A stretch of 37,503 bases of DNA from Acidobacteriota bacterium (GTDB lineage Bacteria > Acidobacteriota > Vicinamibacteria > Vicinamibacterales > JACQTH01). Under the pieces are notes generated by a model. It was given only the letters and a program-made list of their open reading frames with translations, did not search any database and was not told the DNA's origin. The DNA lies in contig JACOUA010000450.1 of the NCBI GenBank assembly GCA_016178075.1, positions 1-37,503 of the forward strand, read 5' to 3'. The position numbers were made by a program, and so were the translations under genes. Below, piece after piece: positions 1-37,503 of this stretch; positions within the stretch are counted from its first letter, which is position 1; each line of letters opens with the position of its first letter.

Positions 1-234
1 AAGTGCGTGGAGATCAAGCGTAACAAGCTGCGCAACGAACGCGAGGTTGCCAATCTCGCGTGCCTGGTGGAGCGTCACCGGCAGGAAAAGTTCGAGGCCG
101 CCGTGCTTGAGGCCGCCAAGCTCTTCGACAACAGTTATGCGTTCGACTACAGCGGCCCCTGGGCGCCCCACAATTTCGTCGACATGGCGCTGGACCTCCG
201 TTCCGCGCACACCCCGGCGCAAGCCCGCCTGTAG
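1..234 (+). CDS. Gas vesicle protein GvpF/GvpL family, C-terminal part (truncated by window edge)
   Basis: Open frame from base 1: ...NEREVANLACLVERHRQEKFEAAVLEAAKLFDNSYAFDYSGPWAPHNFVDMALDL, matching the GvpF/L C-terminal 'YxF.Y.GPW.P.NFV' signature; followed by gvpG and gvpK. Confidence 0.8.
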   Translation, partial: KCVEIKRNKLRNEREVANLACLVERHRQEKFEAAVLEAAKLFDNSYAFDYSGPWAPHNFVDMALDLRSAHTPAQARL

Positions 235-262
235 GCGAGACTCGAACCGAACGTAGACTACT

Positions 263-577
263 ATGCTCCTTGTAGACGATCTGCTACTCGGTCCGTTCCG
301 CGGCCTCCTGTGGGTTGTCGAGAAGATCAACGAGGCGGCGCAAGAGGAACTGGCCAACGAGGCGGACGCGATCACCGAAGAATTGCGGCAACTCTACATG
401 ATGCTGGAGACGGGCCGAATCACGGAGGCCGAGTTCGACGCGCAAGAACGCCGGCTCCTCGATCGGCTGGAGAGCATCCGCGCGCGAGCCGAAGAGTCGG
501 ACTCCGACGATGAGGCCGACGAGGACGACGACGACAACCGAGGCAGCGAAGATGAGGAGGAGGACGGGGAGGCCTAG
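263..577 (+). CDS. gvpG: Gas vesicle protein GvpG
   Basis: 104 aa, 'LLLGPFRGLLWVVEKINEAAQEE...EELRQLYMMLETGRITEAEFDAQERRLLDRLE', typical GvpG, acidic C-tail. Confidence 0.85.
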   Translation: MLLVDDLLLGPFRGLLWVVEKINEAAQEELANEADAITEELRQLYMMLETGRITEAEFDAQERRLLDRLESIRARAEESDSDDEADEDDDDNRGSEDEEEDGEA

Positions 578-622
578 AGTGCCGTTGTAGCTTGTTCGGG
601 CTATTCGAAATCGGAACCTGGA

Positions 623-2692
623 GTGGCAGCAGAGACAACATGGAGTCAGCCGAACTTGGAAGCAATAGTTGGAACGGCACCAGTTGTGGACATGCGGCTG
701 CCGCCATTTCTTGGCGCTCTGCCTCCTGGTCTTCTTCTCTTTGGGGGCAAAGGAGGGGTGGGAAAGACCACCTGCGCGACTGCCACCGCCTTGAGGCTGG
801 CCCGGCGGGATCCCGAGCACCCCTATTTGCTGGTCTCCACCGACCCGGCCCACTCGCTGGCTGACAGTGTGGCCGGCTCCACTCTCCCAGCGAACCTCAC
901 GCTTCTCGAACTCGACGCCGACGAACGCCTCGCGGCGTTCAAGGCGGCCCACGGCGCGATACTCAAGGAGATTGCGGCCCGTGGCACCTTCCTGGACGAC
1001 CACGACATCACCCAGTTCCTGAGCCTGTCGCTGCCCGGTCTCGATGAACTGGTGGCGTTCCTGGAGATCGCCGCATTGGTCGAGCGCCGAACCTGGCGGA
1101 CCATCGTCGTCGACACGGCGCCGTGGGGCCACACGCTGCGGTTGCTCCAAATGCCTGCCCTCGTCGGGAGGTGGCTCGACGCGCTGGATGCGCTCCTGGC
1201 CAAGCATCGCTACATGAAGCAGCTCTTCAGCGGCACCTACCGGCGTGACGAGCTGGACTCCTTCCTTTTGGACCTGAAAGCGGCGGTCGACCGCGTCCAG
1301 GGCGCCCTGCGCGACCCGTTTGGATGTTGTTTCGTACCGGTGGCGCTAGCCGAGGCGTTGGGCGTCGCCGAGACCGCAGACCTTGTGCTGGAGCTCCAGC
1401 GGCTGCACGTTCCGGTGACTGACATCCTCGTCAACCGCCTGTTTCCAACCAGTGGCTGTCGGGCGTGTGCGGCGGGACGCGCTCATCAGATGGTTGAGGT
1501 CGAGCGCCTCCGCCGGCGACTACGGGAGTGTCGCCTCTGGGGTATCCCACTCTACCCGCATGAGCCTCGTGGCGCCGAAGGTCTCGCCGGGTTCTGGCAG
1601 GGTGCCGCGCCGCTCACACCGTCGGAGCCGCCTGTTCGCGAAGGCATCGCCGTTGCGCCGCCGATGGTGAACTCTCCGGCGCCGCTGCCGCTCGGCCTAA
1701 CACTTCTGATTTTCGCCGGGAAAGGCGGCGTTGGGAAAACGACACTCGCCTGCGCAACCGCGTTGCGCCTGGCCCGCGAGCGACAGAACGGGAACGTCTT
1801 TCTTTTCTCGACAGACCCCGCTCACTCCCTCTCCGCGTGTCTGGCGAGGCCGGTCGGCGCTGCCCCGACGCGCGTGGGCGACGGACTCACAGCGATGGCG
1901 ATCGATGCCCAGGCGGAATTCGACGCCCTGAAGGCGGAGTACGCAGGGGAATTGGAGCGAACGCTCGCTCGCCTGCTGCCGGACCTCGATCTCCCGTTTG
2001 ACCGGGAGGTGATGGAGCGCATTCTTGATCTGTCCCCACCGGGCGTGGACGAGGTCATGGCGCTCGCTCGGGCCACGGCGCTCATGGACCGGGAGGCCCA
2101 CCAAGTCTTCATCCTGGATGCGGCCCCAACGGGTCATCTGCTTCGGCTTCTTGAAACGCCGGACGTGATCGCACGCTGGCTCAAGGTCGTCTTCGACCTC
2201 TTCCTGAAGTATGGTAGGATTCTGCGGCTTCCTAGGGTTTCCGAGCGGCTAGTGGAGCTCTCTAAAGAGCTGAAGCGATTCCGGGCCCTACTGAGCGACC
2301 CCGCTCGAACGGCCATCTACGTGGTGACCAATGCCACCGAGATGGTGCGCGAGGAGACCGGCGACTTACTGGCGGCTTGCGACCGGCTGCGCATCAGCGT
2401 CCCTGTGTTGTTCGTCAACCTGGTCACCTCGCCCCAGGACTGTGCGCTCTGTTCGGCTTTGAACCGCAGAGAGGCATGCGTCGACCGGCAGCTCAGAAAC
2501 CTCCGTCCCGCGGCCCATGTGACGGTAGTGTTTCGTGGTGCGGAGCCTCGGGGTATGGAGCGGCTCGACGATCTGGGGCGAGCGCTGTACGGCACGAGGA
2601 AGAGACGATGGACGTCCGGTCAATCGAGACGGCGCCGACCCTCAGCGCCCAAGATCGCGTTTCCCTATGCGAGGCGCTCGACCGCGTGCTGA
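623..2692 (+). CDS. Tandem (two-domain) ArsA/Get3-family ATPase in the gas vesicle cluster; start GTG 623 or ATG 692
   Basis: Two deviant Walker A motifs (FGGKGGVGKTT and FAGKGGVGKTT), two STDPAHS switch motifs, DTAPWGH and DAAPTGH, and a CxxC in each half (CRAC, CALC). Confidence 0.85.
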   Translation: MAAETTWSQPNLEAIVGTAPVVDMRLPPFLGALPPGLLLFGGKGGVGKTTCATATALRLARRDPEHPYLLVSTDPAHSLADSVAGSTLPANLTLLELDADERLAAFKAAHGAILKEIAARGTFLDDHDITQFLSLSLPGLDELVAFLEIAALVERRTWRTIVVDTAPWGHTLRLLQMPALVGRWLDALDALLAKHRYMKQLFSGTYRRDELDSFLLDLKAAVDRVQGALRDPFGCCFVPVALAEALGVAETADLVLELQRLHVPVTDILVNRLFPTSGCRACAAGRAHQMVEVERLRRRLRECRLWGIPLYPHEPRGAEGLAGFWQGAAPLTPSEPPVREGIAVAPPMVNSPAPLPLGLTLLIFAGKGGVGKTTLACATALRLARERQNGNVFLFSTDPAHSLSACLARPVGAAPTRVGDGLTAMAIDAQAEFDALKAEYAGELERTLARLLPDLDLPFDREVMERILDLSPPGVDEVMALARATALMDREAHQVFILDAAPTGHLLRLLETPDVIARWLKVVFDLFLKYGRILRLPRVSERLVELSKELKRFRALLSDPARTAIYVVTNATEMVREETGDLLAACDRLRISVPVLFVNLVTSPQDCALCSALNRREACVDRQLRNLRPAAHVTVVFRGAEPRGMERLDDLGRALYGTRKRRWTSGQSRRRRPSAPKIAFPYARRSTAC

Positions 2693-2853
2693 ACAAGGGC
2701 GCGGTGGTAGTGGGTGAGCTTACGATTTCAGTGGCTGACATCGAGTTGATCTATCTCGGACTGCAAGTGGTCATCACATCCATCGAGAAGGCTCGGAGCC
2801 TGGCCACGATCTCAGCCCCGACCGCTCCGGAGGCCGCCGATGGACATCGCTGA
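2608..2853 (+). CDS. GvpA/GvpJ-family gas vesicle protein
   Basis: ATG 2608, 81 aa: 'LCEALDRVLNKGAVVVGELTISVADIELIYLGLQVVITSIEKA', GvpA-family fold signature; start overlaps the ATPase 3' end by 85 nt. Confidence 0.8.
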   Translation: MDVRSIETAPTLSAQDRVSLCEALDRVLNKGAVVVGELTISVADIELIYLGLQVVITSIEKARSLATISAPTAPEAADGHR

Positions 2854-3244
2854 AGCAGCGCCCGAGTCGCAGGCTCTTGACGAGTTCGCCCGTGTGCTGG
2901 AGGACCGGACTTCGTTGTTTCCGCGCCTGGAAGCCCGACGAGAAAGCACGGATGCCGCGGCTGTCCGCGTAGCGGGGCAGCCGGGCGGCCTGAATCTCAG
3001 GCCCGACGACACGAAGAATGGCCTGGGACGCCTGGTCCTGACGCTTATCAAGTTGCTTCACGAGTTGCTGGAGCGGCAAGCGATCCAGCGCATGGAAGGC
3101 GGCGCGTTGACTGAAGCCGAGATCGAGCGACTGGGGACGACGCTGATGCGGCAGGCCGAAGAGATCGAAAGGCTGCGGCGGGTGTTCAAGCTAGAGCGCG
3201 AGGATCTCAACATCGACCTCGGTCCGCTCGGCAAACTCTTGTAG
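2840..3244 (+). CDS. gvpK: Gas vesicle protein GvpK
   Basis: 'GLGRLVLTLIKLLHELLERQAIQRMEGGALTEAEIERLGTTLMRQAEEIERL...LNIDLGPLGKLL' is characteristic of GvpK. Confidence 0.9.
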   Translation: MDIAEAAPESQALDEFARVLEDRTSLFPRLEARRESTDAAAVRVAGQPGGLNLRPDDTKNGLGRLVLTLIKLLHELLERQAIQRMEGGALTEAEIERLGTTLMRQAEEIERLRRVFKLEREDLNIDLGPLGKLL

Positions 3245-3253
3245 AGGTGTGCC

Positions 3254-3628
3254 ATGAATCAAAAGCGGGGTGCGCAGCGTGGGATCGTGCAGTCCGTGCA
3301 GAGCGCCACGCTGGCGGATCTGCTCGAGCGCATTCTGGATAAGGGGATCGTGATTGCGGGCGACATCCGGATCCAGCTCGTTCAGGTCGAGCTCCTGACG
3401 ATCCAGTTGCGTCTCGTGATTTGCTCCGTGGACAAGGCCAAGGAAATGGGGATGGACTGGTGGGTCAACCACCCCGCGTTTGACCGGCATGCCCGGCCCG
3501 AACCCGACGGGCAGCGCCTAGTAGAGCTAGAAGCGCGACTGGCCGCCGTTGAGGAGCAGCGCCTGGCAGAGATGGCCGAGCTAAAAGAGCGACTGACCGC
3601 TGTGAAGGCTGCCGTGGGGACCGCCTAG
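3254..3628 (+). CDS. GvpA/GvpJ-family gas vesicle protein with C-terminal coiled coil
   Basis: 'LADLLERILDKGIVIAGDIRIQLVQVELLTIQLRLVICSVDKAKEMGMDWWVNHPAF' is GvpA/J-family; C-terminal heptad-like region. Confidence 0.85.
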   Translation: MNQKRGAQRGIVQSVQSATLADLLERILDKGIVIAGDIRIQLVQVELLTIQLRLVICSVDKAKEMGMDWWVNHPAFDRHARPEPDGQRLVELEARLAAVEEQRLAEMAELKERLTAVKAAVGTA

Positions 3629-3687
3629 CGGCTGCTTGCCGGAACCTGTTCCTCGCCTGTCAAGAAAGCGAGACGACGGGGGAGCTG

Positions 3688-4110
3688 ATGATCCAACGCA
3701 TGCGGCAGATCATATGTCGGCACGTCGGTGCGAGAGTGGAGCACGAAACGGGCCGAATGGCGCTGGTTTGCCCGGATTGTGGCTACCGCAGTCCGGGCTG
3801 GGATCTGCAACCAGAACGGCCGCCTAACTACGAGCGTGGGCCACAGGTCTTGACCGCGACCGCCAGCGCCGGGGCTCGCACCCGAGCCGTTGGTGGGAAG
3901 CGGCGAAAGTCCACGCCGCGCGGTTCGCAGCGCTTGGTTGCCGCGGGAGCCGAACCGTCGAAACCCAAGCAGGAGAGATCTTCCTCAAATCAAGCGGCAG
4001 ATGCGGCTTCGGTATCGCAAGTGTCAGGGAAAACAGACGGAACGTCCGCTACTAAGCCGTGCGCCGCTCGCCGACGTAGAGACGATGCGGCCGAATTGAG
4101 GGTGCACTGA
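3688..4110 (+). CDS. Small zinc-ribbon protein (CPDCGYRSPGW), basic low-complexity tail
   Basis: 'ICRHVGARVEHETGRMALVCPDCGYRSPGWDL'; paralogous to the ORF at 5142. Confidence 0.55.
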   Translation: MIQRMRQIICRHVGARVEHETGRMALVCPDCGYRSPGWDLQPERPPNYERGPQVLTATASAGARTRAVGGKRRKSTPRGSQRLVAAGAEPSKPKQERSSSNQAADAASVSQVSGKTDGTSATKPCAARRRRDDAAELRVH

Positions 4111-4505
4111 CCGCGTCGGGCCGGGCTTTGGCTCTCGCCCTGAGCGGGGTAAAGTCGATGCCAGGGATGTAACTTCGCTCCCTCTTCCCGTCGGCCCGCA
4201 AGGTAGCAGTCTCTCACTTCCGTCCACTCCTCCAACACAAGTTGTAGCACTCGCCCGGCGTGATCCTTCACGAATCGTTGTATCGAACGCAAGGTTCCCG
4301 CGTCGCAGATCACGCAGGTGCCTGGGATTGCATGCGAACGCTGGTAAACAGTCGGGTTGCGGTATCCGGGCACGCAGCTTGCCCTTGAGCGAGTCAGGCC
4401 GGTAGTATCGCCGGTCCAGGACCTTACATCACCACCTTGAAGGTTGCTCGACGCTTCGACCTCTGAGAAGTTGAAGCCGGCGAGACAGCCGACGCGAGTG
4501 GCTAG

Positions 4506-4907
4506 GTGATCAAAAGCATCCCTCCGCGAATCATGTCCGATGTGTGGCGAGAGCGCCGCGCCGGGGCCGGATTCGGCCTGCCGCACGCGGTCAAGTTCGA
4601 ACGTGCAGGGTTTCGGGTCAAGCCGGTGAAGGCACGCTTTCGGTCCGCGTTCGGGCGCGTTCGGGGCCCGGTCGTCGATATCTTCAACGAGCCGGCGGAA
4701 GCCATGATCGTGATTGATCTGGGAGGGTTCAGGAGGACAGAGATTGTGCTGGAACTCACCCCGGGGCAGGCTCTGCTGCGTGCCACAAGGGGGGAGCTGC
4801 AGTTTGAGGAACCCTTCGAGCTGCCACCCGATGTCGACTCTGGGCACCATCGGGAGTTCCTGATCAACGGGGTTCTTCAGATCGTCTTTCCAAAGAAGTC
4901 CGCGTGA
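4506..4907 (+). CDS. Hsp20/GvpH-like small protein; start GTG 4506 or ATG 4533
   Basis: 'GPVVDIFNEPAEAMIVIDLGGFRRTEIVLELTPGQALLRATRGELQFEEPFELP...REFLINGVLQIVFPKK', beta-rich Hsp20/GvpH-like core; cluster context. Confidence 0.6.
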   Translation: MIKSIPPRIMSDVWRERRAGAGFGLPHAVKFERAGFRVKPVKARFRSAFGRVRGPVVDIFNEPAEAMIVIDLGGFRRTEIVLELTPGQALLRATRGELQFEEPFELPPDVDSGHHREFLINGVLQIVFPKKSA

Positions 4908-4921
4908 TGGGGGTCGCAGTT

Positions 4922-4959
4922 TTCCACAGTTGTTAATAGCGTTTTCCACAACTGTGGAA
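4922..4959. repeat. Inverted repeat, 12-bp perfect arms with 14-nt loop, carrying TTTTCCACA motifs
   Basis: TTCCACAGTTGT (4922-4933) and ACAACTGTGGAA (4948-4959). Confidence 0.8.
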
Positions 4960-5141
4960 GAATTTGTGGATTCACCCAAAGCACGCGCGTGACACCAATA
5001 TCTTGGGACGCAGATGACCTTGCGGCCCCACATTTTGCGGCCAAGTTTTCTTTGGGGCTAAAGCCCGACAATGCGCTTGACAGCTGTTCCGTTGTTGAGT
5101 AGCTTCCTAATCCCTCCACTGGGGTCTCAGGAGACTCGGCC

Positions 5142-5381
5142 GTGGTGCGGTGGTTGAGCTGTCATTTGTTTCGTCTTCACGAGTACGCCGTGCAGCGGGA
5201 TGCCAGCGGCGTCTTTCTCCACTGCGACCACTGCGGTCACCATTCGACCGGTTGGAAGATCGGTCCAGTCGATCCCCTTGCTTCCCTGTCAGAGCCTCAC
5301 CAGACTCTGCCCCGACCCCCCGGACGAGTGCGGATGCTGCTTTCGGAGCTCGGGCTGATCCACGTCGTCCGCCGCGTGTAA
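5142..5381 (+). CDS. Small zinc-ribbon protein, paralogue of the 3688 ORF
   Basis: 'LFRLHEYAVQRDASGVFLHCDHCGHHSTGWKIGP' parallels the 3688 ORF. Confidence 0.5.
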   Translation: MVRWLSCHLFRLHEYAVQRDASGVFLHCDHCGHHSTGWKIGPVDPLASLSEPHQTLPRPPGRVRMLLSELGLIHVVRRV

Positions 5382-5530
5382 GGCATCGGCGTAAGCGCAG
5401 CAGGCGCAGGGACGATCGCGACTTCCTCCGCCGGTCCCACGATCTCGGACGCAAAGTTGCGTGGCTTCGGGAAAGCCTGCGCTCCGGCTTCTGCTAGGTT
5501 TTTCCGACCACGTCTCGATCTTGGCATGGA

Positions 5531-5769
5531 GTGCGCTACGTCATGCTCGCGATGACCGACACCGGGTGCGGCATGACACCGGAAGTGCAGGCGCGGCTCT
5601 TCGAGCCCTTCTTCACGACCAAAGGCGTCGGCAAGGGCACCGGTCTCGGCCTCTCCACGGTGTACGGCATTGTCCAGGCATCAGCAGGGAACACGAGGGC
5701 GCGATACACTTGCTCCTGACCGATGTGGGGATCTCGGGATCAGTGGCCATGAACTTGGCCGGCGGTTGA
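5531..5769 (+). pseudogene. Remnant of hybrid histidine kinase (HATPase_c plus start of receiver domain)
   Basis: '[47 protein letters not shown]' then frameshift into '[14 protein letters not shown]' receiver-like text; no N-terminal part upstream. Confidence 0.75.
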
Positions 5770-5809
5770 CCGTATGGAAGCCTGGGCTCAAGGTTGTCTC
5801 TAGACGCTC

Positions 5810-6976
5810 ATGGCAACCGACGTAGTCGTGGCAGGCGCGGGACCAGCCGGGACGGTGGCGGCCATCGTGCTCGCGCGCGCGGGGGCGCGCGTGCGGCTCG
5901 TCGATCGCGAGACGTTTCCGCGCCCCAAACTGTGCGGCGACACGCTGAACCCCGGGGCCCTGGCCACGCTGCGGCGCCTCGGGCTCGCCGCTTCAATCGA
6001 CGTGCGTGCGCTTCGGCTCGAGGGCATGATCCTGACCGGTCACGGCGGCGCTCGCGTGAAAGGGACCTACACCTCGCCTCACCACGGCCTCGCCATCCGC
6101 CGCAGCGACCTGGACGCCAGCCTGCTGCAGGCGGCGGTCCGAGCGGGTGTGACGTTCGACGACCGGGTCAGCGTGACCGGCGTCGTGCGTCGAGATCGGC
6201 CCGGCCTTCGAGAACCGGCCGTGGTCGGCGTGCGCGTCCGTTCGCGCTCCGGGCTTCTTGATGAACTGACCGCGCCGATCACCATCGCGGCCGACGGTCG
6301 CCGCTCCGTTGTCGCGTTCAGCCTCGGGCTCGCGCGACATCCGCCAAGGCCGCGGCGTTATGCCATCGGCGCGTACTTCCAGGACGTCGACGAGCTGTCG
6401 TCATTCGGTGAGATGCACGTGCGCGCCGGGTACTACCTGGGCGTCGCGCCGCTCCCCGGTGGCCTGACGAACGTGTGTCTGGTTCTGCCGCAGGAGCGTC
6501 TGGCGGTCGTACGTCTGGACGCGGCAGCGTGGCTGCGGCACGCGATCACCGCCGACCCCTTTCTCCGCGATCGCTTCGCGCGAGCCTCGATGGTCGCCGA
6601 GCCGGTTGTGCTCGGGCCGCTCGCGGTTGAGGTGCGACGAGCCGGCCTGCACGGGCTTCTCCTCGCCGGGGACGCCGCGGGCTTCATCGACCCGATGACA
6701 GGCGACGGCCTGCGGTTCGCGATCCGCGGCGGCGAGCTCGCCGGACGGGTCGCCGCCTCGGCGTTGGAGACGGGCGATGCGGGCGGCGCCGAGACACGCT
6801 TGGCTCGGTGGCGGTCGCGCGAGTTCTCCCGGAAATGGACCTTCAACCGCGGGCTGCGGCGGCTGGTCGGATCGGCGGTCGCCATCCGGGCGCTCTCGGC
6901 CTCGGCCGATCTCGTGGCGCCGCTCCTGCGGCAGACCATTGCCTTTGCCGGGGATGTCCCCGCGGCGCCGGCATGA
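5810..6976 (+). CDS. FAD-dependent oxidoreductase (geranylgeranyl reductase / flavoprotein hydroxylase family)
   Basis: N-terminal GAGPAGTVAAIVLARAGARVRLVDRETFPRPKLCGD, later 'LLLAGDAAGFIDPMTGDGLRFAIRGGELA'. Confidence 0.85.
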   Translation: MATDVVVAGAGPAGTVAAIVLARAGARVRLVDRETFPRPKLCGDTLNPGALATLRRLGLAASIDVRALRLEGMILTGHGGARVKGTYTSPHHGLAIRRSDLDASLLQAAVRAGVTFDDRVSVTGVVRRDRPGLREPAVVGVRVRSRSGLLDELTAPITIAADGRRSVVAFSLGLARHPPRPRRYAIGAYFQDVDELSSFGEMHVRAGYYLGVAPLPGGLTNVCLVLPQERLAVVRLDAAAWLRHAITADPFLRDRFARASMVAEPVVLGPLAVEVRRAGLHGLLLAGDAAGFIDPMTGDGLRFAIRGGELAGRVAASALETGDAGGAETRLARWRSREFSRKWTFNRGLRRLVGSAVAIRALSASADLVAPLLRQTIAFAGDVPAAPA

Positions 6977-7491
6977 CCTTCGTCCTCATCTTTCTGGTTG
7001 CGGTGTTCGGCTCGATGGTGACGGAAGCGGCGATCTCCCGACGCCACGAGCGGGCCCTTCGGGCGATGGGTGCGATCGAGCCGCCCAACGATGTTTACGG
7101 GGCCATGCGGTGGGCGTATCCCTTATGCTTTGTCCTGATCGCGGTCGAGAGCCGGGTGGCGACCGGCTGGACCGGGTCATTGCCGTCGACGGTGTCGATC
7201 TCAGGCGCGGGGGCGATCCTTTTCGGCGTGGCCAAGATCCTGAAGTGGTGGGCGATGGCCACGCTGGGCACGCGATGGACCTTTCGCGTGCTGGTCCTGC
7301 CGGACACTCCGTTGATTCGCGGCGGTCCGTATCGATATCTTCGGCATCCGAACTACCTCGCCGTCGTCGGTGAAATCGCCGGGGCGGCCGCCGCGCTTCG
7401 CGCGCCCCTGACGGGGGTCGTGAGCGTGCTCGGGTTCGGCGCGTTGATGCGCCGGCGCATCATCGTGGAAGAACAGGGGATCCCCGACTGA
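6973..7491 (+). CDS. Isoprenylcysteine carboxyl methyltransferase (ICMT)-family protein
   Basis: 4-nt ATGA overlap with upstream gene; 'GPYRYLRHPNYLAVVGEIAG' signature, membrane helices, C-terminal 'EEQGIPD'. Confidence 0.8.
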   Translation: MTFVLIFLVAVFGSMVTEAAISRRHERALRAMGAIEPPNDVYGAMRWAYPLCFVLIAVESRVATGWTGSLPSTVSISGAGAILFGVAKILKWWAMATLGTRWTFRVLVLPDTPLIRGGPYRYLRHPNYLAVVGEIAGAAAALRAPLTGVVSVLGFGALMRRRIIVEEQGIPD

Positions 7492-7501
7492 TGGGAGTGA
7501 A

Positions 7502-8944
7502 GTGATCGATATCCCCTCGATGGTCGCGATGGAGAACGAGCCGCGGGCTCGGCGCGAGGCGCGGGCCAGCTCGTTTCCCGCCTGGGCGCGGGTGCTGGAC
7601 ACGGCGATCGTCGCCTTTCTGGTGCTCGCCGCATCCGTCGCGGTGTTCGGCGGATACCGCACTCGATTGATTGGGGTCCGGTTCTCGCTGACCAGCGCGC
7701 CGCTGCTGCTCCTGTACTTTGCGGCGACTGCGATCGTACGCCACTCGCTCGTTCCGCGAGAGCCCGTCTACCATCGGCTGTGGCAGTGGGCCCGCACCTA
7801 CGTGGCGTCCGACGCCTTCGCAGCGGCCTGGTCGATGTTCGTCACGACGAGGCTGGCTGTCCTCGTCCTTGGCTATCTCGCCATCTGGACGATTGGCTAT
7901 CCGCCACAGACGCCACCCTACCGGTTGTTCTCGAACGAGGTCTTCAACCTGCCGGTGAGGTGGGACGCGGGGTGGTACCTCGGCATCGCGAACGTCGGCT
8001 ACACATGGGACGAGACCGCGCTGAAGGACTGGCGCCAGCAGAACGTCGCGTTCTTCCCGGCGTTTCCGCTCCTGATGCGAGCCGGTGGTCGCCTGATCGG
8101 CGAGCGTCCCGTGATCGCCGGTCAACTGATCTCGCTCATCGCCTTTCTCGCGGCGCTCGTGTACCTGTACCGGCTCGCGCGCGAGGTGCTCGAGCACCAC
8201 GCGCCGGCGTCCGCGATCGCCTTGCTGGCGGCGTATCCGTTTGCCGTGTTCTTCAGCGCGATCTACACCGAGTCGCTGTTTCTGTTGTCGGCGGTCGCCG
8301 CTTTCTATCACTTTCACCGGCAGGAGCACGGCCGGGCGGGCGCCTGGGGTCTAGTGGCTGGCTTGAGCCGGCCCAACGGCGCGCTCCTGAGCGTGGCGCT
8401 GGCCGTCCTGGCGGTGCAGAACTGGCAGCGGGAGTCAGCCGCCCTGGGTCGTGTCCGGGGCCTCATGGCGGCGGCGGCGCCCGGGGTCGGGATGCTCCTG
8501 TTTTCCGCCTATCTGTTCGCGCTGACGGGCCGGCCGTTCGCGTGGATGGAAGCCCATCGGGCCTGGGGGCGAACCTATCACGGGCTGGATTGGTTCGGCG
8601 CGCAGAGGTTTCGCGAGTTCGTCGACGGGTTCTATCACAACCCTGCAGCTCTGCCGATAGATGTGATGAATGGGGCGGCTGTCCTGCTGGCCCTGCTCCT
8701 CGTCTGGCCGATTGTTCGCCGGTTCGGGCTCGCCTACGGCATTTTCGTTCTGGTCAACCTGATCCCGCCGCTCTTCGCGGGCGGCCTGATCTCGATGGGC
8801 CGTCTGACGTCGGTGCTCTTTCCGACGTTCTTATGGCTTGGAGAGGCGATTCCGGCGTCCCGTCGCCCGGCGTGGGTTGCGGCGTTCGGCATGGGGCAAG
8901 CCCTCGGCGCCATGTTGTTCTTCACGTGGAGGCCGTTCTATTGA
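7502..8944 (+). CDS. Multi-pass membrane glycosyltransferase, PIG-V mannosyltransferase-like
   Basis: GTG start; 'RWDAGWYLGIANVGYTWD', 'NVAFFPAFPLLMR', 'YPFAVFFSAIYTESLFLL', 'LSRPNGALL'. Confidence 0.75.
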   Translation: MIDIPSMVAMENEPRARREARASSFPAWARVLDTAIVAFLVLAASVAVFGGYRTRLIGVRFSLTSAPLLLLYFAATAIVRHSLVPREPVYHRLWQWARTYVASDAFAAAWSMFVTTRLAVLVLGYLAIWTIGYPPQTPPYRLFSNEVFNLPVRWDAGWYLGIANVGYTWDETALKDWRQQNVAFFPAFPLLMRAGGRLIGERPVIAGQLISLIAFLAALVYLYRLAREVLEHHAPASAIALLAAYPFAVFFSAIYTESLFLLSAVAAFYHFHRQEHGRAGAWGLVAGLSRPNGALLSVALAVLAVQNWQRESAALGRVRGLMAAAAPGVGMLLFSAYLFALTGRPFAWMEAHRAWGRTYHGLDWFGAQRFREFVDGFYHNPAALPIDVMNGAAVLLALLLVWPIVRRFGLAYGIFVLVNLIPPLFAGGLISMGRLTSVLFPTFLWLGEAIPASRRPAWVAAFGMGQALGAMLFFTWRPFY

Positions 8945-8993
8945 GGCGCTGGCTCATCTTTCGCGGAGTGGCGAACGTCTTAACAGGAACAGC

Positions 8994-9073
8994 GCAACCA
9001 CAGGGGGTTGCCCTAAGCGTTTTCGTCGAAAAGGCAGCCACAGGCGGTTGCCCTAGGCATTTTCGTAGGGGGC
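8994..9073. repeat. Two direct 40-bp repeats, each with an internal GCAACC/GGTTGC hairpin
   Basis: GCAACCACAGGGGGTTGCCCTAAGCGTTTTCGT (8994-) and GCAGCCACAGGCGGTTGCCCTAGGCATTTTCGT (9034-), period 40. Confidence 0.8.
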
Positions 9074-9155
9074 CCCCGCCCGACAGCCTGAAAGCGGTAC
9101 TTCGCTTGCACAGCTGAGCAGGTCTGTCGTAGCCGGGCTGGCGGAGAGGGTCGCA

Positions 9156-9161
9156 TATAAT
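9156..9161 (+). promoter_or_regulatory. Candidate -10 box TATAAT overlapping the ORF-track ATG
   Basis: cgcaTATAATgcacgcg; the ATG at 9160 lies inside the hexamer. Confidence 0.5.
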
Positions 9162-11706
9162 GCACGCGATTCCCGTGATCTGCACACCTGGGGGCCGAGT
9201 CTGTCCCGTCCGGGTCCTCCTGTTGTTTGGCGTCGGGCTGGCCCTCTCGACGGCGGCACCCGCGGCGGCCGCCCAGAGCGGTCGCCCAGCGGACGGCGGG
9301 GTGGCGGCAGCTACCCGCGCGCTCAACGAAGGACGCTACGAGGAGGTCGACGCGCTCCTGAAAGCGTCCGCAGACCCGAGGAGCGCAGCGCTTCGGGCTC
9401 GCGCCCTCATCGCGCGCGGACGGTATGCCGACGCGGAGAGCCTGCTGCAACGTCCCGTTGCCGACTCCCCAGCCGGCGACGCGGCCCTCGAGCTCGGTGT
9501 CCTGCAATTCAAGCTGGGGCGCCGGGCTGAAGCGTCGAAGACGCTGACGCCCGTGTTGATCGCGGCTGGCAACGCGACGACAGCCGCCGACCTGACGCGC
9601 GGCGCGCGCGCGGCCCAGCTGCTCGGGGAGTCCCAAAGCGCCAACGACTTCTTTCTCGGGGCGGCGAGGCTGGCGCCGAAAGACGCCTTTCTGAACCTCG
9701 CCTGGGGCGAGCTGTTTCTGACGACGTACAACCGGCAGGATGCCGCGCGCTCGTTCGAAACGGCGCTCGCCACCGACCCGACGCTGGCCGCCGCGCATCT
9801 CGGGCTGGCCCGCGCCGTTGCGGAGGACGACGGGCCGGCGGCGCGGAAGTCAGCCGAACGCGCGCTTCAGATCAATCCATCGCTGTCGAGCGGGCTCCTC
9901 TTCATGGCCGAGCTCGCCATGGACGATGGCAAGCGGGATGAGGCGCGTACGTGGATCCACAAGGCGCTGTCGGTGAACCCGAACGATCCCGAAGCGTTCG
10001 CCCTGCTTGGCGCCATCGCAACCCTCGAGGATCGCCAGGCGGACTTCAAAGACGCCGTGACCAAAGCGCTTGCGGTCAACCCGGCGTACGGCGACGCGTT
10101 CCGGATCGCGGGGCTCCATGCCGCCCGAAACTATCGCTTCGATGAAGCGGTGGCGCTCACCCGGCGGGCGATCGCGCTGGATCAGGACAACCCGCGCGCG
10201 TACGCGGAGCTCGGCATGCACCTGCTGCGGACGGGCGAGGAGAGCGGCGCGCGTCAGGCGCTCGAGCGCGCCTTCCGCGCCGATCCCTTCGACGTGGTCA
10301 GCTACAACCTGCTGAGCATGCTCGACACGCTCGACAAGTTCACGACCATCCGGGAAGGATCGATCACGCTGCGGCTCGATCCCACCGAAGCGCCGATCAT
10401 GCGCGAGTACGTAATGCCGCTCGCGCAGGAGGCCCTGAAGACGCTGTCGGAGCGCTATCAGTTCACGCCGCGCGGACCGATTCTCTTGGAGGTCTTTCCG
10501 AAGCACGACGACTTCGCCGTCAGGAACGTCGGCCTGATGGGCATGATCGGAGCCCTCGGCGCCTGCTTCGGCAAGGTCGTCACGATGGATTCGCCGCGGG
10601 CGCGGCCGCCGGGCGACTTCAATTGGGGCACGACGCTCTGGCACGAGATGGCGCACGTCATCACGCTCCAGATGTCGGGCCAGCGCATGCCGCGGTGGCT
10701 GAGCGAGGGTATTTCAGTCTTCGAAGAGAAGCGCGCGCGGCCCGAGTGGGGACGCGAGATGGACGTCGCCTTCGCGCAGGCGCTCGACCAGGGCAAGGTC
10801 CTGAGCCTTCGGGACCTGAACGCGGGCTTCACCAATCCGCAGACGATCTCGCTCGCCTACTACGAAGCGTCGCTCCTGGTGGACCATGTGATCGCCGCAT
10901 TCGGCGAGCCGTCGCTTCGTAAGCTGTTGTACCTTTATCGCGAAGGCCGGGAGACCGACGAGGCGGTGAAGCAGGCGTACGGCGTCACGATGGATCAGCT
11001 GCAGGCAAGCTTCACGCAGTACCTCGAGAAGATCTTCGGTCCGATGCGCGCCGCGCTGAAGATTCCGGACGGCGTGACCCCCGGGTCGCTCTCGCCCGAA
11101 CAGTTGAAGCAAGCGGCCGCCGACCATCCCGGCAGCTTCCCCCTGCAGATGGCCCTGGGATTCACGCTCAGGAAAGCGGGCGACGCGGACGGCGCGATCC
11201 GCGCGTTCGAGAAAGCCATCGCGCTCGTGCCCCGCGCCGTCGGGGAAGACAGCGCGTACCGGCAGATCTTCGAGATCGCGCGCGAGAAGGGCGACAAGGC
11301 GAAAGCCGCGGGCGCGCTCGAGGCCCTCCTGGCCGTCGATCACACCGACGTGCAGTCCGCGCGCGATCTGGCCGCCTCGGTGGACCCCGCCGCCGATCCG
11401 GCGCGCGCCCGGCTGGCGGTCGAGCGAATCGTGGCCCTCGACCCGTTCGATGCCAACGCGCACGTGGCGCTCGGACGCCTGGCGCTCAAGCGCCGGGAGT
11501 TTCCGATCGCCGTCCGCGAGTTCCGCGCCGCCCTCTCTGGCGGGACGGTGGACCTGGCCGAGGTCCACTGCGATTTGTCCGAGAGCTATCTCCGGAGCGG
11601 CGACAGCTCCCGGGCCAAGCGCGAGGCGATTCGCGCGCTCGAGATCGCCCCAACCTACGAGCGGGCCCAGGAGCTGCTGCTGCAATCGATGGAGGTGCGG
11701 CCGTGA
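9160..11706 (+). CDS. Secreted/periplasmic TPR protein with HExxH gluzincin (peptidase MA-like) domain; true start possibly GTG 9175
   Basis: Signal-peptide-like N-terminus, repeated TPR motifs, 'WHEMAHVITLQMSGQRMPRWLSEGISVFEE'. Confidence 0.8.
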   Translation: MHAIPVICTPGGRVCPVRVLLLFGVGLALSTAAPAAAAQSGRPADGGVAAATRALNEGRYEEVDALLKASADPRSAALRARALIARGRYADAESLLQRPVADSPAGDAALELGVLQFKLGRRAEASKTLTPVLIAAGNATTAADLTRGARAAQLLGESQSANDFFLGAARLAPKDAFLNLAWGELFLTTYNRQDAARSFETALATDPTLAAAHLGLARAVAEDDGPAARKSAERALQINPSLSSGLLFMAELAMDDGKRDEARTWIHKALSVNPNDPEAFALLGAIATLEDRQADFKDAVTKALAVNPAYGDAFRIAGLHAARNYRFDEAVALTRRAIALDQDNPRAYAELGMHLLRTGEESGARQALERAFRADPFDVVSYNLLSMLDTLDKFTTIREGSITLRLDPTEAPIMREYVMPLAQEALKTLSERYQFTPRGPILLEVFPKHDDFAVRNVGLMGMIGALGACFGKVVTMDSPRARPPGDFNWGTTLWHEMAHVITLQMSGQRMPRWLSEGISVFEEKRARPEWGREMDVAFAQALDQGKVLSLRDLNAGFTNPQTISLAYYEASLLVDHVIAAFGEPSLRKLLYLYREGRETDEAVKQAYGVTMDQLQASFTQYLEKIFGPMRAALKIPDGVTPGSLSPEQLKQAAADHPGSFPLQMALGFTLRKAGDADGAIRAFEKAIALVPRAVGEDSAYRQIFEIAREKGDKAKAAGALEALLAVDHTDVQSARDLAASVDPAADPARARLAVERIVALDPFDANAHVALGRLALKRREFPIAVREFRAALSGGTVDLAEVHCDLSESYLRSGDSSRAKREAIRALEIAPTYERAQELLLQSMEVRP

Positions 11707-12503
11707 AGGCCGGATTGCGCCTCGCGATCGTGGCCATCGCTGCCGTGGCGCTCGTCGCGCCGATCCTCGTCCCCGCGAGCGCGGTCGCGCAGCTCACGCT
11801 GCCGTCCGACGATCGGCTGGCGGGCCTGAAATGGACCTTCGTCCGTATTCGCTACAACTCGCCGACCACCGACGACGCGCGGTACCGCCGGGACTACTGG
11901 GGCGACCCCTGGGCGATCGACGGGCCCGCCGCCGAACAGAACCTGTCTCGCCGGGTCAAGACCGTGACGTCGCTCGAAGTCGGCGATCCGATCGTCCTGA
12001 CGCTCGACGACCCGAAGCTGTGGGAACACCCGTGGATCTATTTCGTCGAGCCGGGCAACCTGCTGCTGTCGGACGAGGAAGCGGCGACGCTCCGGGAATT
12101 CCTGCTGCGCGGGGGAGCCGCGACCTTCGACGATTTCCACGGACCGTACGAATGGGAGCACTTTGTCGGCGAGATACGAAAGGTCTTTCCGGATCGCCCG
12201 ATCGTGGAGCTTCAGCCGCCGCATCCGATCTACAGCTGCTTCTACAAGCTCGCCGGGTATCCACAAGTCGCCGGCCTCGGGTCGTTTCTGAGCGGCCGGA
12301 GCTGGGAGAAGGGCGGGTTCGTCCCGCACCTCAGGACGATCCTGGACGACGCCGGCCGGCCGATGGTGTTCATCAACTGGAATACGGACATGGGCGACGG
12401 CTGGGAGTGGTCCAACGCGGAGGAGTATCCCGGCTACGTGAAGTACACCGCCGAGGCGTACCGCATGGAGATCAACGAGATCATCTACGCGTTGACGCAC
12501 TGA
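11703..12503 (+). CDS. DUF4159 family protein
   Basis: Signal peptide; 'WTFVRIRYNS', 'IYFVEPGNLLLSDEEAATLREFLLRGGAATFDDFHG', 'NTDMGDGWEW'. Confidence 0.8.
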   Translation: MKAGLRLAIVAIAAVALVAPILVPASAVAQLTLPSDDRLAGLKWTFVRIRYNSPTTDDARYRRDYWGDPWAIDGPAAEQNLSRRVKTVTSLEVGDPIVLTLDDPKLWEHPWIYFVEPGNLLLSDEEAATLREFLLRGGAATFDDFHGPYEWEHFVGEIRKVFPDRPIVELQPPHPIYSCFYKLAGYPQVAGLGSFLSGRSWEKGGFVPHLRTILDDAGRPMVFINWNTDMGDGWEWSNAEEYPGYVKYTAEAYRMEINEIIYALTH

Positions 12504-12509
12504 GGCCCA

Positions 12510-13520
12510 ATGGAGAGTACGCCGAACGCCGCCACCGTCGAGCTCGCTGAAAAGGTCTCGGAGGGCCGGGAGCGCATCCTCGCCAACCTGCGTCGCGTCA
12601 TCGTCGGGCAGGACACCGTCATCGACCAGGTCCTGGTCGCGCTCTTCACCGGGGGCCATTGCTTGCTCACCGGCGTGCCGGGTCTCGCGAAGACGCTCCT
12701 CATCAAGACGCTCGCCGACACCTTGGACCTCTCGTTCAAGCGCATCCAGTTCACGCCCGACCTGATGCCGTCCGACATCACGGGGACCGAGATTCTGGAC
12801 GAACAGTACGGCTCGCGAACGCTGCGGTTCGTGAAGGGGCCGGTGTTCGCCCAGATCATCCTGGCCGACGAAATCAACCGGACGCCGCCGAAGACGCAGG
12901 CCGCGCTCCTGGAGGCGATGCAGGAGTACCACGTCACGTCGGCGGGGCGAACGTATCAGCTCGATCGGCCCTTTTTCGTGCTGGCGACGCAGAATCCGAT
13001 CGAGCTCGAAGGCACCTATCCGCTGCCGGAGGCGCAGCTCGATCGGTTCATGTTCAAAATCGTGTTGTCCTACCTCTCCGAAGACGACGAAGTGACGGTG
13101 GTGACGCAGACGACCGGGTCCGCGCTGCCGGAACTGGAGAGCGTGTTGACCGGCGCGGACATCCTGCAGTTCCAGCAGTTCGTCCGGCATGTCGTCGTGT
13201 CCGACGAGGTGGCGCGTTATGCGGTCAGGCTGGTGACGGCGTCGCGGCCCGGCTACCCACCCAATCTGGACTTCGTGCAGAAATGGGTGAAGTGGGGGGC
13301 GGGCTTGCGCGCGTCGCAGGCGCTCATCCTCGGTGGAAAGGCTCGCGCGCTGATGAGCGGACGCTACAACGTGTCGCTCAAGGATATTCAAGCGCTGGCG
13401 GCGCCGATCCTCCGCCATCGCGTGGTGACCAACTTCTACGCGGAGTCGGAAGGGATCAATCCCGATCGAATCGTCGAGCGCCTGATCGAGGCCGTGCCGC
13501 CGCCCCGGAGCGGCATGTGA
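12510..13520 (+). CDS. MoxR-family AAA+ ATPase
   Basis: Walker A GVPGLAKTL, Walker B ILADEINRTPPKTQAALLEAMQE, 'ATQNPIELEGTYPLPEAQLDRFMF'. Confidence 0.95.
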   Translation: MESTPNAATVELAEKVSEGRERILANLRRVIVGQDTVIDQVLVALFTGGHCLLTGVPGLAKTLLIKTLADTLDLSFKRIQFTPDLMPSDITGTEILDEQYGSRTLRFVKGPVFAQIILADEINRTPPKTQAALLEAMQEYHVTSAGRTYQLDRPFFVLATQNPIELEGTYPLPEAQLDRFMFKIVLSYLSEDDEVTVVTQTTGSALPELESVLTGADILQFQQFVRHVVVSDEVARYAVRLVTASRPGYPPNLDFVQKWVKWGAGLRASQALILGGKARALMSGRYNVSLKDIQALAAPILRHRVVTNFYAESEGINPDRIVERLIEAVPPPRSGM

Positions 13521-14425
13521 CCGCAGGCGCCCGCCCTGGCGAGCTTCAGTTCCTCGACCCCGCGGTCATCAGCCGCATCGGGACGATGGAGCTCAAGGCC
13601 CGGACGATCGTCGAAGGCTTCCTGTCCGGCCTGCACCACAGCCCGTATCGCGGCTTCAGCGTCGAATTCGCCGAGTACCGCCAGTACATCCCGGGCGACG
13701 ATCTGGCGACGATCGACTGGAAGGTGTACGCGCGCTCGGACAGGTACTACGTCAAGAAATACGAGGAGGAGACGAATCTCGAGTGCTACGTTCTTTTGGA
13801 CGTGAGTGCCTCGATGGGCTACCAGTCGCTGGGTGTGACCAAGGTGCAATACGGGTCCTACCTCGCGGCCGCGCTTGCGTATTTGATGAACCGCCAGCGG
13901 GACGCGGTTGGTCTCGTGACGTTCGACGACCGCGTGATCGAGATGCGGCCCGCGAGCGCGCGGCCGGGACATCTTCGGTCCCTGCTGGTGGTCCTCAACG
14001 AGGTGAAGCTCGGTGAGCGCACGAACGTCTCGAAGCCGCTGCACCATCTCGCCGAAGCGTTGGTGAAGCGCGGGCTCATCGTCTTGATTTCGGACCTGCT
14101 GGACGACCCGCAGACCGTGATCGACGGGCTGAAGCACTTTCGGTTCAAGGGCACCGACGTGATCGTCTTTCATGTGCTGGATCACGACGAGCTGACGTTT
14201 CCCTTCGAGCGGCCCGCGCGCTTCCACGATCTGGAGAGCGACGAGGAGGTCCTGGCGGTGCCGAGCGTCGTCCGCGAACACTACCTGAGCGAGATCCGGC
14301 AGATGATCGAGCTTTACACGCGGGAACTAAAGAGCGCGAACATCGACTACTGCCTGCTCGATACGTCCCAGCCGTTGGAGTTTGGCTTGCTCTCGTACTT
14401 GTCGAGCCGCGGCAGGACTTATTGA
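13517..14425 (+). CDS. DUF58 domain protein (VWA-like)
   Basis: GTG start overlapping MoxR stop (GTGA); 'GFSVEFAEYRQYIPGDDLATIDWKVYARSDRYYVKKYEEETN', 'LLDVSASMG'. Confidence 0.9.
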   Translation: MTAGARPGELQFLDPAVISRIGTMELKARTIVEGFLSGLHHSPYRGFSVEFAEYRQYIPGDDLATIDWKVYARSDRYYVKKYEEETNLECYVLLDVSASMGYQSLGVTKVQYGSYLAAALAYLMNRQRDAVGLVTFDDRVIEMRPASARPGHLRSLLVVLNEVKLGERTNVSKPLHHLAEALVKRGLIVLISDLLDDPQTVIDGLKHFRFKGTDVIVFHVLDHDELTFPFERPARFHDLESDEEVLAVPSVVREHYLSEIRQMIELYTRELKSANIDYCLLDTSQPLEFGLLSYLSSRGRTY

Positions 14426-14427
14426 AG

Positions 14428-14505
14428 CTTTCAGCGGTCAGCTGTCAGCTCTCAGTTCTGAGTCTGACAACTGATAGCTGAGAGCTGAGAACTGATAGCT
14501 GAAAG
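14428..14505. repeat. Imperfect inverted repeat built of CAGCTNTCAG-type units
   Basis: CTTTCAGC (14428-14435) ... GCTGAAAG (14498-14505) with internal CAGCTCTCAGTTCTGAG / AGCTGAGAGCTGAGAACTGA. Confidence 0.75.
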
Positions 14506-14522
14506 TCACAGAGTTTTCACCG

Positions 14523-16427
14523 ATGTCGTTCCTATACCCTGCGTTTCTAATCGGCGTGCTGGCGGCGGCGGTGCCGATTGTCCTGCATCTGTTCAGGCGG
14601 GAGGCGGATGTCCGGCTGCCATTCAGCGCCGTCCGGTTGCTGCGACGGGCGCCGGTCGAAGTGGCGCGGCGCCGGCGGCTGCGTGAGCTCATCCTGCTGG
14701 CGCTGCGGGTCGGCGCCCTCGCCCTTCTCGCGCTGTCGTTCGCGCGGCCATTCTTCGTCGGCGGAGCCGCCGCGGTCACGGCCCCGCTGACGCTGGTCGC
14801 CGTCGATACCTCCTACAGCCTCACCGCGCCGGGGCAGTTCGAGCGGGCGTTGGAACTCGCACGTCGTGCCATCACGAACGCGCCGTCCTCGCACCTGGTC
14901 GCGCTGATGTCGTTCGACGACGAGGTGCGGATCGTCGCGGCGCCGGACGCCGCGCGTGGAACTGCCTTGGCCAAGCTGGACGCGATGCGGCCCGAGTACG
15001 GGAGAACGCGGTATCGCGCGGCCTTGAGCCGCGCCGCCGAAGCCTTCGGCAGCCGGCCGGGCAAGCTCGTCATCGTCACGGACCTCCAGCAGGTCGGGTG
15101 GGACGGTGGCGACACGGTGACGTTCGGGAGCGGTGTCGACGTGGACGTCGCCGATGTCGGTCCGCCGGCCGGGAACCTGGCGATCGCTGCGCTTCGGGCC
15201 GAGCAGAACCGCGCGGTGGCAGTCATCCGCAATACCGGGCGCCTTCAGCAGGATGGGCAGGCGCGGCTCGAGATCGACGGCCGACAGGTTGGCGCACTGC
15301 CGTTCACGATCGGACCGGGTAGGTCGGCGACCTTGAGGTTCGAGGCGGGCCTCCCGGCGAGCGGCGTGGCCAGGGCGACGGTGGATGACGCCCACGGGTA
15401 TGTGGCCGACAACGTGCGGTATCTCGTGCTCGATCCGCCCAAGACGCCGATGGTCCTCGCCGTGACCGGGACCAGCACCGCGAGGAGCGACGCGTTCTAC
15501 CTTGATCGCGCGCTGCAGGTGGACGATCAGTCCCGCTTCAGGCTCGAAACCGTGACCGCGTCCACCGTGGCGCGGCTGGATCCCACCACGCTCGGAAAAT
15601 ATTCGGCAGCGTTCCTCCTTGGCAGCCAGGGCCTGGATCTTCGCGGGGCGGAGCAGCTGGCCGGGTTCGTCAAGGCGGGCGGCGGCCTGTTCGTCGCGAC
15701 GGGCCCGCAGTTCGATGCGACGCTGACGCAGGCGCTGTTCGGGGGCGTGGCGTTTCCCGCGGGGTCAGAGGTCCGGAAGGCGCGGACTGAAGCAGTCACC
15801 TTCGTGCCCGTCAACGCGCACCACCCGATTCTGCGTCCCTTCGGGCCGCTGATGAGCACGTTGAGCGACGTCCGCTTTCGGCAGACCGCCGCGTTGCCGG
15901 AGCGCGATGGTTGGCGCGTCGTGGCCAGGTTCAGCGACGGCAAGCCCGCGCTCGTCGAGACGAAACTGGGCGAGGGACGGATTCTCCTGTTTGGATCCGA
16001 TCTGAGCAATCGCGGCAACGACTTTCCGCTGCACCCCGGGTTCGTCCCCGTGATGCACGAGACGGCGCGCTATCTGGGCGCCCAGGACGAACGGGCGGCC
16101 GATCTGGTGCCGGCCGAGCTCCCCGCCGGCATGCCGCGAGCGCCGGGTGTCGTGGAGCTGCCCGTGGGGAAGCGCGCCGCCACAGCAACGGCTCGTCCGG
16201 AACCGCGCCGGGTCGCCGTCAATGTGGACATCAGCGAATCCGAGACCGCGAGGCTGGACGCGAAGCAGTTTGCCGCCGCAATCTCACGCTCGCGCGCGTC
16301 CGCCCGGGAGGTGGCGCGAAACGAGGCGCGGCAGGTCGAGGAGCAGCAGCACCTCTGGCAGTACGGGTTGATTCTGATGATGGCGGCCCTTGTGGCGGAA
16401 GTCGCCGTTGGCAGGACGATGGTCTGA
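14523..16427 (+). CDS. BatA N-terminal domain / VWA protein
   Basis: 'MSFLYPAFLIGVLAAAVPIVLHLFRREADVRLPFSAVRLLRR' BatA signature; 'AVDTSYSL' MIDAS-like; C-terminal TM helix. Confidence 0.85.
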   Translation: MSFLYPAFLIGVLAAAVPIVLHLFRREADVRLPFSAVRLLRRAPVEVARRRRLRELILLALRVGALALLALSFARPFFVGGAAAVTAPLTLVAVDTSYSLTAPGQFERALELARRAITNAPSSHLVALMSFDDEVRIVAAPDAARGTALAKLDAMRPEYGRTRYRAALSRAAEAFGSRPGKLVIVTDLQQVGWDGGDTVTFGSGVDVDVADVGPPAGNLAIAALRAEQNRAVAVIRNTGRLQQDGQARLEIDGRQVGALPFTIGPGRSATLRFEAGLPASGVARATVDDAHGYVADNVRYLVLDPPKTPMVLAVTGTSTARSDAFYLDRALQVDDQSRFRLETVTASTVARLDPTTLGKYSAAFLLGSQGLDLRGAEQLAGFVKAGGGLFVATGPQFDATLTQALFGGVAFPAGSEVRKARTEAVTFVPVNAHHPILRPFGPLMSTLSDVRFRQTAALPERDGWRVVARFSDGKPALVETKLGEGRILLFGSDLSNRGNDFPLHPGFVPVMHETARYLGAQDERAADLVPAELPAGMPRAPGVVELPVGKRAATATARPEPRRVAVNVDISESETARLDAKQFAAAISRSRASAREVARNEARQVEEQQHLWQYGLILMMAALVAEVAVGRTMV

Positions 16428-16440
16428 CCTGACGCGGACG

Positions 16441-16533
16441 TTATCAGTTATCAGTTCTCAGTTGTCAGTAGTTGATGGAACACTGGGTAGCACTGGGAAC
16501 GAGCTGAAAACTGAAAACTGAAAACTGAAAACA
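16441..16533. repeat. Heptad/octad repeats TCAGTTNTCAGT and (CTGAAAA)n, inverted with respect to each other
   Basis: ttatcagttatcagttctcagttgtcag ... gctgaaaactgaaaactgaaaactgaaaaca directly before ATG 16534. Confidence 0.75.
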
Positions 16534-19500
16534 ATGAGTGACGATCTCCTCGCGGTCAAGCTGACGCTCGTGCGGGCCCGCGCCCGCTGGATTCGCCTCA
16601 CGGCGACCAGGGCGGTGGGACGCTGGTCGTCTGCCGTCGCCCTCGTACTGTTCACGGCGCTCATCGCGTATTGGCTGTTGCTGCCCTCGGACGGCTGGTT
16701 GCTGACGCTGGCGGCGATCGCCGTGGCGGTCGCTGCCACGCTCCTCGTGCTGGCCGCGCGCGCCGTCTGGCCTTCGCCCACGAACCGTCAGGTCGCTCGA
16801 TTCATCGAAGAACAGTGCCCCGAGCTCGAAGATCGGCTCGCGAGCGCGACCGACTGCGAGACGTCGACCGAGCTGCGAGGGGTCATGGGCCCGCGCGTCA
16901 TGGCGGACGCAGCCAGTCGGGTCAGGGACCTCGATCTCGATCGTGTCGTGAAACGCGCGGCGATCCACCGAGCCAGCGGCCTGACCGCCGCGGCGGTGGC
17001 CGTCCTGTGCCTCGTCGGCTACGTCGGTCGAAAACCGGCCGCCCGCGCGATTGACCTCGCGTCGCTCTACGCCTTTCCGGGCCACGTCCGGATCGAGGTC
17101 TCACCAGGTCATGTTCGTCTGCCCGCCGGCCAGGCGCTCGTGGTCAGCGCGCGCGTGACGGGCGCGCGCCAGGTCAGCCCCAACCTGGCGCTGGTCAGCG
17201 GGTCGGCGCGTCGCGGTCTGCCCATGCGTCGGGCGACGGATCCCGACAGGTTCGAGATCACGCTGGGCGGCGTCACCGCCGACTTCAAGTACGCCGTCGA
17301 AGCGGGCTCCGCCCGCTCCGCCGTGTACGACGTGACCGTCGTCAACCCGCCCAGAGTCGAGCGGATCGATCTGCGCTACTCGTACCCGAAGGCCTTTGGC
17401 CTCGAGCCGAGGGTCGAGCAGAACGGCGGTGACATCTACGGGCCTGCCGGCACGAAGGTGCAGATCGACGTGCACGCCGACAAAGCCCTGCGGGCGGCCG
17501 CGCTCGTGCTGGCGGACGGCACGCGCGTGCCGCTCTCGACCGGGTCTGGAACGACCGCGCGGACCGAGGTCGAGCTGACCGAGGACACGTCGTACCGGGT
17601 GGCGTTGAACGATCAGGACGGCCTGACGAGTCACGGCGACACGGAGTATTTCATCCGTCTGCTGAACGACCGCCCGCCCGACGTGCGCATCCTGCAGCCG
17701 GCCGGCGACACCCAGGTCACCGCCCTCGAGGAAGTCACGATTGAGGCGCGCGCCGACGATGACCATGGGATCGATCGATTCGATCTGGTCTACGCGGTGA
17801 GAGGGGGGAACGAGAAGGTCGTGCCGTTCCACTTCGATCGATCGCAGCCGACGGCCGAAGGCCGCCAGGTCGTGTTCATGGAGGATCTGGGCGTCAAGCC
17901 CGGTGACTTCGTGACCTATTTCGCGCGCGCGCGCGACGTCAGTCGCGGGAAGCGATCGACCGAAGCCAGAAGCGACATCTTCTTCCTGGAAGTCAAGCCG
18001 TTCGACGAGGAGTTCTCGCTGGCCCAAAGCCAGGCGATGGCTGGCGGCGGGGGCAGCAGCGCGTTCGACGACCTCGCGGCGGCCGAGAAAGAAATCATCA
18101 TCGCGACCTGGAAACTCGATCGCCGTGCGCTCGGCGGGCAGGCGGGGCGATCCGCGGACGATGTCCGGGCGATCGCCAGCGCGCAGGGTCAACTGCGCGT
18201 GAAGACGGAACACGCCGCTCAGGCGCAGGGCGGCCTGAGCGCCGGGCGTCGCCGGCGGCCGCGGGCGCCCGGCGAGGAGCCGACGAACGAGAACCCGCTC
18301 GGGCTGGCGGTCCAGGCGATGACTCGTGCGGAGTCGTCGCTCGGCAGCCTTGACACGAAGGGCGCGCTGCCGCACGAAATGGAAGCGCTCAATCAGCTGC
18401 TGAAAGCCCAGTCGGAGATTCGGCGCTTCCAGATCAGCCGGCAGCAGGCATCTGGCGGGATGGGCGGCTACGGGCGGCAGGGACAGGATCTGTCGGCGCT
18501 CTTCGACCGCGAGCTCCAGCGGCAGCAGCAGACCAACTACGAGAATCCGAACACCTCGGAGCAGCGCCGGGACGACGCGACCAACGACGCGCTCGACAAG
18601 GTCCGCGAGCTCGCCCGGCGTCAGGACGAACTGGCGAAGCAGCAGCAGGATCTGGCGCGTCAGAAAGAGCAGGTCAGCGCTGAAGAACTGAAGCGGCAGC
18701 TCGAGCGGCTCACCCGCGAGCAGAGCGAGCTTCGACGCCAGGCGGAGGAGTTGTCGCAGCAGATGGCCCGGCAACAGAGCCAGGGCCGGGGAGAGGGCAA
18801 GTCAAAATCCGGAGGCGGTTCGAGCGGCCGGGGCGACAACAACGAGAACGGCCGCATGAAAGACATCTCGGAGGAGATGCGCAACGCTGCGAGCGATTTG
18901 CGGCGCGAGGATCTGGAGCGCGCGAGCGAGCGCAGCGGGCGCGCGGGCGAGATGCTACGTCAGCTCGAGCGCCAGCTCGGCGACAAGCAACCAAACGAGC
19001 GGGCGCGGCGCTTGGGCGACGTGCAGCTCGAGGCGCGACAGCTCGCCGACGCGCAGCAGCGTGTCGCGTCGGAAGTGAGCCGGATGACGAAGGGAACCAG
19101 CGCGGACGAGCTCCGCCGGCTGGCCGGCGAGAAAGATCGTCTGGCGGATCGGACCGAGGCGCTGGCCGAGGCGGTCAAGCGCGCGGCCCACGGCATTCGG
19201 GAACCGAACACCCCGAATGCCGAGGCGCAGGCGCTCGGCGATGCCGTGAAGCAGCTGGAGCGCCAGCAGCTCGATCGGCGGATGCGTGAGTCGGCCGGGC
19301 GGCTGAGGACCCAGGGCGAAGCGGCCGCGTCGCAGGGCCAGGGTGAGCCACGGGCAGGGCAGCCGCCGACGCAGCCGCGCGTCAGCGAGGCCGACGCCCG
19401 GAACGAGCAAGAGCTCCTGCAATCGTACGAACGGCTGGCCGATCGGTTGAGCGGCGCGACGAGCCGGCTGGACAAGGATACCGATCGCCTGTCCGACAAC

Positions 19501-20070
19501 ATGGCAAGGACACAGGAGCTGCGGCAGCGCTGGGAGCAGCTTTCACGCGACCAGCAGCGGCTCCGCGATCAGGCCGCGCGCGGTGGGGGACCGGACCAGG
19601 GCGCGAGGCAGTCAGGCGCCGCCTCCGGGCGTGAAGGATCGAGCCAGGGGCCCCCCGGCGGTGCTCGGGGCGGGCGCGAAGGCAGCCAGGGATCCAGCGC
19701 GGGTCCGGGCGGGAGCAACGATCTGGCCCGTCTGCGCGACGAGCAGCAGCGTCAGATGCGCCAGGCCGAAGAGCTCATGGACGAGCTCCGGCAGATGAAT
19801 CCCGGCCTGTCCGGACGCACGCCCGAAGGTCAACAGATGGTGACCTCGGCGCCGGGCACCGAAGCGTTCAAACAGGACTTCTCGAAATGGGATCAGCTTC
19901 GCAAGGCGATCGACGCCGCGCTCGAACAAACCGAACGGAGCTTGTCCCAGAGCCTGCGCGAGCGGCAGGCGAAGGATCGCCTGAACGCCGGTGCGGGTGA
20001 CCACACGCCGGAGCAGTACAGAAAGCTGGTCGAGAAGTACTATCAAGCGCTCGCCGCGAAGAAAAAATAG
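16534..20070 (+). CDS. DUF4175-like large membrane-anchored coiled-coil protein
   Basis: 1178 aa; two N-terminal TM segments, beta-rich middle, long Q/R/E-rich coiled coil, C-terminal 'GAGDHTPEQYRKLVEKYYQALA'. Confidence 0.75.
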   Translation: MSDDLLAVKLTLVRARARWIRLTATRAVGRWSSAVALVLFTALIAYWLLLPSDGWLLTLAAIAVAVAATLLVLAARAVWPSPTNRQVARFIEEQCPELEDRLASATDCETSTELRGVMGPRVMADAASRVRDLDLDRVVKRAAIHRASGLTAAAVAVLCLVGYVGRKPAARAIDLASLYAFPGHVRIEVSPGHVRLPAGQALVVSARVTGARQVSPNLALVSGSARRGLPMRRATDPDRFEITLGGVTADFKYAVEAGSARSAVYDVTVVNPPRVERIDLRYSYPKAFGLEPRVEQNGGDIYGPAGTKVQIDVHADKALRAAALVLADGTRVPLSTGSGTTARTEVELTEDTSYRVALNDQDGLTSHGDTEYFIRLLNDRPPDVRILQPAGDTQVTALEEVTIEARADDDHGIDRFDLVYAVRGGNEKVVPFHFDRSQPTAEGRQVVFMEDLGVKPGDFVTYFARARDVSRGKRSTEARSDIFFLEVKPFDEEFSLAQSQAMAGGGGSSAFDDLAAAEKEIIIATWKLDRRALGGQAGRSADDVRAIASAQGQLRVKTEHAAQAQGGLSAGRRRRPRAPGEEPTNENPLGLAVQAMTRAESSLGSLDTKGALPHEMEALNQLLKAQSEIRRFQISRQQASGGMGGYGRQGQDLSALFDRELQRQQQTNYENPNTSEQRRDDATNDALDKVRELARRQDELAKQQQDLARQKEQVSAEELKRQLERLTREQSELRRQAEELSQQMARQQSQGRGEGKSKSGGGSSGRGDNNENGRMKDISEEMRNAASDLRREDLERASERSGRAGEMLRQLERQLGDKQPNERARRLGDVQLEARQLADAQQRVASEVSRMTKGTSADELRRLAGEKDRLADRTEALAEAVKRAAHGIREPNTPNAEAQALGDAVKQLERQQLDRRMRESAGRLRTQGEAAASQGQGEPRAGQPPTQPRVSEADARNEQELLQSYERLADRLSGATSRLDKDTDRLSDNMARTQELRQRWEQLSRDQQRLRDQAARGGGPDQGARQSGAASGREGSSQGPPGGARGGREGSQGSSAGPGGSNDLARLRDEQQRQMRQAEELMDELRQMNPGLSGRTPEGQQMVTSAPGTEAFKQDFSKWDQLRKAIDAALEQTERSLSQSLRERQAKDRLNAGAGDHTPEQYRKLVEKYYQALAAKKK

Positions 20071-20082
20071 GAGCTCGCTTGT

Positions 20083-20143
20083 AGTTGTCAGTTGTCAGTT
20101 GTCAGTCAGGATGTTGTGAAAACTGAAAACTGAGAACTAAAGA
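20083..20143. repeat. Repeats (GTTGTCA)n and (CTGAAAA)n
   Basis: gttgtcagttgtcagttgtcagtcagg ... gaaaactgaaaactgagaactaaag before ATG 20149. Confidence 0.7.
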
Positions 20144-20148
20144 CTTGC

Positions 20149-22383
20149 ATGATGCATTTCGCCAACCCCCTGCCCTGGTGGGCGGTCGTTCTCCTGGCGG
20201 CCTTCGTTTTGCTGGTCGCCTACGGCGCATACGCGCGCCCGCTGGTCCCGCTCTCGCGGTGGCGGCGGCTCACGCTGTCCGCCGTTCGGGCCGTCGCCCT
20301 GGGGCTGCTCGTGCTGTTCTTGTTGAGACCCGTGGTGTTCGTTCCGCCGCCCCTGGCCCGTGCCGCGATCGTCCCCGTGCTCGTCGACGTGTCGCAGAGC
20401 ATGGCGCTGACCGACGTCGGTGGCCGGCGGCGGATCGACGCGGCAGCCGATCTGGTGAAGACGATCGTTCCGGCGCTGAACCATGAGTTCCAGACCGAGA
20501 TTCTGACCTTCGGCGAGCGTGTCGAGTCCGGCAACGCGTCGACGCTGACGGCACGCGCTCGTCGGACCGACTTGAGCGGCGCGCTGCGCGACCTGCACGC
20601 GCGATACCGCGGCCGGACCGTGGCCGGCATCGTCCTCGTCACCGACGGCGGTGAGACGGGGATCGTGGATCCGGCGCAGGTGGCCCAGGATGGGCCCGCG
20701 GTCTTTCCGGTCGGTGTCGGCAGCCCCGAGGTCGCGCGCGACCGCGAGGTCGTGGCGGTAACGGCAGGCGACGCCGCGATGTCGTCCAGTCTCGTCGACT
20801 TGAACACGACGGCCGTCAGTCATCAGCTCGGTACCGGTCCGATCGAGTTGAGGGTGTTGGCCAACGGGCGTCTCGTGGACATGCGCCGCGTGACGCCGGC
20901 CGCCGACGGGTCGCCAATCAGCGAGAGCTTCTCGGTGTCGCCCGCGTCCAACGCGGCCACCCTTTACACGGTCGAAGTGCCCGAGGCGCCGGGCGAGCTG
21001 GCGCCCGAGAACAACCGCCGCAGCGTGCTGGTGCCGCCCGCGGGTCGGCGGCGGCGCGTGCTGGTCGTCGAGGGCGCGCCCGGCTTCGATCACACCTTCC
21101 TGAAGCGGGCGCTCGCGGCCGATCCCGGCATCGAGGTCGATTCCGTCGTCCGAAAGGGGGCCAACGAGCAGGGACAGCCGACCTATTTCGTGCAGGCCGA
21201 CACCTCGCGCGCCGCGGCGCTCTCGAATGGGTTTCCGGCGTCGAAGGAAGCGGTCTTTGCGTACGATGCCTTGATTCTCGCGAACGTCGAATGGGATTTC
21301 TTTTCGGCGGCGCAGTTGGAGATCGCCGCCGACTTCGTGGGCGAGCGCGGCGGAGGCGTGCTCGCCCTGGGCGCCCGATCCCTTACCGAGCGGGGGCTGG
21401 TGGGGTCGCGCCTCGAAGAAGTCCTGCCCGTCGAGCTGAGCGATCGGCGGGGCGGGCCGGTGCAGATCTCGCACACGATCCTCGATCCCGGCGTCCGGAT
21501 TCAGCAGAACCGGGCGGTGCTGACGCCGGATGGCGTGCGGCATCCGGTCATGCGCCTCGGGCCGACCGAAGACGACACGCGCCGGCGGTGGGAAGCGCTG
21601 CCGGCGCTGTCGGGCAGCGCACCGCTTGGCGACGCGCGGCCCGGCGCAACCGTCCTGGCCGTGACGGGCGGGACGGGCAACGTCGTCAGGCCGCTCGTGG
21701 CCGTGCAGCGCTACGGTCGTGGGCGCTCGATGGTCTTCGGCGGGGACGCGTCCTGGCGCTGGAGGATGATGCTGTCCTCCGACGATCGCACGCACGAGAT
21801 GTTCTGGCGGCAGGCCGCGCGCTGGCTCGCGAGCGGCGCGCCCGACCCGGTGACCATCGCCCCGGTGAGCGGCGCGGCCCCCGGCGATGTCGTGTCGCTC
21901 GACGTGACCGCGCGTGACACCACGTTCGCGTCCGTGGCCGACGCCTCGGTGACGCTTCGGATCGCGCAGCCGGGCGGCGAGGCGCAGGAGCTGACGACGG
22001 CGTTGAGCGATGCGGTCGCGGGGCGCTATACGGCGTCGTTCAAAGTCGATCGCGCGGGGGTGTACCGCGTCACCGCGGAGGCACGGCGCGGCACGACGCG
22101 CCTGGGGACGTCGGAGCAGTGGATCCTCGTTGGAGGCGCGGAGCTCGAAATGTCGGATCCGAAGCTCAACGAAGATCTGCTGCGCCGTGTGGCCATCACG
22201 AGCGGTGGCCGGTATCTGACGGCCGATCGCCTCGCGGACCTACCCCGTCTGCTCGAGCGAACGGCCCCGCCGCCGCCGGCCCCGGAGCAGCGCGACCTCT
22301 GGCACAACGGTTGGAGCTTTGCCGCGATCATCCTGCTGCTGTGCGGCGAATGGACGCTGCGCCGCCGTTGGGGCCTGCGATGA
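20149..22383 (+). CDS. VWA domain / glutamine-amidotransferase-like membrane protein
   Basis: N-terminal TMs, MIDAS 'VDVSQSM', 'RRRVLVVEGAPGFDHTFLKRAL', 'DFVGERGGGVLALGARSL'. Confidence 0.8.
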   Translation: MMHFANPLPWWAVVLLAAFVLLVAYGAYARPLVPLSRWRRLTLSAVRAVALGLLVLFLLRPVVFVPPPLARAAIVPVLVDVSQSMALTDVGGRRRIDAAADLVKTIVPALNHEFQTEILTFGERVESGNASTLTARARRTDLSGALRDLHARYRGRTVAGIVLVTDGGETGIVDPAQVAQDGPAVFPVGVGSPEVARDREVVAVTAGDAAMSSSLVDLNTTAVSHQLGTGPIELRVLANGRLVDMRRVTPAADGSPISESFSVSPASNAATLYTVEVPEAPGELAPENNRRSVLVPPAGRRRRVLVVEGAPGFDHTFLKRALAADPGIEVDSVVRKGANEQGQPTYFVQADTSRAAALSNGFPASKEAVFAYDALILANVEWDFFSAAQLEIAADFVGERGGGVLALGARSLTERGLVGSRLEEVLPVELSDRRGGPVQISHTILDPGVRIQQNRAVLTPDGVRHPVMRLGPTEDDTRRRWEALPALSGSAPLGDARPGATVLAVTGGTGNVVRPLVAVQRYGRGRSMVFGGDASWRWRMMLSSDDRTHEMFWRQAARWLASGAPDPVTIAPVSGAAPGDVVSLDVTARDTTFASVADASVTLRIAQPGGEAQELTTALSDAVAGRYTASFKVDRAGVYRVTAEARRGTTRLGTSEQWILVGGAELEMSDPKLNEDLLRRVAITSGGRYLTADRLADLPRLLERTAPPPPAPEQRDLWHNGWSFAAIILLLCGEWTLRRRWGLR

Positions 22384-23345
22384 GGCGCGCGCTCGTTGGT
22401 GTCGTCCTCGTCTGGCTCGTCGTCGTGGCGGCCGCGCCCGCGCTGGCCGGCGAGCGCTACGCGCTCATCGTATCTGGCGCCAGCGGCGACGAGAAATACG
22501 CGCAGACCTACGACAAGTGGCGGGCGCAGCTCTCGAAGCTGCTGACGGGGAAATTCGGGTTCGATGCCGCGCGGGTCGTCGTCTTGTCCGAGGCCTCCAC
22601 GCAGCCCGGGCTGACCTCGACGGCCGAGAATCTCCGTCGCACCGTCGGGTCGCTCAAGGCCAGCCTGGCGGCCGACGACCTCCTGTTCGTCGTCCTCATC
22701 GGGCACGGCACCTACGACGGCACGATCGCGAAGTTCAACCTGGTCGGCCCGGATCTGGACGCGGAAGGCTGGCGCGCGCTCTTCGACGGGCTGCGCGGGC
22801 GTCTGATTCTCGTGAACACCACGGCCAGCAGCTTCCCGTTCCTCGATGCGATCTCCGGTCCCAATCGAATCGTCATCACGGCGACCGACTCGCCGGCGCA
22901 GCGCTACGAGACGACCTTCCCCGAGTTCTTCGTGAAGGCCATGGACGACCCGACGGCGGACCTCGACAAGAACGGCCGCATCTCGCTCCTCGAGGCCTTC
23001 ATCTACGCGAGCGCGGGGGTGAAGCAATACTACGAGCAGCGCGGACAGCTCGCGACCGAGCGGCCGCTCCTCGACGATGACGGGGATCATCGCGGCAAGG
23101 AGGCCGGTGCGCCGGGCCCGGACGGCGCGCTCGCCGGCAGCACGTACTTCGATCGCGACCTGGGCGCCAGCGCCGCGGGTGGCGCGTCAGCCGAGCTCGT
23201 GAGGCGCCGCGATCGACTCGTCGCCGACGTGGAGCAGTTGAAAGGCAAGAAAGGATCGATGAAGGAGGAGGAGTACTACGCCGCGCTCGAGAAGCTGCTG
23301 GTCGAGATTGCGATGATCGGCAGACAGATAAAGAGTGGATCATGA
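22380..23345 (+). CDS. Caspase/C13-legumain-like protein, probable pseudo-peptidase, with EF-hand-like loop
   Basis: ATG overlaps previous stop (ATGA); signal peptide; 'ERYALIVSGASGDEKYAQTYDKW', 'VVLIGHGTYDG', 'LILVNTTASSFPFL' (no Cys), 'DLDKNGRISLLEAF'. Confidence 0.7.
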   Translation: MRRALVGVVLVWLVVVAAAPALAGERYALIVSGASGDEKYAQTYDKWRAQLSKLLTGKFGFDAARVVVLSEASTQPGLTSTAENLRRTVGSLKASLAADDLLFVVLIGHGTYDGTIAKFNLVGPDLDAEGWRALFDGLRGRLILVNTTASSFPFLDAISGPNRIVITATDSPAQRYETTFPEFFVKAMDDPTADLDKNGRISLLEAFIYASAGVKQYYEQRGQLATERPLLDDDGDHRGKEAGAPGPDGALAGSTYFDRDLGASAAGGASAELVRRRDRLVADVEQLKGKKGSMKEEEYYAALEKLLVEIAMIGRQIKSGS

Positions 23346-23522
23346 GCATTGCGGATTGTGGATTGCGGATTGGCGATTGATTGTTGAATGCTGATTGACG
23401 ATTGTCGACTCAAGAACGATTGGACGGAATTCATAGGAATTCTCCTCAATCGTCCTTCATTCGGCAATCAACAATCCTCAATCGACAATCAATCCGCAAT
23501 CTCCAATCCACAATCGACAATT
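23346..23522. repeat. Large imperfect inverted repeat of GATTG(CG/TG)-type heptads between convergent genes
   Basis: attgcggattgtggattgcggattggcgattgattg ... caatcaatccgcaatctccaatccacaatcgacaat. Confidence 0.8.
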
Positions 23523-23523
23523 C

Positions 23524-24183
23524 TCATGATTGCCAGTATTTCCTGTCCTTCTGTTTGAAACCAAACACCCCGACCGCCCCCGCCGCAAACCCCGCCACGT
23601 GAGCCCAGAACGCGATGCCGCCGGTTCCGGACTGGACCCGCATCGCGATCGAGCCGGCCCCGCTCAGCAGCTGCATGATGAACCAGAAGCCCAGGAAAAA
23701 GACCGCCGGCACCTCGACGACCTCGAGAAACACGAAGATGGGGATGAGCGTCAGGATGCGTGAGTGCGGGTAGAGGACGAAGTACGCGCCCATCACGCCG
23801 GCGATGGCGCCGCTCGCCCCGATGGTCGGGATCGCCGACTCCGGATCGACCAGTACCTGGGCGATCGCCGCGACCGTCCCGCACAACAGATAGAACACGA
23901 AGTAGCGCCCATGGCCCATGCGGTCCTCGACGTTGTCGCCGAAGATCCACAGATACAGCATGTTTCCGAGAAAGTGCAGCCAGCCGCCGTGCAGGAACAT
24001 CGACGTGAGGACCGTGAGCCAGGTGAAGTCGGCCGGCACCACCCCGAAGCTCGTGATGAACGCCTGACGGGGGACTTCCGGCAGCGAGAGCTCGAACACG
24101 AAGGCGAACGCGTTGATCGCGATGAAGCTGACGGTGACGATCGGTGCCGTTCGGGAGGGGATGACGTCCCGCAGGGGAATCAT
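23524..24183 (-). CDS. Rhomboid family intramembrane serine protease
   Basis: MIPLRDVIPSRTAPIVT..., 'FLHGGWLHFLGNMLYLWIFGDNVEDRMGHGRYFVFYLLCG', 'GASGAIAGVMGAY', 'AHVAGFAAG'. Confidence 0.95.
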   Translation of the reverse strand: MIPLRDVIPSRTAPIVTVSFIAINAFAFVFELSLPEVPRQAFITSFGVVPADFTWLTVLTSMFLHGGWLHFLGNMLYLWIFGDNVEDRMGHGRYFVFYLLCGTVAAIAQVLVDPESAIPTIGASGAIAGVMGAYFVLYPHSRILTLIPIFVFLEVVEVPAVFFLGFWFIMQLLSGAGSIAMRVQSGTGGIAFWAHVAGFAAGAVGVFGFKQKDRKYWQS

Positions 24184-24190
24184 CGTTGCC

Positions 24191-24196
24191 AGTATA
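24191..24196 (-). promoter_or_regulatory. Candidate -10 (TATACT), 7 nt upstream of rhomboid ATG
   Basis: Reverse strand TATACT-ggcaacg-ATG. Confidence 0.5.
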
Positions 24197-24276
24197 GCCC
24201 CGGAGTTTGGCGCCTGCTCGGGTGCGCGCCGGCATCGAGCCTTCCCGGATTTTGGACGCCCATCGATGGTGTTCGG

Positions 24277-24282
24277 TATAAT
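24277..24282 (+). promoter_or_regulatory. Candidate -10 (TATAAT), 7 nt upstream of ATG 24290; weak TTGGAC at 24252
   Basis: TATAAT-cacacca-ATG. Confidence 0.55.
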
Positions 24283-24289
24283 CACACCA

Positions 24290-24589
24290 ATGAGTGGTGG
24301 GCGGGTACGGCGCAGCCGCGGCGGGGTGCTCGCGCGTCTGGTGCTCGGCACGTTCGTCCTGGTCCTGCTGACGGGGCCGTTCCTCCACCACGACTTCGCC
24401 TGCCATCAGAAGTCGTCGACACACTGCACGTCCTGCATGTCGAGCCCGTTCGCGGCGGGCGTCGAGCACTCGTGGGCTCTCACGCCCCTCCAGCTTCCCC
24501 TCGTCGGCCCCCTCCACCGTGAATCGGTGCAGGCCGCCGGCGCGCTCATCGCGTCGCAGCTCCCGGGTCGCTCGCCTCCGCATTCCTGA
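24290..24589 (+). CDS. Small membrane protein with His/Cys-rich motif (DUF2946-like size and layout)
   Basis: 'LARLVLGTFVLVLLTGPFLHHDFACHQKSSTHCTSCMSSP'; upstream of metal transporter genes. Confidence 0.5.
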   Translation: MSGGRVRRSRGGVLARLVLGTFVLVLLTGPFLHHDFACHQKSSTHCTSCMSSPFAAGVEHSWALTPLQLPLVGPLHRESVQAAGALIASQLPGRSPPHS

Positions 24590-24619
24590 CAAAGTTCGCC
24601 CAAGCCGCCGAGTGACAGT

Positions 24620-24643
24620 GAAGCTTCGATCTGTCGAAGCTTC
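24620..24643. repeat. Perfect 10-bp inverted repeat, 4-nt loop
   Basis: GAAGCTTCGA TCTG TCGAAGCTTC. Confidence 0.85.
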
Positions 24644-24702
24644 GTGACTGGCCTGAATCGGAAGCACGCTACCCGCCCTTCAGGTGGCGCAAGGCGGCGT
24701 AA

Positions 24703-24797
24703 CGCGGGTCTTCAGGCCCGCGACGCCCGGGCGGACCTCAAGGTCCACCCTAACCTGCTGCGACAGGCGGGCGGCTCGCGGAGCTGAAGCTCTGCGC
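24703..24797. repeat. Cassette of three GC-rich palindromes
   Basis: CGCGGGTCTTCAGGCCCGCG (24703-24722), GGCGGACCTCAAGGTCCACCC (24730-24750), GCGGAGCTGAAGCTCTGCGC (24778-24797). Confidence 0.8.
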
Positions 24798-24821
24798 CAC
24801 ATCGGTAGCCGGGAGGTGTGA

Positions 24822-26129
24822 GTGATGTGCGCGAGGACTACTAGGATTCTTCGGTGCGTTGGCGGCGCCGCGCTCTCTTGCTGGGTGATGTCGGGATCGG
24901 CTTCAGCGCAAACGCCAGCCGATCAGAGCCTCGTCGCCGTGCGGACAGAGGTGGAGAAGCTGCGGCAGGAGTTCGACGCGATCCGCAAGCAATACGACGC
25001 GAGGCTCGCGGAGCTGGAAGCTCGTCTGGCGGTACTCGAGGGGCGACAGCCTCAGGCAGCGCCTGCGGCGCCGACGACGCCGGAGGCGGCCGTGCCGGCC
25101 GGTGCGGCTGGCGCCGGTGGGCCCACCGGCAGCCTGCCCGTGTACGGCAACGTCAACGTGCTGTCGAAGATCTTCAACCCCGACATCGCCGTCATCGGCG
25201 ACTTCGAGGGTGCCGCGGGGCGCAACCTGGTCAACCCGCAGGCACCGCTCGAAATGGCGGAATCCGAAGCCTCTTTGCAGGCAATCGTCGACCCGTACGC
25301 ACGCGCGGACTTCTTCTTTTCGTTCGGGTCCGATGGCGTCGAGGTCGAAGAAGGGTTCATCACCTTCCCGACCCTTCCCGGCGGATTCCTGGCCAAGGTC
25401 GGAAAGATGCGGGCGTCGTTCGGCAAGGTGAACGCGATGCACACCCACGTGCTGCCGTGGGTGGACCGTCCGCTCGTCACACAAAACCTGGTCGGGGGCG
25501 ACGAGGGTATTGCCGATGCGGGCATCTCCGTCGGACGGCTCATCATGAACCCGTGGGTCTTCCTCGAGGCGACGGGCGAGGTGTACCGGGGGCAGTCGGA
25601 CGTGTTTGGCAGCTACACGCGCAGCGATCTCACCTACGTCGGTCGCCTCCGCGGCTATCAAGACGTCAGCGAATCGTCCAACATCGACGTGGGAGCGTCC
25701 GTGGCGTACGGCGGTAGCGAGCTCGAACCGGGGTTGAAGACAAGGCTCTTCGGTCTGGACGCGACGTTTCGGTACCGGCCGCTGCGCCGCGCCATTTACC
25801 GGCGCTTCGTCGCGCGCACGGAGGCGATCTGGAGCCGCCGCGATCTCGAGGACGATGAGCGCGCGACGGCGTTCGGGACCTATGTGTCAGCCGACTACCA
25901 GTTTGCCAGGCGCTGGTTCGTGGGGGGGCGCTACGACTTTTCAGAGCGGGCGTTCGATCCGTCGGTCCGCGACAAGTCCGGATCGCTCCTGCTGACGTAC
26001 TGGCCGAGCGAGTTCAGCCAGGTCCGCGGGCAGTTCCGCCGCATCAATTTCGGCGACGGCCCGACGGCGAACGAGTTCCTGTTCCAGTTCCTGTTCTCGA
26101 TCGGTGCCCATGGGGCACATGTGTTCTGA
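24822..26129 (+). CDS. Outer-membrane porin-like protein with N-terminal coiled coil
   Basis: Signal peptide ending SASA; coiled coil VRTEVEKLRQEFDAIRKQYDARLAELEARLAVLEG; beta-barrel-like C-terminus; precedes metal ABC genes. Confidence 0.65.
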   Translation: MMCARTTRILRCVGGAALSCWVMSGSASAQTPADQSLVAVRTEVEKLRQEFDAIRKQYDARLAELEARLAVLEGRQPQAAPAAPTTPEAAVPAGAAGAGGPTGSLPVYGNVNVLSKIFNPDIAVIGDFEGAAGRNLVNPQAPLEMAESEASLQAIVDPYARADFFFSFGSDGVEVEEGFITFPTLPGGFLAKVGKMRASFGKVNAMHTHVLPWVDRPLVTQNLVGGDEGIADAGISVGRLIMNPWVFLEATGEVYRGQSDVFGSYTRSDLTYVGRLRGYQDVSESSNIDVGASVAYGGSELEPGLKTRLFGLDATFRYRPLRRAIYRRFVARTEAIWSRRDLEDDERATAFGTYVSADYQFARRWFVGGRYDFSERAFDPSVRDKSGSLLLTYWPSEFSQVRGQFRRINFGDGPTANEFLFQFLFSIGAHGAHVF

Positions 26130-26171
26130 AGCGACATGTCGATGGCTTATTGATTTGGAAGGGGTTTGATC

Positions 26172-27113
26172 GTGAAGACACGACGCTTCCGTTTTTGTGC
26201 TGTCCTGGTCCTGGCGCTGGGCCTCGCGTCTGGCGTCGATGCTGCGGTGTCCGTCGTCGCGACGACCGAAGATCTCGCTGCGCTCGCGCGGGAGGTCGGC
26301 GGCGACAAGGTCTCGGTCGAGGCAATCGCCCGAGGCTATCAGGATCCGCACTTCGTCGAGGCGAAGCCGAGCTTCATTCTCCGGCTGTATGGCGCCGATC
26401 TCCTGATCGTCGTGGGACGAGAGCTCGAGCAGGCGTGGCTGCCGCCGCTCATCACCCAGAGCCGCAACGCGAAGATCCAGCCAGGAAGCTCGGGATATCT
26501 CGACGCGTCGCTCACCGCGAAGATCCTGGAGATCCCGGTGGGTCAGATCACGCGTGCCATGGGGGACGTACATCCTCTCGGCAACCCGCACTACTGGCTC
26601 GATCCAGGCAACGGTCGGCGGGCGGCCCAGGCGATTCAGGCGAAGCTGAGCCAGCTCGATCCCGCGAATGCGGCGTACTACGCCCAACGCTATGCGGATT
26701 TCGACAAGCGGCTCGCGCAGGCCGAGAAGGGGTGGGACCAGATGATGGCCCCGTTCAAGGGCCTGAAAGTCGTCACCTACCATCGCTCCTGGCCCAACTT
26801 TGCGGAGCGGTTCGGGCTGGATGTGATTGGCTACGTCGAGCCCAAGCCGGGCATTCCGCCCTCACCAGCCCACACGCTCGATCTCATCCAGGAGATGAAG
26901 CGCCAGAACATCAAGGTCATTCTGATGGAGCCGTACTTCGACGCGAAGACACCGAATGCCGTGGCGCGAGAGACGGGCGGACGTGTGCTGGTCCTGCCAC
27001 CGTCGGTCGGCGGCGTGAAGGACGTGAAGACCTATTTCGATCTCTTCGACTATGACCTGAAGCTGCTCGTGTCGGCCATCAAGGCCGCCGCTGCACCGAC
27101 TGGAGCCAGCTAG
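26172..27113 (+). CDS. Metal (Zn/Mn) ABC transporter substrate-binding protein, ZnuA-like
   Basis: GTG 26172 with GGAAGGGG 7 nt upstream; 'VVATTEDLAALAREVGGDKVSVEAIARGYQDPHFVEAKPS', 'VHPLGNPHYWLDPGNG', 'MEPYFD'. Confidence 0.9.
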   Translation: MKTRRFRFCAVLVLALGLASGVDAAVSVVATTEDLAALAREVGGDKVSVEAIARGYQDPHFVEAKPSFILRLYGADLLIVVGRELEQAWLPPLITQSRNAKIQPGSSGYLDASLTAKILEIPVGQITRAMGDVHPLGNPHYWLDPGNGRRAAQAIQAKLSQLDPANAAYYAQRYADFDKRLAQAEKGWDQMMAPFKGLKVVTYHRSWPNFAERFGLDVIGYVEPKPGIPPSPAHTLDLIQEMKRQNIKVILMEPYFDAKTPNAVARETGGRVLVLPPSVGGVKDVKTYFDLFDYDLKLLVSAIKAAAAPTGAS

Positions 27114-27115
27114 AC

Positions 27116-27988
27116 ATGATGGACCTGACGATCCTCCAGTTTCTCGCCCCGCCGTTCGTCGCCAGCCTCGTGATTGCCGGCATTCACGCCTATCTCGGCG
27201 TGCACGTCGTCGAGCGCGGCGTCATCTTCGTCGACCTCTCGCTGGCACAGATCGCCGCCTTTGGCGCGACAATCGCGCTTCTGCTGCCATTCTCCGGCGG
27301 GGATCCCCACGCGCCGTCGGTGTACTGGGTGAGCTTGGTCTTCACCTTCATGGGAGCGGGGATCTTTTCGATGATCCGAAGCCGCCGGGCCAGGATCCCG
27401 CAGGAGGCCATCATCGGGATCTCCTACGCCGTCGCTTCGGCCGCGACAATTCTGGCGATGAGCAAGTCGACCTCTGAGGGAGAGCACCTCAAAGACATGC
27501 TGGTCGGCAACATCCTGGCGGTCTCGTGGACCGAGGTCTTCAACACGGCTTTGCTCTACGCCGTGATCGGGACGTTCCACTACGTGTGTCGTCGAAAGTT
27601 TCTTGCCATCACGCTCGATCCGGTCACGGCGGAGCGTGAGGGCGTTTCCATTCGGTTCTGGGACTTTCTTTTCTATGCCTCGTTCGGGTTCGTCGTCACG
27701 CGCTCGGTCGCCATTGCCGGCGTCCTGCTGGTGTTTTGCTATCTCATCGTGCCTTCGGTGGCGGCGATGCTGTATGCCGATCGCATCGGGCCGCGACTGG
27801 CGATCGGGTGGACCATGGGGACGGTCGTCTCAGCGCTGGGCGTGTATCTCTCCCTGATCCTCGATCTTCCGACCGGTGCCACCATCGTGGGGACCTTCGG
27901 GCTCGTGCTGGTCGTGATGGCCGCCATCCGGCCGCTGGTCCAGCCGGGGACGCGCACGTCGGCCGCGTACGAAACACGACAACATTGA
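27116..27988 (+). CDS. Metal ABC transporter permease, ZnuB-like
   Basis: 'HVVERGVIFVDLSLAQIAAFGATIALLL', many TMs, 'SVAIAGVLLVFCYLIVPSVAAMLYADRIGPRLAIGW'. Confidence 0.9.
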   Translation: MMDLTILQFLAPPFVASLVIAGIHAYLGVHVVERGVIFVDLSLAQIAAFGATIALLLPFSGGDPHAPSVYWVSLVFTFMGAGIFSMIRSRRARIPQEAIIGISYAVASAATILAMSKSTSEGEHLKDMLVGNILAVSWTEVFNTALLYAVIGTFHYVCRRKFLAITLDPVTAEREGVSIRFWDFLFYASFGFVVTRSVAIAGVLLVFCYLIVPSVAAMLYADRIGPRLAIGWTMGTVVSALGVYLSLILDLPTGATIVGTFGLVLVVMAAIRPLVQPGTRTSAAYETRQH

Positions 27989-28039
27989 AAGCGGAGGGCG
28001 TCCGTCGCGCAGGGCATTCTCGACAGGAGTGCAAGCCCG

Positions 28040-28318
28040 ATGATCTGCAAGCGCTGCGGGACGGAAATCGCCGACAAGGCGCTCATCTGCTACCGCTGCG
28101 GGACTGCGACGGCCGGACCTCGCGTGCCGCCACCGGCGAGGCCCCCGGCACTTCGCCGCAGCATCGGCCCATCGGTTCTGGCGCTGATCGCGCTGGTGCT
28201 GGCGGCGGCGTTCATGACCCGGGCGCCGCTCGCGGCGGCCCCTCGGGCGATTTCCTGGATCGTCATCGGTCTGGCCGCCGCCGCCATCCTCTGGAGGGTC
28301 CTCGGGCGCCGGCCGTGA
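28040..28318 (+). CDS. Zinc-ribbon membrane protein
   Basis: 'MICKRCGTEIADKALICYRCGTAT' double CxxC plus C-terminal TM helices. Confidence 0.75.
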   Translation: MICKRCGTEIADKALICYRCGTATAGPRVPPPARPPALRRSIGPSVLALIALVLAAAFMTRAPLAAAPRAISWIVIGLAAAAILWRVLGRRP

Positions 28319-28396
28319 CAGCCCGGAAAGCGATCGGCTAAGATTCGGCCGGGCACGTGGCACGTAGCACCGAGGCGCCAGGCACCCCTTACTTTC

Positions 28397-30013
28397 ATGT
28401 CCGACGTTCACCTGGAAGTCGTCGACGCGCTTGGGCGTCGCGTGGTTCCGATCGACAAGGATTTGTTCGGCATCGGCCGCCGCAGCGGCAACGATCTCCG
28501 ACTGGTCGGCAGCGACGTCTCTCGGGACCACGCGGAAATCGCGAAGCAAGGCGAGCAGTACGCCATCCGCGACAAGGGGTCGCGCTATGGCACCTTCGTC
28601 AACGGCGAGCAGGTCGTCGGCGACGTCGCGCTCAAGCACGGCGACCAGATCCGTTTCGGGAGAAGCGGGGGAGCCGAGCTGCAGTTTCTGACGAGCGAGG
28701 CGCCCCAGATCTCCACCTCCGGCCGCGCCACGAGCTCGGCGGTCGGCGATCTGCGTCAGATCGCGGCACTGCTCGAAGGGCTGCGGGCGCTGGGCTCGGG
28801 GCGCGTCCTGGACGACGTGCTGGCGCTCGTGCTGGATTCGGCGATCGAAGTCACCGGGGCCGAGCGCGGGTTCGTGATGCTCTCCAACGCCAAGAACGTC
28901 CTCGAGTTCAAGATGGCGCGGGGCCGCGGCCGTGTGACGCTGTCGGGCAAGACGTTCGAGACGAGCCGGAAGATCCCCGAAGAAGTCTTCGCGCGCGGCG
29001 AAGCGCGCCTGGTCGCCGATCTCCTCGACGGCGATCTCGCCAACGTGCACATGGGGACCGTCGCGCTCGGCATCCGCCATGTGCTCTGCACGCCGCTGCG
29101 TCTGCTGCGCTACATCGAGCGCGGCGACGAGCCCGAAGAGGACAAGCGCATCGGGGTCCTGTACCTGGACAGCCGCGAGAAGGCGACGCTCCTGACCAAG
29201 TCGACGCAATCGGCGCTCGAGACGCTGGCCACCGAGGCGGCGGTCGCGATCCAGAACGCGCGCCTGTATCGTGAAGCGCTCGAGAAGGCCAAGCTCGAGC
29301 AGGAGCTGCGGATCGCGGCCGAGATTCAACAGGCCTTGATGCCGGAATCACACCGCGTCGGCCCGTTTTTCGAGGCGGCCGGGTCGACGATTCCGACCCG
29401 CGCGATCGGCGGCGACTTTTTCGAGTACGCCGACGGCCCGGGAGGCGAGTTCGGCTTCGCGGTGGGCGACGTGGCGGGCAAGGGCGCGCCGGCCGCGCTC
29501 CTGAGCGCCGTCATCCAGGGGATGTTCGCGACCGAGACCACGCTGAATGAGGGGCCCAGGGCCACCCTGCACCGGATGAACACCGTCCTTATCCGGCGCG
29601 GGATCGAATCCCGATTCGCCACGATGTTTTACGGCGTCCTCTGTCCGGACGGCCGGCTGGTGTGTTGCAACGCCGGGCACAACCCGCCCATCGTGCTGGG
29701 CCGGCAGGGCATCCGCCGGCTCGAGACGGGCGGCCTGATCCTGGGACTCTTCGAGAACGCGTCGTACGACGAGGAAGCCGTGCAGCTCGACCCGGGCGAC
29801 CTGATCGTCGTCTTCAGCGACGGCGTGTCCGAGGCGCGCAGCGCGAGCGACGAGGAGTTCGGCGAGGATCGGCTGCTCGAAGTCCTGACCGCCAGCCGCG
29901 GCGACGAGCCGCCTGCCATTCTCGACCGTCTGTTGCGCCGCATTCGCGAGTTCGCCGAAGGGGCGGTCCAGAGCGACGACATCACCATCATGGTCGTACG
30001 GTATGCTGCCTAG
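28397..30013 (+). CDS. FHA-GAF-PP2C (SpoIIE/RsbU-type) phosphatase
   Basis: FHA 'IGRRSGNDLRLVGSDVSRDHAEI...RYGTFVNGE'; GAF region; 'AAEIQQALMPE', 'AIGGDFFEYADGPGGEFGFAVGDVAGKGAPAALLSA', 'LIVVFSDGVSEARSASDEEFGEDRL'. Confidence 0.9.
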   Translation: MSDVHLEVVDALGRRVVPIDKDLFGIGRRSGNDLRLVGSDVSRDHAEIAKQGEQYAIRDKGSRYGTFVNGEQVVGDVALKHGDQIRFGRSGGAELQFLTSEAPQISTSGRATSSAVGDLRQIAALLEGLRALGSGRVLDDVLALVLDSAIEVTGAERGFVMLSNAKNVLEFKMARGRGRVTLSGKTFETSRKIPEEVFARGEARLVADLLDGDLANVHMGTVALGIRHVLCTPLRLLRYIERGDEPEEDKRIGVLYLDSREKATLLTKSTQSALETLATEAAVAIQNARLYREALEKAKLEQELRIAAEIQQALMPESHRVGPFFEAAGSTIPTRAIGGDFFEYADGPGGEFGFAVGDVAGKGAPAALLSAVIQGMFATETTLNEGPRATLHRMNTVLIRRGIESRFATMFYGVLCPDGRLVCCNAGHNPPIVLGRQGIRRLETGGLILGLFENASYDEEAVQLDPGDLIVVFSDGVSEARSASDEEFGEDRLLEVLTASRGDEPPAILDRLLRRIREFAEGAVQSDDITIMVVRYAA

Positions 30014-30358
30014 GTGACCACCCCGATCACGCGAGCGCACGCCGTGCCGGCGGCCGCGCGCGTCCGACGGGCGGCCATCCTCGTCCTGCTGCTGTTCGGG
30101 TTCACCGTCTGGAACCTCATCTTTCACTGGCATCATGTCGCGGACAGCAGGGACTACCTGTACCGCGAGTCCCTCCACCAGCTGGGACGCGGTCCTGCCG
30201 TGGATGCGCGCGACATCATGGGGACGTCGGTGCGCGTCGGCCTCATCGACGCCACGGCGTGGAGCGTTGGGCTGACCGGCGCCGGGGTCGCGATCGTGGA
30301 GCTCGTCTTTCGACGCGAATCGCAGAAAGCGCGGCAATCCGGGGGGCTCGATGCCTGA
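30014..30358 (+). CDS. Small single-TM hypothetical protein
   Basis: GTG immediately after TAG of the PP2C gene; 'AAILVLLLFGFTVWNLIFHW'. Confidence 0.55.
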   Translation: MTTPITRAHAVPAAARVRRAAILVLLLFGFTVWNLIFHWHHVADSRDYLYRESLHQLGRGPAVDARDIMGTSVRVGLIDATAWSVGLTGAGVAIVELVFRRESQKARQSGGLDA

Positions 30359-31580
30359 CACTGAAACGCTGATCTACGACTGGAACCTGGTCGACTTCCG
30401 GCCGCCCGCGCACCAGGTGATGCTGGACGACGAGACGCTGCGGGACGGGCTGCAGTCGCCGTCGGTGAGGCGTCCGACGATCGAGCAGAAGCTCGGGCTC
30501 CTGCACCTGATGGACGGGCTCCAGATCGAGACCGTGGACATCGGTCTCCCGGGGGCCGGGCCGCACGTGATGACGGACGTCGAGCGTCTCGCGCGCGAGA
30601 TCGTGGATCAGCGCCTGTCGATTCGGGCCAACTGCGCGGCCCGTACGGTGGAGAGCGACATCCTCGCGGTGGCGGAAGTCTCACAGCGGGTCGGGATGCC
30701 GATCGAATGCTGCACCTTCATCGGCTCCAGCCCGATCCGCACCTACACCGAAAGCTGGAGTCTCGATTATCTGGAGCGTCACACCGAGGACGCCGTGCGT
30801 CTGGGCGTGCGCGAGGGGCTGCCGGTCATGTACGTGACCGAAGACAGTACGAGGGCGGATCCGGAGACCCTCAGTCGGCTGTACAAGACCGCGATCCGCG
30901 CCGGCGCGTCGCGCATCTGCATCGCCGACACGGTCGGACACGCGTCGCCGGCTGGCGCCGCCGCCGTGGTCGGGTTCGCGCTGCGGCTGATCAGGCAAAT
31001 GGGGGCGGCTGTCGGGATTGACTGGCACGGCCACCGCGATCGCGGGTTCGACATCGCCAACAGCATCGCGGCCGTCGAAGCCGGGGCGACCCGGATCCAC
31101 GGCGCCGCGCTCGGCATCGGCGAACGCGTCGGAAACACGCCGATGGATCTGCTACTGGTGAACATGGTCCTGATGGGATACCTGCATCAGGATCTGTCGC
31201 ATCTCAAAGATTACGTGGCGATGACGTCGGAGATCTGCGGCGTGCCGGTGCCGGCGAATTATCCGGTCTTCGGCCGCGACGCGTTCAGGACCGCGACCGG
31301 CGTCCACGCGTCGGCCGTCATCAAGGCCATCAAGAAGGGCGAGCCCGGCATCGCCGACACCGTGTATTCGGGCGTCCCGGCGCACCTGGTCGGACGGGAG
31401 CAGGAGATCGAGGTCGGTCCCATGTCCGGGCGCTCGAACGTCGTCTTCTGGCTCGAGCACCACGGGTTTCCCGCCACCGAGCCGAACATCGAGCGCGTCC
31501 ACGAGGTCGCCAAGGCCTCGACGACGGTGCTCACGAAGGAAGAGATTCTGGACGTGCTGGACGCGCAGAAGCCCGCGTAA
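30351..31580 (+). CDS. LeuA-like DRE-TIM metallolyase (isopropylmalate/homocitrate/citramalate synthase family)
   Basis: 'LDDETLRDGLQSPSVR', 'IDWHGHRDRGFDIANSIAAVEAGATRIHGAALGIGERVGNTPMD'. Confidence 0.85.
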   Translation: MPDTETLIYDWNLVDFRPPAHQVMLDDETLRDGLQSPSVRRPTIEQKLGLLHLMDGLQIETVDIGLPGAGPHVMTDVERLAREIVDQRLSIRANCAARTVESDILAVAEVSQRVGMPIECCTFIGSSPIRTYTESWSLDYLERHTEDAVRLGVREGLPVMYVTEDSTRADPETLSRLYKTAIRAGASRICIADTVGHASPAGAAAVVGFALRLIRQMGAAVGIDWHGHRDRGFDIANSIAAVEAGATRIHGAALGIGERVGNTPMDLLLVNMVLMGYLHQDLSHLKDYVAMTSEICGVPVPANYPVFGRDAFRTATGVHASAVIKAIKKGEPGIADTVYSGVPAHLVGREQEIEVGPMSGRSNVVFWLEHHGFPATEPNIERVHEVAKASTTVLTKEEILDVLDAQKPA

Positions 31581-31618
31581 GGGCCCGGGCCCTAACCTCC
31601 ACGGGATCGTGCCGGCTC

Positions 31619-32422
31619 ATGGATCCGTCACAACTCCTTGCGGCGGAGTACTCCGGAAAGGCGGACGCCTATGCACGACGGTGGGCGCCCGTGATTCGGC
31701 CGATGGCGCTGCCGCTTCTTCACGCGTTGCCTCTTCGAACAGCCGGTACGGTGCTGGACATCGGAACCGGCACGGGTTCGCTGCTGGGAGATCTTCGGGT
31801 GGAAGCGCCACAGGCCACGATCGTCGGCCTGGACCGAGCGATCGGGATGCTAGGGGCTGCACGCGGATCGGGCGCGGCGTTCTTGGCCGTTTCGGATGCC
31901 CAACAGCTTCCGGTCCGGTCCTCGGTCGTCGATGTCGCGGTGCTGGTGTTCGTGTTGTTTCACGTACCGCTGCCGCCGCAGGCGCTCGCCGAGGTCGCTC
32001 GTGTGCTGCGGCCGGGCGGCAGGGTTGGGCTGGTGACGTGGGGCCAGGATCCAGGCCTTCCCGGATTGTCCGTCTGGACCGAGGAGCTCGACCGGGACGG
32101 GGCGGCGCCGGACCCGCGTGATCGCAGCGTGATGCAGCAGACCCAGATGGACACGATCGACAAGGTCGATCGCCTGTTGCACGCGAGCGGGCTCAGCGCC
32201 GTCAGGATATGGGCCGTGACCGTCAGCCATCAGTGGACCCTCGATGATTTGCTGGCCGTCCAGACCGGTTGCGGCATGCCCGCACGGCGGCTGAGCGCTC
32301 TCTCGCCGGCGGAAAGACTGCGCTGCGAGTCGCGAGTCAGGACACGTCTTGCCAGGCTTTCGAGCGGGGATCTGGTGTACCGGCCTGAAGTACTGTTCAC
32401 GGTCGCGCGGCGCGCGGTGTGA
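31619..32422 (+). CDS. Class I SAM-dependent methyltransferase
   Basis: 'TVLDIGTGTGSLLGDLRVEAPQATIVGLDRAIGMLGAAR', 'VARVLRPGGRVGLVTWGQ'. Confidence 0.85.
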   Translation: MDPSQLLAAEYSGKADAYARRWAPVIRPMALPLLHALPLRTAGTVLDIGTGTGSLLGDLRVEAPQATIVGLDRAIGMLGAARGSGAAFLAVSDAQQLPVRSSVVDVAVLVFVLFHVPLPPQALAEVARVLRPGGRVGLVTWGQDPGLPGLSVWTEELDRDGAAPDPRDRSVMQQTQMDTIDKVDRLLHASGLSAVRIWAVTVSHQWTLDDLLAVQTGCGMPARRLSALSPAERLRCESRVRTRLARLSSGDLVYRPEVLFTVARRAV

Positions 32423-32598
32423 CGAGCGGCCGCTGCTCGATGCCGAGTATGGGTCCGGCACCTTCGTCCCGGTGAAGAGGCCCGAGACTCATTGCGATCC
32501 CTCGCGTCAGTCGGCGCCGGTCGGCAGACGAGTACAAGCACGAGCTCGTCGAGGGGCGGCTCGTCAAGATGGGCTCCACGCTCCCCCGCTGGCGCGGC

Positions 32599-33315
32599 TC
32601 ATGTCGTCGGGGAATCCAGCGTCGCACCGCGAATCTGGCTGACCGTGACGATGCGCACGCCAGCCGGCGGGTGTTCCGCAGCATGCACCAGCGCGGCGAC
32701 CATCTGCGCGAGCGTCACGAGCCCGAGCCGCCGCGCACTTTCGCGCGTCGAAGGCACCTGCTCGAGGATCCAGTAGATCGGGATGAGGACGTACGGCCAG
32801 CGATGGCCGGGGCCGAGGACGTACCACGGCCGGAGAATCGTCGCCGGGATGCCGCTCGCGTGAACGAGCGCCTCGCCTTTCGCTTTCACTGCGATATACG
32901 CCTGCATGATCGGCGCAGGCTGCGCGACGCTGACGTAGACGAAGTGACCGACACCTGCGGTCGTCGCCGCGCGCACGGCTTCGCGAATGCCGACAAGATC
33001 GATTTGCGCGAACTGCGCGGCTTTCGCCGGGCTCGGGTGCGCGACGCCGACCAGGTGGACGAACGTCGACCCGCGGGGCACGCGGGAGAGATACGTGGAC
33101 GCGTCGAGCGCGTTGCCTTCGATCAGGGTTAGGCCACGATCCGCGGCTGGCAGCTTTCGTTCTGATCCACGGCGCACGAGCGCGTGGACGTCGTGGCCGC
33201 GGCCGACGAGCGCCGTGATGAGCCGGCCGCCCATGTATCCGGTGCCGCCGGTGACGAAAACGGTGTGAATCAGAAGGGACCCTTGATGTGACAATCGGCT
33301 CTCCCCAAAGCCCAA
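32599..33315 (-). CDS. NAD(P)-dependent epimerase/NmrA-like SDR; exact start uncertain
   Basis: 'TVFVTGGTGYMGGRLITALVGRGHDVHALVRR', 'HFVYVSVAQPAPIMQAYIAVKAKGEALVHASGIPATILRPWYVLGPGH'. Confidence 0.85.
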   Translation of the reverse strand: MGFGESRLSHQGSLLIHTVFVTGGTGYMGGRLITALVGRGHDVHALVRRGSERKLPAADRGLTLIEGNALDASTYLSRVPRGSTFVHLVGVAHPSPAKAAQFAQIDLVGIREAVRAATTAGVGHFVYVSVAQPAPIMQAYIAVKAKGEALVHASGIPATILRPWYVLGPGHRWPYVLIPIYWILEQVPSTRESARRLGLVTLAQMVAALVHAAEHPPAGVRIVTVSQIRGATLDSPTT

Positions 33316-33336
33316 AGCCAGACTGTCTCATCGCGG

Positions 33337-34156
33337 TTACTTGCCCGTGATCAGCTTTTCCTCGATCTTCGGCAGCGCGTGCAGCATGACCTGGCCGACG
33401 ACTTCCAGGCTGCGGGCGCTCACCTGATCCAGTGTGTCCTGAGCCGTGTGCCAGGCCGGGTAGTCGAGATCGATGAGATCGACGGCCTGGACGCTGCTTG
33501 GCCGACGACCAGAGCGCGTCGGTCAGCCAGCGCGTCGAGTGCAGCTCGCGCTTCATCGCGAGCTGGCGGTCGCCAATCATGTCGACGAGAATCAACGCTT
33601 TGATCGAGGCGAGCGATTTGTTTTTTGCGGCCGCCTCGACATAGTGCTGGCTGCCGTAGGTGTGATCGGTCCCTCCCCAGTCCGGCAGCGTCGCTTCCTC
33701 GCCGTCGAGCCACAGAAGCTCGATCGTGAGCGGGTTCTGGCGGTCCTTCAGGACCCGGGCCATCTCGAGGAGAAACGCGGCGCTGGATCCGCCGTCGTTG
33801 GCGCCCACGAAGCTGAATTCGCGGTAGAGCTTGGTGTCGTAGTGGCCGGCCAGGATGATCCGCTCGGGTCGGGCGCCGCGAATCCGCGCGATGACGTTGA
33901 CCATCGACCGCGGCCCGATCGGCGTCACGACGTCGAACGGCTGCTCTTCGGCTTTCAACCCGATCCGTTGCAGCTCGCCGGCGAGGTACTTGCGGGACTC
34001 GGCGATCGCCGCCGAGCCGGCCGGCCGTGGACCCAACGCCACCAGCCGCCGGATGTGCTCGTAGGCGCGGCCGCCGTCGAAACCCGGTGCCTTGGTCTGC
34101 GCCGTGAGACACGCGAGCGCCGAGGTCGCCGCCAGGACGGTCAGAAGTCCCCTCAA
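33337..34156 (-). pseudogene. M28 family (glutaminyl-peptide cyclotransferase-like) peptidase with internal deletion/frameshift near 33490
   Basis: TTG start with AAGGAA SD; 'HYDTKLYREFSFVGANDGGSSAAFLLEMARVL'; reading frame breaks after 'LTDALWSSAKQ', C-terminus 'AVDLIDLDYPAWHTAQDTLDQVSARSLEVVGQVMLHALPKIEEKLITGK*' in another frame. Confidence 0.8.
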
Positions 34157-35448
34157 TGTGCTTCCTTTCGGTTCGCGATCGGCATGTACTCGCGAACGCC
34201 GTGTCCGACGTAAATCTGCCGGGGCCGCGCAATCTTCTGGTCCGGATCGAGCAGCATCTCCTCCCACTGCGCGATCCAGCCTGAGGTCCGGGCGATCCCG
34301 AACAAGACGGGGAACATCTCGGTGGGAAAGCCCATGGCCTGGTAAATGAGGCCCGAATAGAAGTCGACGTTGGGATACAGCTTCCTGCTCACGAAGTATT
34401 CGTCCTCGAGCGCGATTCGTTCAAGCTCGAGGGCGATCTGCAGGAGCGGGTTCTTCCCCGTCACGGTGAAGACCATGTCGGCCATCCGCTTGATGATCTT
34501 GGCGCGGGGGTCGTACGACTTGTAGACGCGGTGGCCGAATCCCATCAGGCGTCCCTCGCCGGCCTTGACCTTCTTGATGAACGCCGGGACGTTCTGCACC
34601 GACCCGACCTCGTGCAGCATCCGAAGGACCATCTCGTTGGCGCCGCCGTGGAGCGGGCCGTAGAGCGCCGCCGCCGCAGCCGCCAGGCCGGAATACGGAT
34701 CGGCGTGCGAGCTGCCGACGTTGCGCATCGTGGACGTGCTGCAGTTCTGTTCGTGATCCGCGTGCAGGATGAAGAGCACGTCGAGCGCCCGCTCCAGCAC
34801 CGGGTTCGGCTGGTACTTCAGCTCGGTCATCTTGAACAGCATGTTCAGGAAGTTACCGGTGAAGCTCAGGTCGTTGTCGGGATAGACATACGGCCGGCCG
34901 ATGCTGTGCCGGTACGCGTAGGCGGCGATGCTCGGCACCTTCGCAATCAACCGGTGAACCTGCCGCCGCCGGATCGCGGGATCGAAGATCTGCTTGGCGT
35001 CGTTGTAGAAGGTGGACATGGCCCCCACGGTGCTGACCACGATGCCCATCGGGTGGGCGTCGTACTGGAAGCCATCCATGAACTTCTTGAAGTTTTCGTG
35101 CAGCATCGTGTGGAGCGTGATCTCGTGCTTCCACTGCTGCAGCTGCGCCGTCGTCGGCAGCTCGCCGAAGAGGATCAGATACGCGGTCTCGAGATAATCG
35201 CTCTGCTCGGCCAGCTCCTCGATCGGGTAGCCGCGATAGAGCAGGACGCCCTTCTCGCCATCGATGTACGTGATGCGGCTGCGGCACGCGGCGGTGTTGA
35301 GCAGCGCCGGGTCGTACGTCATCAGGCCGAAGTCGTCCGGGCCGGCCTTGATGGCCCGCAGGTCCATCGCCCGAATCGTACCGTCGTGAATCGGCACCTC
35401 GTACTGCTGTCCCGTCCGGTTGTCGGTGATCGTCAGCGTGTCAGGCAT
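34153..35448 (-). CDS. gltA: Citrate synthase
   Basis: MPDTLTITDNRTGQQYEVPI..., 'FILHADHEQNCSTSTMRNVGSSHADPYSGLAAAAAALYGPLHGGANEMVLRML', 'MGFGHRVYKSYDPRAKII'. Confidence 0.95.
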   Translation of the reverse strand: MPDTLTITDNRTGQQYEVPIHDGTIRAMDLRAIKAGPDDFGLMTYDPALLNTAACRSRITYIDGEKGVLLYRGYPIEELAEQSDYLETAYLILFGELPTTAQLQQWKHEITLHTMLHENFKKFMDGFQYDAHPMGIVVSTVGAMSTFYNDAKQIFDPAIRRRQVHRLIAKVPSIAAYAYRHSIGRPYVYPDNDLSFTGNFLNMLFKMTELKYQPNPVLERALDVLFILHADHEQNCSTSTMRNVGSSHADPYSGLAAAAAALYGPLHGGANEMVLRMLHEVGSVQNVPAFIKKVKAGEGRLMGFGHRVYKSYDPRAKIIKRMADMVFTVTGKNPLLQIALELERIALEDEYFVSRKLYPNVDFYSGLIYQAMGFPTEMFPVLFGIARTSGWIAQWEEMLLDPDQKIARPRQIYVGHGVREYMPIANRKEAH

Positions 35449-35476
35449 GGATGCGTACGGGAATCGAGCTGTCGGG

Positions 35477-35692
35477 CTATGGCTCGGTGGTGTCGCCCTT
35501 CGGTGGCCCTGTGCGCGGGGCCTGTCCGGCTGGCGAGGGGTTGTCTGTCTCCGCGGGCTCCGGCTCCTCGGACGGCACACTGTAGCGGCCGTCCACCCAG
35601 TTGGCCAGGTCGAGCAGCTGGCAGCGCTCGCTGCAGAACGGCCGCCACGCCGGATCGACCGGGCGCGTGTGGCAGTACACGCAGGGCGGCAT
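35477..35692 (-). CDS. yacG: DNA gyrase inhibitor YacG-like zinc protein
   Basis: 'CVYCHTRPVDPAWRPFCSERCQLLDLANWVDGRYSVP'. Confidence 0.85.
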   Translation of the reverse strand: MPPCVYCHTRPVDPAWRPFCSERCQLLDLANWVDGRYSVPSEEPEPAETDNPSPAGQAPRTGPPKGDTTEP

Positions 35693-35754
35693 TCCACTGC
35701 ATTGTACCCGGCTCAGGGCTCAGGAAGCGCTTGCCTAAGCCATGAGCCTTGAGC

Positions 35755-36480
35755 CTATTTGAGGAACGCGCCAATCTGTTGCCGAAGCTGATTCTGAATG
35801 AGCTCGATGGGCTGACGCGCATCGACGACCCGGAAGCCGAATTCCTCGGCGAGGCCCGTGTACTCGCGGAGCAGCTTGTTCTGGTAAGTCCGGAAGCTGT
35901 CGTAGATGTCGTCGCCCAGCTTCAGGTCCATGCCCGATTCCCAATAGTCCATGCCGCTCGATTCGAGCACGCGCCGGATGAGCGTATCAACGTCGACCTT
36001 CAGGTAGAACACGAGGTGGGGCACGATCGCGAATCCGTACAGGTTCCGGAGCCAGTTCTTGTCGATCCCCCGCAGCGCCCCGCGCGCCAGGGCCGTGAAG
36101 ATGTACCGATCGGCCAGGACGATGAACCCGGCTTTGAGGGCCGGGACGATTTCCTTTTCCAGCCGGTCGGCGAAATCGGTCGCGTAGAGCAGCACGAAGG
36201 TGAGCTTGTTGAGCGTGTTGCTGGCTTTGGCCAGCTCGATCGTCGGCTTCATCAGCGGCGAGCGCGTCCAGCCCGTTTCGACGACCCCGTAACCCTGCAC
36301 CTCCAGCCATTCGCGGAGCAGTCGAATCTGCGTGGAGCGCCCGACGCCGTCCGTGCCTTCAATCGCGATGATCTTGCCGGGGGCCGTGTCGACCGGGAGG
36401 TACGGGAGGCCCCGCCCGTAATAGGCACCGGGCGCCGCGCCGTCGCCGGATCCCGCGGGCGGTGAGGGGTCGGGCGTCAT
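35755..36480 (-). CDS. Thymidylate kinase-like P-loop protein with Walker A Lys replaced by Arg
   Basis: 'IIAIEGTDGVGRSTQIRLLREWLE', 'ADRYIFTALARGALRGIDKNWLRNLYGFAIVPHLVFYLKVD'. Confidence 0.8.
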   Translation of the reverse strand: MTPDPSPPAGSGDGAAPGAYYGRGLPYLPVDTAPGKIIAIEGTDGVGRSTQIRLLREWLEVQGYGVVETGWTRSPLMKPTIELAKASNTLNKLTFVLLYATDFADRLEKEIVPALKAGFIVLADRYIFTALARGALRGIDKNWLRNLYGFAIVPHLVFYLKVDVDTLIRRVLESSGMDYWESGMDLKLGDDIYDSFRTYQNKLLREYTGLAEEFGFRVVDARQPIELIQNQLRQQIGAFLK

Positions 36481-37166
36481 GTCACGGTCTCCACCGGCAC
36501 GCGCTCTTCGAGGCGGCGTGAGGCGAGGTCGCGGACCAGCCGCTGCTGCTGCGAGATGCTCGCTTTGGCGTCGATGACCTCCATCTCGAACTCGTTGGTG
36601 ATGTGATCGTACTCGTCCAGGACCTTACTCTGAAAGATCCGGAAGCTCTCGACCACGTTCGTGCTCCAGCCCATGTCCATGCCCGCCTCGTAGAACTTCA
36701 GCTTGATCCGCCGCGCCAGGAGCCGCTCGAGCGAGACCTCGATCGGCACACGGAAGTACAGACACAGATCGGGCTTGACGGCGAATCCGTACAAGTCGCG
36801 CACCCACTGTCGATCGACGCCTCTGGCGACATCGCGCGCGAACGCCGTGTACGCGTAGCGATCGGCCAAGACGATCATGCCTGCCTTGAGCGGCGGAATG
36901 ATGCGGTAGAGCAGCCGGTCAGCGAAGTCGGTCGCGTGCAGCAGGCTGAAGGTCGTGGGCGTCAGCGCGTTCTTCTTCTTGCCGGCCTTCGTGGCCGCCT
37001 TGGCCAGGTCGGACGAGTTCCAGTCGGTGAGGAACACGCGATGGCCGGCGGCGGAGAGCCACTTCGCCAAGAGCGCCAGTTGCGTGGTCTTCCCCGATCC
37101 GTCGATGCCTTCGACGACGAGGAGCTTGCCCCGGTAGGTGTGCGGCGTGGTCAGGTTGTTCAGCAT
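36477..37166 (-). CDS. Thymidylate kinase-like protein (canonical Walker A)
   Basis: 'LLVVEGIDGSGKTTQLALLAKWLS', 'ADRYAYTAFARDVARGVDRQWVRDLYGFAVKPDLCLYFRV'; 4-nt overlap with downstream paralogue. Confidence 0.85.
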   Translation of the reverse strand: MLNNLTTPHTYRGKLLVVEGIDGSGKTTQLALLAKWLSAAGHRVFLTDWNSSDLAKAATKAGKKKNALTPTTFSLLHATDFADRLLYRIIPPLKAGMIVLADRYAYTAFARDVARGVDRQWVRDLYGFAVKPDLCLYFRVPIEVSLERLLARRIKLKFYEAGMDMGWSTNVVESFRIFQSKVLDEYDHITNEFEMEVIDAKASISQQQRLVRDLASRRLEERVPVETVT

Positions 37167-37171
37167 AGGTC

Positions 37172-37287
37172 TGGATGCGTACCATGTCCTTTTCTCGATC
37201 GACGACTTCGAACGAGAGGTCGGGCCGGACCTGCACGACGATCATGTGCAGGGAGTTGGTGCCGATGTCGATGGCGGCGAGCCGCAT
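37172..37287 (-). pseudogene. Ppx/GppA exopolyphosphatase N-terminal fragment (about 38 aa)
   Basis: 'MRLAAIDIGTNSLHMIVVQVRPDLSFEVVDREKDMVRI' then homology-like text ends at the start of the TMK-like gene. Confidence 0.75.
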
Positions 37288-37374
37288 GGCTGGCGAGGCG
37301 CGAAGCTCCGGACATCATATGTCTTTCGCCCAAAAGCTTCATCCGCCCAAGCTGGTGCGTGACATCGAATTTAC

Positions 37375-37402
37375 TTGTCACGGGCCGAAAGATTCGTAGG
37401 AT
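37375..37402 (+). promoter_or_regulatory. Candidate sigma70-type promoter for the right-edge gene
   Basis: TTGTCA (37375-37380) - 16 nt - TAGGAT (37397-37402), upstream of ATG 37430. Confidence 0.4.
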
Positions 37403-37429
37403 CGAACTCCCTTCCCGACACGAGACCGC

Positions 37430-37503
37430 ATGACCCTTGCATCGCTCGTCTCCCGCCACATCCGCGCTGTTCGAGCGTCGCTGCCGGGGGCTCTGCGCGG
37501 TGA
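37430..37503 (+). CDS. Start of an unidentified ORF (possibly CHAD-domain), truncated by window
   Basis: MTLASLVSRHIRAVRASLPGALRG..., resembles CHAD N-terminal helices; divergent from ppx fragment. Confidence 0.35.
   Translation, partial: MTLASLVSRHIRAVRASLPGALRG

Follow-up and report, generated by a model that had tools for sequence, protein, structure and literature searches.

Does the tandem ArsA/Get3-family ATPase encoded among the gas vesicle (gvp) genes of an Acidobacteriota bacterium drive an arsenite pump, or is it a Get3-type enzyme that serves the vesicle itself? We addressed this question in a 37,503-nucleotide stretch of DNA, hereafter the window, which opens at a contig start. 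Overall, the gene encodes a genuine, well-conserved Get3-type ATPase that is accessory to gvp clusters; enzymes of this kind were reported in 2010, and we provide new evidence on its type, its origin, and its place among the gvp genes.

The association of such an ATPase with gvp genes, which the first-pass annotation of this DNA had pointed out, is not new: it was already published by Castillo and Saier in 2010, who described two-domain ArsA homologues in the gvp clusters of four phyla, recorded the loss of their arsenite cysteines, and proposed that they energize vesicle biogenesis (PMC2963123). Their Clusters 4 and 6 share with the window two ArsA domains, a length of ~640 to 690 amino acids, a gvp cluster, and a lack of ars genes. 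Unlike the evidence assembled here on the window ATPase, their text makes no mention of CxxC or zinc, nor did we see there a separately arisen duplication, a gvp form with one domain, or a tie to gvpF-gvpG (PMC2963123). Our search of the open-access literature returned no paper joining gas vesicles with Get3, and only Castillo and Saier joining them with TRC40. Within searchable open-access papers, four findings look unreported: the CxxC pair of the Get3 type, the separate origin of the duplication, the gvp form with one domain, and the tie to gvpF-gvpG.

The ATPase and its gene cluster

The ATPase gene spans positions 623 to 2692 of the forward strand, on which all features of the window given below also lie, and comprises 689 codons from a GTG. 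Its product is a tandem ArsA/Get3 ATPase: PF02374 (ArsA_ATPase) matches it in two stretches with 345.7 bits in total (curated cutoff, 24.3), TIGR00345 (GET3/ArsA/TRC40) matches with 341.3 bits (cutoff, 135), and the N and C halves are 38% identical. The P-loop GKGGVGKT occurs at 746 to 769 (residues 42 to 49) and again at 1718 to 1741 (residues 366 to 373), the switch I motif STDPAHS at residues 72 and 396, and a switch II motif, DxAPxGH, once per half. Both halves keep the catalytic Asp (D74 and D398); the PGxDE motif, P-loop, switch I Asp, and switch II Asp of Get3/TRC40 are all present twice. The motif CRAC (1457 to 1468; residues 279 to 282) aligns pairwise with the CKMC of ASNA1/Get3 (6so5), and CALC (2441 to 2452; residues 607 to 610) with the CEFC of archaeal Get3 (3zq6), which places both at the zinc-binding CxxC position of Get3; shuffling the 13 cysteines of the ATPase puts the probability of this double coincidence at ~5e-6. 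The first-pass annotation had recognized two ArsA/Get3 halves in one polypeptide, placed the P-loop, STDPAHS, and CxxC motifs where we find them, assigned the cysteine pairs to the Get3 zinc position, and set the gene between gvpG and gvpA/J plus gvpK; all of these statements stand, the last of them with Pfam matches for every neighbor.

Translation of the ATPase may begin at ATG 692 instead of GTG 623, since its relatives begin near there and residues 1 to 22 have low confidence in the AlphaFold model. At the other end, the last 85 bases of the gene overlap a gvpA/J-type gene that starts at ATG 2608, and the ~30 C-terminal residues (after residue 659) are unconserved and predicted to be disordered. 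We reject a frameshift or a fusion of the two genes, because what overlaps is a brief, disordered tail running across the gvpA/J start.

The cluster begins with the C-terminal end of a gvpF/gvpL gene cut by the contig start (1 to 234; PF06386, 2.7e-16), followed by gvpG (263 to 577; PF05120, 2.1e-19) and the ATPase. Downstream lie the gvpA/J-type gene in the position of gvpS (2608 to 2853; PF00741, 1.3e-16), which has GGAAGAG upstream of its start codon, then gvpK (2840 to 3244; PF05121, 4.3e-31) and a second gvpA/J-type gene in the position of gvpJ (3254 to 3628; PF00741, 1.1e-17). A gene for an Hsp20-like small heat-shock protein (4506 to 4907; NF041800, 7.4e-12, and Pfam HSP20, 0.0056, both below cutoff) probably marks the end of the cluster. 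Two small open reading frames at 3688 to 4110 (no Pfam or NCBIfam match) and 5142 to 5381 (no Pfam match) have a zinc-ribbon-like motif in common (CPDCGYRSPGW and CDHCGHHSTGW). Farther along, MoxR AAA, BatA/VWA, DUF4175, and VWA genes stand in a row at 12510 to 22383; this MoxR-VWA locus is ordinary and unrelated to the ATPase.

The rest of the truncated gvpF/L gene is probably on a second contig of this genome, C118, whose last 78 bases (L029 [G000:C118], 10057 to 10134) match window positions 1 to 78 with 8 mismatches and a single amino acid change. The mismatches probably reflect a strain mixture in the assembly or two copies of the cluster. C118 carries a CDC48-like AAA gene, two gvpF/L genes, a PAS-domain histidine kinase followed by an open reading frame that we judged by eye to be response regulator-like, two gvpA genes, and gvpN. 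The kinase pair and unassigned open reading frames aside, the combined order would be CDC48-like, F/L, F/L, A, A, N, F/L, G, ATPase, A/J, K, A/J. We infer that the contigs join in this way because they share the gvpF/L stretch and because the same order, gvpA copy number aside, occurs in one piece in three relatives (L034, L038, and the Thiohalocapsa sp. ML1 locus L080). PAS-domain histidine kinases lie between gvp genes at L029:3481-5377, L203:5290-7431, L205:14903-17185, and L195:11698-13893, which suggests sensor-kinase control of vesicle formation.

A Get3-type enzyme with its own tandem duplication

The arsenite-binding cysteine (C113/C422 of Escherichia coli ArsA, in the context C-x-x-E-I/V-A) is present in 61/61 domains from ars operons and in 0/35 domains from gvp clusters; at that position all 35 gvp domains, both halves of the window ATPase included, have the Gly of PGxDE. 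Conversely, 21/35 gvp domains have a CxxC at the Get3 position, as do archaeal Get3-like single-domain proteins, against 0/61 ars domains. The window ATPase scores 142.1 bits against TIGR04291, the equivalog model for the arsenical pump-driving ATPase ArsA, far below its cutoff of 650, and we found no ArsB-, ArsD-, or ArsR-like open reading frame in the window. Together with the tree described below, these data lead us to reject an arsenite-pump identity, in agreement with the first-pass annotation, which had argued against a pump from the absence of ars genes. Judged by its motifs, the window ATPase is a covalent pseudo-dimer of the Get3 type and no arsenite-pump ATPase.

The first-pass annotation placed too much weight on the CxxC motifs. 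Both are present in all 16 complete members that we read from the window's class; cyanobacterial members lack them, one group (L031, L032, L044, L056, and L057) has degenerate versions, and only a single Cys is left in Chlorobi. Because it has been lost in several gvp-linked lineages, the CxxC is a feature of the Get3 type and no requirement of the gvp role. L034 and L038, the closest full-length relatives within the phylum, have Gly in place of the switch I Asp in the C half (STGPSHS); this half may therefore lack ATP hydrolysis, which would make the pseudo-dimer asymmetric.

The AlphaFold model of the ATPase (pLDDT 80, pTM 0.80; 28-sequence alignment) has two-domain ArsA structures as its top whole-chain Foldseek matches (TM by target, ~0.7), while single Get3 chains match it half by half (TM by target, ~0.7 to 0.8); this ranking does not separate Get3 from ArsA, given that whole-chain ranking favors two-domain targets and that the alignment is rich in pump ArsA. 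Compared with pump ArsA, the window ATPase has a longer and slightly more hydrophobic helical segment behind switch II; this hydrophobicity is no higher than in the rest of the family, too weak a signal to prove a client groove.

In a maximum-likelihood tree of 65 domains, gvp N halves, gvp C halves, and the one-domain proteins of Chlorobi form one group (support, 99/93) apart from pump ArsA (100/97), and the gvp N and gvp C halves each group together (98/92 and 98/87). The grouping with pump ATPases that had been set beforehand as refuting was not seen; the gvp clade is separate. A shared origin of the gvp and ars tandem architectures is rejected by the AU test (p = 0.0003 for joined N halves and p = 0.008 for joined C halves), a rejection to be read with caution, as long branches share the pull of the model. 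The simplest reading of the tree is two independent tandem duplications, one leading to the gvp ATPase and one to pump ArsA. The one-domain form of Chlorobi may be ancestral to the duplication or may be a half whose partner was lost (support, 90/70).

Yeast and archaeal Get3/TRC40 align with the window ATPase at the P-loop, at switches I and II, at PGxDE, and at the zinc-type CxxC; Get3, however, is a homodimer of ~340-amino-acid subunits serving tail-anchored proteins, whereas the window ATPase consists of two fused units. Its best PDB sequence match (7.6e-43) is Chlamydomonas ArsA1 (5zme), likewise a covalent tandem Get3, which carries chloroplast tail-anchored proteins and, unlike the window ATPase, has no CxxC. 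The arsenical pump ArsA (1f48 and 9nbl) shares the two-domain build and overall fold, but the window ATPase differs from it in having the CxxC, no arsenite cysteines, no ars operon, and a separate duplication. Get3d of Nostoc and Arabidopsis is similarly a Get3-family ATPase occurring in bacteria; it has no CxxC and ends in an alpha-crystallin domain, whereas the window ATPase has the CxxC and, by Pfam scan, no such domain.

A recurrent but optional gvp gene

The ATPase follows gas vesicle genes closely across genomes. Among 297 genomes of the phylum, 18 of them with GvpK, a strong two-domain match (E < 1e-60) occurs in 12/18 GvpK-positive and 0/279 GvpK-negative genomes (Fisher, 2e-17), and among 193 genomes of the class the ATPase occurs in 18/30 and 2/163, respectively (Fisher, 1.5e-15), P values that overstate independence because the surveyed genomes come from related species. 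The ATPase gene adjoins gvp genes in all 12 carriers of the phylum, three of which (L051, L056, and L057) have it with gvpF/L-gvpG even though gvpK is on another contig; the two GvpK-negative carriers of the class (L186 and L187) also have it inside gvp clusters, on broken contigs. The co-occurrence that the first-pass annotation expected in other gvp clusters is thus borne out in many genomes. The usual position is directly after gvpF/L-gvpG, and the gene often has gvpG on one side and the gvpS/J-gvpK seed genes on the other. Other searches named carriers in Thiohalocapsa, Nostoc, Labilithrix, a deltaproteobacterium, and Chlorobiaceae; the homologue of Nostoc sphaeroides is plasmid-borne, beside gvp. 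Most of the remaining two-domain relatives found are in ars operons, adjoining ArsD.

Clusters of the same layout also exist without the ATPase: L041, L189, L192, and L193 have the order F/L, G, A/J, K, A/J. L188, which belongs to the genus of the window and comes from a genome that is 74% complete, has F/L, G, F/L, A/J, K, likewise with no ATPase. The gene is optional for that reason, a recurrent gvp cassette that is not universally needed. Four clusters with the ATPase (L203, L205, L082, and L084) show no gvpN, the gene of a usual gvp ATPase, in the stretch read.

The gvp clusters of Chlorobi encode the one-domain form (L086:9971-10906, 312 amino acids; L085:4301-5275) after an Hsp20-like gene, and in L086 a CDC48-like AAA gene follows directly. 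Both Chlorobi and the genome of the window have Hsp20-like and CDC48-like genes alongside the ATPase. Separately, a groundwater deltaproteobacterium encodes a single-domain ArsA/Get3 protein with a CxxC (L120:5995-7251) on an 11.6-kb contig with no gvp gene; this protein is a bacterial Get3.

A putative chaperone for gas vesicle subunits

By sequence comparison the protein is a Get3-type deviant-Walker ATPase, two Get3 units fused head to tail; the likeliest explanation, to which we give about an even chance, is that it would be dedicated to gas vesicle assembly through a chaperone mechanism. The two halves would close on two ATP molecules, with a base hinge formed by a zinc ion that the four cysteines of both CxxC motifs presumably hold. 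Closure would create a hydrophobic groove taking up a freshly made hydrophobic subunit, putatively of the GvpA, GvpJ, or GvpS type, probably handed over from GvpF and GvpG, and ATP hydrolysis would release it to a nucleating or growing vesicle.

Chaperoning of Gvp subunits, the role hypothesized in the first-pass annotation, is our best inference because the enzyme belongs to the Get3 family, stands beside GvpF and GvpG, and co-occurs with Hsp20-like and CDC48-like proteins. In Bacillus megaterium, GvpF and GvpG have been proposed to act on GvpA as chaperones one after the other (PMC11445434); the B. megaterium genes that this assembly study names do not include the ATPase. That hydrophobic proteins can be carried by a covalent tandem Get3 is shown by Cr-ArsA1 of Chlamydomonas, which transports tail-anchored proteins (PMC11170914). 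The hydrophobic stretch ends 29 residues before the C terminus in the two GvpA proteins, 25 in the first gvpA/J product, and 74 in the longer second one; a stretch 25 to 29 residues from the end would emerge from the ribosome only at about the time translation terminates, the situation of Get3 clients. Among the Gvp proteins of this cluster, we found no true C-terminal membrane anchor or tail-anchored client.

The best-surviving rival, unlikely in our judgment, is that the ATPase energizes another step of biogenesis, namely nucleation or remodeling of the GvpS-K-J seed, and is no chaperone of hydrophobic clients, in the general sense of Castillo and Saier. The frequent position of the gene next to gvpS/J-gvpK fits this scenario, as GvpS, GvpK, and GvpJ are proposed seeding factors (PMC11445434), and so do the four clusters read without gvpN; nevertheless, window-like clusters also have GvpN, and the CxxC pair, where kept, fits a clamp.

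Less likely again is a redox- or zinc-regulated holdase whose CxxC would sense oxidation and protect vesicle subunits under stress, as in Get3. The conservation of both pairs in 16/16 complete class members, the Hsp20-like gene of the window cluster, and the citation in PMC10248533 of Get3 as a chaperone regulated by oxidation speak for it, but several lineages keep the gene in the cluster and have lost the CxxC.

ParA-type genes occur in some gas vesicle regions. A ParA/McdA-like ATPase that spaces vesicles in the cell is nonetheless improbable: the window protein shares the P-loop ATPase superfamily and weakly matches ParA/MinD models, yet at 37 to 46 bits versus 345.7 for ArsA/Get3, and the AlphaFold model and Foldseek indicate a covalent pseudo-dimer with a helical subdomain.

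An arsenical pump-driving ATPase merely beside gvp genes, to which the Pfam family name, the two-domain build, and the top whole-chain Foldseek matches would lend themselves, has a negligible probability given the TIGR04291 score, the arsenite Cys missing from both halves, the absence of ArsB, ArsD, and ArsR from the window, and the separation of the gvp and pump families in the tree.

Implications

Extending the chaperone reading to the family, we propose tentatively, and with somewhat less confidence than for the window ATPase itself, that many bacterial gvp clusters have their own GET-like chaperone. In this scenario a Get3 would have become a zinc-clamped pseudo-dimer by a duplication independent of ArsA and would take shell-type subunits from GvpF and GvpG to a protein organelle, not to a membrane; the one-domain form of Chlorobi would be its ancestral state or a half without its partner.

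The labels "anion-transporting ATPase" and "arsenical pump" mislead for gvp-linked genes. Gvp clusters of similar order that naturally have or lack the ATPase allow a direct comparison. Gas vesicles, whose shell proteins are tiny and very hydrophobic, serve as ultrasound reporters; if a Get3-type ATPase does part of the work of keeping these proteins soluble and feeding them into the growing structure, the role of the Get3 family would widen from membrane targeting to the assembly of an organelle.
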